A stretch of DNA of 64,000 bases, taken from Chamaelirium japonicum. Lineage: Eukaryota; Streptophyta; Magnoliopsida; Liliales; Melanthiaceae. The notes under the pieces were generated by a model. That model ran no database searches. It saw only the letters and a program-made list of their open reading frames with translations, and was not told the origin of the DNA. Each line of letters starts with the position of its first letter. The first letter of the stretch is position 1. Location: contig OX393557.1 of NCBI GenBank assembly GCA_947650365.1, forward strand, positions 48,515,979 to 48,579,978, written 5' to 3'. Made by a program: the position numbers and the translations under genes. Below, piece after piece: positions 1 through 64,000 of the stretch.

Positions 1-1287
1 TTCCGAGTCAAGAGCAATGCAACATACTCCGTTGCCCGTCCAAGCAACGCCAGTCCTGCGTCTTGCACCTCAATGGCTCCGTAAATCCGAGCGATCACCT
101 TCTACTCTGGCAAAAAATCTAGCCCCGCCATTATCACAGGCCAACGTCGTCACTCTTCAAGAAATGACATTGTCATTACCTAGTTTGACGCAAGCTCCAA
201 ACCCGAGCAGACCGGTCGAATCAGTCGACCCCAATCAACTTGGATTCAAGCCGAAAGGAAGTTGGGGGCAAAACGCTGCCAAGTTGCTGTTCAAATCCGG
301 CTACGACAAAGAAAGCGCCATGGGCACACTTCCCCCAGCAGCAGTTCCACATGGGATGACGAGGACTCAAGCTCGGCTGTTTCAAAACGGTGAACAAATT
401 CTTCCGAACCACCGAGGCATCAGCTCCGGTCAAACTCCGATGGTCATCAGGATTGCAGCAAAGAAGACCTTCACCTCCAACTACATCGGGGCGAAGATGG
501 TAGACGAAGCAGCTGAAGGATCGATAATCTCCAATGCACGCTTTGACTACGCAAGCCATCCCGACAGCAAAAGAAGACGGCAACGGGCTCGATGCCAAGC
601 CTTGCTCCAGAAGCAAATCAGAGGCGGTAAAAACTGGTCGAATCGAAGGCGCACGTCTGTGCTCAAAATACTCGGGACAGTCAACCAACCAAAGAAGAAG
701 TCAGTGTTCGATCGCCTGGGAATGCCAGTCGAGGGCCTCGTTCCAACACCCACCCACCCACCCATGGCAGCCGTCCATTACATCTCCGTTAATCAAACTG
801 ACAATGGTGATTCTTCTCCTTCGGACGACGAGTTGCTAGAGGCCCCGCCAGTCCTCGAAGAAGGGGGCAGTCCACCGTTGATGACTTGAAGGAAATTAAT
901 TTGGGCACAGAAAAGGAGCCTCGACCTACATTCGTCAGCACACTCGTGACTCCTGAAGAGGAACCTGCATACATCAAACTACTCAAAGAATACAGAGATG
1001 TCTTCGCATGGTCCTACAAGGAGATGCCGGGTCTCGATCCTAAAATCGCAGTGCACCAGCTCAGCGTCAAACACGGAGCCAGCGCTATCAAGCAAGGACA
1101 AAGACGCTACCGGCCGAAACTGGTACCCCAAATGGAAGGCGAAGTTAACAAGTTGATCGAAGCCGACTTCATCCGAGAGGTCAAGTACCCGACATGGATC
1201 TCTAGCGTCGTCCCGGTCAAAAAGAAGAACGGTCAAATCCGAGTGTGCGTGGACTTTAGAGACTTGAACAACGCATGTCCAAAGGAT
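1..1287 (+). pseudogene. Ty3/gypsy (Tat lineage) pol, N-terminal part to RT fingers
   Basis: Start of the pol region of a Ty3/gypsy element that enters from outside the window. Positions 17-889 encode the linker between protease and reverse transcriptase (it includes KKKSVFDRLG). The RT N-terminus follows in another frame from about 886: DVFAWSYKEMPGLDP, then VKKKNGQIRVCVDFRDLN and NACPKD. The frame break lies at the run of five G near 863-868 and looks like a one-base indel. The reading is cut at 1287 by a solo LTR and resumes at 2218. The Tat assignment comes from the second, archaeal-type RNase H and the antisense plant-mobile-domain ORF further downstream. It is a dead fragment; the upstream gag, protease and 5' LTR are not visible. 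Confidence 0.85.
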
Positions 1288-1330
1288 TGTGGGTGCAAAT
1301 TTTGGCAGAAGTTTACCAACTACTGCGATA

Positions 1331-1650
1331 CCCACCGGCCCTGCCTGGTGGGTCCACGAGGACTACCGCGGGACCCACCGGCCCTGCCTGGGGGGCCCAC
1401 GAGGACTACCGCAGGACCCACCGGCCCTGCCTGGTGGGTCCACGAGGACTACCACGGGACCCACCGGCCCTGCCTGGTGGGTCCACGAGGACTACCGCAG
1501 GACCCACCGGCCCTGCCTGGTGGGTCCACGAGGACTACCGTGGGACCCACCGGCCCTGCCTGGTGGGTCCACGAGGACTATCGCGGGACCCACTGGCCCT
1601 GCCTGGTGGGCCCACGAGGACTATCGCGGGACCCACCGGCCCTGCCTAGT
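1331..1650 (+). repeat. 43 bp minisatellite in LTR U3 (8 copies)
   Basis: The core GGCCCTGCCTGG recurs at about 1337, 1380, 1423, 1466, 1509, 1552, 1595 and 1638, an even 43 bp period. Each unit contains an ACCCACCGG segment and a CACGAGGACTA segment. It lies upstream of the LTR TATA box, where repeat arrays can act as transcription-factor binding clusters. Because 43 is not a multiple of 3, the array stays open in several frames and produces spurious proline- and glycine-rich ORFs. Confidence 0.93.
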
Positions 1651-1770
1651 TGGACCAAGAACCTGTGGAATCCCCCAGAAGACGGTAGCGGGACCCGCCA
1701 GCTTTACCTGGAGGATCCCCAGATGCGGCAGCAAAAACCGCCATTTACCCCGGAATTCTTACCCGGGAAG

Positions 1771-1780
1771 TCTATAAATA
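1771..1780 (+). promoter_or_regulatory. TATA box of the solo LTR
   Basis: TCTATAAATA lies about 120 bp 3' of the U3 minisatellite and mid-LTR, as expected for an LTR pol II promoter. Transcription would begin near 1800 and run rightwards into the LTR R/U5. Whether it is active is not known. Confidence 0.7.
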
Positions 1781-2217
1781 GCAGAGCCTTCGAATGTAAA
1801 AGGATCGGATTTTCAAAACCTGAAACTCCAGAACTCAAACCAGAGCTCTGAAAACAGATCAGTGTCATCATTTGATATCTGTCTCAGAAACCTCTATCTC
1901 CTCTTACCCTCTACCTTATCTTGATCTTCTTCTTATCTTTGAACAAGTCGAAGAAACATCAGTGACCCTCGGCCTGTCGAGGTCACTTCGAAACAAGTGT
2001 TAGTGAATTCGGGTTGCTCCCTATAGCACGGAGACGTAGGCTTCGGCTGAACTCCGAGAACACTTCTCGTGTCAACACTCTCTCTGATTGCATCTCTCTG
2101 CTTACCTATCAAAAGCTGCGACTTCAATCGATAGATCAAATAACGATCTCTTCAACTCGAATTTCAATTGACTGGTGCTGCGAAGTCTTCGGGTCGGCAC
2201 GAAGATTTTCCCCCACA

Positions 2218-2598
2218 AGGATGACTTCCCCTTGCCAATCACGGAGCTAATGGTGGATGCGACGACAGGCCACGAGGTGCTAACTTTCATGGACGGATCA
2301 TCGGGCTACAATCAAATTCGGATGGCACCCAAGGACAAAGAGCTCACAGTATTCCGCACACCGAAAGGAATCTACTGCTACAAAGTTATGCTGTTCGGCT
2401 TGAAGAACGCAGGAGCCACCTACCAGCGAGCTATGCAGAAAATCTTCGATGACATTCTTCATCAAAATGTGGAGTGTTGCGTCGACGACCTTGTCGTGAA
2501 ATCTAAGAAGAAGTCGACGCATCTGCAAGACCTCGAGCTAATCTTCAAACGGCTTCGAAGGTACCAGCTCCATATGAATCCACTCTCGGGGTCTCCTC
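2218..2598 (+). pseudogene. Ty3/gypsy RT palm segment between two insertions
   Basis: Continues the RT from the first segment: DDFPLPI, FMDGSSGYNQIRMAPKD, the LFGLKNAGATYQRAM block and the catalytic block ECCVDDLVVKS. The residue before VDD is Cys where the family normally has Tyr, which would impair the active site. After HMNPL about ten bases are missing compared with the expected reading, then the sequence is cut at 2598 by the copia-type element. The reading resumes at 12585. Confidence 0.88.
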
Positions 2599-4966
2599 TA
2601 TTAGGTTTGATGTGGTCTACAGCTCGTAAAACCCTAGGATTGGCTGTATATGGTTGATAGTTTATTTAGGATTGTATAAAGGTACATATTATTATACGTG
2701 TTCTGTTTACAGAACTTAAAGAGCCATGGCTATATAGTAGTCCATCTGAGTGGGAGATTCAGTGGATCGGTCCTATGAGCCTAAATTGTTCGCAGCTCTG
2801 ATTTGGGTTGGTCACCCTATCAGGATAAGCTGTTGGAATGACAGAGCATGAGTATCTCCATAATGGTCATTACCAGGCACAGTGTCTGTGGCTGAACAGA
2901 ACCAACACGGTGCACAGATCGGTGAGCAGACACCGGTGCACATAGCCGTGTTTCTGCTTAGATTAATCGGTCCTAAACCCTGAGGAACCGTGACCGGTGG
3001 ACTAACCAGTTGCGTGTAACTTTGGTTCACCAACGTGTGAGGGATCTAACCACGACCCAATACCACGGTGCGTTGGGTTACCGGGCTGACGTTGCATCGG
3101 CACGCCACTCTTGCAGGCCATCCATATCCTTATCGGTAGGTGCGTTCCTTGGTATGACATATACCGCACTAAACCCAGGCCTGGTGGTCAGCAGTTGAGC
3201 TGTTGACCGGATCCGGTTGCTTGGCCAAAGCGATCGGAGGTGCGATGTGATAGTCAACCTGGAAGGAACCTAGTCATATGGTCACTCGAGTCTGACGGTG
3301 CTCTCCACCGCTCGAGTTGACTCATGGCACCAAGTGGAGGGACATTGTATTACCAATACTAAGCGGAGAACAGGGGTATGCGAGAGAGCTTAATAAGTCT
3401 GGGAGAATTGGAGTGCAGCCTGCGTCGCACTCTGGGTGGCCACGCAGGTTAACCGGGATCCAGAGGATTGACAGGGACACTCGGGTAGTGTGTCGATCGG
3501 GTTCGGTTGGAAGCCATGAATCCTAGTCCCTGAAGGTTCCACCCTATCCATGATCATTACGGATCAATACTTTTTCCTTGTCTCACAGCATATTATGAGT
3601 TGAAGAAATAATGCCTAATCGTCCTGTGTTCCGTGAGTGCATCGCACTGGAGCATGGTGGTAGCACAGGACTAAGTGTGTTCACTAGGGGGCAACTCCAG
3701 CGTAGTGTAGAGACATACGATGTTGCCATTATACCATGAGGAGTCCATTCCGTGTGTGCGTGTTGCACTAGAACGCAGAATGCGAGTTTAGTAATTTTTA
3801 CTATAGGGCACCCCACCTTTTACTAAGGGTACCCTAGTAAATAGTAAAAATACTATTCATCATCCCATGGTGTATTGACTTGTTGCTGATGCCGATGAGG
3901 TGCCCTAAGTGTTAGGGTGCATTATCGTGCACGTAGATGGGCCATACATTGTCCCGCATGAGGTGAACGACCACTAGATACATGGGGGCATTTTGGTCAT
4001 TTCAAAATGTCCCGCATGCCCTAGTGGCCGCCATCCTCACTAGGGCTAGCATGCATGGCCATCAAATTTATAATTAAGGGATTAATTCAGATTTGAATGA
4101 TTTTGAATCATCTCCTTAATTGCAACAATTCTAATATGGCAACTAGTAATAAAAAGGGGCATTGAATTTGAGAGTAATGAGAGGGAGAGAGAGAGGAACG
4201 GTTTCAAATGACAAGAGAGAGTGAGGGGCACGATTTTTAGATCTGAAATGGTGCATCCTTCTCATATTTTTCGATGAAGAACCAAAGCCCCTTCGCTTAT
4301 GGTTCGGATTTTTGTAATCTCTCTCTCTCTCGGGTTCATCTCTTCTCTCTCCCTCATCTTCTTCTCCAAGTGTGTGTGTGAGATTGATGGAGATTGCTTG
4401 CACTCTGAGGCACTCAGAGATTAGAGTGCAAGGATCCGGGATGATATGTGAGATCGGGTGAATCCAAAGAGATTCATTTCTCTCTTGCATGAGGATCCGG
4501 CTCGAGATTGCTGCCCAGATTTTACGGGTAGATCTGCACTGTTTTGATCACTGCAGGAGCTATAGAAGTCCAAATGACTTCAAACTGGTTGTAAACTCTT
4601 GGCATTGAAGTCTTCTTTCCGGCAAATCAAGTTTCGCTCCGTTCCAATGTCGGGATAGAAAGTTACGGCCTTTGCACTGAAAGGTGTTCGTGCAGATCCG
4701 AATTTGTCTTCATCAATATTGAAGCAATTCTTCGCGGTGTTAAATACCGCACGAAGGTATAACCTACTAACCCCTAGATCTATCATAATGCATACATATG
4801 AGATATGTCGATCATTTTGATAGATGACTATAGGGGTTCGATTCGTATTTGTTTTATCATTTACGCATATGATTAATATGAATGAAAATTTTAAAATGTA
4901 CCGCACACCGAAACGATCCTCGGGATCAACTCCACCTTCCGCTACGCCTCCGATATCACTCCAACA
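2599..4966 (+). repeat. 5' LTR of the copia-type element
   Basis: 2,368 bp, long for a copia LTR. It aligns base for base with 10219-12584 apart from scattered, mostly transition differences and a 2 bp change in a CT run near 4320. It starts TATTAGG, a likely G-to-A change of the canonical TG end that survives in the 3' copy, and ends CCAACA. Short ORFs in it, for example around 2812-3033 and 4580-4906, recur in the 3' copy but resemble no protein I know. Confidence 0.93.
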
Positions 4967-4968
4967 AA

Positions 4969-4980
4969 TGGTATCAGAGC
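4969..4980 (+). promoter_or_regulatory. Primer binding site (initiator tRNA-Met)
   Basis: TGGTATCAGAGC begins 2 bp after the 5' LTR. This is the standard plant PBS complementary to the 3' end of initiator tRNA-Met, used to prime minus-strand DNA synthesis. Confidence 0.95.
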
Positions 4981-6982
4981 CATTTTGGTGTGCGATTCAT
5001 GAGAAAATTTTTTATGGAACGAATCGTATGTGTATTTGATGAACGAATGCGTCACCGGGGTTTGCGTAGATCATATATTCATATATGTCGCATGTTATGC
5101 ATAGTGTGTTTTGCAGGGCACCGCTATAGTGTGATTGTTTGCTTTCGGGGGTCGGACCCCGAAATATAATTGCATGGTATTTCGATTGTTTTTGTGATGG
5201 ATGAATGTAAGGCCTATTGGGACAAGCGCGTGGAGGTTGACCACGGCTTGGTTTTTCCCGGCCCTTATTTCTATTCTTGTCTTTATTCTTCTACCTAGGA
5301 AAATGTGCATGAACGAGCAATTTCTCAAAGCGTACTAGTATTTTCAGTTACAGGTTGAAGTCTTGGAGGACAAGGATAGATCAGAGATTCATCACTGGAG
5401 GACCGAGCGCGGTGGCCCAATGTAAGGAATATTTGGAAGATGCCATTGAAGAAATGTCAGAGCATTGCTAGTCAGGTTCAGGGGTCGGACCCTGAACTTG
5501 ATATCAATGGATGTTTGTTTTTTCTTTGGTTGGATATTTCTTTAAATCCCGGTGAAAGAATATAATCTGATGCAGTATGTGTTAGATTGTGGGATGCCCT
5601 TTCCCCACTATTTGTGGGATGCCTTTTCCCCACTTGGTCCATACGACCATTAGGTTAGATCTCCATTTATTGACACCCGTAGTCTAATTGGTGTTTGATG
5701 GTAGTTGGATCCCATAACACTCGGTTATGCCACCATTAGGTAGAGGTCCGACGGAGGTTGTCGGATGTCCCTAATTGGTTTGACATCGAAACCAATAGTG
5801 ATGTGGTGATCATCTACGACATCAGACATCACGTTACATATGAGGAGTCATACTAATGGGAGACCTTTCCTAGTATGTCTAGACCATAGGCTAGGCTCTA
5901 GAGCACAAAGGGTAATGATTATTTTATTTAGTATCGAAGGCTTGGAGAGTACGTAATGTGATTCTCGGGAGAAAGATGACAACTGAGTATCCACGGGATA
6001 GGGACTATGGTCCTTTCCAAGTATATCTATACTTTATAAGAGGTCTTAACTCTAGTGGGAGCGCGGTATGACCAGGGTCTAGGTCTAGGTTGTTGCAACC
6101 TAGGAACTAAAATACTTGCATTAAAATAACCTTCACTATAATTAAGGGATGTGAAAGAGGACTCAGTGTGAGTGCCCCTGGCCTCCACGGCCAATTGCTG
6201 AATTTCTGGGTGATAGGGTATGACTCAACATCCCCCTCGGGTGAGAGTTATGTTCTATCATGCCGGAGGCTTAGCAGTCTCATTCGGGATATGGTGGTCA
6301 AGATGCCAGGAGAGAAGGGCTTTTCCCGCCCTCGCGGGGGCCGCATGAACTCCCGTGTCATGATTGCCTAGGCTGGTGGGTAAGCATCCGAAGCACCCGT
6401 GAGGCTACCCGTTGCGTCGCATGGAGATCACGGAGGGCTGGCCAAAAGGTACCATGGTCCATCATAGTCCGGTTGTGGCAGATTTGGATTGGGTCGGAAA
6501 GATCCGATGTGAGCGGAGGACGATACACACTGCCCCCTCGGGCGGGTGTATCCGAATCTGAGATCTCGCATACATGGTAAATTACTCCATTGAAATGTCT
6601 TCGCTTTGAGGGTAGTGTTGGCATATGGATGTAATTAGCTTGTTTTAATAATATCGTTTAATACAATCTATATTCAACCATAGATTCCCTGTCCGCTATC
6701 CCATTAGAGAACTAGATAACGGGTACCGACTTCGTAGACCGGTAATGCCATCATGATCTTATATTTAGGGTTAGTAAACTACAATGGCTATAAATCTTAA
6801 TGTCCATAAACCAGACCTATCGGGTCTAGATGCCACTGTGGTACATGATAGGGCATATAACGACTAACGAGAGTATGTAGAGATGTGCAAGTGCTATGTC
6901 ATAGCATACTTGCAGACAACTCTTCAGAAGTAAGTCAGACATATGTCGGGTCCTCTGATGTAATGTTCTATTACAGCATCAG
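4981..6982 (+). other. Non-coding leader of the copia-type element
   Basis: About 2 kb between the PBS and the first gag-like reading with no credible ORF. It contains G/C-rich hairpins built around a CCCCCTCGGG core (6225-6250 and 6522-6552). The segment around the second hairpin recurs, diverged, at about 8930-9015. Packaging or translation-control structures are usual in such leaders, but no function can be assigned from sequence. Confidence 0.6.
6522..6552 (+). other. Strong hairpin in the element leader
   Basis: GATACAC pairs with GTGTATC and CTGCCC pairs with GGGCGG, with one unpaired A on the 5' side and a CCTC loop, giving about a 12-13 bp stem. It sits in a roughly 90 bp block starting TTTGGATTGGGTC that recurs at 8928-9015. 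Confidence 0.6.
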
Positions 6983-7291
6983 ATGTCTGAGGGGTGCAGT
7001 CAAATGACTCGCTATCTCACCATCAAGAAACTCGTCAGCACTAAGATGTTTGATGGAATACTGGTTTGGAAACACATTCTTGGATTCCAGAGCAAACTGG
7101 TTTTCTTTGAAATAGTGCTAGATGTCGAGGTGATAGAGAACATCTGTCTTGCATCCTTATATGGAACCTTTGAAGGCTTTGTCAGAGACTTCAGCCTTTA
7201 CAAGCTGGAGATGACAAATGCGGAACTTCTGGGAGCTATCCAGGTCACTAAGGATGGAATCAAGATTAAAGGTAATTCCTTTAGTGTGTAA
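6983..7291 (+). pseudogene. Copia gag-like fragment
   Basis: A 102-codon reading containing TRYLTIKKLVSTKMFDG, followed by a stretch with the feel of plant copia gag (UBN2 type): LYGTFEGFVRDFSLYKLEMT. It lies where gag is expected, 3' of the leader and 5' of integrase. It lacks a start context and a zinc knuckle. The similarity is judged from memory of the family and is moderate. Confidence 0.5.
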
Positions 7292-7974
7292 CTTAGGCTT
7301 TCTATGAAGTGCCTAAAAGTAAGAACTGATCAGAAACTAAAAACAATGACTGTATAGAATCAGGAGCGGACTCTTAAGTCTAGTGAAGCCTAGTGCGAAA
7401 GTGCTTCCGATATGGCAACAGAAGGGGCATTGGAAGATTGAACATATGGTCTCAGGGTGCTAGGATAGGTAAACATCAACTCTTGGTAGAGTCGAATTGC
7501 CATCTAGTAGCAGTGCTTCTACTTCTTGAAATATGGACTTCGTGTCTATAGAGATTCAAGGAAAGTAGAAGGCTACTTATTGGTAAGGTGGTCCTAACAT
7601 AGATACTGATACCATAACAACTGCAGAAGCTATTAATATGTTATCTTAGATTTTTCGATAGAAGGATTTTGATCCTTAGAGATTTAGTTATGTTTCCTCC
7701 AAGCTAAATAAAGGTTTTCAGTTCTAATCGATGGCTTTAGTGCATCTCTTAAACTGAATAGGTACCTTCATTGCTAAAGGAATAATTCATAATAATCTCT
7801 TTGTATTAAAATCTAGTTCGAAAATAGATTACATGATAGTTGTAGTATCTAATTCATATTCATCTTATTCCTTGGGATAACTTAATCCAATTGTGGCTCC
7901 TATGACTTAGATATATTGTCTCAGACATAATTCAAAGGTTAGTGAAGGCTGAGTTTCTAGATACAGACCCCTTG

Positions 7975-8600
7975 GAGACCCTTCCGACCTGCGAGTCTTG
8001 TTTGGAAGGCAAAATAACTAAAAAGGGCCACTGAGGTATTGGATTTTGCCTATTCTGACGTATGTGGTTCCAAGAGCATCCAGATAGATGTTATCCATTG
8101 GATGAGTTCCATAGGTACCTGATGGGGCATGGAATGATATCCCAGTTAATTGCTCCAGGGACACCATGCCAGAATGGAATATCCAAGAGAAGGAATCAGA
8201 CCCTGTTGGACATGGTCTAAAGAATGATGAGTTTTGCCAAATTTACTACCCATCTTCTATGGGTTATACCTTGATACACAGTAGAGTATATCTTGAATAA
8301 TATATCATCTAATCAGTGCCTCATACCCCTGAAAAGCTGTGGTCTGAGCGAAAGCCTATACTACGGCATTTTAGTATATGGGGATGTCCTGCATATGTGC
8401 AGAAGGACAAGAGGGATAAGATGGAGACTAAGTTCAAGGTGTATCTGTTTATAGGTTATCCTAGAAAAATATAAGGTGGACTATCCATGATCCTGAGGAA
8501 TAGAAGGTGATCGTTTCTACGAATGCCATTTACCTAGAGCGGGATTCTATTATAGACCATATGTTCACTAGTAAGATAGTTCTGGGTGAATTACTGGATA
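7975..8600 (+). pseudogene. Degenerate copia integrase
   Basis: Three signatures appear in order, in different frames. The first is the GAG-pre-integrase motif CESCLEGKITKKG near 7990-8030. The second is the integrase core segment matching the copia pattern of GTPxQNGVxERRNRTLLDMV near 8150-8215. The third is the C-terminal block VSTNAIYLERD near 8511-8540. Several stops and indels interrupt the reading, so no functional enzyme can be made. Confidence 0.8.
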
Positions 8601-8927
8601 CTAGTGGAGAGCGCATGATCGGAAATGTAGTGGTAATAGATGATGCAGACACTAGTATACCAGAAACTGTAGAAATAATTTGCTTTGTACCACAACCATC
8701 TTGTCGCAGTGGGAGCACCATTAGAGCTCTTGAAAGATTTTGTGGACAAACTTTGTGAATTAGTCCATAAATTCAAGAGGATGGCCCCTTGAGCTACGAC
8801 GAAGTAGTGAAATTTTTTGACAGAACTGTCTAACAGAAAGTCATAGAGACAAAGCTTGCATCAGTGTTCAGTGATACTCTTTTGTACCAGGGTTCATCAC
8901 AGCTTTATTAAAGCATATTTGGATTGG

Positions 8928-9015
8928 GTCAAAGTTAAAGACCCGTGTAAGCGGATCACTGTGCGCACCCTCCCTCGAGTGGGCGTATACTGAATCTAAG
9001 GCTTGCGCACCTAGC
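8928..9015 (+). repeat. Second copy of the leader block inside pol
   Basis: Starts TTTGGATTGGGTC and continues with a diverged version of 6483-6570, including the CCCTCGAGTGGG core and the sequence GAATCTAAGG (GAATCTGAGA in the first copy). It lies between the integrase and RT remnants, where no repeat is expected in an ordinary copia pol. Confidence 0.65.
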
Positions 9016-9099
9016 AACTTAGCCCATTGGGTAGAAGTTGGCAGAAGAGAGGATATATGATGCAGTTTCCAGGCTTAGGAGTTAGCAGGTCAGGAATAC

Positions 9100-9330
9100 C
9101 TGGTTTACAGAATTGCAAAAGGTTCATTTATGGACTAAAGCAAGTATCCAGGAGAAACAACATATATCTTGATCAAGTATGATCTATTCATACAGATTTG
9201 ATCAAAAATAAGCCAAGTGTGTACAAGAGGAGCGATGGAACTATAGGGGTGTACTTAGTACTTTACATAGACGATTTTCTATTGATTGAAAATGAAGTAG
9301 GAACATTGCCTAAGTTAAATGTCTGTTTAT
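9100..9330 (+). pseudogene. Degenerate copia reverse transcriptase
   Basis: Contains FIYGLKQVSRRNN, matching the copia RT pattern of SIYGLKQASR, followed by a CVYKR-like stretch and the catalytic neighbourhood LYIDDFLLIENEVG (copia normally LYVDDILL). Stops interrupt it. It extends faintly to about 9500, and the RNase H region can no longer be read with confidence. Confidence 0.8.
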
Positions 9331-10218
9331 TATCTTAATTCGACTGAAAGACCTTCGTAAGGCGAGTTATGTTCTGGAGATCATGGTAACTCGAGATCAT
9401 CAGAACAAGATTCTCACGCTATCATAGGCTATGCATAGAGATATGGTTCTAGCCAGAATCAATATACAAGACTCCAAAAGGGGTTTCTTGCTAAAGCTTG
9501 AAATTGTCGAATGATATAAATCATTTGACACCTAAGAAGATGGCAGAAATACAGAAGGTGCCCTATGCTTATGCAAAGGGTAGTCGTATGCCATGAATGT
9601 ATAAGATGCTAGTTATCTGTTGCACAGCAGGAATGGAGGGTCGGTTTTAGTCGAATCCGGGTCCAGTTAGCTGGACTGATGTGAAGAGTATACTCGATAT
9701 CCTCGTCAAACAAGGACTACGAGTTAGTTTACACTTCACAAGACTTGACGCCGATTGGATGCACAAGATCTGATTTAGCATCAGATGTGTAATCTAGAGA
9801 ATCGACTTCAGGTATAGTTTTCACCTTGGGATGAGAAGCGGTTAGTTAGCAGCTATAATGCATCACGGGGTCTACTACAGAAGCCTAAGCACATTGTAGC
9901 GTGCGTGACAGAAAAATAGGTGGTATGGCTCGATATGTTTATCGTAAACTTAGAAAGCATACCAGAGGCTCAGTTTTTTGTTGTAATAACAAAAGAGCGG
10001 TAGCAAGAGCCTAGGCACCACCATAAAGGGGAAACATATCAAATACAAATTCTACTTGATCTGGTAGTCTTAGGAAGAAAGGCAAGTGACGGTAACTGAG
10101 GTAGCATCTGCAGATAATGTTGCTGATTCCTTTAGGGAATTCCTGCAAAGGCTTTTGGGCAGCATGTAGAAGCTATAGAGCTCATGACCGTTTTTCCTCG
10201 CTAGACCAAGTGGGAGAT

Positions 10219-12584
10219 TGTTAGGTTTGATGTGGTCTACAGCTCGTAAAACCCTAGGTTTGGCTGTATATGGTTGATAGTTTATTTAGGATTGTATAAA
10301 GGTACATATTATTATACGTGTTCTATTTACAGAACTTAAAGAGCCATGGCTATATAGTAGTCTATCTGAGTGGGAGATTCAGTGGATCGGTCCTATGAGC
10401 CTAAATTGTTCGCAGCTCTGATTTGGGTTGGTCACCCTATCAGGATAAGCTGTTGGAATGATAGAGCATGAGTATCTCCATAATGGTCATTACCAGGCAC
10501 AGTGTCTGTGGCCGAACAGAACCAACACGGTGCACAGATCGGTGAGCAGACACCGGTACACATAGCCGTGTTTCTGCTTAGGGTAATCGGTCCTAAACCC
10601 TGAGAAACCGTGACCGGTGGACTAACCAGTTGCGTGTAACTTTGGTTCACCAACGTGTGAGGGATCTAACCACGACCCAATACCACGGTGCGCTGGGTTA
10701 CCGGGCTGACGTTGCATCGGCACGCCACTCTTGCAGGCCATCCATATCCTTATCGGTAGGTGCGTTCCTTGGTATGACATACACCGCACTAAACCCAGGC
10801 CTGGTGGTCAGTAGTTGAGCTGTTGACCGGATCCGGGTGCTTGGCCAAAGTGATCGGAGGTGCGATGTGATAGTCAACCTGGAAGGAACCTAGTCATATG
10901 GTCACTCGAGTCTGATGGTGCTCTCCACCGCTCGAGTTGACTCATGGCACCAAGTGGAGGGACATTGTATTACCAATACTAAGCGGAGAATAGGGGTATG
11001 CGAGAGAGCTTAATAAGTCTGGGAGAATTGGAGTGCAGCCTGCGTCGCACTCTGGGTGGCCACGCAGGTTAACCGGGATCCAGAGGATTGACAGGGACAC
11101 TCGGGTAGTGTGTCGATCGGGTTCGGTTGGAAGCCATGAATCCTAGTCCCTGAAGGTTCCACCCTATCCACGATCATTACGGATCAATACTTTTTCCTTG
11201 TCTCACAGCATATTATGAGTTGAAGAAATAATGCCTAATCGTCCTGTGTTCCGTGAGTGCATCGCACTGGAGCATGGTGGTAGCACAGGACTAAGTGTGT
11301 TCACTAGGGGGCAACCCCAGAGTAGTGTAGAGACATACGATGTTGCCATTATACCATGAGGAGTCAATTCCGTGTGTGCGTGTTGCACTAGAACGCAGAA
11401 TGCGAGTTTAGTAATTTTTACTATAGGGCACCCCACCTTTTACTAAGGGTACCCTAGTAAATAGTAAAAATACTATTCATCATCCCATGGTGTATTGACT
11501 TGTTGCTGATGCCGATGAGGTGCCCTAAGTGTTAGGGTGCATTATCGTGCACGTAGATGGGTCATACATTGTCCCGCATGAGGTGAACGACCACTAGATA
11601 CATGGGGGCATTTTGGTCATTTCAAAATGTCCCGCATGCCCTAGTGGCCGCCATCCTCACTAGGGCTAGCATGCATGGCCATCAAATTTATAATTAAGGG
11701 ATTAATTCAGATTTGAATGATTTTGAATCATCTCCTTAATTGCAACAATTCTAATATGGCAACTAGTAATAAAAAGGGGCATTGAATTTGAGAGTAATGA
11801 GAGGGAGACAGAGAGGAACGGTTTCAACTGACAAGAGAGAGTGAGGGGCACGATTTTCAGATCTGAAATGGTGCATCCTTCTCATATTTTCCGATGAAGA
11901 ACCAAAGCCCCTTCGCTTATGGTTCGGATTTTTGTAATCTCTCTCTCTCGGGTTCATCTCTTCTCTCTCCCTCATCTTCTTCTCCAAGTGTGTGTGTGAG
12001 ATTGATGGAGATTGCTTGCACTCTGAGGCACTCAGAGATTAGAGTGCAAGGATCTGGGATGATATGTGAGATCGGGTGAATCCGAAGAGATTCATTTCTC
12101 TCTTGCATGAGGATCCGGCTCGAGATTGCTGCCCAGATTTTACGAGCAGATCTGCACTGTTTTGATTACTGCAAGAGCTATAGAAGTCCAAATGACTTCA
12201 AACCGGTTGCAAACTCTTGGCGTTGAAGTCTTCTTTCCGGCAAATCAAGTTTCGCTCCGTTCCGATATCGGGATAGAAAGTTACGGCCTTTGCACTGAAA
12301 GGTGTTTGTGCAGATCCGAATTTGTCTTCATCAATATTGAAGCAATTCTTCGCGGTGTTAAATACCGCACGAAGGTATAACCTACTAACCCCTAGATCTA
12401 TCATAATGCATACATATGAGATATGTCGATCATTTCGATAGATGACTATAGGGGTTCGATTCGTATTTGTTTTATCATTTACGCATATGATTAATATGAA
12501 TGAAAATTTTAAAATGTACCGCACACCGAAACGATCCTCGGGATCAACTCCACCTTCCGATACGCCTCCGATATCACTCCAACA
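10219..12584 (+). repeat. 3' LTR of the copia-type element
   Basis: 2,366 bp, starts TGTTAGG and ends CCAACA. It is preceded directly by the polypurine tract AAGTGGGAGAT at 10208-10218 and followed by the TSD TCCTC. It is the partner of 2599-4966; most differences are C/T or A/G. Confidence 0.95.
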
Positions 12585-12589
12585 TCCTC

Positions 12590-13335
12590 AGGCAAGTTCC
12601 TCGGCTTTGTCGTACGACACCGAGGCATTGAGATAGATCAATCCAAAATTGATGCTATCGTCAATATGCCCGCACCAAAGACAGTGCGAGACCTCAGAGG
12701 GCTCCAAGGGAAACTTGGCGTACATCCGAAGATTCATCGCCAACCTAGCTGGAAAGTGCCACCCGTTTAGTCGCATCATGAAGAAAGGAGCGTCGTTCAA
12801 ATGGGAGAAAGCTTGCCAAGAAGCACTCCAAAACATCAAAGCCTATATACTGAAGCCGCCAGTCCTATCAGCACCAGTTCATGGAAGGCCGCTAATCCTC
12901 TATATTAGTGCCCATGAGCAATCCTTGGGGGCACTCCTGGCTCAGAACGATGAGCTTGGCAAGGAGACGGCTTGCTACTACTTGAGTCGCACTCTCGTCG
13001 GCGCAGAGCTAAATTACTCCCCGATCGAGAAGGTCTGCTTAGCACTCATCTTCGCCACGAAAAAGTTGCGGCATTATATGCTGGCTCACACCGTCAGACT
13101 TGTCTCGAAGGCCGACCCCCTTAAGTACATCATGTCAAGACCAGTGCTCTCCGGACGTCTGGCAAAATGGGCGCTGCTTCTACTCAAATTTGATATCACC
13201 TTTGTACTACAGAAAACAGTCAAAGGGCAAGCTCTCGCGATCTTCCTCGCAGAATATCCCCTCCCGGCGGAATGGGAGTTATCAGAGGATCTCCCAGACG
13301 AAGAAGTATTCTTCATTGACATCGCCCCGTTCTAG
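12590..13335 (+). pseudogene. Ty3/gypsy RT C-terminus and RNase H (first)
   Basis: Resumes the gypsy pol after the copia insertion with SGKFLGFVVRHRGIEI, then LRGLQGK, AYIRRFIANL and the RNase H region ending in KWALLLLKFDITF. A one-base insertion near 12717 shifts the frame between the LQGK and AYIRR blocks. The segment ends in a TAG at 13333-13335 where the family has Trp (TGG), a G-to-A nonsense change. Confidence 0.88.
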
Positions 13336-15087
13336 AAAATGTTCTTTGACGGCGTGACAAGGCAGGACGTAGCAGGAGCCGGAGTCATCTTCGTCACTCC
13401 AGATAACGAAATACTCCCCTTCTCATTCCTGCTGACGGAATCATGTTCCAATAATGTGGCAGAGTATCAAGCTCTGCTCATCGGTCTCGAGCTGGCCAAT
13501 GATATGAAGCTTCAGGGACTTGAGATCTTCGGCGACTCTCAACTCGTCATCCAGCAAGTCTTGGGGGCATACGAAGTCAACAAAGAAGACCTAGTGCCAT
13601 TACATGCGCGAGTTTTGGAACTACTTGGCAAGCTAGAAACTACTTCCATTCAGCACGTCCCCAGGAATCTCAACCAGCAAGCTGACGCACTCGCGAACCT
13701 GGCGGCTACACTCTCTTTCCCAGAAGAAGGTCAGCTTGTTGTCCCCGTCTGCAAAAGAATAGTGATCACCGAAGAAGAAGGTCCGATCGAAACTCCAGTT
13801 CAAACCAACGCGGTGCACGTCCTCGAAATTGAAGAGCGAGATTGGAGGCAGCCTTTTGTGGATTATCTCGTCCATGGTAAACTCCCCGAAGATCCGAAGC
13901 GCAAAGTCGACATCCGCCGACGATCTCTGAAATTCTACCACTTCAACAACGAGTTGTACCGCCGAAGCTACGATAGCACACTACTAAGATTCCTCGCAAA
14001 GGAAGAGGCAGAAGCAGCACTGGAAGAAGTACACGCTGGAATCTGCGACTCACACCAGTCTGGCCCGGAGCTCCACTTTCGAGTCAGGAGGATGGGATAT
14101 TACTGGCCCACCATGATCAAGGACAGCTTGGAGTACGCAAAAACATGTCACGCTTGCTAGCTGCACGGGGACTACATCCGTCACCCTCCGGAACCTCTGT
14201 ACCCGACAATCGCGTCATGGCCCTTCGACGGATAGGGACTCGATATTGTCGGCCCCCTGCCCAAGTCATCCAAACAACACCTTTACATTCTAGCGGCAAC
14301 GGACTACTTCTCCAAGTGGGCTGAGGTAACACCTCTACGAGAAGTTACAAAGCACTCCGTTATCAGCTTCATCCAGAATGACATCATCTTCCGATATGGA
14401 GTTCCTCGCTATATCGTAACAGACAACGGGAAGCAATTCAAGAATGCTGCCGTCAGCCTGTTCTGCGCATCGTACAACATTAAGCAGAATTGTTCGACGA
14501 TGTATAACGCTCTGGCCAACGGTCTGGCGGAAGCCTTCAACAAGACTCTTTGCAAGCTGCTAGAGAAAACTGTCTCGAAGACGAAGAAGGACTGGCACGA
14601 ATGCATGGGCGAAGCGCTATGGGCCTACTGAACGTCCTTCCGCACGCCAACGCAAGCAACACCATACTCCCTTGTCTATGGTGTAGAAGCCGTTCTTCTG
14701 CTCGAGCTCCAGATCCCATCGCTCAGGATAGCGATCCAGGAAGGCCTCACCAGCGACGACAACGCTCAGCTCCGCCTAGCGGAATTAGAAGCACTGGATG
14801 AAAGACGCCTCGAAGCTCAGTAACGTCTGGAGTGCTATCAGGCCAGGCTCTCTCGTGCCTTCAACAAAAGGATCCGTCCTCGATCATTCCAAACAGGGGA
14901 ACTGGTGTTGGTAGTCAAACGCCCCATCATCCTCTCACATCGAGGAGGGAAGAAATTTGATGCCAAGTGGGATGGCCCGCACTCCGTCAAGGAAGTCTAC
15001 TCCAACAGCGCCTATATCCTCACCACGCCGGAAGGGCTGACACTCGGCCCTATCAACGGCAAGTACCTCAAAAGATACTATGCCTAA
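13336..15087 (+). pseudogene. Ty3/gypsy second RNase H and integrase
   Basis: 13339-14160 encodes a second, archaeal-type RNase H: FFDGVT, NNVAEYQALLIGLELA, FGDSQLVIQQV and NQQADALANLAA, then the integrase zinc-binding domain ending KTCHAC. The integrase core follows with IVGPLPKS, TDYFSKWAEV, GVPRYIVTDNGKQF and NGLAEAFNKTL. The C-terminal domain runs through GELVLVVKRP and KWDGPHSVKEVY to a natural stop at 15087. In-frame stops fall at 14158, 14233, 14629 and 14821. Each is explained by one C-to-T or G-to-A change. The dual RNase H is the hallmark of the Tat group (Ogre, Retand, RIRE2-like). Confidence 0.9.
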
Positions 15088-15109
15088 AGCAAGGCCACAC
15101 CCCTTGCGC

Positions 15110-15170
15110 GCAAAAAAAAAAAAAAAAAAAGAACTACGTGCGGCTTGATCCCCCTTAGGGGGGTACGTAG
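15110..15170 (+). other. Poly(A) run and hairpin just 3' of pol
   Basis: A run of about 20 A (15111-15130) follows the pol stop. Then comes a nested hairpin at 15134-15170 in which CTACGT pairs with ACGTAG and CCCCC pairs with GGGGG. It lies between the sense pol ORF and the converging antisense ORF, so it sits at the 3' end of both. I recall similar ACTACGT...ACGTAG segments in other Tat-type elements but cannot verify that here. Confidence 0.55.
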
Positions 15171-15341
15171 GCAGCCTGAGAAGTTACTTCAGGTTCAGTC
15201 CGACCAAAAGAAAAAGTCAACAATGGTCCATGCAAAATGTGGCAGAATGAGGTGATATTATTAGATAGTAAAGAAAAGGCGGTACATGGCATAAGTTCCA
15301 AGAAGAAAGCTACAACGCCAAAACAACTAGACGAGGAGCAG

Positions 15342-18300
15342 CTAAAAGAATGTATCCAGAGCTCGAAGACGGCGCATTAACTCCTCTCTAGTAGCCTCCA
15401 CTCGCTGAAGTTCCACGGGACGAGTGGCAAGAAGCTCGCGACAGATCGCCAAGTCTGACTGCTGCTTCAGGTAACTCGCCTTCAAAGCGCTCTCCGCAGC
15501 CTCAGCTCGCTCCAGACAAGACTCTGCCTTCCGAAGCGAGGCGCGCACCGATTCTATCTTCTTTTGATCCTTCGACAGGCTGAAAGCGGCCTCCGCAAGT
15601 TGGTGCTCTGACTGACACAAACTCGCCTCAGCGGCCTCCAACTCAGAAGGGGAGCTCCCCTCTAGTAAAGCTCGCCGGGAGCGATAAGCCTCACTATCGG
15701 TCACGAGCAGGTTCATCTATGCGACAAAAGAAGAACTGTCGACTTTGAACTCCTCCAGGCTCGCGCAAAACTCTGCACCGTCCGTCGTCCACCAGTCCTG
15801 GAGGGCGCCAAAGCCAGCATCTTGAAAAGGCTCCAGCGTTGACTTGATATACTGCCGGCAGCTCACAAGAAGAAACTCTGAAACTCTGCTCCTCGGCCTT
15901 AAGCTCGGGCGAGGTGCCTCAGAGTAGGTGGGGAAAACCTTCCCTCCCGCTACAGTCGCGCCGGGAACTGCCTCCGCCAATAAGGGCGGCAGAACTGGAG
16001 AAACCGCTGCCACCGCTGCGACAACCATCTCCTCCAACAGGAACGAGGGCACAGCAACCGGGGAACGCCGCTTGTCGATGCTCGAAACTTCGGCCTCCTC
16101 ATGGAAAGACAAGGCGTCAACATCAATGTCGTCCAGATCAATATCGCCACTAGGGAAGTTCTCCCTGCAAACCCCGAGGAGATCCAGATCATCCAGAGAG
16201 ATATCTAGCCCGCACTCCCCAGGCACTTCCCGCGCGGCCCCAGTAGACGAATGCCCAAGTGATACATTCGGAGAGTTCGCCCCGTGCTCTATCACTATAA
16301 CGGAATCTGTCCAAAAGAAATACATTGCTCAGCATGATGGAACTTCCCGAGCATAGAAAGGGAGTAAAATAAAGAGAACTCCATACCTGCAAAGTCGGAC
16401 GAAGCAGCCCTAGACGGAGGGATCACCTCATCTTTTAGAAGTCCGAGCTCCTCGGTATCCTCCACCGGACAAGGGACCCTTGAGGTCATCCCACGAGGAA
16501 TGCAAACCTTTCTTCTTTTGGGCGGGGCGCCCTCAACACCAGTCTTCGGAGGAAAAGATAACCCGGGGGCACTAGCAAGGTCGGCTTCTAACACGGGAGC
16601 CGAAGTAGGAATACGGCGAGCACTGGAAAGACGGCTGCAACTCTTCTGGGCCCTCTGAAGCCCCAATCGAAGGCGAAGATCCTCCACTCCCGCAGCAGGA
16701 TCAAAACGAAAGTTTTTGAACTCACTGCTCTCCAGGACATCAATCGGGAGACTCGCAAGCAAAGGGGAAACTCGCCCTTCAATCCACTTGCAGTACTCCG
16801 GAGTGGCGGCGTCCCGAGACCCGGACTTAGTCCCAGGAAAGAAGCTGCCGCCAGTCAATCGAGTGTAGAGAGAAGCCCAGAGACGGTAACCCTCCTGCGG
16901 ACTAATACGCCCCTGCAACTGCTGAGGCATACCGGGAACTTCTTGTCGAAATCCTTGCTGGCGAGCAAAGCGATGAGGAGAGTACTGCTCCACCTCCACC
17001 ACATCCCCCTTGCGCCAAACAAAGTAGCTAGGGCGGCAACTGACCATGTTCCAATATAAGCTGTCCGAGAGTTCCTCGTTGTCATAGACAGTCGACCTCT
17101 CCAAAGGTAGCACCGAATGCTCTGACAGAAACTCGAAGTCGACGCTCCCTATCCTCCGCAAAAGAGTGCGAGCACACTCCCTCGGGCGCTCCCAACTAAT
17201 AAAAGCATTTAAGATCCCACCTATCCTGGGCAGGAACGGTAAGTCGGCTGGATGTCCGCGTCTGGCAAAGATCCCCTTCGGAAAGTGAAGAGCTATCCAG
17301 CCGTACAGGCAGTGCAGAGGTCCAAACGTAGCAGACCGGCCAAGCTCCTCCTTGGCATTATCCGAGCTGGATAAGTCCCAGTAAGTCCCGCTGAGACCCC
17401 GGTACAAGGCGCATAAGATGGCCGGGGCTAGATTGAAAAGCTCCCCCCTCGCCATCCTGGAAGCTGCAAGAAAGGTTCCCGGACGGATGACCTCGCCAGG
17501 ACAGGGAAGCACGAACCGGTAAAGAAAGACGACCAGCCCGGCGGCTTGATAAACAGCCCGCCACTCCTCGCTGTCACGCGTTAGGCCGAGGATCTCCCAG
17601 GGACACTGTTTCCCCTCCATTGAGTACCTCTCTCTAGCTAAGGAATCGATGGGCCTCACAAAAGAACGAAGCGGAGGCCGTTTCATTTGAGCGACCTTCC
17701 ACATCGGGTGAGCCGAAGGTGCCGGGGACCTGTACTCGCCTCTAAACCAAAAATCAACCCAGAAAGAAGGACGCACTCGGTCTGACAGATCCCGCGCCGC
17801 AATAACGGCATATGCCTTGAACAGAAGAAGGCAGGAGCTCGGAGCAAAGCTGCTGTCCGACAAGTCCTTCAAAGCTGGCACCTCCTCCTAGTAGTAATTC
17901 CGCACTTCAGGGCATCCAGAAACAATGTGGACGTCGTGAAGAGAGATCCCTATCTCCCCCGCTCCAGTGAGGAAAGTGTTGGTGGCCGGACACCAGAGTT
18001 CACAAAGTGCGTGATACATCCCCTCAGGACGGCTGTATTCTCGACGAGCCGGCGCCAGAAACTTGGCCAATGAATTCATCTCGGGTTCCGTGCCAAAGAC
18101 CTCGTAGAGCTCGCTCATCCATTCACGAAAACCGCAAAGATATTGGACGTCTCCCCGAGGCCAAGAGTCGGTACCCCATCGGGTCAATCGGGAGCATATC
18201 TTCGAGGCAACTACCGGAGTGGGCACGAAATCTTCATTACAGTGGTGGAAAGGAGTGCTCAGACTTGGGCGGAGGAGCTTCGTGGAGATCCCTTCGTCGG

Positions 18301-18568
18301 TATAGATCTTCTCGCTCAGCTTCAGCATCCCACAAGCCACGTCGGCAAGTCCATCTTCCGTGATGCGCTCGTGGATAAAAACACGGAGCAACGACAGAAG
18401 GTCTTCTCGCCTCGAGTTGCGATAACGGTATACCCGAGTAAGGGGGAAGCGAAGGCACCTCCTCCCGTCGGAGAGGTATTCAGCAATCCACCCCGGCGAA
18501 GTCAAGCTCTCAAAGACGCGAATCCTGGAGAACCAAGAAAGGAAGCAAGTCAAGACAAGTGCGTGCAA
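15342..18568 (-). pseudogene. Antisense plant-mobile-domain ORF of the Tat element
   Basis: A long minus-strand coding region opposite to pol. Exon 1 (18568-16387) reads ISLHDVHIVSGCPEVRNYY and, after one in-frame TAG at 17888-17890, a long segment with WKVAQMKRPP, EWRAVYQAAG and WIALHFPKGIF. This is the pattern of the plant mobile domain (aminotransferase-like, PF10536 type). An 80 bp intron (16386-16307) joins exon 2, an acidic region (DLDDIDVD) followed, after another in-frame TAG at 15717-15719, by an Ala/Glu/Leu-rich coiled coil ending at 15342. Both stops are TAG, one change from CAG. There is no ATG at the 5' edge. Antisense additional ORFs of this kind are known in Tat/Retand-type elements; their role is unclear. 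Confidence 0.75.
16307..16386 (-). other. Spliceable intron in the antisense ORF
   Basis: On the minus strand the donor is CAG|GTATGG and the acceptor TTTTGGACAG|ATTCC, 80 bp apart. The two flanking frames differ and splicing joins them in phase 1 (G + AT gives Asp), restoring one continuous reading frame. Length and sites fit plant introns. Confidence 0.7.
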
Positions 18569-19160
18569 AAAAAAAAAAAAAAAAACGAGGGGGCCACAGC
18601 CCCCCTGTCAGGAGGATCGCCCGACTTAAGGTCGCCGCTGCACCTAGACCTTCGCACCGCACTCCCGGGGTCCGTGCACCGCCCGTGCCGGCCAACTACC
18701 CTCTCGCCATGCGGCGTCCGCACACCACCCGCGCCGGCCGACTACACCGATGCCACCCAGTCGGAGCCGCAGCCACCTGCCAGCCCGGCCCCCGCCGCAC
18801 GACTTCGTGCCACATGCCAGCCCGGCCCCTGCCGCACGACTCCGTGCCACTCGCCACTACTGTTCTTCACCAACCGGCAAAAAAAAAGAGGCCAAACTGT
18901 AGAGGGGGGGGGGGACTGCTACCCCCCTCCGATCCGGTCGGGGCCGAGCCCGACCCCGTCGCCAACACAACCGGGAGGGGGCGCCCAACTCGGGGACGCC
19001 GCCGCCCCCCCTCTCCGATGCGGTCGGGGCCGAGCCCGACCCGGCCGCTGCCTCCCTCGTGCCCCACGTCGCCCGACCCGGCAGCCGCCGTCGCAGCCCC
19101 GCGCCCGCAGCCGCTGCCCCGCGCCGGCTGGAGGGCTAGCGTTGATCGCCGACTTTAAAT
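18569..19160. other. GC-rich 3' region of the Tat element, possible LTR start
   Basis: After another A run (18569-18586) the sequence becomes very C/G-rich. It contains a purine tract GTAGAGGGGGGGGGG near 18899-18913 that could be the polypurine tract, with a TGCTACC start for a 3' LTR at about 18916. Diverged copies of CGGTCGGGGCCGAGCCCGAC occur at 18935 and 19021. AATAAA at about 19169 could be a polyadenylation signal. The matching 5' LTR lies outside the window, so LTR borders cannot be fixed. Long ORFs here are composition artefacts. Confidence 0.4.
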
Positions 19161-19449
19161 TCTCGACCAATAAAGATAAGGGGATTACAAATCTTTCTCA
19201 GTCCATCGAGACAAGGGGATTACATATAATCTCCCTCTCTGTACTCATTTGTAACCATATGCCTCTCGAATTTCTATTGCCGGTACGACGTCGTACAACC
19301 GCAAATGTCTTGACGGGAAGGCAGGGCTTCGATGGTAGTGCGGCAGAGCTGTGAGACACTAGATGGGGTTCATAATCCGGCTGATGCCCGGGTCGGGCTC
19401 GATTGGGTGTTGCTCGGTTTTCCCCCACTCCATTGGTAGCAAATCCGAT

Positions 19450-19451
<2 letters not shown>

Positions 19452-19508
<57 letters not shown>

Positions 19509-19604
19509 CTGTCCGGGGGATTTGATCACGACCAAGAAGAAAATGAGAGAGAGAGAGAGAGAGGGCTGTCCGGGGGATTTGATCACGACCAAGAAGAAAA
19601 TGAT
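19452..19604. repeat. (GA)n tract and 57 bp tandem duplication
   Basis: A (GA)n microsatellite is followed by two copies of a segment starting GGGCTGTCCGGGGG, at 19506 and 19563. Each is bordered by GA repeats, consistent with slippage or unequal exchange at the microsatellite. Confidence 0.9.
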
Positions 19605-19678
19605 CGCTGGCTAGGGTTCCGAGGGTTCCTCGTGAGTGATATTGTTCACTTCTGCGAGCCGTTCTAATGGGATTCAAA

Positions 19679-19709
19679 ATTCCACCTTTGTGGTTGACAA
19701 AGGTGGAAT
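19679..19709. other. Perfect 13 bp stem hairpin
   Basis: ATTCCACCTTTGT and ACAAAGGTGGAAT are perfect inverted repeats around a GGTTG loop. Too short for a MITE. It may be a remnant or a regulatory palindrome. Confidence 0.6.
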
Positions 19710-19984
19710 ATTTGATGGGTCAAAAGTATATATACTAGGGTTTCAAAATCCTTATTTTCATGAAGACGTGAACTGCTCCAGGATTATTCCACTAACACCT
19801 AGTTTAGGAGTTCAAGGACATACAAAATATTGGCTACGTCTGTGTTAGGGGTTTGCGTCATGGACTCCACAACCACTAACGCCTATCTCTACAATACCAC
19901 AAGTAAGTTTGGAACCACTAACAGTACAATCCTAAATACAATGAATTCTTCAACAAATCCCAATTGACTAACACCTCTTAAGCA

Positions 19985-20245
19985 TTTGTGCTATGCATAG
20001 CCAAAGGACAACTACGCCAAAAGAAAAATGAACTCGGGCCGACTATGTATTTGATGATTTTACAAGAACACCCTGGGACTTCTTTGAAATCCAACATGAT
20101 TTTATAACCATTTTGCTGATTGCCACAAAATAAATTTTAAGACATATTACAAATTATTTAGTTAGGAAAAATATAATTATTATTAGGAGCTTAGAAAATA
20201 CCTCAAAATTCAAAATAATTGTAAAAAAATAACCAAAAAGATTTG
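19985..20245. repeat. Dispersed repeat, copy 1
   Basis: About 260 bp from TTGTGCTATGCATAGCC to the AACCAAAAAGATTTG segment. It recurs in the same orientation at 39166-39429 with scattered differences. It is AT-rich and non-coding. Terminal repeats are not clear, so the element class is unknown. Confidence 0.85.
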
Positions 20246-20275
20246 TATATATATAAAATAACTACACAGTAGTTA

Positions 20276-20428
20276 TATCGGGCCGGGCTTTCGGGCTTCC
20301 TTTCGGGCCAAGTCAAGTTGGGCTTCAGGTTCAAGGTGGTGGCCCGAGCCCAGCCCATGATATGTTCGGGTCGGGCCGTTAATCGAGTCGGGCCGAGTTC
20401 GGTCCAATGGGCTTTTTTTACACCCCTA
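20276..20428. repeat. Low-complexity GGGC-rich repeat ending in a hAT-like terminus
   Basis: An irregular series of GGGC/GGGCC and CGGGCC words (CGGGCCGGGCTTTCGGGC...) ends at TTTTTTACACCCCTAG. Such composition next to an ACACCCCTA end is common in degenerate non-autonomous hAT-type repeats of plants. Only one end is recognisable. Confidence 0.35.
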
Positions 20429-20875
20429 GATACCAGCGCCAAAATACTCCCTGCCAAAATACTTGCTAGAAGTCATCCGCCGAGATTTGGTACGTCGCTT
20501 GAGGGTCGGTGACAGGAGAGACTTGTGCTTTCCCTAGGCGTTGGGGAGTCTCGTTGGCAGGGCGAGGAGACTGTCGGGGCTGAGCCGGAGTCGCATGGTC
20601 TATGGAACGGTGACTCCTCGAGTTCACAGCAGGGTGCAACTCGGGGCGTTGGCTTGTTGCGAACCTACGACTCATTGAGCGAGTCGTAGGATGCTGGATG
20701 TCAGGATGGACGTTACTTTCCTTCGGCTGGTCCACGGGTCATGCCTTCGCCATTCAGGTAAGCGATGGAGACAGACAAATTGCTCAGGAAATCGGTGGTT
20801 GCTGCTTGATCGAAGGAGCTAGGAAGCTCGGAGGTCGCAAGTCGATAGGGAATGATCCCACAGACGGCGCCAAAC

Positions 20876-21657
20876 TGTGGGGGAGGATTTCGACCGCCGT
20901 ACATAGCCCCCCCTCCAACAGTCGATTGAAGAGTTGAATCTTTGAGATGTGGCGTGCTGTAGGGCATTGAACGTCCACGATAATACTGTTGTCATTAGGA
21001 AGAAGGGTACGTGTGGAGCAACGGCAATAGATGGGGTGTCTAGTTGTCGTATGCTTAGTTGTCACATTGACTAGTTGTCGTATGCTTAATTAGTTGTCAC
21101 ATTGACACTGTAGAGTAGAGAGAGATACAAAGAATGATAAAGAGAGGGGGAGAGAGAGTCAACACAAGATGTGGTGACGAAGTTCGGCCGAAGCCTATGT
21201 CTCCGTGCGGTAGACGTAACCTTTGAATCCACTAACTCTTAGAAAGTTGAGCTACTCTCGACAGGACGAGTAGTGTTTCTTACAAGTAGACAGAGGGTAG
21301 AGGGGGTTTGAAAGTCTGAAGACCAGAAGGCTCAGTGAGCTCTGGAAAACAGAAAGTGGAATGTGGAATAATGAATTCCGGTCTGGAGATCGGATCTGGA
21401 TTCTTTACAGGATTGGCTATATATAGAGGTTTGAAAATATTCAGAGAATATTCGCTAGAATACCATGAGTTTAGATAATTATCCGGGGGATTTACCAGAC
21501 CCAAGATGGCATGCGCGGTCCCAGGCAGGGCTGCGGGTCCTATCGCCATCCTCGTGAGCCCCAGGCAGTGCTGTGGGCCCCACTACCGTCTTTGTGATCC
21601 CCAGACAGGGCTGCGGGACCCACTACCGTCGGGCGTTGGTCAGATTTTGCACCCACG
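20876..21657 (-). mobile_element. LTR of a Tat-type gypsy element, minus strand, with interior remnant
   Basis: Read on the minus strand it begins CGTGGGTGCAAAATCTG (the TG end mutated to CG) and ends CCTCCCCCACA. Its start and the GGACCCGCAGCCCTGCC units match the solo LTR at 1288-2217; here only about three repeat units are present. A TATATATAG box lies at 21419-21427 (plus coordinates). Immediately outside, on the minus strand, GTTTGGCGCCGTCTGTGGG resembles a gypsy primer binding site, followed by about 400 bp of leader/gag-like interior (to 20453). The rest of the element is gone. Confidence 0.8.
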
Positions 21658-21717
21658 GAGTCTAGGGCCTAAAGATTTCATTTCGAACCTTTATAATTAG
21701 GGGGAGATAAGTTTGTT

Positions 21718-21741
21718 CCCCCCCCCCCCCCCCCCCCCCCC
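21718..21741. repeat. Poly(C) run
   Basis: 24 consecutive C between the Tat LTR remnant and the first P450. The length may be affected by sequencing error. Confidence 0.85.
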
Positions 21742-21928
21742 TCCACCCCACGGTTATGCTTCCCTCTTTTTAATCTAATTTACTAGTCGGGGTCTATGCC
21801 GAACTCCCTCTCATTCAGTTGGAGGTATTTCTCAAAAAAAAAAAAATATAATAACTCACACCAAAAGATATGGCTAAGAGAAAGAAACAAAAAGTAATAA
21901 CTCACACCAAAAGATTCGCCATCATTGT

Positions 21929-22050
21929 GATACCAGCGCCAAAATACTCCCTTTGGACTCATCGAGCCTCTGACCTTAATTTGAACCATTGTGCAAGAAT
22001 TTAAGGACCAACCAACCGACCTCAAGGGCCAGTATTAGCTAGCTAGTAAC
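21929..22050 (+). promoter_or_regulatory. Conserved proximal promoter/leader of P450 gene 1
   Basis: GCGCCAAAATACTCCCTTT followed by GGACTCATCGAGCC, GTGCAAGAATTTAAGGACC and CCTCAAGGGCCAGTA also precedes the second P450 (49627-49705) with few changes. It marks the 5' edge of the duplicated gene unit. No convincing TATA box is visible at a standard distance, and the transcription start cannot be placed. Confidence 0.65.
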
Positions 22051-25000
22051 ATGCACTCTCCACTTCCAACCATGGAACTCAAAGACCTCCCTGTCATCCC
22101 CCTCTTGCTCACCCTCTTCCTCTTCTTGCTCATGCTGATCAAGATCATAAGCAAATCCAAAACACCCAATGCAAGACCACCTCCCGGCCCGCGGAAGCTC
22201 CCCATCATCGGAAGCATGCACCACCTGATCGGCGGTCTCCCCCACCATGTGCTTCGCGATCTCGCCAGGAAGCACGGCCCGGTGATGCACCTCAAACTAG
22301 GCCAAGTTGACGTCGTCGTGATCTCCTCGCCAGAAGCTGTAGAGGTGGTCACCAAGACACGCGACGCCAGCTTCGCCTCCAGACCGGAGCTCATGGCCGC
22401 GAAGATTGTGTGGTACGATTCGACCGACATAGCCTTTGCCCCGTACAATGCTTATTGGCGGCAGATGAGGAAGATCTGCACCCTCGAGCTTCTGAGCGTC
22501 AATCGTGTGAAGTCCTACAGATCTCTTAGGGAAGAGGAGGCCTCGAATATCGTCGCGAGTATCTCTGCGGGGACCGGGTCACCCCTCGACCTCTCCCAGA
22601 TGTTCTTGGCCTCGTCCAACACGACGACGGCCAGAGCGGCGTTCGGTAAGGGATGCAAGCAACAACAACGATTCATACCTGCGGCAATGAAATCAATCCA
22701 GTTGCTTTCGGGTTTCAACTTAGCTGATCTATTCCCATCCTTGACGTTTGTTGATACCCTTAGCGGGGTGAAGTCTCAGCTCAAACGCCTTCGCATGCAA
22801 ATCGATGAGATCTTGGATGAAATAATCGAAGATCACCGGATGAAGATGGCGGCAAGGAAGGCTGGCCAATATGAATCTGATGAAGAAAATCTTGTAGATG
22901 TTCTGCTGAGGATTAAAGACCAAGGCGGCCTCGAAATCCCTCTTACCATGGACAACGTCAAGGCCGTGATCTTGGTGAGTTCTTAGATATGCTAGCATAG
23001 AGCATCTCAAGACCTTACTCAAATTTTTATTCAAATCTGAGTAAAAACTCAATTTGCTCCTGAGTACTCCAGTCCTTACTCAAATTTGAGTAAAACTAAA
23101 GATTGGATGGCATATTTGTAAATAGGAAGGCATTTGAAAATGACCGTTAGAATTTGGTATGGGGTTTGAGTCTCCCTTGATTTGGTGAAAAATTTGAGTA
23201 AAACTCAGTTTGATATAAGTCTGAGTAAAGGGCTAGAGTTGTTTTGTAGACAATTTTAGTCAGATTCAAATCTGAGTAACGATTTGAGTAAGCTAAGGAC
23301 TGAAGATACCCTTATTTGAGTCAAAATCACTCATTTCCACTGTAAGGCTTTGGGATATCACACCTCTAAAGCGAGTGGAGAGGGAATCCACCTGCAAAAC
23401 TCAAATCCTTCCTAATGGTGGATTTGATTTCCACCAAAAATAGAATAAATGAAAGGATAAATTACACTTTGGCCCCTTAGGTTTATGCTTATTACACTTA
23501 CCCAGAAGAACGTTTAAGTTACAAGTAACTGCAATTGAAAATAAATGCAATTGAAAATAAATACAAGTCACTGGACATGATTTCTATTCCTTTAAGTGTA
23601 TTAGATGTAGTGTGTTAGTATTCAATTAGTCCCACCTCGGTTGTGGTAATGTAAAGGTGTGCGTTCTCTCTCTATATAAGGAGAGGTAGTCTTATGTACT
23701 GAATACACAACAAGATGAGATAATACACGGAACTTTCTCTCCAAACCCTAGTCTCTCTCTCCCTCTCTCTTCGTAACATGGTATCAGAGCCAGGTTAGGG
23801 TTTTAGAGACCCTATCTCTGGCCTCGGCCTCCCTAGTTGCCGCATGCGACCTTGGGGAGGCCGGGTATAGTAATTATTTTTCTCCTCCTCTTCCGCGTCG
23901 CATCGTGCGATTCCTGATCGTGAGCTACCCTGTGCGATCGGAGATCGTGCCCTCCTCAGCTATTCAGATCGTGGTCCTCTGCGCGATCAATCTCGTCCCT
24001 GCGAACTCAACCCGTCGTCAAACCAAATCCAGCCATTTGTACGAGCTTCGACAACTGCGTCGCCTCTTCCCTGTGAAGGCACCATCCTTACTGCATCTGG
24101 CCGTTGCCTCCATCGACCTCCTCCGCGTACGATGTGCGCCCGCAGACCTCGACGACCACTTGCCGATCCAGATCGTCCGTCGGTGTGCGACACGACTGTC
24201 GACCGCCACCTGTCGGCCTCATCTTCTCAATCCTGATCGAACCTCGGAGTGTGTACGCCGGCCTCCTCCTCTCGATCCAACGATGGAGCGCAAATCCCCG
24301 ATCCACCTCCGGTCGGCCTCCTCTGCTGTACGATCCTCTTTCCTCGTGCTCGTCGAGCCCTCAGATCCCTGCTGAAGCTACTCTTGCTGTCATGGTCTTC
24401 CCACGGATCAGAGCCATCCGTGCGATGTTGTCTGATCCGCTACCACTCGCCGTCATGACCCCCAGATTTGCCTCCTCCCTGCGCTTGCCGCCTTCCGGGC
24501 TTCCTCTCCGGCGTCCGCCGCTGCAGCAGCATGGGGGGGGGGGGGTTCCAGTTTCGGCGTATTTCCCAAAGCCGCTCTGTTGCGCATGATCCTTGTCAGA
24601 GCTCCAATCCGATTGGACACCTGACCATTGCGATCTCGATCAGACACCTGTGCCTCCGTCCTCCCCTTTTTTGCCGGCATCTCCGGCGATTCCCTGCGAG
24701 CTCCGATTCGGCCACCTACGCGATCTACACCTGACGACTGTACTCTACCGTCGGCCAGCTCTCCTATCTCGTGTCGAGGTCGCGCATGAGGTCTGCTCCG
24801 TCGCGACCGTCTCTCTCCCTTTTCTTTTGCGTTTTTCTCCCACTTTCCTCCTTAATTCAATGTGTCCCACTGCAATTCAGTGTGCCTCCTACCATTCTGT
24901 GTGTCCCCTGTAATTGGTCTGTGTGTCCTTGCAATCCCGAACATCCCCTGCAATCCCTCCAATCTTGCCCCCTGCACTCCCTTGCCCCCTGTGGGCAACT

Positions 25001-27721
25001 CCTCACTGGAATTCCAACTGGTGGGCACCCGTTTCCCTCCTCTCGTCGGCCCTACCACCTGCGCCCTATGCTCTACCGGTTCGTGCACCTGCACTAATGC
25101 CCTACGCCCTGCACTCTGCTGGTCCATCCACCTGCACCTACACTAGCACTAGTGTCTTGCACCTTGCACTCTACTGGTCCGTCTGCCTGCGCCTGCACTA
25201 GCACTAGTGCCCTGTGCTCTACCGATTTGTCTGCTTGCACCTGCACTAGTGCTCTATGCCCTGCGCTATACCGGTCCGTCCACCTACACCTGCGCTTGCA
25301 CTAGCACTAATGCCCTATGCCCTACGCTCTAACGGTCTATCCACCTGCACTTGCGCTTGCACTAGTGCCCTACGTTCTGCGCTCTATGGGTTCGCTCGCC
25401 TGCACTTGTGCCCTGCGCCCTTGCGTTCTACCAGTCCTCCTGTGCCTGTACTCGTGCCCTGCATCGTACGCTCTACCGGTTCGCCTGCGCCTGCACTAGT
25501 GCACTGCGCTCTACCGGTCTATCTACTCCTTGCTCTCTGTCGATCAAGATCTTCTCCCTCCTTCCGATTGAGCTTTTCTCCCTCCGACATCTCTTTCCTT
25601 GGTCGTCATGTTATCCTCTCTCTATCCGGTCACACTTGTGCCGGCCTTTGGATCCTCTCTTTTCGGTCACACTTGTGCCGGCTTTTGGATCCTCTCTCTT
25701 TCTTCGGTCACACTTGTGCCGGCCTTCGGATCCTCTCTCTTATCGGTCACACTTGTGCCTGCTTTTGGATCCTCTCCATTATCCGGCCAACCTCAGAGCT
25801 ACAACTCTACTTTCTCTTCTTCGTTTGTGATGATTGAGATCTTCTAGGAGATATCAAGTACTTGCTTCGGCTGAGTGCTTGACTCCAATGAGGTCTCACG
25901 CATCCACACCTTTTTTCTTAGCCGATCTCTCCCCTTTCGGCCTCCTTTATAGCCGACTTCCATCACCGTCAGCTTCCTTCGCTCCAACCCTTAGTGATCC
26001 TTACCTGTTCCCCCGGTTGACCTTTTTATAGGTTGGCTGGGTTCCCTCAGTTGTCCTGCTTGCAGGTCAATTGGATTTCCAGGATGACTTGCTTGTAGGT
26101 CGCCCTGGCACTATCTTTCCTTTACAGCATAAAAATGGGATATTTTATGTTTCTTTTTTCTCTTCTTTCTCCTTTCTTTGATTAAGCAAACTGATGTCGG
26201 TTTATACCTTACATCAGTTTGATGGGGGGTATTAGATGTAGTGTGTTAGTATTCTATTAGTCCCACCTCGGTTGTGGTAATGTAAAGGTGTGCGTTCTCT
26301 CTATATAAGGAGAGGTAGTCTTATGTAATGAATACTGCAACAAGATGAGGTAATACAATGAACTGTCTCCCCAAACTCTAGTCTCTCTCCCTCTCTCTTC
26401 GTGACAAAGTGAATGACAAATGAAAAGAACACACCCTAGGTTCTTCTTCTTCGAAACACGTCGTGTTGGGTTTAGTCCCACATCGGTTAGGAGCTGGGCG
26501 GTGAGATCTTCATATACCCTCTGTGGACCTCCCCTTAGGACCCGGATTTTGGGACGTGAGGATATCTACAAGTGGTATCAGATCGGAGTTCCGCCCAGCC
26601 AGGCTCTAGCCAAGGTGTGGTCCGGTTCCGGCTTAGGTGTGCCACTTCTCATGCGCCCATGCATAAGAAGGGGGGCTGGTGGGTGTTCAGCCCTAGCCAC
26701 GTGTGAGAGGGAAATTATTCGGTTTAGTCCCACATTGGCTAGGAGCTAGGCGGTGAGGTCTTCATATACCATTTGTGGACCTCCCCTTACAACCCGGGAT
26801 TTGGACCGTGAGGGTATCTACACGGCGTACACATCTGACCGTTCATTGCACACACCTACAATTCAATTTGCACATAAGATCCATTGGTACCATGCACTAT
26901 GGACATCATCTAAAGAGGTCTATAACCTAATTTTGTTTACTAATATATTGGATGTTAATATCCAAATTCAAAGCTAATTAATTGGTTAACATTGTTATAG
27001 AAAGTTTTGGAGTGTGGACTCGAGGGAATTCATGCCCAACAAACATATAATCTTGTTGCATCGTTCTTGCTGTCTCAAGACCTCATCATCTGCTTCAATG
27101 TCCAATGTGCAGGACATGTTTGCCGCAGGGACAGAAACCTCGTCGACCGCACTTGAGTGGGCGATGTCGGAGCTCATGAGGAATCCCAAAGCGATGGAGA
27201 AGGCGCAGGACGAGATCAGAGGTGTCCTACAAGGAAAGGCAAAGCTCGAAGAGAGTGACATCAGTGAGATGCACTACTTGAAGCTGGTCATCAAGGAGAC
27301 ATTAAGGTTGCATCCCCCCCTTCCACTGATAGTACGCCGAGTGTGCGGCGAGACCTGTGAAATCGACGGATTTACCATACAAGCGGGGAGCCGAGTTGTC
27401 ATCAATATGTGGGCGTTGGCGAGGGACCCCGGGATCTGGGTAGATGCGGAGAGCTTCAAGCCGGAGAGGTTCAGTGGGAGTTCGGTTGATTTCAAGGGGA
27501 ACAACTTTGAGTTCCTGCCATTTGGTGCTGGGAGGAGGATATGTCCCGGAATGGGATTCGGGCTGGCCAATGTAGAGTTGACGCTCGCTCAGCTCCTCTT
27601 CCACTTCAATTGGGAGATTCCCGATGGACTGAAGCCAGAAGAGCTGGACATGGATGAGACTTTCGGAGCAACGGCGAGAAGGAAAAACAATTTGTGCCTG
27701 CTTGCCACCCGTTATATATGA
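22051..27721 (+). CDS. Cytochrome P450, CYP71 clan (CYP71D-like), gene 1
   Basis: Two exons, 22051-22974 (308 codons) and 27113-27721 (202 codons plus TGA), about 510 aa, the usual size. GTGAGT donor and TGTGCAG acceptor give a phase 0 intron in front of the I-helix, the standard CYP71-clan position. An N-terminal membrane anchor ([16 protein letters not shown]) is followed by the hinge [12 protein letters not shown]. Then come the C-helix WRQMRK, I-helix oxygen site [10 protein letters not shown]-helix [13 protein letters not shown] region FKPERF and heme loop [10 protein letters not shown], with ligand Cys about residue 452. The ATG at 22072 (MELKDL) has a better context (CCATGG) and fits family starts; 22051 is an in-frame upstream ATG. 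The enzyme would sit on the ER and use NADPH-P450 reductase. Substrate unknown; relatives oxidise terpenoids. It is intact and paralogous to 49706-56339. Confidence 0.93.
23000..23311. mobile_element. Tourist/PIF-like MITE in P450-1 intron
   Basis: Terminal inverted repeats start GAGCATCTCAAGACCTTACT on the left and, inverted, GGGTATCTTCAGTCCTTAG on the right. The site in the intron of gene 2 reads GCTAGCTTATTTGAG without the insert, so it is an empty site. TTA follows the element (23312-23314) and ATA precedes it, consistent with a TTA target duplication with one change. About 312 bp, non-coding, rich in ACTCAAAT words. Confidence 0.8.
23599..26406 (+). mobile_element. Non-autonomous LTR element (LARD/TRIM-like) in P450-1 intron
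   Basis: 5' LTR 23599-23778 (180 bp) and 3' LTR 26230-26406 (177 bp) are nearly identical. The PBS TGGTATCAGAGC is at 23779-23790, a polypurine GATGGGGGG precedes the 3' LTR, and the target duplication is AAGTG (23594-23598 and 26407-26411). Both LTRs start with TA (TATTAGATG) and end with CA, a non-canonical terminus. A TATA box CTATATAAGGAG lies in each LTR. The 2.45 kb interior is C/T- and GC-rich with two minisatellites and no gag or pol similarity, so movement must have depended on another element. Confidence 0.92.
25060..25785. repeat. Two minisatellites in the LARD interior
   Basis: 25060-25540 is an irregular array of CTGCACTAGCACTAGTG, GCCCTGCGCTCTACCGGT-type words. 25610-25785 has four units of about 45 bp around CGGTCACACTTGTGCCGGC and TTTGGATCCTCTC. 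Both give spurious ORFs. Confidence 0.85.
26464..26822 (+). mobile_element. TRIM element (359 bp) in P450-1 intron
   Basis: LTR-like ends of 107 bp each: 26464-26570 starts TGTTGGGTTTAGTCCCAC and ends TCTACA; 26716-26822 starts TATTCGGTTTAGTCCCAC and ends TCTACA. A PBS TGGTATCAGATC lies at 26573-26584, and the interior between the LTRs is only about 145 bp. Flanks CGTCG and CGGCG are a probable target duplication with one change. It has no coding capacity. A diverged piece of a similar LTR (TTAGTCCCACATTGG) occurs at about 56470. Confidence 0.85.
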
Positions 27722-28505
27722 CGCATCGCATGCGGTTTAAAGATTTCGAGAATAAGTTTGGAAGTATTATATATCAATCTTATTATCCTGTTTGCAATAT
27801 ATCTATCTATATAACTAGGGACAGCGGTTTTGTGCTGATTAGGACAAAAAGAAACCAAAAGCTGACTAGACAAAAAGAAATGCTGCTGACTAGACAAAAA
27901 CAAACAAGCTGACTAGACAAAAATGCTTCGATGCGCCACCCTCGATCAAGATTGTATCAGTAAAGAAGGGTTGGGATTGAGGGAATAAAGAAGCAAATTA
28001 AAAGAATAGATTCATCCCATGCATTCAGCTCGCACACCATATTCATTATATAAGAGGGTGAATGATAATCGGCGACGTTACAAGGAACACCCGACAAATA
28101 GAAGAAAAAGAAGCCATATAAGGAAAGAGATGGTAGACACCTTATTATTGTACTCTATAATGGGAAAAATCCGCATGTACATGAGCCAGCCATCCATATT
28201 GACTGGTTCAAATTCATCTTAAGCCATCAAATCTTATACCATCAAAGGAAAAGAACTCAACTAACAAATCCGAGCACATAATCACCTTCCAATCACACGA
28301 TTTTTTTTCCCTCGATTAATATTTCACCCCATTAAATGGGGATAGTTATTTTCATCCATCATTATATATCATGTAATCTCACAATTTCACTAAATCTTTT
28401 CAGCTTCCTACCAAAAATACAAAAAAAAAAAAACTAAATCTTTCCATAGCTTCCATGCACGATTATAACACCTCACCACCGCCCCCTTTCCCTTTACCCA
28501 CACAA

Positions 28506-28507
<2 letters not shown>
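27722..28507. other. Intergenic, downstream of P450-1
   Basis: AT-rich sequence with no ORF or repeat that I recognise. It includes the 3' UTR region of gene 1; a short GACTAGACAAAAA motif is repeated three times near 27862-27920. Confidence 0.5.

Positions 28508-28555
<48 letters not shown>
28508..28555. repeat. (CT)n microsatellite
   Basis: Uninterrupted CT dinucleotides just upstream of a small GC-rich reading frame, a common arrangement in plant 5' leaders. Confidence 0.95.
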
Positions 28556-28557
<2 letters not shown>

Positions 28558-28608
28558 CCATATTCAAGCGAGAGGAGGAGGAGATGCCCCTTCATCATCT
28601 CATTGTTT

Positions 28609-28914
28609 ATGGTGGCAACGCTCCTCGCCGGGTCTATCCTTGCCCACCCACTGAATAAGACTCCGCCACCGGCCCATGATCCACCTCCGGCTTACACCCA
28701 TGTAACATCGTCTCATTCTTTGCCGGAGGTCAAGTATCATCATGCTTCAACCCCGGCCTAAGCTCCTTATAACTACATCGCGGGTCCTCAAGGATATGCT
28801 AGCTATTGTGCTCGCCCTGGAGAGTACTGCTTCTGCGGCTGTTCCCTACTTCTCTGTGGAGGACCGATCGTTCTGTATGATGCCATCGTCGCCTTCCTCG
28901 TGCTGCTCCTTTGA
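28609..28914 (+). pseudogene. Possible small secreted-protein gene with one stop
   Basis: ATG at 28609 opens MVATLLAGSILAHP, a short hydrophobic start like a signal peptide. A proline-rich part KTPPPAHDPPPAY and TAA at 28759-28761 follow. The same frame then stays open for 50 more codons (Cys-rich CFCGCSLLLCGG, hydrophobic tail) to TGA at 28912-28914. A (CT)n leader lies upstream. It may be a dead small gene or chance in GC-rich DNA; I recognise no family. Confidence 0.22.
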
Positions 28915-30020
28915 GCCCTACCCAGTTGTGATAGTAAAGGGTTTTTAATTATCTTTTTATGCCTACAATAATACCTTTTGTAGGTCTACTGATGGGTGAA
29001 GATATTGGAATCGGATTTTGATAGTTAAAGGTTGAAAAAGAATATTGTTGAACGAAAACACCTGACGTCTAAATTTGTTTGCTTTCATTTGAGGTAGATT
29101 TTTGAAAATACATCGATGTATTAATTTGTTATTTCATTCATATTTCCAAAATTGCTCGAATTCACTGATAAAAAATTTGCATTGATCGATGTATTGATGC
29201 CCTTGAAGAAAGGATTTTTATTTCATGGACTTCTCTTTATTTTTTTTGGATTCAATGGATGGATACCCAGAGGCTGCCACTGTCGTGGGTGGTTTTTTCG
29301 ACCGGTTGGATGATGATGGATAGGTGTCTACCCTTGAAAAAATCCAAATATGTGTGAGTTTTGTCAATCACCTCATTTAATTTGTTGTATAATAAGAATT
29401 TTTTTTTTCCAATTGGGTTGATTTCCTGTAGGGTTTGTTTTCTTTTAAATCATGAGGTATGAATTTGTTATGTAATGGGGATTAGGCTCATAAATTTCTT
29501 ATAACATTTCGTTTTTATTTATATTTTTTTGAGCTGGAGCAACGGCGAAGGGAACTCGCAGCCACAGACATCTTCGCGCTGCAGAGATGGAGGTGCAATT
29601 GGTTATGCGGGCCTGATGGACACCGGAGGTGGCGGGGGCTTGGATTGAAGGCCTGGTCCTTCTTGACCGTTCGATCATCAGAGATCGAAGGCGTGTGATA
29701 AGCAGCCCTTTTTCAGGTGGGCCCAATGATTCACCCCCCATCTGGGTGCTTCTTGAACACCCTTCGCTGTTAGTGCATCGAGCGAGGCCCAGGTGCTTCC
29801 CTCATGCTCTGGTATCGTCTAATGGAGTCGGGTTTCGAGCCACAATTCGGGACCTTGGATCATTACACAACTTGGTGACAATCAATGATCATTACAGTCG
29901 ATTTTCTTGGCTAACTGTTAGTGATACAAGTTTAGCACAGGAAGTGACTCACCTCAACGGTAATGTAGCAATGCAAGCAGTGGCGGAGCCAGGAATTCTC
30001 TCTATTGAGGGCATAAATTC

Positions 30021-30021
<1 letters not shown>
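28915..30021. other. Intergenic, nothing recognised
   Basis: AT-rich sequence with a GATCGATGTATTGATG-type motif used twice and a modest GC-rich stretch at 29560-29800. No supported gene or element boundary. Confidence 0.4.

Positions 30022-30118
<97 letters not shown>
30022..30118. repeat. (GA)n microsatellite
   Basis: About 97 bp of uninterrupted GA. Confidence 0.97.
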
Positions 30119-30119
<1 letters not shown>

Positions 30120-30376
30120 ATTTTGGCATACATGCACCTTGCGTCTTATTTTTTTTGGAGGGGAGGGGGAGGACTCGGGTCATCGCCTGGCCGGGGGTAA
30201 GGAACAGGCCGCCATTTCCGACCGCGTGTTTCGGGTCGAGGAGACGAACGGAGCCTCAAGAATACGAGAATAGTTGTGCGATGCAGCCCATGTGCGAGAT
30301 TGCGATCTGCAAGCACTACAAGCCTGCGAGATGTGGAGATGGGATGAAAAAGATGAATCGGTTTTTTTTTTGTTGT

Positions 30377-30624
30377 TAAATTACACTTTGCCCCCCTGAA
30401 GTTTAGCTCAAAAACACTTAACCTCCCTATAGTTTATTTTGTTCCAAATCGCTCCTAAAGTTTGAAAATGTTAGCACAATACCCCTTCTGTCAACTACTT
30501 AATTTTCTCATTTGGTGATTTTTATCTGATCAAAATAGAAATAAGGGGGGCAAAATGTAGCTATTTAACCATAGGGTGGTTAAGTGTTTTTGAGCTGAAC
30601 TTCAGGGGAGGTAAGTGTAATTTA
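30377..30624. mobile_element. Inverted-repeat MITE (248 bp)
   Basis: The left end TAAATTACACTTTGCCCCCC and the right end, inverted (TAAATTACACTTACCTCCCC), form arms of roughly 65 bp through AACTTCAGG and CAAAAACACTTAACC. The GATAAATTACACTTTGRCC segments in both P450 introns (about 23458 and 55548) and the inverted fragment at 46087-46250 belong to the same family. It lies 21 bp from the chromovirus 5' LTR. Class uncertain. Confidence 0.8.
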
Positions 30625-30645
30625 CTCTTTTTGAGCCTTAGTTGG

Positions 30646-32095
30646 TGATGGGGACATCGAGCAGCGCCCCTGGCGCGTGTACCAGCACAGGAGGCGCCAC
30701 CTGAGCTTATGGCTCTGATCGGACAGTCAGCACCATGATGGATGTCGTTTATTTATTTTTGTTTCTTGCATTATGTTATTTAGTCCCACCTCAGCTTTCA
30801 GGGACTTTCGCTTGTTATCGCAGCCCTTTATACAGGCATGCCCATGGAACATGTAATGGCATTGAATAATGAATGAAAATTTTCCGTTCCCTCTACACTT
30901 GTGTTGAGAGAGCCATGGTGAGGTGTGTGAAACCCTAACCATAGACCTAGGTGTGTGAAACCCTAGGCCCCATCTAGAGGTGTGAAACCCTAGTGGGATC
31001 CCCCACCCCTCCCCTTTTTCTAAACCCTAACCAATTCCCTACCCCGTACAGCCGCCACCCCCTCACCCCCATCCCTCCGCTCCTGTGTGCGACACCCGAC
31101 CCCCGCCCCTTCCCATCCCTTCCCTTTCCCCCTCCCCTTGGCCGACGCCCCAGCCCCACCCCGGCTGGACCCCGACCCTGCACACGTCCCCGCCACCACC
31201 CCGTCCGCCCCTGCCCGGCGCCGGCCCACTTGCCACCCGGCTCGAAACCCCTACCTCCCCCTTCAATGACCGGACCCCTCCCCCTCCTCGCTCCCGGTCA
31301 CCACCAGCCCTGCGCCGGCCCGCTTGCCAACCGGCCCGAAACCCCTACCTCCCCCTTCACCGACTGGACCCCTCCCCCTCCTCGCTCCCGGCCACCACCA
31401 GCCCGGCGCCGCCCCTTCCCCTGTTCGTTTCTGCCCTCGCTGCAGCCCAGCTCCACCACATTCCTCCCTCCTCCCTGCCCACCACAATCCAGCCCGAACC
31501 CCACTCCCGTGACCCACCTCAGATCCCATCCGACCCGACCCAGCCGACCCAAACCAACCCGTGTCCTGATACCCTAGTCTACAACCAACCCACACCACAC
31601 CCTACCCACTCTTCTCCCGTAACTCCGGCTTGCTCACCTAGCGAACCCCGACGAGGACCATGGAATGATCGAAGAAAAAGAAGGGTGCCTCGACATCAAC
31701 TCCCCCTTCCTCGACTCGGAAGAGAGAGCGTGGAGGAATATGTGCCTGCGCCATCATCAGCATCTCAACAGTACGGATTTCCCTACTCGACCAGGTACCG
31801 ACGTGTTTCACCAATTGGGTCTCTAGTATATTATCTTTGCCAACTGCTGCCCTGTTGTGAGGTTGAGTGTCCACCTGCCTGTAGCGCTGTTAATCTAAAT
31901 ATTGCAAGTAGGACTATTAGGGTTGTCTTTTATCGCCTGATATCGAAATCGTTCGGCATTGTTATAGTAGCTCCCAACGCATCTGCCCGTGTTATTTATT
32001 TGAATTAATTTTCTCGCTTGGTATCGCAATTAATAGTAAGCCATGCCTGCTCAATTAATTAATAACATTTTCATCACCTGCATTGTTTCGCATCA
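30646..32095 (+). repeat. 5' LTR of the chromovirus
   Basis: 1,450 bp, TGATGGGG to GCATCA. The first 73 bp repeat the 3' end of the gag-pol ORF. The TATA position reads TTTATACA (30828-30835) where the 3' LTR has TTTATATA. A GC-rich part (31000-31600) contains about two copies of a 94 bp unit starting GGCCCGCTTGCCA and gives long artefact ORFs on both strands. Confidence 0.93.
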
Positions 32096-34867
32096 TTTTG
32101 GTATCAGAGCATGGTTTAGGTAGGCATGGTAATTGCATTCGAACTTAGCAATCATTAAGCATCATTTTGATTGTGCATGCCAACCCGTAGAGGTAGGCCA
32201 TATCTTTTAGGGGAGTCTAGTGAGTCTGACAGTTGCAACATGGATCCCGACGCCCTAGCTAGGACACTCGCTGAGTTAGCTCAGGGGATTGCTACAATGA
32301 ATCAAAATTTCGCAGCTTACTAGCGCGATACCAATGCCCGTTTTGACCGTCTGGACCAAGTTCCACCTCGAACTCCCCCACCCGTGGACCCTCAAGATTT
32401 TCGGCCACCTTGGCAGAACAATCAAGATCCGGATGAACAATATCTCCGGAGCATCAGGCTAGAAGTGCCCGCTTTCGATGGTCGGCATGACCCCCAATTC
32501 TTCCTAGACTGGCTCCAATCTATGGACCGGTATTTCGCCTGGTACCCATTAACGGAACCCCGGAAGGTCCGTTTTGCCGCAATGAAACTCAGTGGCCCTG
32601 CCAGTCAGTACTGGACTAACGTTGAAGCCCTGAGAGTGGCCCGAACCCAAGACCCCATCGACACATGGGTAGCCATGAAAAATGAACTGAAGGAGAAATA
32701 CGTGCCACCGTCCTATCAAGCGCGTCTCTTAGATCAGTGGCATCAATTCACTCAAGGTAACAAGTCAGCGAGAGACTACGTCGCCAAGTTTGACGAGTTC
32801 TTGACCCGCTGCAACGTTCTAGGGACTGAGACCCCTGTTCAGATTTTATCCCGCTTCCGGTCAGGTCTAAGAGAGGACCTGAGGAACGAGCTTCTCGCTC
32901 GAGATGTCACGGAGTTAGAAAGGGCCTATGCGTTAGTGCAAGATCTCGATAGCTTTAGGTCCACCCACTTTCATCGGGGCCAAGATTCCCGAAGTCACGC
33001 CCCACGTCCTTCCTCGAGCAATTATCCGAGTCGGCCTAATCCCAGCCAATCCCAACCCAGGACAGACTCCACGAGTCGGAGCAACGAAAGGGACAGTCGT
33101 GGTAAGGGCTCTGAGAGGGACTTTTCCAAAGTCAGTCCCCTCATCAAATGCTACAAGTGTCAGGGTTATGGGCACGTGGCTGCGAATTGCCCTAGCCCCG
33201 TTAAAATCAATATCATTGACGGCACACCTGTTGAGGCCCTGGAGTCAGACGTGGATGGGTTCGTTTACCAAGCTGATGAAGATGAAGGAGACTTTGATGA
33301 AGAGGGCGATGACGTTACCCTAGGTTGCCTTAGGCGCACAGCCCCCACTAAATTGGCCGTTGTTAGGTGCGTGTTGTCCCAACCCAAAGAACAAGATGAT
33401 TGGAGGCGCACCAACATCTTTCACACCTTTACTCGAATCGGAGATAAGAACTGCAAGGTGATCATCGACAGTGGAAGTTGCGTTAACGCAATTTCGTCTG
33501 CCGTGATCTCCAAGACTGGGTTGAAGGCAGTTCCCCATCCCCGACCATACCAAGTCTCCTGGATCAATTCTACGGCAATGGAGGTCAAACAGAGATGTTT
33601 GGTCCCCATAAACTTCAATGCCTACCAGGAGAAGATCTGGTGTGATGTTTTGACTATGGATGTGGGTCAAGTTATACTAGGACGGCCCTGGCTCTTCGAC
33701 AATGATGTTCTCATCTACGGCCGATCCAACATGTGCATGTTTGAACATGAAGGCAAGAAGATTAAATTGTTACCCTATCAACCCAAGAGTGGTCAGCCTG
33801 CGCAACAGCCCACCTCCAAGAAGAAAACTAGCAACGTCAGTTTTATCGGGGCCAAAGAATTGAGCCTCGAGCTGGAAAGAGGGGCCCCAATCCTGATCCT
33901 TGCAGCCCGGGAAGTTCCTAGAGAGTCCACCCAAGTTGTTCCCCTAGAGGTTGCCCCAGTACTGAGAGCGTTCGCCGATGTCTTCCCTGAGGACCTCCCA
34001 GACCAATTACCTTCGATGCGTGACATACAACACGCCATCGACTTGGTTCCTGGAGCCAGCCTCCCCAACTTGCCCCACTATCGAATGAACCCTACAGAAC
34101 ATGCCGAGCTGAAACGGCAGGTTGATGACTTACTGAAAAAGGGTTTCATCAAAGAAAGCATGAGCCCTTGCGCGGTTCTAGCTCTGCTTACGCCTAAGAA
34201 GGATGGAACCTGGCGCATGTGCGTAGACAGCCGAGCTATCAATAAGATAACGGTCAAATACCGTTTTCCTATCCCTCGCCTGGATGATCTGTTAGACCTG
34301 ATGTCTGGAGCCACAGTCTTCTCCAAAGTTGACTTGAAGAGTGGTTACCACCAAATTCGCATCCGCCCGGGAGATGAGTGGAAGACGGCATTTAAGATTA
34401 AGGACGGACTGTACGAATGGATGGTTATGCCGTTCGGACTGACCAATGCGCCTAGCACGTTCATGAGAGTCATGACACAAGTACTCCGCCCTTTCATGGG
34501 AAAATTTCTGGTGGTGTACTTTGATGACATACTCATTTATAGCCAATCCCAAGCACAGCATTTAGACCACCTCCGGCAAGTCTGTGCCATGCTAAGAAAG
34601 GAAGAGCTGTTCGCCAATCCTAAAAAGTGCACCTTCCTTACCACCGAAGTCCACTTCCTTGGTTTTGTCGTGTCTGTCAACGGGGTTTCTGCCGACCCGG
34701 AGAAGGTCCGCGCAATTGAAGAATGGCCTGAACCCAAAAACATCCGGGATGTCCGAAGCTTCGACGGTCTCGCTACCTTTTATAGAAGGTTCATCAAGGG
34801 GTTCAGTACCATTACGACCCCAATCACAGACTGCCTAAAGAAGGGCGAGTTTGAGTGGACGAGTGCT

Positions 34868-35773
34868 TGTAACATCCGCCCCAAACACACAAGATTTTGT
34901 CCGCTTTGCCCGTGCCCGCACGAGAACTTCCCAGGGTGGTCACCCATCCTGGTACTACTTTCGCCCGAGCACGCTTAACTACGGAGTTCTTACGAAATCA
35001 GTAGCGGCGCACGGTTTTAAAACGCGTCTTGGCAGGAAAGGTAGTGAGCCCCCAAACACAAGATATTGTCCTCTATTGGTCTCTTGGGTACTCGAACCCT
35101 CAACCTCAAGGTTTTGCACTAGCATGGTTACCATCGAACCACCTAGAACGCGTCTTCTATGTTTGGGAGGGGAAATTATATAAGTAGCTCAGGATCTCCT
35201 TCTCTCCAGGCGATGTGGAGCTAACTCGTGGCCTTGTACACCTCACCTCACCTCACCTCACCTCATCCATCTTGGCATTCCCGCCTCAGGAGTCTTGGCT
35301 CTTGGCTATTGGCCTATTGGATCTTGGTCGTCACAATCCACCCCCCTTAGGGCTACACGTCCTCGTGTAGGGTTAGACCCCCCCATCCCGAGGAGAACCG
35401 GCTCTGATACCATTTTATAACATCCGCCCCAAACACACAAGATATTGTCCGCTTTGCCCGTGCCCGCACGAGAACTTCTCAGGGGGTCACCCATCCTGGT
35501 ACTACTCTCGCCCGAGCACGCTTAACTACGGAGTTCTTACGAATTCCGTAGCGGCGCACGGTTTTAAAACGCGTCTTCTATGTTTGGGAGGGGAAATTAT
35601 ATAAGTAGCTCAGGATCTCCTTCTCTCCAGGCGATGTGGGGCTAACTCATGGCCTTGTACACCTCACCTCACCTCACCTCACCTCATCCATCTTGGCATT
35701 CCCGCCTCAGGAGTCTTGGCTCTTGGCTATTGGTCTATTGGATCTTGGTCGTCACAATATCTTGGTCGTCACA
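34868..35773 (-). mobile_element. Cassandra TRIM with 5S rRNA-derived LTRs
   Basis: A minus-strand element of 906 bp flanked by GTGCT (34863-34867 and 35774-35778). On the minus strand the 5' LTR is 35773-35416, the PBS TGGTATCAGAGCC is at 35412-35400, an 80 bp interior ends in a purine tract AAGGGGGGTGGA, and the 3' LTR is 35335-34868. LTRs start TGTGACGACC and end GATGTTACA/GATGTTATA. Each LTR holds a segment resembling the 3' part of plant 5S rRNA: GTTAAGCGTGCTCGGGCGA and AGGATGGGTGACC. This is the diagnostic Cassandra feature. The 3' LTR (minus sense) carries a 116 bp insert. The 5' LTR start is duplicated (ATCTTGGTCGTCACA twice near 35744-35773). Confidence 0.95.
35031..35146 (-). mobile_element. 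116 bp SINE-like insert in the Cassandra LTR
   Basis: Flanked by a perfect 10 bp direct repeat AACGCGTCTT (35021-35030 and 35147-35156) and absent from the sister LTR. On the minus strand it starts GGTGGTTCGATGGTAACC and contains GGGTTCGAGTACCC, which resembles a tRNA B box (GGTTCGANNCC), with a possible weak A box upstream. Its 3' part, on the plus strand CCCCAAACACAAGATATTGT, repeats the Cassandra LTR end. It could be a tRNA-related SINE or a template-switch product. Confidence 0.55.
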
Positions 35774-37771
35774 GTGCTGCCCCTAGGGCCTTTCTGGAAA
35801 TCAAAAAGCGAATGGTTAAGGCCCCTGTGATGCGCCTCCCAGATTTCACCAAAGTCTTCGAAGTAGCTTGTGACGCCTCCGGAATCGGCATTGGGGGCGT
35901 CCTCTCCCAAGAAGGTCATCCTGTCGCATATTTTAGCGAGAAGTTGAATGAAGCTCGACAGCGATATTCCACTTACGATAAAGAATTCTATGCGGTGATC
36001 CAATCGCTTCGCCACTGGCGACACTACCTGCTTCCACAAGAATTCGTTATCTATTCCGATCATGAGGCCCTGCGGTATATCTACTCACAGAAGAAGCTTA
36101 ACGCACGGTATGGTCGCTGGGTGGAATTCCTCCAGGACTACACTTTCACCCTGCGCCATAAAGCGGGAGTAGAAAACAAGGCGGCCGATGCCCTCAGTCG
36201 CCGCATGTTCGTTCTGTCCAGATTGACCCCTTCGGTCGAAGGTTTTGAAAGAGTGAGGGCCGAATACGAATCTTGTCCCGATTTCGGTGAAGTCTATGCG
36301 GCACTAATCGACGACACAGTTCAAGAAATAGATGGGTACCTCATGCAAAACGGGTACCTCTTCCGTGGCCGTCGACTGTGCATCCCCCGAACATCCCTTC
36401 ACGAATTCCTTATTTGGGAGCTTCATGCGGGTGGTCTTGCTGGCCATTTCGGCGTTAACAAGACCATCGAAGCCATCGAGTGCCGATTTTATTGGCCGAG
36501 CCTGAAACGTGATGTCGCCAGACATGTGGGTAGGTGTCATACTTGTCAACTGGCCAAACAGAGAAAGCAAAACACTGGCTTGTACACTCCTCTCCCAGTT
36601 CCTAACTGTCCCTGGCAGGACATTAGTATGGATTTCGTACTCGGCCTCCCAAAAACCCTGCGTAAACATGACTCGGTCTTGGTAGTGGTAGACCGGTTCT
36701 CTAAAATGGCTCATTTCATCCTGTGCTCAAAAACTTCCGATGCATCCCACGTCGCGAAAATCTTCTTTGATGGCATCGTGAGGTTACATGGGTTGCCCAA
36801 GACCATCGTGTCGGATCGAGATGTCAAGTTTACCAGTTTCTTCTGGAAGACTCTCTGGCATAAGTTAGGAACAAAGCTCCAATTTTCCACGGCATTCCAC
36901 CCCAAACCGACGGTCAAACAGAGGTAGTCAATCGGAGCTTGGGGAACCTTCTGCGAACATTAGTGGGTGAACACGTTGGGAGTTGGGATCTGAAACTGTC
37001 AATAGCCGAATTTGCATATAACTCATCTGTTAATAGAACTACCGGCATGAGTCCATATGAAATTGTCCATGGTTTTAAACCTAGGCAACCCATAGATCTC
37101 ATTCCCATGGCTAATCATCATAGGGTCTCCGAGTCTGCATCTGCATTCGCATCACATATGCATGAACTACATAAAGAAATCAGTAACAAAATTGAGCAGA
37201 GGAATGCTGACTATAAATTACGAGCCGATGCCCGAAAACGAGCTAAAACTTTTAACATCGGGGATTATGTGATGGTCCGGCTCTGCCCGGAACGGTTTCC
37301 CCTGGGGACTGTAAAGAAACGACATGCACGCAGTGCCGGCCCCTTTCGGATCCTAAGGAAGATAAATGACAATGCCTATGTTATTGACCTACCTGAGGAT
37401 TTTGGCATTAGTCCGACTTTCAATATCGAAGATTTAGTGGCCTACAAGGGCCCAAATTTCAACCCTAGTAACCCTCTGGTAGAGCCTACCCTGGATCCTG
37501 TTTCTGAGAGCAACTCTTTACCTCTACTACCCCAAAATATCACAAATCCCACAACAGACGGCATTGATAAAATTCTAGATGACGAAATCGTCTCTAGTAG
37601 AGACGGTGGAACTCGGAGGTACCTGATTCGCTGGAAAGAAAAATCCCCATCTGAGGATACATGGATGGAGCGAGAAGAACTGCAACGGCTTGACCCGGAC
37701 CTGCTGGAGCTATACGAGAGCCGCATCGAGCCTTACTCGACGGAGTCGAGCTCTCTCCTACCCCGGGAGAA

Positions 37772-39024
37772 TGATGGGGACATCGAGCAGCGCCCCTGGC
37801 GCGTGTACCAGCGCAAGAGGTGCCACCTGAGCTTATGGCTCTGATCGGACAGTCAGCACCATGATTGATGTCGTTTATTTATTTTTGTTTCTTGCATTAT
37901 GTTATTTAGTCCCACCTCAGCTTTCAGGGACTTTCGCTTGTTATCGCAGCCCTTTATATAGGCCTGCCCATGGAACATGTAATGGCATTGAATAATGAAT
38001 GAAAATTTTCCGTTCCCTCTACACTTGTGTTGAGAGAGCCATGGTGAGATGTGTGAAACCCTAACCATAGACCTAGGTGTGTGAAACCCTAGGCCCCATC
38101 TAGAGGTGTGAAACCCTAGTGGGATCCCCCACCCCTCCCCTTTTTCTAAACCCTAACCAATTCCCTACCCCGTACAGCTACCACCCCTCACCCCTGTCCC
38201 TCCGCTCCTGTGTGCGACACCCGACCCCGCCCTTTCCCATCCCTTCCCTTTCCCCCTCCCCTTGGCCGACGCCCCAGCCCCACCCCGGCTGGACCCCGAC
38301 CTTGGACACACCCCCGCCACCACCCCATCCGCCCCTGCCCGGCGCCGGCCCGCTTGCCACCCGGCTCGAAACCCCTACCTCCCCCTTCACCGACCGGACC
38401 CCTCCCCCTCCTCGCTCCCGGCCACCACCAGCCCTGCGCCGGCCCGCTTGCCAACCGGCCCGAAACCCCTACCTCCCCCTTCACCGACTGGACCCCTCCC
38501 CCTCCTCGCTCCCGGCCACTACCAGCCCGGCGCCACCCCTTCCCCTGTTCATTTCTGCCCTCGCTGCAGCCCAGCTCCACCCCATTCCTCCCTCCTCCCT
38601 GCCCACCACAATCCAGCCCGAACCCCACTCCCGTGACCCACCTTAGATCCCATCCGACCCGACCCAGCCGACCCAAACCAACCCGTGTCCTGATACCCTA
38701 GTCTACAACCAACCCACACCACACCCTACCCACTCTTCTCCCGCAACTCCAGCTTGCTCACCTAGCGAACCCCGACGGGGACCATGGAATGATCGAAGAA
38801 AAAGAAGGGTGCCTCGACATCAACTCCCCCTTCCTCGACTCGGAAGAGAGAGCGTGGAGGAATATGTGCCTGCGCCATCATCAGCATCGCAACAGTACGG
38901 ATTTCCCTACTCGACCAGGTATCGACGTGTTTCACCAATTGGGTCTCTAGTATATTATCTTTGCCAACTGCTGCCCTGTTGTGAGGTTGAGTGTCCACCT
39001 GCCTGTAGCGCTGTTAATCTAAAT
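37772..39024 (+). repeat. 3' LTR of the chromovirus (truncated)
   Basis: 1,253 bp matching 30646-31900. It keeps the TATA box TTTATATA at 37952-37960 and loses the last roughly 195 bp. The break after AATCTAAAT is followed by unrelated AT-rich sequence and then (CT)n(GT)n. Confidence 0.92.
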
Positions 39025-39063
39025 CTATAAATTACTATAACATGAATGCGTTTTGTACCACGT

Positions 39064-39065
<2 letters not shown>

Positions 39066-39153
<88 letters not shown>
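39066..39153. repeat. (CT)n(GT)n compound microsatellite
   Basis: About 54 bp of CT followed by about 35 bp of GT. Confidence 0.97.
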
Positions 39154-39158
<5 letters not shown>

Positions 39159-39165
39159 CGCGCGC

Positions 39166-39429
39166 AATTGTGCTATGCATAGCCAAAGGACAACTACGTC
39201 AAAAGAAAAATGAACTCAGACCGACTATGCATTTGATGATTTTACAAAAACATCCCGAGACTTAGACTTCTATGAAATCCTACATGATTTTATAAACATT
39301 TTGCCGATTGCCACAAAATAAATTTTAAGACATATTACAAATTATTTAGTTAAGAAAAAATATTATTAGGAGCTTAGAAAATACCTCAATATTCAAAATA
39401 ATTGTAAAAAAAATAACCAAAAAGATTTG
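39166..39429. repeat. Dispersed repeat, copy 2
   Basis: Same family and orientation as 19985-20245, beginning TTGTGCTATGCATAGCC and ending AACCAAAAAGATTTGG. Small indels distinguish the copies. In this copy the repeat begins directly after the microsatellite. Confidence 0.85.
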
Positions 39430-39494
39430 GACGCTTGAAAAATTATTCATGTTAATGGACTAATAATTTTCATGCGACACATACTGCAATGAGG

Positions 39495-39740
39495 CACGCA
39501 CGTTCACCACGGCTATATTCTCATTGGACACGTACATTCCAACTCAGCACAGCTTCCACCAATGGATGTATTCTTGTTCGTTGGACATGTACTTTCACCA
39601 GTGGCTATAATTATGTTCGTTGGATACACACTCCAACGAGCATGTCATTTCACAAATGACTGCATTTCTATTTGTTAGACACACACTCCTATATACCATT
39701 TGTTTCTCTTATAAATATCTAGACACTTCATGACACTCCG
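39495..39740. promoter_or_regulatory. Promoter-like region with a 4-unit diverged repeat
   Basis: Four diverged units of about 50 bp contain CACYARTGGCTATA-like and TTCGTTGGACAYGTACT-like words (39509-39690). A TATA-like CTTATAAATATC follows at 39709. No ORF follows directly. It may be a remnant promoter or part of an LTR. Confidence 0.3.
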
Positions 39741-40008
39741 AATTTTCCTCCTGGCGGAAGACCCAACCGTGAATATTTCACTATTTTTTTTTCTTTTAAA
39801 AGGGATGCGATATTTAAGTTTAGTTTATTCTTCCTAACTCAAACTGACCCAATACCTAACATGCAAACTCAAAACCATTAGGTGCTTGATAGAGAGTCAT
39901 GTTCCCGAACGGACTAATCCATGGTCGGACGGTACTAGAACACCCAGGTCACCTGACGTACAATCTGTCCTCGCAAAGGGAACATGAAATCTATTCTGAT
40001 TTAAGAGA

Positions 40009-40011
<3 letters not shown>

Positions 40012-40058
<47 letters not shown>
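40012..40058. repeat. (GA)n microsatellite in the CACTA 3' part
   Basis: About 46 bp of GA in the last recognisable part of the transposase region. Confidence 0.95.
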
Positions 40059-40061
<3 letters not shown>

Positions 40062-41908
40062 TCGACTGCTGAGGTCACCGCTCTTGGAGAGATGGAGATA
40101 GCTCCACAAACCTTGAGTGACTATTGAAAGAAATCCACCGTTGACGACAACCCCACTATTTTGCGTTCTTCGTGATATTTCACTATCTTTCGTCCAAAAT
40201 CTACAACCATTTATGATATAACCATAAAGTGATATCGCGTCTTGCAAAGGGCTACAAGATAAGCACCAGAGATCCTCATTCATCAGCGAATTGTGGTTGT
40301 CGTGCTGCTCTTGTGCTTATAATAATCACATGACATTCATGATGTGAACACGTAATTATTTTTCAGTAATTATTGTTAATAAAATTAAGTCATGATGTGA
40401 ACACTTACGTCTTTCTCGAAACATGATAGAAATTCACGATCATGAAATTGTGGCATATTTTGAGTACTCCGATTATTAATGATGGCTTTATACTCCCTAT
40501 ATTGTAGGTTATGAATTAGATTATGAATAACATACATATATTTATTGAATGGACTGAATGAATGAGTAAATGATCATAAAATACTTACTTAATGAATGGT
40601 CACACTTCATCACACTGGCACAACACATATATATGTGCCTGTTAAATCTCATTTACAGACAGTCGAAGGGTTTTGCTTCCTTGAGGTTTACCCATTTCGA
40701 CAAATATAGATAGACCTCTATTGAAATTTACTCGATTACCGTCATAGTTCCGCTCAAGTTGATTGAATCTCATGTCTATACCATGTAGATATCTTAAGCA
40801 CAATGTCAGACATTCTTCCGCCAGGTATCCTTCAGTAATTGATCCCTCCGGACGACTCTTATTACGAACATATGGTTTCAATATTCACAAGTACCTAATT
40901 TGAGAAGGAAATTTATGGATAAATACATTAAATAATGATCAAATATATTAAAGAATAAGACGTTTACCTCTTGATAAAATATATCCAGTAGTAATAAACT
41001 AGATCATTGAGGTTGGTCTATTTTGCCAAGTGAACAGTCAAATACACCATGACATCAAAGAAGGAATATGAAATATCATCTTATGCTTGTACATTGTGAT
41101 TGCAATATCCCTCTCCATCTGATTAAGTTGGTCCACTCTAAGTACCTTTGAGCATAACTGTATGAAAAAAGTATTGAGCTCAATTAACAGACCAGATACC
41201 TAGCCTGTTTGGCTAAATTCCCACGTATAGCAAGGGATAACAATCGACGCATAAGAATATATATGACAATCGTGGCTCTTTAATCCAGACAAATTATGTT
41301 CATTCTCTTGCACGCATTGTGCGATATTCAAAGAGTAACCGTCCGGTATTTTCAAAGACCGTAGGAATGCACTTAAGGCTGTATTTTGTTGTGAGCTCAT
41401 GGTGTAGCATGCAACTGGCAACACATACTTATCCCTAATCTCTTGGGGATGAAGTGATTTTCGAATGCCCAACTCTCTTAAGATCGAGACAAGATTTAAG
41501 ATTATCTTTCATCTTACCGTCGAGATTCAGTAGTGTTCTTATAATGTTGTCATACATATTTTTCTCGATATGCATGACATCCAAGTTATGTCGCAATAGT
41601 AGGCTGCTCCAGTTTGGTAATTTAAAAAAAATACTCTTCTTCTTCCAATTATACTTATGTGTATAGTTTTCGTATGTTCTCTTCTTTTTGTCTTTTCCAA
41701 GTGTCACTGAATCGAGCTGATCCAATTCATACAAGACTTCTACCCTCGAAAGCTGCTTCGGAGCCTTTGTAAGCTCTTTCTTGTCATTGAACACTCGTTT
41801 GTTATGCCTCCACTTATGGCTGTTAAGAAGGAATCTTTGATAATCCATATAACAGAACTTGCCTTTGTTCTTTAACCGTAATGAATATGTCTCCTTATTG
41901 TATGTAAA

Positions 41909-42521
41909 TGTGACGACCAAGATCCAATAGGCCAAGAGCCAAGAGCCAAGACTCTTGAGGCTCGGATGCCAAAATGGATGAGGTGAGGTAAGGTGTACAA
42001 GGCCATGAGTTAGCCCCAATTGCCTTGAGAGAAGGAGATCCTGAGCTACTTATATAATTTTTCCTTCCAAATATAGAAGACACACTTTAAAACCATGCGC
42101 CGCTACGGATTTCGTATGAACTCCATAGTTAAGTGTGCTCAGGGCGAGAGCAGTACCAGGATGGGTGACCCCCTGGGAAGTTCTCATGCGGGCACGGGTA
42201 AAGCGGATAGTATCTTGAAGACGCATTTTAAAACCGTGCACCGTTGTGGATTTCATAAGAACTCCGTAGTTAAGCGTGCTCAGGGCGAGAGCAGTACCAG
42301 GATGGGTGACCCCCTTGGAAGTTCTCATGCGGGCACGGGTAAAGCGGACAGTATCTTGAAGACACGTTTTAAAACCGTGCACCGTTGCGGATTTCATAAG
42401 AACTTCGTAGTTAAGCGTGCTCAGGGTGAGAGCAGTACCAGGATGGGTGACCCCCTAGGATGTTCTCCTGTGGGCACGAGCAAATCAGACAGTATCTTGT
42501 GTATTTGGGGCGGATGTTACA
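41909..42521 (+). mobile_element. Cassandra solo LTR with triplicated 5S domain
   Basis: Begins TGTGACGACCAAG and ends GCGGATGTTACA, the ends of the LTRs at 34868-35773, but on the plus strand and 613 bp instead of about 358 bp. Flanks GTAAA and GTAAG suggest a 5 bp target duplication with one change. It splits the CACTA transposase between the FGNMS and LLRHNLDVM blocks. The extra length is a tandem triplication of the 5S-like domain. No internal region or second LTR is present. Confidence 0.9.
42079..42521 (+). repeat. Three tandem 5S rRNA-like domains, 141 bp period
   Basis: Units start GACACACTTTAAAAC (42079), GACGCATTTTAAAAC (42220) and GACACGTTTTAAAAC (42361), an exact 141 bp spacing. 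Each holds the pol III internal control elements of 5S: box A GTTAAGYGTGCT, intermediate element GGGYGAGAG and box C GGATGGGTGACCCCC. Box A is TGTGCT-mutated in unit 1, and the intermediate element is changed in unit 3. The outer two units are bounded by the normal LTR flanks. Confidence 0.92.
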
Positions 42522-43946
42522 GTAAGGCATGCCAATTTTCCTTTAGTACTTCAACCGGATAAGTTGGCATATGTAGAAAAATCGTTGATGGTCCCTAGAA
42601 GTGCCGTATGCATCCAAAAATTCTAGCTCAATGAAGCCTCATACGTATCGGCTCCAACCTCCTACAACTCGTTCAACTCCTCAATCAAAGGCTGCAAGTA
42701 AACGTTAATATCATTACCAGGTGACTTGGGTCCGAAAATGAGTAAGGAGAGCATTGTGTATGGATTTTTCAAGCACATCCAGGGAGGCAAATTGTATGGA
42801 ACTAGAATAACTGGCTATATGTTCTACGACACACTCATATTCCCAAAAGGGTTGAAGCCATCGCTAGCAAGCCCTAACCTGATGTTGTGAACTTCATATG
42901 CGAATTCTGGATATGTCTGATTAAAATCTTTCCACGTTAGAGAGTCGGCAAGATGTCTCATAACCCCATCATTTGTACGTTCTCGTGCATGGCACCTTAT
43001 GTGATCAGTAGTCTTCGATGACATAAACAACCTCTGAAGCCTGTCCCTAAGCAGGAAGTATAGAAGAATCTTTGTAGATATAGTTTTCTTCCTTCGGTTA
43101 GTACTTAACTCGGCATCCGCCTCTTTCTATCTTGGTGCTCCGCAAATGTGGCATGACCGCGCATGTTTGAACTCCTTTCGGTACAATATACAATCGTTCA
43201 TATATGCATCTATTTTGCCATAACCAAGCCCAAGATCTTTCATTATCTTCTTCGTCTCATAGAATGATTTTGATAATATCTCATCAATTAGAAAAGCCTC
43301 TTTCAACAACACTAGCAATATAATAAATTACATATTACTCTAACCATTAAGGTATTTCAAATAAAGAAGCTTTATAGTGAAAAAGAGTTTTAAAAACTTC
43401 TCACACCTCGGGTATAGATGTTGATCAACATCTTAAAGCATTATGCAGAACTTGTCTGCATTATTATTGGGCTGATCACCGGACAGTATTTCTGTGCCTA
43501 TTCTACCTTGCAAATCATGTATTATACCCTCCATGTCATCACCATCGTTTGTATTAATATCATCGTCATCGATCACTGTGTTTGCATTTTCACCGTGAGC
43601 TATCATAGGGATTGCATCTAGCTCATCATCGTGCGAGAACCAACGATTATAACTAATATCAATGCCACGCATTACCAGATACATCTCACATTCCTCTCGA
43701 ACCTTCCTAGTCACCATTCCACAGTTTATATAGGGACACACATTTTTTTCATCAATTGGTGCAAGACGCTCAAATACAAAATCCAGAAATATTCTGACTC
43801 CTCTGTACTCTTGGCTCATCCGATTCGAATTATGTATCCAACTTTTATCGATCGAATACATCTTCACCTATTTGGCCAAACATACACCTGCAGTAATTTC
43901 AATTGTTCAAATAGGCCCAAGACCCGACTCTTCTTGGAACTAGAAA

Positions 43947-44870
43947 AATAGCGATAGCTTTCGCACAATTTTAGTTAATGGGGATAGGTCCAAAGCCCGA
44001 AGGCCAATCATCGGTTGTTGCATGCCACACCAGTCCTTAGAATCTATAAGGTCTTAAACGACATTAAGGAATTCTTCAGAAGCAGAAAGAAGGATGAAAT
44101 ACACAACACATCTCATATATATATAAGATGTGATGATACATGACTATCAGATTATATCTGAGTACACACATACACGCCCAAAAAGTCATAAACTCCAAAA
44201 GTACATATATATAGATGAAGAACTACTCAGTGTCCAGGCAGGTATGCACTCTCCCGGGGTGGGCGTTGGCGTCGCATTTGATGTAGTAGTTGTTCCTCTT
44301 GAACCAAGTCACATCCTTTTTCCCTTTGCATGGACAAGAAGCCCTAACGTGTCCAAAGGATCCGCATCTGTGACATCGTGGCCTCCCTATCACTGGCCTA
44401 GTATACTAAGCTGTGTGCTGAGGCTTTACCTGACTCTGTAGCAGCCTCATTAACACCATCCTCGAAGAGGAAGGATCTACCGTCGAAACTTGAGCTAGAA
44501 CTTCCACTACCTCGGCTCTTGCCAATGGTGGTAACGTATCGTCCTGAACATGATCTCCTGACATCTAAATAAAAGACTTTAATCAGAACATTTCTAAATC
44601 ATATCTATGAGGCTCTGCCCCAACCTTATCGGTTATATAAGTATTTGGGTGGCTCTATATGGAGTATAAAGCATCGCCCTAAATCCAAACAATTCAAATA
44701 GATTTCATGGAAAAATAGCGATAGCTTCTGCCCATTTTTAGTTAATGAAAAAATAGCGATAGCTTCCTCCCAATTTTAGTTAATGGAAAAATCCCAAGCC
44801 CGAAGGCTAGTCATCGGCTATGGCAAGCCACACCAGTTCTTAGAATCTATAATGGCTTAAACGATCGATG
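43947..44870. repeat. CACTA-family conserved block, two copies
   Basis: A segment running from AATAGCGATAGCTT through CAATTTTAGTTAATGG, GCCCGAAGGC, GCCACACCAG and AGAATCTATAA occurs at 43947-44070 and 44708-44870. It occurs again inverted at 61553-61665 in the second CACTA-like element. It flanks the zinc-knuckle ORF here and precedes ORF1 in the other element. Confidence 0.75.
44223..44564 (-). pseudogene. CCHC zinc-knuckle ORF upstream of the CACTA transposase
   Basis: A minus-strand reading of 113 codons from ATG at 44564-44562 to TAG at 44225-44223. An in-frame TAG at codon 53 (44408-44406) is one change from CAG. The second half encodes RPRCHRCGSFGHVRASCPC, a perfect C-x2-C-x4-H-x4-C knuckle, then KGKKDVTWFKRNNYY and VHTCLDTE. 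It lies 0.7 kb upstream of the transposase start, same strand, between two copies of the family block. It may be an accessory nucleic-acid-binding protein of the transposon or a captured exon; I do not recognise the family. Confidence 0.5.
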
Positions 44871-44942
44871 TTAGGATTCGTGGTAAGAACACACGTAGAG
44901 AATTATGATTTTGAGGTAATTTATACCTAAATATTTGAATAT

Positions 44943-45240
44943 TCACCTAACCCTAATCCTAACCTAAACCCTAACCCTAATCTAAACCCTAAACCTAACC
45001 CTAACCCTAATTTAAACCTAAACCCTCAACCTACTCCTAACCTAAACCCTAACCCTAAACCTAATCTAAACCCAAACCTAAACCCTAAACCTAAGTCTAG
45101 CCCTAATCCTATAACCCAAACCCTAAACCTAAACCCTAAACCTAACCTAAACACTAAACATAACCCTTACCCTAATTCTAAACCCTAAACCTAAACCTAA
45201 ACACTAAACCTAACCCTAATCCTAAATCCTAAACTTAAAA
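44943..45240. repeat. Degenerate telomere-like repeats (CCCTAAA)n
   Basis: A run of CCCTAA, CCCTAAA and CCTAA words with many single-base changes. A few more occur at 45330-45360 and 45905-45930 around a hAT-like insertion. The plant telomere unit is TTTAGGG. The array lies in the 5' region of the minus-strand CACTA element, the same relative position as 60985-61130 in the second element. Confidence 0.85.
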
Positions 45241-45360
45241 ATTAAGTTCTGCCTTCAGATTAATTAATTTCGTACGAATAACTTACAAAACTAGCCTAAA
45301 CCTAATTTGTCATATGGAGAAGTTTGACATAAACCCTAAACCTAATCTAAACCCTAAACC

Positions 45361-45890
45361 AAGGGCTGCGTGCAAACGAGCCGAGCTTTGGCCTGTTTGA
45401 GCTTGTTCATTTATTAAACGAGCCTATATTTTAGACTTGGGCTCGGCTTGTTTAATAATTGAGCCGAGCCGAGCCGAGCTTTGGTTGGCTTGAGCTTGTT
45501 CACGAGCCTGTTCATGAGCCTAAACTTCAAACTAGCCCCTTATCGAGCTTGTTCAATTAGTGATTGAACAGTCCCTTATCGAGCTTGTTCACAAGCCTAA
45601 ACTTCATACTAGGCTATATGTTAGGCTTATTCAAGCTATTTATGAGCCTATTCAAGAGCACTTTATGAGCCTATTGAGCTTGTTCACGAGCTTTGCTCAT
45701 GAGCCCTAAATATTTGAACATGTTTGTGAGCCCAAACGAGCCAAGCTTTGGTCTGCTTGAGCTTGGCTCATTTATTAAACGAGCCTAAACTCTAGGTTTG
45801 GGCTTGGCTTGACTAGTAACCAAACGAATTCGAACGAGTTTTTATCGAGACAAGCTGCGAGCCGCTCACGAACAACTTGGTTTGTTTGCA
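45361..45890. mobile_element. Non-autonomous hAT-like repeat
   Basis: Starts GGGCTGCGTGCAAACGAGC and ends CTTGGTTTGTTTGCAGTC, so the ends are roughly inverted. The interior is dense in GAGCC, GAGCTTG and TTCACGAGCCT words. This composition and these ends are typical of a widespread plant hAT-type repeat. It interrupts the telomere-like array. No clear 8 bp duplication is visible. Confidence 0.55.
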
Positions 45891-46086
45891 GTCATACCTA
45901 TGCTTAAGCCTAACCTAAATCCTAAACCTAATTTTTGAAAATGTAACATTCAGAAAAATTCTCATAATTCCGAATCAGAATTGGATTTTAAAATTCTAAA
46001 ATTTTGGAATCGGAATCAGAATTACATTTGGGATTTCGAAAATTTTTGACAATTTTCTGAACACCTCTATTCCGATCCGATTCATC

Positions 46087-46250
46087 CGAAAATCAGCCCT
46101 AGATAAAAAGATCAAATAAAAAATTAAGTAGTTGACAAAATGGGTATTGTGTTAGCAATTCAACCTTTAGGGTGCGATTTGGAACAAAATAGTTGACAAA
46201 AGGGGCATTGTGCTAACATTTCAAACTTTTGGGTGCGAATGGGAACAATT
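46087..46250. repeat. Fragment of the 30377-30624 MITE family
   Basis: GATCAAATAAAAAATTAAGTAG followed by TTGACAAAATGGG and TAGGGTGCGATTTGGAACAA is the inverted counterpart of the middle of that MITE. A partial second copy of the TTGACAAAA...GGGTGCGA part follows. Confidence 0.65.
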
Positions 46251-47092
<842 letters not shown>

Positions 47093-47196
47093 GATGCGGC
47101 GTGCAGTGTCGCACCGTAGCCGTCTGATGCACCGATGCATGCATCGCACGCACGCAGCGGGTGAATCAGACGGCTGTGGTGTGACAATGCATGCCG
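47093..47196. mobile_element. Small fold-back element (104 bp)
   Basis: ATGCGGCGTGCAGTGTCGCA and the inverse of TGTGACAATGCATGCCGCAT form 40 bp arms that also include GCCGTCTGAT. The centre contains GATGCATGCATC. It lies directly beside the previous MITE. Confidence 0.75.
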
Positions 47197-47210
47197 CATT
47201 TTATTATTCC

Positions 47211-47213
47211 TCC

Positions 47214-47273
<60 letters not shown>
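47211..47273. repeat. (CT)n(AT)n compound microsatellite
   Basis: CT to about 47234, then AT, then the start of the next fold-back element at 47281. Confidence 0.95.
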
Positions 47274-47812
<539 letters not shown>

Positions 47813-47822
47813 CTGATTAGGG

Positions 47823-48207
47823 TTTCATGTGTGAACGCGACTCTCTTTTAAATCCATTTAAAAACTGACATCTTCTAAAGAGCTAGAATTCTTCTTCCGT
47901 GTGTGAATGCGGCTCTCTTTTAAATCTATTTAAAAATCTACAATAAAGATGATAAATTTTCATTCAATAACATTTAATGTCATTTGATGTTAATCTCTCT
48001 CTCTCACTACAAAAAAGATATAATTTGCTGATAGAATATTTTATTTCCGTCGATAATAATATACTTATTTCTGACGGTAAGAATAAGATCCGTCGTCATG
48101 ATAACTTTGTATTTTTAAATTATTTTTTCAATTTAATTACATATAGTAAGAAAAAGTCCGTCGACATAATATATTTGCCGACGGATAATATTACATCCGT
48201 CGACAAT

Positions 48208-48287
<80 letters not shown>

Positions 48288-48648
48288 ATTGTCGACGGAT
48301 GTAATATTATCCGTCGGCAAATATATTATGTCGACGGACTTTTTCTTACTATATGTAATTAAATTGAAAAAAATATTTAAAAATACAAAGTTATCATGAC
48401 GACGGATCTTATTCTTACCGTCGGAAATAAAATATTCTATCAGCAAATTATATCTTTTTTGTAGTGAGAGAGAGAGATTAACATCAAATGACATTAAATG
48501 TTATTGAATGAAAATTTATCATCTTTATTGTAGATTTTTAAATGGATTTAAAAGAGAGCCGCATTCACACACGGAAGAAGAATTCTAGCTCTTTAGAAGA
48601 TGTCAGTTTTTAAATGGATTTAAAAGAGAGTCGCGTTCACACATGAAA
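47823..48648. repeat. 826 bp palindrome with CACTA termini and (AT)n centre
   Basis: The left arm (47823-48210) and right arm (48284-48648) are near-identical inverted copies around an AT run. Within the arms CACTACAAAAAAGATATAA starts at 48005 and its inverse ends at 48466, followed inwards by CCGTCG-type subterminal motifs. The palindrome continues another 180 bp beyond both CACTA ends, so the flanks are inverted too and there is no direct 3 bp target duplication. It therefore looks like inverted duplication of one CACTA end with its flank. Confidence 0.88.
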
Positions 48649-48849
48649 GAAGAATTCTAGCTCTTTAAAAGGCGTCCACGTGTTACAACACGGGAGAGAG
48701 GTTTCTATTTTAGTACTTATACTAGTAAGAAACCCGAGCAATGCCCGAATGTGCTTGATGCACACCATTTCTCAAGGACGACATCGCAACTATTCGAAGA
48801 AGTGTGAAATCTGAAGTGAGTGTGATTCACTTGTTAGTGAAAGAAAGAA

Positions 48850-48985
48850 AGAGATTATATTAACATCAAATGACCATTAAATGTCATTGAATGAAAATTT
48901 ATCATCTTTATGATAGGTTTTTAAATGGATTTAAAAGAGTGCCGCATTCACACACGGAAAAAAAATTCTAGCTCTTTAAAAGAAG
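48850..48985. repeat. Third copy of the palindrome flank unit
   Basis: TTAACATCAAATGACC through GAATGAAAATTTATCATC to GCCGCATTCACACACGG repeats the outer arm unit (48478-48670, inverted 47829-47995) in direct orientation. Confidence 0.8.
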
Positions 48986-49035
48986 TCTCGAGATGAACGG
49001 TATTTCTTTACAAATTAAGGGAAAGAGTAATACTA

Positions 49036-49190
49036 TTCAGCCCGAAGGTTTGTCCGTGGCCCGAACGATGTGGCATCGTGCAACTAGTGGCTGAAACCCA
49101 TTAGTGATTTTAAATTCTTTAACAGCACCAGTTGCACGGTGCCACATCCTTCGGGCCGCCAATTTCGGGACAAACCTTCAGACAAAGATT
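49036..49190. mobile_element. Short inverted-repeat MITE
   Basis: CCCGAAGGTTTGTCCGTGGC and CGATGTGGCATCGTGCAACT are mirrored by the inverse of 49130-49188 (CTGAAGGTTTGTCCCGAAAT, GGATGTGGCACCGTGCAACT). Arms are about 50 bp. Confidence 0.75.
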
Positions 49191-49425
49191 TATTTGCATG
49201 GAAATCAAATATATTTTTCGGAAATCCAATGCATTAATACCTTCCATGCAAAGATTTCTTTGCATGCATTAATGCCTAATGTCTTCCATGCAAAGATTTC
49301 TTTGCATGCAATCAAGAGATAATGATATTCAATGCATTAATGCCATTCCCTGCAAAGATTTCTTTGCATGGGTGTTCAGAAATCCAAGTCATTAATACCA
49401 CTGCATGCAAAGATTTCTTTTCATA
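49186..49425. repeat. Palindromic minisatellite ATGCAAAGATTTCTTTGCAT
   Basis: Five copies of an almost self-complementary 20 bp word, complete or partial, near 49187, 49246, 49286, 49350 and 49405. They are separated by CATTAATRCC-type spacers. It lies 0.3-0.5 kb upstream of the second P450. Confidence 0.85.
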
Positions 49426-49625
49426 ATATTTTTTTTTTAAAATGGTTAAAACAGGGACTGACACTTGGTGCAAATGACTTCATAAGAATTAAGAAGAGTT
49501 TAGATGTCTAAGAAAGAGAAACAAGTAGTAAAAACCCACACCCTGATGCTGCGGCGATATGGGACTAAACCTCCATATAGTGTTATGTTTTAAAACACAA
49601 AAAAAAAAATCACCAAGTAATACCC

Positions 49626-49705
49626 GCGCCAAAATACTCACTTTGGACTCATCGAGCCTGTGCAAGAATTTAAGGACCAACCAACCGACCTCAAGGGCCA
49701 GTAGC
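49626..49705 (+). promoter_or_regulatory. Conserved leader of P450 gene 2
   Basis: CCGCGCCAAAATACTCACTT, GGACTCATCGAGCCTGTGC and CCTCAAGGGCCAGTAGC match the leader of gene 1. A roughly 25 bp stretch present in gene 1 after GAGCCT is missing here. The ATG at 49706 follows directly. Confidence 0.65.
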
Positions 49706-52700
49706 ATGCACTCCTCACTTCCAACCATGGAACTCGAAGACCTCCCTGTCATCCCCCTCTTGCTCACCCTCTTCCTCTTCTTGCTCATGTTGATTAAGAT
49801 CAGAAGCAAATCCAAAACACCCAATGCAAGATCACCTCCCGGCCCACGGCAGCTCCCCATCGTCGGAAGCATGCACCACCTGATCGGCGGTCTCCCCCAC
49901 CTTGCGCTTCGCGATCTAGCCAGGAAGCACGGCCCGGTGATGCACCTCAAACTAGGCCAAGTCGACGTCATCGTGATCTCCTCGCCCAAAGCTGCAGAGA
50001 TGGTCACCAAGACGCGCGACGCCAACTTCGCCTCCAGACCGGAGCTCATAGCCGCGAAGATTGTGTGGTACGAATCGACGGACATAGCCTTCGCCCCGTA
50101 CAATGCTTATTGGCGGCAGATGAAGAAGGTCTGCACCCTCGAGCTTCTGAGCGCCAAACGCGTGAAGTCCTACGGATCTCTCAGAGAAGAGGAGGCCTGG
50201 AATACCGTCGCGAGTATCTCTGCGGCGACCGGATCGCCCATCGACCTCACCCAGATGTTCTTGACGTCGTCCAACATGGCGACGGCCAGAGCGGCGTTCG
50301 GTCAGGGATGCAAGCAACAACAACGATTCATACTGGCCGCAATGAAATCAATCCATTTGGTTTCGGGTTTCAACTTAGTTGATCTATTACCATCTCTGAC
50401 GTTTATCGATACCCTTAGCGGGGTGAAGTCTCAGCTCAAACACCTTCGCACGCAAATCGATGAGGTCTTGGATGAAATAATCGAAGAACACCAGATGAAG
50501 ATGGCGGCGAGGAAGGCTGGCCAATATGAATCTGATGAGGAAAATCTAGTAGATGTTCTGCTGAGGATTAAAGACCATGGCGGCCTCGAAATCCCTCTCA
50601 CCATGGACAACGTCAAGGCCGTGATCTTGGTGAGTTCTTGCTATGCTAGCTTATTTGAGTTAGCATCACTCATTTTCACTGTCCTTCCAACCTCTTAAGA
50701 GCATCCGCTGCGGACTAGCTACTCCGCTAGCTTGGCTTCTTCAGCTAGCCAAATGATTAAAAAATGGTTGCAATGAACTAGCTATAACGCTAGCTAAACA
50801 TATATAGGGGTGTGCATGATCCAAACCAAACCGGCCAAACCAAACGAAACCAACCGATTTTGATTGGTTTTGACATACTCAATGGATCGGATTGGATCAG
50901 GAATTTTAAAAACCAATATGATTGGATCGGTTATCGGATTTGTACATTTAAAACAGACCTTAAACAAACCGAGCCGAACTTTGTAGTTTTTAATATTTTA
51001 TGATATGAATACAGTAGCAATGGACATAATGGTAGTTGTCATATATAATTTGAGAGTACGTGATATTTTTTCTAGTCATTGCAATGGAATCATGTATAGT
51101 TATTGGTAATTTAATATTTGGTTAGTAATTTAGTCTCATTTTATAACTTTCGAAATAATTATTTTAAAGTCAAAACTAAATCCAAATAAAAACAAAGAAA
51201 AGCCTAGTAAGTATATAGGTAAAAGCCCAAACCGATCATCCAATCCAATCCAAACCGACTTTACTTGGATTGGATTCCAGTCTCAAATCGGTTTGGATCG
51301 GATTGAAAATTCTCAAAATCGACCTAGGTTGGACCGGTTTAGATTTTGCCTAAATAGGTCGGTTTAGGTTTTGCCTAAACATACTGATCGGTATCCCACT
51401 AGCTACTTCTAGCTATCCGAGTACCGATCAGAAACCGTGGCCCACTACATGATTCTGCTAATGTCAATATGATTTGACATCCGCTACATGTTGCCCGGCA
51501 CGCTATGCATTTGTGTGGTTTGAGTATCATTTACGCAGAAGAGGGTAATTGGTCTTTAGGTAAAAAGTAGCTAAATGGAATAGCTAGCCCATTGTGCACA
51601 ACTCATTTTAGGTGGCCAGCTATTCACATTTGGCTCGGTATTCTTTATTACAATACTAGTGCATGCCCGTGCCTGTCGGCACTGTAGTGGGCCGCCTTCG
51701 GCGGCAACACATATGTCGACACTGCAGCAAGCTGTCTTCGACGGCAATACACCTAAACGTCTTAGGCAACAAAACACTTTCGACGACAACACCAGCATTC
51801 ATAGAGACACTCATTTCCTTGCTTGTGCCGATTGGCATGAAGCGGGCACCTTCGGCACGACCAACTCCCCCTCCCCCTATAATCGATCAATCACAGCTGT
51901 CTCTATTTGAATAGATTCCTCGAGATCGACCTAATGGTTTGGGATAGCTGAAATTTCAGCAGGCGGGTTAATTTATAGCCGTTGATGCGAACAAAGATCA
52001 CGGGATGAACGGTCAGGTTTAGTACAGTTTAAATGGGTCGGGATTTGAAACTAAGGGGAGGGAGTTGGTTGACTAAGGGGATTTGAAACTAAGGGGAGGG
52101 GAGTTGGTTGACTAAGGGGATTTGAAACTAAGGGGAGGGGAGGGAGTTTAAATGGGTCGGGATTTTTGAATGAATGGTTAGATCTATTCGGTTCATTTTT
52201 GTCCAATCAGCTTGTCCTAGTCAGCATCCATTTTGTCTAGTCAGCACAAAACTGACGTGCCATGTTATATAGACTAGTAATACCCGTGCCTGTCGGCACG
52301 CAAAAGATTTCAAGGGTAAGGACAATATTTTGAGAAAGGTGACAATTTTGAGGGCGTTACAAAATTTTGAGAGGAGAATATTTTAAGGGTGACAATAATA
52401 ATTCAAAAATGATGATAATATTTCGAAAGAGGTGATAATACCTGAAGCTACTCGGCGTCGCCGAATGCTAAGCAACACTCGACGCTGCAAATGTGAGACC
52501 GTCGGAGGAGGCACTTGTTGCCGATGTAGACGGACTCAAGATTGAGCAAAGGAAACCCAACAGAAAAAGCGATGAAAAAGAACCAAAAAATGCTAAAACT
52601 GATACCAACTACTTGGCACACCCGATCATATGGCCCCAGGCAGTATTGGTGGTCCATTATCTAAAGGTTTTCCAGAACTGACCTGACATTGGCTTCGCTT

Positions 52701-53338
52701 CTCTGTTGCTGCTCCAACGTGGAATGCTTCATGGACGGAGGGGTTGTCGAAGCTGATCGGCTACTCTTTCCATTTTGTTCACGGCTGTAAAAAAAAATCA
52801 TGAAGTTCGAAATTTAAAGCCTCAAACCACTTTTTTTTTTGGAAGGTTAAGAGATAGAAACACTTGGCTGAGAACTGATAGGCCATTGGCTTCGCTTCTC
52901 CGCTGCTGCTCCATCACCGGATGCTTCGTGGACTCAAGGACCGTGGCCATGTGCCATAACGTGACAAAGAAAAACTAAAAGGGGATGAACACAAAATTAA
53001 ACTCTAAGAAAAAAATTAAACATAAAATAAAAAATCCACATGTTGAGACATCGATTCACCAGGGATGATTCTCTTCATGCTGAAATGCGGAGCATTTTCA
53101 TTAAAAAAAGAAAGAAAAGTAACAGAGAGCAAATGAACACAAAAAAAGAAAAAGAAGTAACAGAGAGCGGATGAACACAAAACACAAATGAAAAATAGAG
53201 AAAAAGGAGGAAAACAGTGAACTAAGAAAAAAATTGCAGAATATGATAAAAAATAACATAAATAAAAGAGAGTTGAAACTTAAAAAACAAAAAGAAAACG
53301 GGAATAAAAGAGAGTTGAAACTAAAAACAAAAAAAAAA

Positions 53339-53369
<31 letters not shown>

Positions 53370-56339
53370 GGGGGGGCACAGAAGAACAAAACAGAGAACA
53401 ACTGAGAACTTTGAATAAACAGAGAACAAAAAATTTCAACAATTTTTAATTGATTTCTAAAAAAAAGAAATCAAAGCAGAGAAGTAAAAAAAAACTGAAA
53501 CAATCAAAGAGAACAGATGATGTTCCATGCATGCTGGCACTCAATTCCCACGCATCCAGGGAACAGATGATGTTTGTTGCTCATCTAGGCACCTAAAACA
53601 ATCAAAGAGAAGGGAAATGAGAGGAGCCCATCAGAAACACTCCATTCCCCATTATCAGACCATTAGTGCTATCAAACAGTACATAATAACATGTAGGAAA
53701 TATAAGTGCAGAGAAAAATAAGTACATCACCAAGAACAATTGTTTAGAAAATAAAAATCAACAGTGAGATATCTAAACAAATAAACTAAACAGTATCTCC
53801 GGTGATTCCGTGGAGCTTGGGGATGCAGCGGTAGAGTGGCAATTGGCCGCCCTCGAAACCTCTATGGGACCTCAACTTCTGGTCCCTTGTACCGAAGCCG
53901 CAGCTGTTCTTCTAACTGGCGCTATCCCCCTCCCCTTCCTATTGGCCCGAGACCCCCATTCAGTAGTGGGTGAAATGAGAGATTGTGAGAGTGTTAATGT
54001 AGAAATTTTAAATGGAAGCCTTTGAGATTGGGCGGTTGTGGATGCAGCTGTGGAAATTTTTGAACCAATCCCTCTCCCTCTTCATCTACTCCCTCTCCGA
54101 CTACCATCCTTATGTGATCTCCACTGAAACCCAACTCCCTCTCTATCCCTTTCAGATCCTATGAAAATATCTCATTTCCCCCAACTCGCTTTGCCTTTCC
54201 CTCTCTTCCTCTCACCCGATCTCTCCCCCTTTTTTTATGTAGAGAAACCCTAAATCGAACCACGTCTTACCCACCTCTCTCACAATCTGTCCCTGATTAT
54301 TGAGCGGCTGTCGCGGTTGAGCAGCGGCGCCAAGGGAGAAGCTGACCCGAGGAGGACCCCGCACATCACCGAAAGGCAGCGGCGCCAGGGGAGAAGCTGA
54401 CCTCGCACATCACCGAAAGGCTGCAGCGCCGCCGTCTTCCTCCTCTCCCTCGTCGCGGTCGCCGTCCTCCTCTACCTTCGCATCCGCATCTCCCGCTCTC
54501 GCCGCCTCCGCCGCCTGGGCCTCAACTCCCTATGGCCCGTCCGGATTTTCCTTGTCTTCTTCGATCTCCTGCCTCTGGTCCCAGCTGAGATCCTCCACCT
54601 TCCCCTCACCCGCCGCCTCCTCCCCTTCACGAACCTTGCCCTCCTCTACCGCGTCTATGTCGTCGCCTCCCAGGCCATCTTCCTTTTTCTCCTCCTCACC
54701 TCCACCCAGACCAAGCCGCCCTCCCCCTCTTCTCTTTCCTAGGCCGATGTTGCAGATCCGAGGGAAAAGGAGATCGTTCCCTCCCCCTCTTCTTCGTTGA
54801 CGCCAGCAGAGCAGAGGATCGCAGGATCAGATCGAAAGATCGAGAAAGAGAGAGAGAGAGAGAAACTTAGAAAGAGAGAGAGGGGGGGGGGAGGAAATTG
54901 GGGCCGGTATTGGGGATCGTAGGATTCGTGAGGGAGGGGGATCGCGAGGGGGGAGAGAGATAGAGAGAGAGGGGGGGGGGGGGGAGGGGAGAAATTGGAG
55001 CCGGTATGGGGATTGCAGGATCTCGAGGGGTATTTTTGCTACTGCCTAATTTGCATATCTAATTAATGGTGGGAGGGGGGACCACGTGTAGTTGGCAGAT
55101 AATTAATCCAGGCAAAAAAACGTGTGAACATTCGGATCAATACCGAACATGTCCCTGTTTTTTTTACACGAAAGCCCTCCAAACGATTGTTAAATTTTTT
55201 TTTTTACAATCAGGCCCTTCACAAATTTATTACTTCCTCCACTTAATTTCATCCCCACATTTTAACTCGATTCAATCTTAGCCGTTCCACTCTTCCTTGA
55301 TGAATCTGACTCACCCTAACACCAATTTATCTCATCCCCTCATTCTATCCCCCTCTCAAAGACCGATCCTGACCGTTGTTTGTACCCCCCACAAAACTGT
55401 AGCTTATTATATAGATATTATAGTAGCTAAAAGTTTAGCTAGTTCGTTGTGGATGTTCTAAGTGAGTGGAAACAGAATCCACCTACAAAAATCAAATCCT
55501 TCATAAAGGTGGATTTGATTTCCGTCCAAAATAGAATGAATTAAAGGATAAATTACACTTTGACCCTCTGAGGTTATGCTTATTATATTTACCCCCTTGA
55601 GGTTTCTGAAATTGATCCTTTTCAAACATTCATGCCCAACAAACATACAATCTTATTGCATCTTGTTGTCTCAGAGATAATCATCTTATTCAATGTCCAA
55701 TATGTGCAGGACATGTTTTCCGCAGGGACAGAAACCTCATCGACCACACTCGAGTGGGCGATGTCGGAGCTTATGAGGAATCCCAAAGTGATGAAGAAGA
55801 CACAGGGAGAGATACGAAGTGCTCTAAAAGGGAAGGCAAAGCTCGAAGAGAAGGACATCAGTGAGATGCACTACTTGAAGTTGGTCATCAAGGAGACCCT
55901 CAGGCTGCATCCACCCCTTCCATTGCTACTGCCTCGAGTGTGCGGCGAGACCTGTGAAATCGATGGATTCACCATACAAGCAGGGAGCCGAGTCGTCATC
56001 AATATGTGGGCGTTGGCGAGGGACCCCGGGATCTGGGTTGACGCAGAGAGCTTCAAGCCGGAGAGGTTCAGTCAGAGCTCAGTTGATTTCAAGGGGAACA
56101 ACTTTGAGTTCTTGCCTTTTGGAGCTGGGAGGAGGATATGTCCCGGAATGGGATTTGCGATGGCCAATGTGGAGTTCACACTCGCTCAGCTCCTCTTCCA
56201 CTTCAATTGGGAGCTTCCCGGTGGGCTGAAGCCAGAAGAACTGGACATGGATGAGACTTTTGGAACAACGTCCAGAAGAAAAACAAAATTGTACCTGCTT
56301 GCCACCCGTAACCCTAATGAACCATCGTCTGCTGTTTAA
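49706..56339 (+). CDS. Cytochrome P450, CYP71 clan (CYP71D-like), gene 2
   Basis: Exon 1 is 49706-50629 (308 codons) and exon 2 55710-56339 (209 codons plus TAA), about 517 aa. GTGAGT donor and TATGTGCAG acceptor lie at the same codon boundary as in gene 1. Anchor [16 protein letters not shown], hinge [12 protein letters not shown]-helix WRQMKK, I-helix [31 protein letters not shown] and heme loop [12 protein letters not shown] are all present. An ATG at 49727 (MELEDL, CCATGG context) is the more family-like start. The open frame extends upstream to 49559 but lacks family similarity there. It differs from gene 1 at scattered sites, including [10 protein letters not shown] versus [11 protein letters not shown] in a substrate-recognition region, so specificity may differ. 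The C-terminus is seven residues longer. Intact; expression unknown. Confidence 0.93.
50808..51390. mobile_element. hAT-like repeat with AACC/GGTT-rich body
   Basis: Begins TAGGGGTGTGCATGATCC, a typical plant hAT non-autonomous terminus. It continues with CCAAACCAAACCGG, TTGGATCGG and GGTCGGTTTAGGTTTTGCC words. The expected TGCACACCCCTA at the other end is not found, so the right border is unclear. Confidence 0.5.
51650..52290. repeat. Repeats with ACTAGT...CCCGTGCCTGTCGGCAC ends and a 38-40 bp minisatellite
   Basis: ACTAGTGCATGCCCGTGCC (51655) and ACTAGTAATACCCGTGCC (52273) begin two copies of a terminus ending TGTCGGCACT/TGTCGGCACG. Between them GGATTTGAAACTAAGGGGAG recurs three times (52041-52150) at 38-40 bp spacing with GGAGTTGGTTGACTAA. 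Confidence 0.6.
53339..53376. repeat. Poly(G) run
   Basis: About 30 G, one A, then 7 G, flanked by A-rich sequence. The 53.0-53.5 kb area is very A-rich and no gene is seen in it. Confidence 0.85.
54422..54742 (+). pseudogene. Candidate captured gene fragment (hydrophobic protein)
   Basis: A GC-rich open frame to TAG at 54740-54742 reads [20 protein letters not shown], then a basic stretch [10 protein letters not shown], then [17 protein letters not shown] and [10 protein letters not shown]: at least two likely membrane segments. Just upstream a roughly 45 bp segment (GCGGCGCCAAGGGAGAAGCT...CATCACCGAAAG) is repeated at 54324 and 54379. Codon composition is unlike the surrounding A-rich DNA. 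It may be part of a host membrane-protein gene carried by a transposon. I do not recognise the parent gene. Confidence 0.35.
54843..54995. repeat. (GA)n and G-rich tracts
   Basis: Two diverged copies of a GAGAGAGA + GGGGGGGG + GGAAATTGGGGCCGGTAT unit (54847-54915 and 54955-55012), so a roughly 100 bp duplication around simple repeats. Confidence 0.7.
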
Positions 56340-58341
56340 AGACTTAGAGAATAAGTTGGGAAGGATTATATATTGATCCTATTATCAGGTAATCCAATGG
56401 TTTGGATCATGGTTAGAACTTTGAAAGGATTTATGGGATTTATGGAGTCTACAATCTATATGTTGAGCGGTTAGTCCCACATTGGTAATGGGAGCAGAGA
56501 TCATGCCTGTTGTGCTTTCCTCTCTCCATAAGATCGGCCTGTTGGAGTACTCCAGGTGTTGTCACACTATCTATCTATAATCTATAAAAAAATACTTATA
56601 ATATGGAGACCTCTGGTGCCACATGGCAACTTCTCAATTCCCCTCTCTCCTCTCTCTCTTCCCATTATTAGAGCATCTCCAGTGGACGATCATTTTTCGT
56701 GACCCATTGTAAAATCACCAATGCACATATTCCGTTGGAGTTCTTTCTTCGATCTTATGTGGTTGTACCTTGGCTATGCATATTTGAACGCACGACATAA
56801 TATAAACGTTGGCAAGGTGATAGAAGAGGAGGAAGAAGAATGAAGAAGGGAACGATTAAACTAGAATATTATGAAAGTCCCCATTGCAAGGATGCATGCC
56901 TTAGATAAAATATGGGTTTAATGAGTTGTCCCTTTATAGTATTGTTTTAGGTATATCAAATGTATGACTTACCTATGCAGCCATGTAAAAACTACCATCC
57001 TTATAACCACGTTTAATATAAAGACTGGTCAGTGTCAATGTTTAGAGTTGCACTCCTCATGTCACGCCCCTTACTCTAAGTAGTCCCAAAAAGGAATGGA
57101 ACAACCCAGAATAGGAGACGTGAAGGCTAGGGTGGTATTTTTTTTTAATTATACTAAGTAGATTTCACATAGATAAAAGAGAGAAACAATGACAATTTAA
57201 ACTTAATCAAAGATCTCAAACTCAGAGTCCAATACCAACCGTTATCTAACAAAATTAATACAAGTCTCAATAAAAATATTCCGAACGTGGTCCACTACAA
57301 GCAGAAGAAAGAGGAGGGGAATTGTCAAGTGGCATTGACGGCTTATTGACTCTCTAGCGCACTTACACTGCAGCACCAGCACCGACTGCTACCAAACTAA
57401 AGATCTATTGCTGCTACTGACCTGCACCCAAATATGGGTGTCAATCGTAGTGATAAATTTGAGGACCACAGACCGACAACAAGTTACTAAAGGAGTGGTT
57501 TTCACACCAGTTTTTCCAAACACTCCTTGGTCCTGCACCGGCTTAAGTAACCACTTTCCCTAGTTGGCCAACTAAGATTTTTTCGTATTTCACAGATAAA
57601 CACCAAGCTCAGCTTCCTAACGTTTCTTCGGTCACTAGTAGGTGGCTTCCAGGAAGATGGTATCCCCTATTAAGTTTATGTTAAATTATTCATATTCTTT
57701 CAATTATGTCCTTGTCAAGGTAAAACTGTAAGAGGAGGATACAATGTCCCTTGTCAAATAATTGTAGGGATCCATCTCCTACAGTCACTGCATTCAATTA
57801 ATCATTAATCCTCTACCATACGTATATCCCAATGAGGACTAGAGAGGTAATACACAAGTCTAAAAAGTACAGACCCGACTTAGGAATGGGAACAACAAAG
57901 AACATAATTTGATGATTTCGAAAATTAGATCATTCGACAGTAATTTCTGCTCCAAGCAATTCTCTTTTAAGGATTTCAAATTGCATTAGTAGAACAACAT
58001 CTAACCCACATCTGAATCTACTTATGACTTGCAATAAAAAATATAATAAAAATTTTAAAAAAGAAGGCTTCGGGTAGTGTAGGCCCTTGCATGTTTCTAG
58101 GTTTGAGTTGCAAATTAGCGATGTAAGCGATAACAAATCCATGATAAAATTAAAGCATCATGTAGAAATATTATGTTTTTCAGTTTTAAGACATAAAAAT
58201 TTAGTCATGAAGAGAATCATTTAACTCGCATAATGATGAAAATCAGCTTGTCATTTTCTAGGTGATGAAATAATATTTAGATTTATAATGCTCAATTCCC
58301 AAGATGAAACATTAATCAAACATAGGAACTAGATGATATAA
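56340..58341. other. Intergenic, downstream of P450-2
   Basis: Contains a TRIM-LTR-like fragment near 56465-56570 (GTTAGTCCCACATTGG), a GAGCATCTCCAGTGGACGATC terminus at 56672 typical of Tourist-like MITEs, and TGTCACGCCCC at 57059, which may be an eroded LTR start. No gene is supported. Confidence 0.45.
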
Positions 58342-58782
58342 GGGCTTTTTTCCAAAATAGCATTTAAAAAATAAATTACTATCATAATAGCCATCTGTCA
58401 CAAATAATTTCAAAAGTGGCCAAATTGACAGCCACATGGCTATCTCTTTTATTCTGAGATGTTGCAAAAATTGGTATCCCACTTACCGACTTTAAAGTCA
58501 GTATTCCAAATACCAACTTTAAGGTTACATGGTTTTGTTTGGACCAGCCTCCCTTGTTTACAGCACATTCTTAGATTTTGTATAGACTTCAGCCTATAAA
58601 AATCATTAGTGGGATACTGACTTCTACGGCCACCCAAAAAAAGAGACAACTGACGTGGTGGGGCACTTGGCAGCGCTGCCTTGTCCCGTGGCTGTCAGTT
58701 TGGCCACTTTTCAAATCATTTGTGATGGATGGCTATTATGATAGTTATTTGCATTTTAAATGCTATTTTTTAAAAAAAGCCC
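58342..58782. mobile_element. Long-TIR MITE (441 bp)
   Basis: GGGCTTTTTTCCAAAATAGC and the inverted right end GGGCTTTTTTTAAAAAATAGC start arms of about 105 bp that include ACTATCATAATAGCCATC and AAAAGTGGCCAAA. The centre has related inverted words (GTATCCCACTTACCGACTT, GTGGGATACTGACTTC). The long arms suggest a Mutator-type MITE, but no 9 bp duplication is clear. Confidence 0.75.
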
Positions 58783-60381
58783 AACTATATTCGAAACCTT
58801 TTATACATAATTAATTAACCAATGAGTGATAACCACGTGAAGAAAATTAATCACCTGGATTTGAAGAATCGGAGACTCCTTGCCTCGATCGAAATGATCC
58901 GACGCAACACTACAGGAAAGACATCTATTGCCGACGATAATATTATACTCCATCGATATAGGTATGCTTAATACTAACGAAATTATATCTTGCTCTTGGT
59001 ATAAAAAAATTTAATATTTTGATTATTTTTGGATATTTAATACCAACGGACATTTGGTATCCATCGGTATACGTAATTTTACCGACAATAAAGATATTTA
59101 AAGTTGATAAAATATACTATGATCCCCCCAGCTCCAGCCATTGGATTCCTAACATAGCTTCTGACTCTATCGGTGTCCACATTTTTCCTTCAAGCAAGCA
59201 TGTCTAGGGAACCAAGATAATATTTTGGTCTTACGTTTTATTTTGGTTTTGCTTTCTTGCTATGTGGACATGTCTTAATTTGTTGTGTTGAATACGAAGA
59301 AAGAAAGTTGCATGATTTGAAAACCCTAGCTCTTCACATGCTGCCTGGTTTTTTTTTTTTGAGGAAATAATTGTCATAAAATGTAATATTCTAACTACTA
59401 TAAAATAATTCTCCAAGAACACCTCTTGAGGTATAGAATAAAAATCCAAACAGTACATTCTTTGAATGGCAAATATCTTCTCTATTGATTTTAATTACCT
59501 TACTCTGCTACTAAGATCTGACTAGTTCTTTGATGAAGCTGGCGCTCAGTACGTGCAGGCGTGGATCTCTAACATCTGCACAATAAGCAGTAGCATGAGG
59601 TAGAAGATGAGTAATGTCGATCTCCAATAAAATTTGGAATCCACCAAAACTTTCTTACAGCCCTAATGAAGTTAGAAGAGAAAATTAAAGAAACTAGATT
59701 TTTTTGAAGATTCACCATGCAATCCCAAGAACATGATGGGTCAAATCATGCTGGTCTTAATTATCAGTACTACCAGAGAACAATAAATTATACGTCGGTA
59801 TTATACTTTTTTATTTATTACTTGTCTTGATTTATTTACCGACGGAACAAAATTCATCGTCGGTAAAACATTGATTTAAACCAACGGATACTAAGTCACC
59901 CGTCTCCATAACTATATTATACTGACGGATAATAATTCGTCTATCGGGATTAAGGGTAAAATTATATTTAGGGATTCCGAACCCATCTTTCCTTTTGGTT
60001 CCATATCCGCCTCCCGCCTCGATCCGGCCTCAGCCATCTGCGGCCACAATACCCTCTCCGGCATCATCTCCCTCTCCGATGAGTCCCCTCCCCGTCGTCT
60101 CCATCTCTCCCCCGTCTCCCTCCCCCGCCCTCGATTCGATCTCTGGCCTCCTCCTCCCCTCCTCCTCCCTCTTTCTTCCCCTCTAATTTTCCCCGCCTCC
60201 CTGTAGCTCCTTTTGTGCCCCAACTGTCGGTGTACCGGCTGCCGGCCATGGCCGGCAGCTAGGGCACAAAGGGAGCTGCTAGGGGGGCAGGAATCAGAGG
60301 GAGAGGAAGCAAGAGACGAGGCCAAGAGGAGTGAAGGATGGAACCAGAGAGGGAGATTGGAGTTGGGGGGTGAACTTTTGG

Positions 60382-60905
60382 CAAATTAGGTATCGGTCCT
60401 TAACTATTTTGCAATATAACTGCAGAACACCATAATTTGCTATAGCTAAGGTCCCTACAAGTATACGTTCATCTCCAGAAAGAGTATATATTCGTCTTCA
60501 AAAAGAGTATACATTTGTATTCAGAAAGAATATATATTCGTCGGGAGAGACTTGAGCTATATTTTGAAATTAACGTGCCCTATAAATATAAGTTGTCTCT
60601 CAAAAAGGACTTTTGTCAAACTTCCCCATATGGCAAATTAGGTATAGGTCCTTACCTATTTTGCAATATTAGTTGCAGGACACCATAATTTGTTATATTA
60701 ACTAAGGTCCCTACAAGTATACATTCGTCTTCAGAAAGAGTATATATTCGTCTTCAGAAAGTGTATACATTCATTTTAGAAATAGTATACATTCGTCTAT
60801 AGAAAGTGTATATATTTATAGGGAGAAACTTGAGCTATATTTCGAAATTAACATATTTTGCAACTAAAAGTCATCTCTCAAAAAGGACTTATGTCAAACT
60901 TTTCC
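60382..60905. repeat. Tandem duplication (about 255 bp period) with 24-25 bp sub-repeats
   Basis: GGCAAATTAGGTATCGGTCC (60379) and GGCAAATTAGGTATAGGTCC (60633) begin two long copies. Both contain arrays of TATACATTCGTCTTCAGAAA-type units (three to five each), then ACTTGAGCTATATTTYGAAA and TCTCAAAAAGGACTT. Confidence 0.85.
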
Positions 60906-60984
60906 AAATTTATTCTCTTAATGCGTCAATATTCAGAGATTTCTTAAAAAATTTGGAGACCTTTGTTACTATGGTTACTGTTAG

Positions 60985-61130
60985 GTTTTAGGGTTACCTA
61001 GGTTTAGGGTTAGATTTATGATTAGTTTTATTATTAGGGTTAGGGTTATGCTTAGGGTTAGGGTTATGTTTAGGTTTAACCCTAAACCTAACCCTAACCC
61101 TACCTAAACCATGACTAGCTCTAAACCTAA
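60985..61130. repeat. Telomere-like repeats in inverted arrangement
   Basis: TTTAGGGTT/TTAGGG words on the left (60988-61078) turn into CCCTAAACCTAACCC words on the right (61079-61130), so the two halves are inverted. A further TTAGGGTTAGG patch lies at 61456-61495. Confidence 0.85.
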
Positions 61131-61807
61131 CCCTGACCACTAATTCGGAGAAGTGTGAATCCTGTCAATTACTATTTCCAATGTATTTTGCATAAAAATT
61201 ATTGTTCTGCTTAAACCTCATCCAGAAGGGTAATCCTGCCAATTACTATTTTCACTGTAATTCCATGATTCAGTATTTTGGTTAGCATAGAAATGGATGG
61301 AGTGATAAATTATCATTCTGAAGTCCTTCATTCCACTAGAAAATAGAAAATACTATTTGTACCGAAACTCTTACCGAAATTATCATTCCGATGTACTTCT
61401 TAATGCGTGAATATTCGGAGATTTTTTTAGAAGTTCAGAGGCCTTTGTAACTAGTTAGGGTTAGGTACGTTGTTAGTGGTTAGGGTTATATTTAGGTTTA
61501 GGTTTATTCTTACCACTCTCTAATTCTCTACGAGTTAGCTTACCATGAAATCCTAATATCATTTAAGACCTTGTAGATTATAAGGACTGGTATGGCTTGC
61601 TACAGCTGATACCTGACCTTCGGGCCTCCCCATTAACTAAAATTGGGCGGAAGCCATCACCATTTTTCTTAATATTTTAAATATATCTATCTTAATGTGT
61701 CAAAATGCATATTCTATTGTTTCATATGTAAATCAAACTATTTCATATGTAAATCGAAATATTTTAAAATATATAAAAATTATTACTTTAAATAATATTA
61801 CTTTCAG

Positions 61808-62319
61808 ATGGCATCATGGACGAAGGTTTGTAGAGGCAGGAATAGACCACCTTGTAGCGAGGACGCTCCGATCGCCATGCCCGGGTCTGAGATCGCTTCC
61901 TCTGGATATTCGAGTGTCGTTCCTCTCGTGACACCATGGACTGAGGTCGCAGCCTCCAGACCTTCGAGAGTCGTTCCTACTACCGCCCCAGTTCCTTTAG
62001 GCACATGATCCATAAGTAATACTTCAATTTAAAGCTCTACACATGTTATAATGTATATCGATCAGTATTGATGCATTCTTTTTTAATAGGATCAACTATC
62101 ATCAGTAGACACATAGGCAATCGGGGCGTGACGAGAGCCTGACGGTTGGCGGCCTTTCGCGAGACGTTGCACCTAAAGTGGCGGGACAGGACCTTTGTGG
62201 GCATTCATGTTAAGGACACCACTACGTGGATCGGAAAAATAGTCCGGGATGAGAAGCTTGCCCCTCTTGTCAGGATCAAAGGGTGGAAGCAAATCACTCA
62301 ACCCAAAAGGAAAGGATGA
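61808..62319 (+). pseudogene. Degenerate CACTA accessory ORF (Transposase_24-like), N-terminal part
   Basis: 61808-62008 encodes MASWTKVCRGRNRPP and a Ser/Thr/Pro-rich stretch. An intron-like gap follows, then 62146-62319 reads LAAFRETLHLKWRDRTFVGI and VKDTTTWIGKIVRDEKLAPL. Further degraded pieces lie at 62408-62600 (EKFTWGCIAAIDHRQ, EQYRDYRYELHDYY) and 62722-62815 (CKRGKRNRG, VRGRTSLPQF). The spacing and KRNRG-type block resemble the Transposase_24 (PttA) protein that accompanies CACTA transposase. The match is from memory and only moderate. Confidence 0.4.
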
Positions 62320-63442
62320 TCAAGTAATTTTGGTAAGTTAATCATATTAAAATTTTCAAGAATAATAATTCAAAATTGATAAAATTAATGCTTCTAACGT
62401 GATTTTACAGGAGAAGTTCACGTGGGGGTGCATAGCAGCCATTGATCATCGACAGGACTTGTAAGGGATCATGATTGAGCAGTATAGGGATTACCGCTAT
62501 GAGCTCCACGACTACTACAATTGCATGGTCGGCGATTCGACCGAGGCTTTATAGGCCACCGCTGATGGGAGAGCCTCTCTGCTGCACATTCTCCAATACC
62601 TTGTCAGTTTGTGGGTCACCATAGAATTTCATGTATAATTCTTCAGTACCTTGTCAGTTTCAATATATACTAATAAATAATATGTGGTCACGTTTGTTAC
62701 TTTATTGGGTTAATACAGGAGCAATGCAAGAGAGGCAAGAGAAATAGGGGTACCTCAACGATACCTGCTCTCGTGAGGGGGAGGACATCTCTGCCCCAAT
62801 TTGCCCATTAGATGGTAAATTCTAAAAATATTTCATTTTATAAAGCATTGTAAATATTTTACTCACTTCTCTTTATTTTATATGCCAAAAAATAGACACA
62901 TTCCTTGGGCTATGAGCCAAATCGCATTGATCTTTTTGGAAGTCCAGGAGGTGGCGTACTGACGGGGTATGTTCGGACCCAAGGGTCTCCTTAATTGCAA
63001 GTGGTAAGTAATTTTGGATGCCTTCATATAATTGAATATCATTATTTCTCAATGAACTTAAATGTTATATGCTTGATTTCATATAGGAGCAGATGAGACA
63101 GTGGCTCCGTCGGGCAACCGCTCCTCTAGCCAAGCATCTATATATGTTGACTCAGTGATGGATACTATGGGTCAGACTCGGATGACCCACGCATGATAGT
63201 GTCTTTTGTACGAGCCTCGGAGTCACACCCACCTTCTACTTTGGATGAGCGGGTATGTGCTCGAAGGTCCGAGACACCCATACCGGGGTGATCTCGTAGC
63301 TGCAGTCTACGTTAGACTCAGAACACGAGGAGAGGTTGGCCAACAGTGTAGGTATGAGAATGAGATGGAGCAGATGCAGCATGATAGGGATGCCATGGAG
63401 TGGCCGCACGTTAAGCCGCACGTTACCCGGCTGCAATGTATC

Positions 63443-64000
<558 letters not shown>

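Follow-up and report, generated by a model that had tools for sequence, protein, structure and literature searches.

The Cassandra lineage is described as one of non-autonomous LTR elements that carry a 5S-type promoter in the LTR (PMC10853983). LTR lengths of approx. 200 to 400 bp mark the small and long ends of an 81-sequence set, and the box spacing is described as retained across Cassandra (PMC10853983). A published search motif, which is a query rather than a definition of the lineage, places box A and box C 18 nt apart (PMC7215508). Tandem forms have been reported as Cassandra arrays and TA-TRIMs, in which 5S domains recur in an arrangement resembling 5S arrays and for which recombination or template switching has been proposed (PMC7215508, PMC4717578), with template switching and LTR-LTR recombination named as proposed origins of the Cassandra arrays (PMC7215508). 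Pol III-type small-RNA sequences also occur in the LTRs of two further TRIMs, Helenus and Ajax (TRIMp3), the former having been characterized in one plant only, Selaginella (PMC10886601). In 5S rDNA arrays, finally, 5S units follow one another head-to-tail, each with a TATA box and a terminator.

The locus described here lies in a stretch of 64,000 nt from Chamaelirium japonicum (contig OX393557.1, positions 48,515,979 to 48,579,978), hereafter the window, in which an earlier note had placed a Cassandra solo LTR with three tandem 5S domains. This assignment was borne out, as the LTR ends fit, the flanks GTAAA and GTAAG match at 4/5 positions and 5S modules are present. All features of the locus lie on the + strand:

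41904..41908, +, left target-site copy GTAAA, 4/5 identical to the right copy
41909..42521, +, solo Cassandra LTR of 613 bp, TGTGACGACC...GGATGTTACA, colinear with the LTRs of the neighbouring element except for the extra units
41909..42076, +, U3-like part of the LTR before unit 1, the initial 152 nt of which are 87.1 and 86.5% identical to the LTR pair of the neighbour
42051..42057, +, TATATAA, 26 nt ahead of unit 1 and close to where plant 5S genes have their TATA box
42077..42217, +, 5S unit 1, with T3 instead of T4 at its head
42127..42170, +, box A to box C of unit 1, 19-nt spacing
42218..42358, +, 5S unit 2, which looks like a hybrid (5' half unit-3-like, 3' half unit-1-like), with T4 at 42226-42229
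42268..42311, +, box A to box C of unit 2, 19-nt spacing
42359..42499, +, 5S unit 3, with T4 at 42367-42370
42409..42452, +, box A to box C of unit 3, 19-nt spacing
42500..42521, +, U5 end of the LTR beyond unit 3, 18/22 nt exact against the end of the neighbour's 3' LTR
42522..42526, +, right target-site copy GTAAG

With its intact ends of the TG...CA type, a near-5-bp target-site duplication and a 5S-derived pol III promoter borne in the LTR, the locus shares the hallmarks of Cassandra TRIMs, and membership of the lineage is indicated by the Rfam 5S matches together with the promoter boxes and by colinearity with the neighbouring element, which possesses a pair of LTRs and a primer-binding site (PBS). 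It differs from described Cassandra elements in holding three modules in one LTR, in its box gap of 19 instead of 18 nt, and in its 613 bp. Pfam recognized pieces of tnp2 transposase in the flanking frames on both sides of 41909-42521 (the right piece when read with a stop omitted), so that the element landed in a CACTA-type transposon.

Tandem Repeats Finder reported 3.0 copies over 42076-42499 with a score of 680, and a second repeat search returned spacings of 141 and 141, so that the two methods agree on the exact 141-bp period and the three 5S modules. Over lags of 20 to 299, the best self-match had 256 of 282 nt identical, while 60 dinucleotide shuffles reached at most 104, which excludes a tripling by chance. 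As also anticipated, the unit length corresponds to a 5S sequence of about 120 nt plus about 20 nt of spacer. Given in AAGAC phase, in which all unit boundaries are stated here, the units abut directly and head-to-tail, and of their 141 sites, 13 differ between units 1 and 2, 13 between units 2 and 3 and 21 between units 1 and 3 (128, 128 and 120 identical); in another phase, 126, 128 and 118 of 141 sites are identical. Short tandem repeats can be mis-assembled, and the locus might in reality hold a single unit; an expansion artefact would repeat one sequence, however, and because the units diverge by 9-15%, a misassembly of identical repeats is unlikely and we regard the single-unit reading as very improbable. 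The 141-bp tripling is thus real. It is not a TA-TRIM, whose repeat comprises an LTR plus internal domain (LTR-internal-LTR-internal-LTR), whereas here a 141-bp 5S module recurs within one LTR with the copies directly adjoining. Within the literature covered here, several 5S modules in one Cassandra LTR have not been reported, although key Cassandra papers outside it may describe such a case.

Three tandem 5S-like units could also represent a stray piece of a true 5S rDNA array that inserted in the LTR. The sequences bounding the units (AAGAC.../...ATCTTG) recur, however, in the neighbouring Cassandra module, which unit 1 matches at 90.9% over 132 nt, and the remaining LTR is colinear with the neighbour's Cassandra LTR; we therefore judged a true 5S rDNA fragment to be scarcely credible. 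The head-to-tail order is shared with 5S rDNA arrays, but here only about 20 nt separate the 5S domains, TATATAA is missing before units 2 and 3, no T4 follows unit 3 within the LTR, and of the Rfam 5S (RF00001) scores of 38.2, 36.1 and 32.7 bits for units 1, 2 and 3 only that of unit 1 attains the 38-bit gathering score.

Box A and box C motifs as published were found in 5/5 modules, namely the three units and both LTRs of the neighbour, with a gap of 19 nt in 3/3 units and of 18 nt in 2/2 neighbour LTRs; the units of the solo LTR depart in this from the 18-nt Cassandra search motif. TATATAA stands ahead of unit 1 alone, and 5S genes of Cardamine have their TATA at -28 (PMC13087485). Runs of at least four T on the + strand of the LTR comprise a T5 at 42058, which precedes unit 1, and the T4 at 42226 and 42367; the next T run after unit 3, at 42536, lies outside the LTR. 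The proposal of a 5S-like internal promoter in every unit thus holds for the boxes, whereas three equal 5S-gene promoters find no support, given the 19-nt gap, the single TATATAA and the T3 of unit 1. Nor did any positive evidence emerge here for the suggested effect on pol III transcription or for recombination with true 5S arrays. Likewise, the "miniature 5S array" of the earlier note stands as three tandem 5S modules, while an array of equal promoters was rejected, with TATA, box spacing, terminator and fold all speaking against it and the Rfam threshold reached in unit 1 only.

Folding z-scores against shuffles were -0.88, -0.56 and -1.81 for units 1, 2 and 3 (38, 54 and 6 of 200 shuffles folding at least as well), versus -3.82 and -2.89 for the neighbour's modules. 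Units 1 and 2 have lost the folding excess, and unit 3 retains it in weaker form. Divergence among the units, in contrast, spares the promoter: variable sites number 2/45 from box A to box C versus 21/96 outside (p 0.007), both of the inner ones being CpG, and non-CpG variable sites 0/41 versus 11/72 (Fisher p 0.007). Such a distribution would not be expected from neutral decay alone, and the modules may have diverged while still active or under constraint. This distribution, with up to 21 of 141 sites different between units and yet two CpG changes only between the boxes, would suit a triplicate that is the standing form of a long-active multi-unit Cassandra subfamily, retained because it makes pol III transcription stronger or staggers it, and an inserted A common to the units would mark such a subfamily as distinct. 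Against it stand the shifted box spacing, when compared with the conserved spacing reported for Cassandra (PMC10853983), and the weak folding excess of the units relative to the neighbour. In addition, the exact 31-nt string from box A to the intermediate element (IE) of unit 2 occurs once in the 1.52-Gb genome (3253 contigs), at unit 2 itself, a count that diverged members would escape and that, with units 1 and 3 themselves not matching, says little on the wider family. Overall, we consider a standing subfamily improbable. Pattern scans for related 5S modules in viral and prokaryote contig collections gave 0 matches, as expected there. The tripled LTR probably does little today and is probably a relic.

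The closest comparison is offered by a full Cassandra element in the same window, on the opposite strand:

34868..35773, -, full Cassandra element, target-site duplication GTGCT, PBS TGGTATCAGAGC at 35401-35412, lying in a retrotransposon pol gene between its RT and RNase H domains
35416..35773, -, 5' LTR with one 5S unit, 18-nt box spacing, initial 17 bp doubled
34868..35335, -, 3' LTR, holding a 126-bp insert besides one 5S unit with 18-nt box spacing
35031..35156, -, 126-bp insert, starting with the 5S unit's AAGACGCGTT and containing the B-box-like word GGTTCGAGTACC and a U5-like stretch

The PBS is the published one, a purine run, AAGGGGGGTGG, was read as the polypurine tract, and no gene lies inside the element. 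A methionine-type PBS and a polypurine tract characterize the Cassandra lineage, but a solo LTR lacks the internal domain in which to look for them. The doubling in the 5' LTR occupies 35740-35773, with TGTGACGACCAAGATAT followed by TGTGACGACCAAGATCC. The host pol gene is presumably of the Ty3/gypsy type, judged from its domain order. A near-identical 94-bp tandem repeat at 31213-31415 and 38337-38534, about 7.1 kb apart, flanks the RT/RNase H frames, and the two copies are probably the LTRs of the element hosting this Cassandra copy.

Both neighbour LTRs had been described as single-5S; each does hold one 5S module, but the 126-bp insert in the 3' LTR, which sits between U3 and the 5S module, had been missed. 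It shares a 16-nt exact match with the post-5S region of the 5' LTR and carries the words TGGTTCGATGG and GGTTCGAGTACC, which we compared with tRNA boxes A and B as in Helenus. The B-box-like word recalls the small-RNA sequences in the LTRs of Helenus and Ajax; unlike in Helenus, the insert adjoins a 5S module, ARAGORN called no tRNA in it, and a comparison with Rfam yielded no tRNA hit up to E 10. Its folding is on a par with that of shuffled sequence (z -0.02). Its likeness to a tRNA would therefore lie in motif words only, and the insert is perhaps a second promoter module ahead of the 5S one.

In 5S genes, box A lies at +50. Here it begins at unit position 51, position 1 of the Rfam 5S model falls on unit position 4 in 4/5 modules (units 2 and 3 and both neighbour modules; position 9 in unit 1), and TATATAA starts 26 nt ahead of unit 1, of the unit in the 5' LTR and of the 126-bp insert alike. 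Because these three measures converge, AAGAC is the predicted pol III start to within a few nt. AAGAC is also the point of rejoining at junctions 1/2 and 2/3, and at that very base the 126-bp insert meets the resident 5S unit, a coincidence that was noticed after the fact and concerns two LTRs in one window. Such a pattern would be left by a template switch made once the RNA 5' end, and with it the end of the template, had been reached. The 18 bases AAGACGCGTTTTAAAACC would moreover fit the 18-bp terminal duplication of Cassandra RNA (PMC10886601).

As units 1-3 have in common an inserted A and substitutions at unit sites 75 and 134, none of which occurs in either neighbour module, all three units trace to one ancestral module; two further changes (sites 34 and 100) are common to units 1-3 in comparison with the 5' LTR only. 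With the 5' LTR of the neighbour serving as outgroup, derived changes at sites 23, 27, 29 and 38 unite units 2 and 3, and those at sites 8 and 123 unite units 1 and 2; site 110 reads A in units 1 and 2, C in unit 3 and G in the outgroup, and a derived change at site 6 groups units 1 and 3. Informative sites, at which unit 1 differs from unit 3 and unit 2 agrees with one or the other, number 20. One switch along unit 2, from a unit-3-like 5' part to a unit-1-like 3' part, accounts for 17 of them (misfits at 8, 47 and 132), with a shuffle p of 0.006 in that direction and 0.013 in either direction; after exclusion of CpG columns, 9/10 sites fit (exact p 0.04). Unit 2 thus looks like a hybrid of the outer units, a pattern again noticed after the fact and in one window, and the resulting order A-(B/A)-B is expected from out-of-register recombination of two A-B dimers.

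We tentatively favour, at a little under an even chance, the account that the locus is a solo LTR, now decayed, from a Cassandra subfamily whose transcribed 5S module was doubled and then tripled through a template switch and recombination. During reverse transcription, minus-strand synthesis would have reached the 5' end of the Cassandra RNA at AAGAC and jumped not to the 3' R but to a point just past a 5S module of another template (ATCTTG), adding an upstream module. Two A-B dimers would then have recombined out of register to give A-(B/A)-B, and LTR-LTR recombination would have left the solo LTR, which subsequently decayed. This account draws on one locus and one neighbour, and plain DNA duplication would give equal anatomy; sites 8, 47 and 132 misfit the single switch, site 6 groups units 1 and 3, and divergence spares the boxes. 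The ATCTTG end of the unit is not known to correspond to a transcript end.

Duplication of the module in situ, by slippage or unequal crossing-over at a fixed LTR and with no reverse transcription, is a substantial possibility. It is the simplest path to a tandem array, would produce the hybrid middle unit by unequal crossing-over, and has a parallel in the tandem Wukong TRIMs of maize, for which unequal crossing-over was proposed (PMC4528315). The ends of the first duplication share only about 1 nt, however, namely the G before AAGAC, and the insert in the other LTR rejoins at the same base, so that the AAGAC start would have to be coincidental.

Under the favoured account of a template switch, the arrangement would carry consequences for transcription, as only unit 1 combines a TATA with the internal boxes. 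Its transcript would tend to end at the T4 heading unit 2, yielding RNAs about 150 nt long but none of the element itself, if we assume that plant pol III stops at T4; read-through of the Cassandra LTR has been reported (PMC7215508). In a complete element, unit 3 would supply most of the element RNA, so that retrotransposition would bring the LTR back to one unit. Multi-unit LTRs are therefore predicted to be self-limiting and rare. A broader and more doubtful idea, which we consider rather unlikely at present, is that Cassandra-type LTRs are modular at the RNA start. End-of-template jumps during reverse transcription would stack pol III modules, either 5S or tRNA-like, exactly at that site, giving a promoter array in a single LTR that transposition would later trim to one module; this one process would then have produced both the triplicate and the 5S-plus-insert LTR of the neighbour. 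Should template switching stack modules at the RNA start, the gain or swap of a promoter would be a predictable by-product of reverse transcription, which bears on the question of how Cassandra gained and kept its 5S promoter. If the locus is one relic duplication, it would be a curiosity and an annotation warning, since Rfam reports a 5S gene here.

The window contains several other repeats. The same 24-bp repeat unit occurs at 4320-4366 and 11938-11984, 7.6 kb apart, and is perhaps part of another LTR pair, while a 43-bp tandem repeat at 1319-1647 (7.7 copies, 93% matches) overlaps open frames. Telomere-like sequence was found at 44945-45239, with about 48 copies of ACCTAA (72% matches), and as a TTAGGG-type stretch at 60999-61078.
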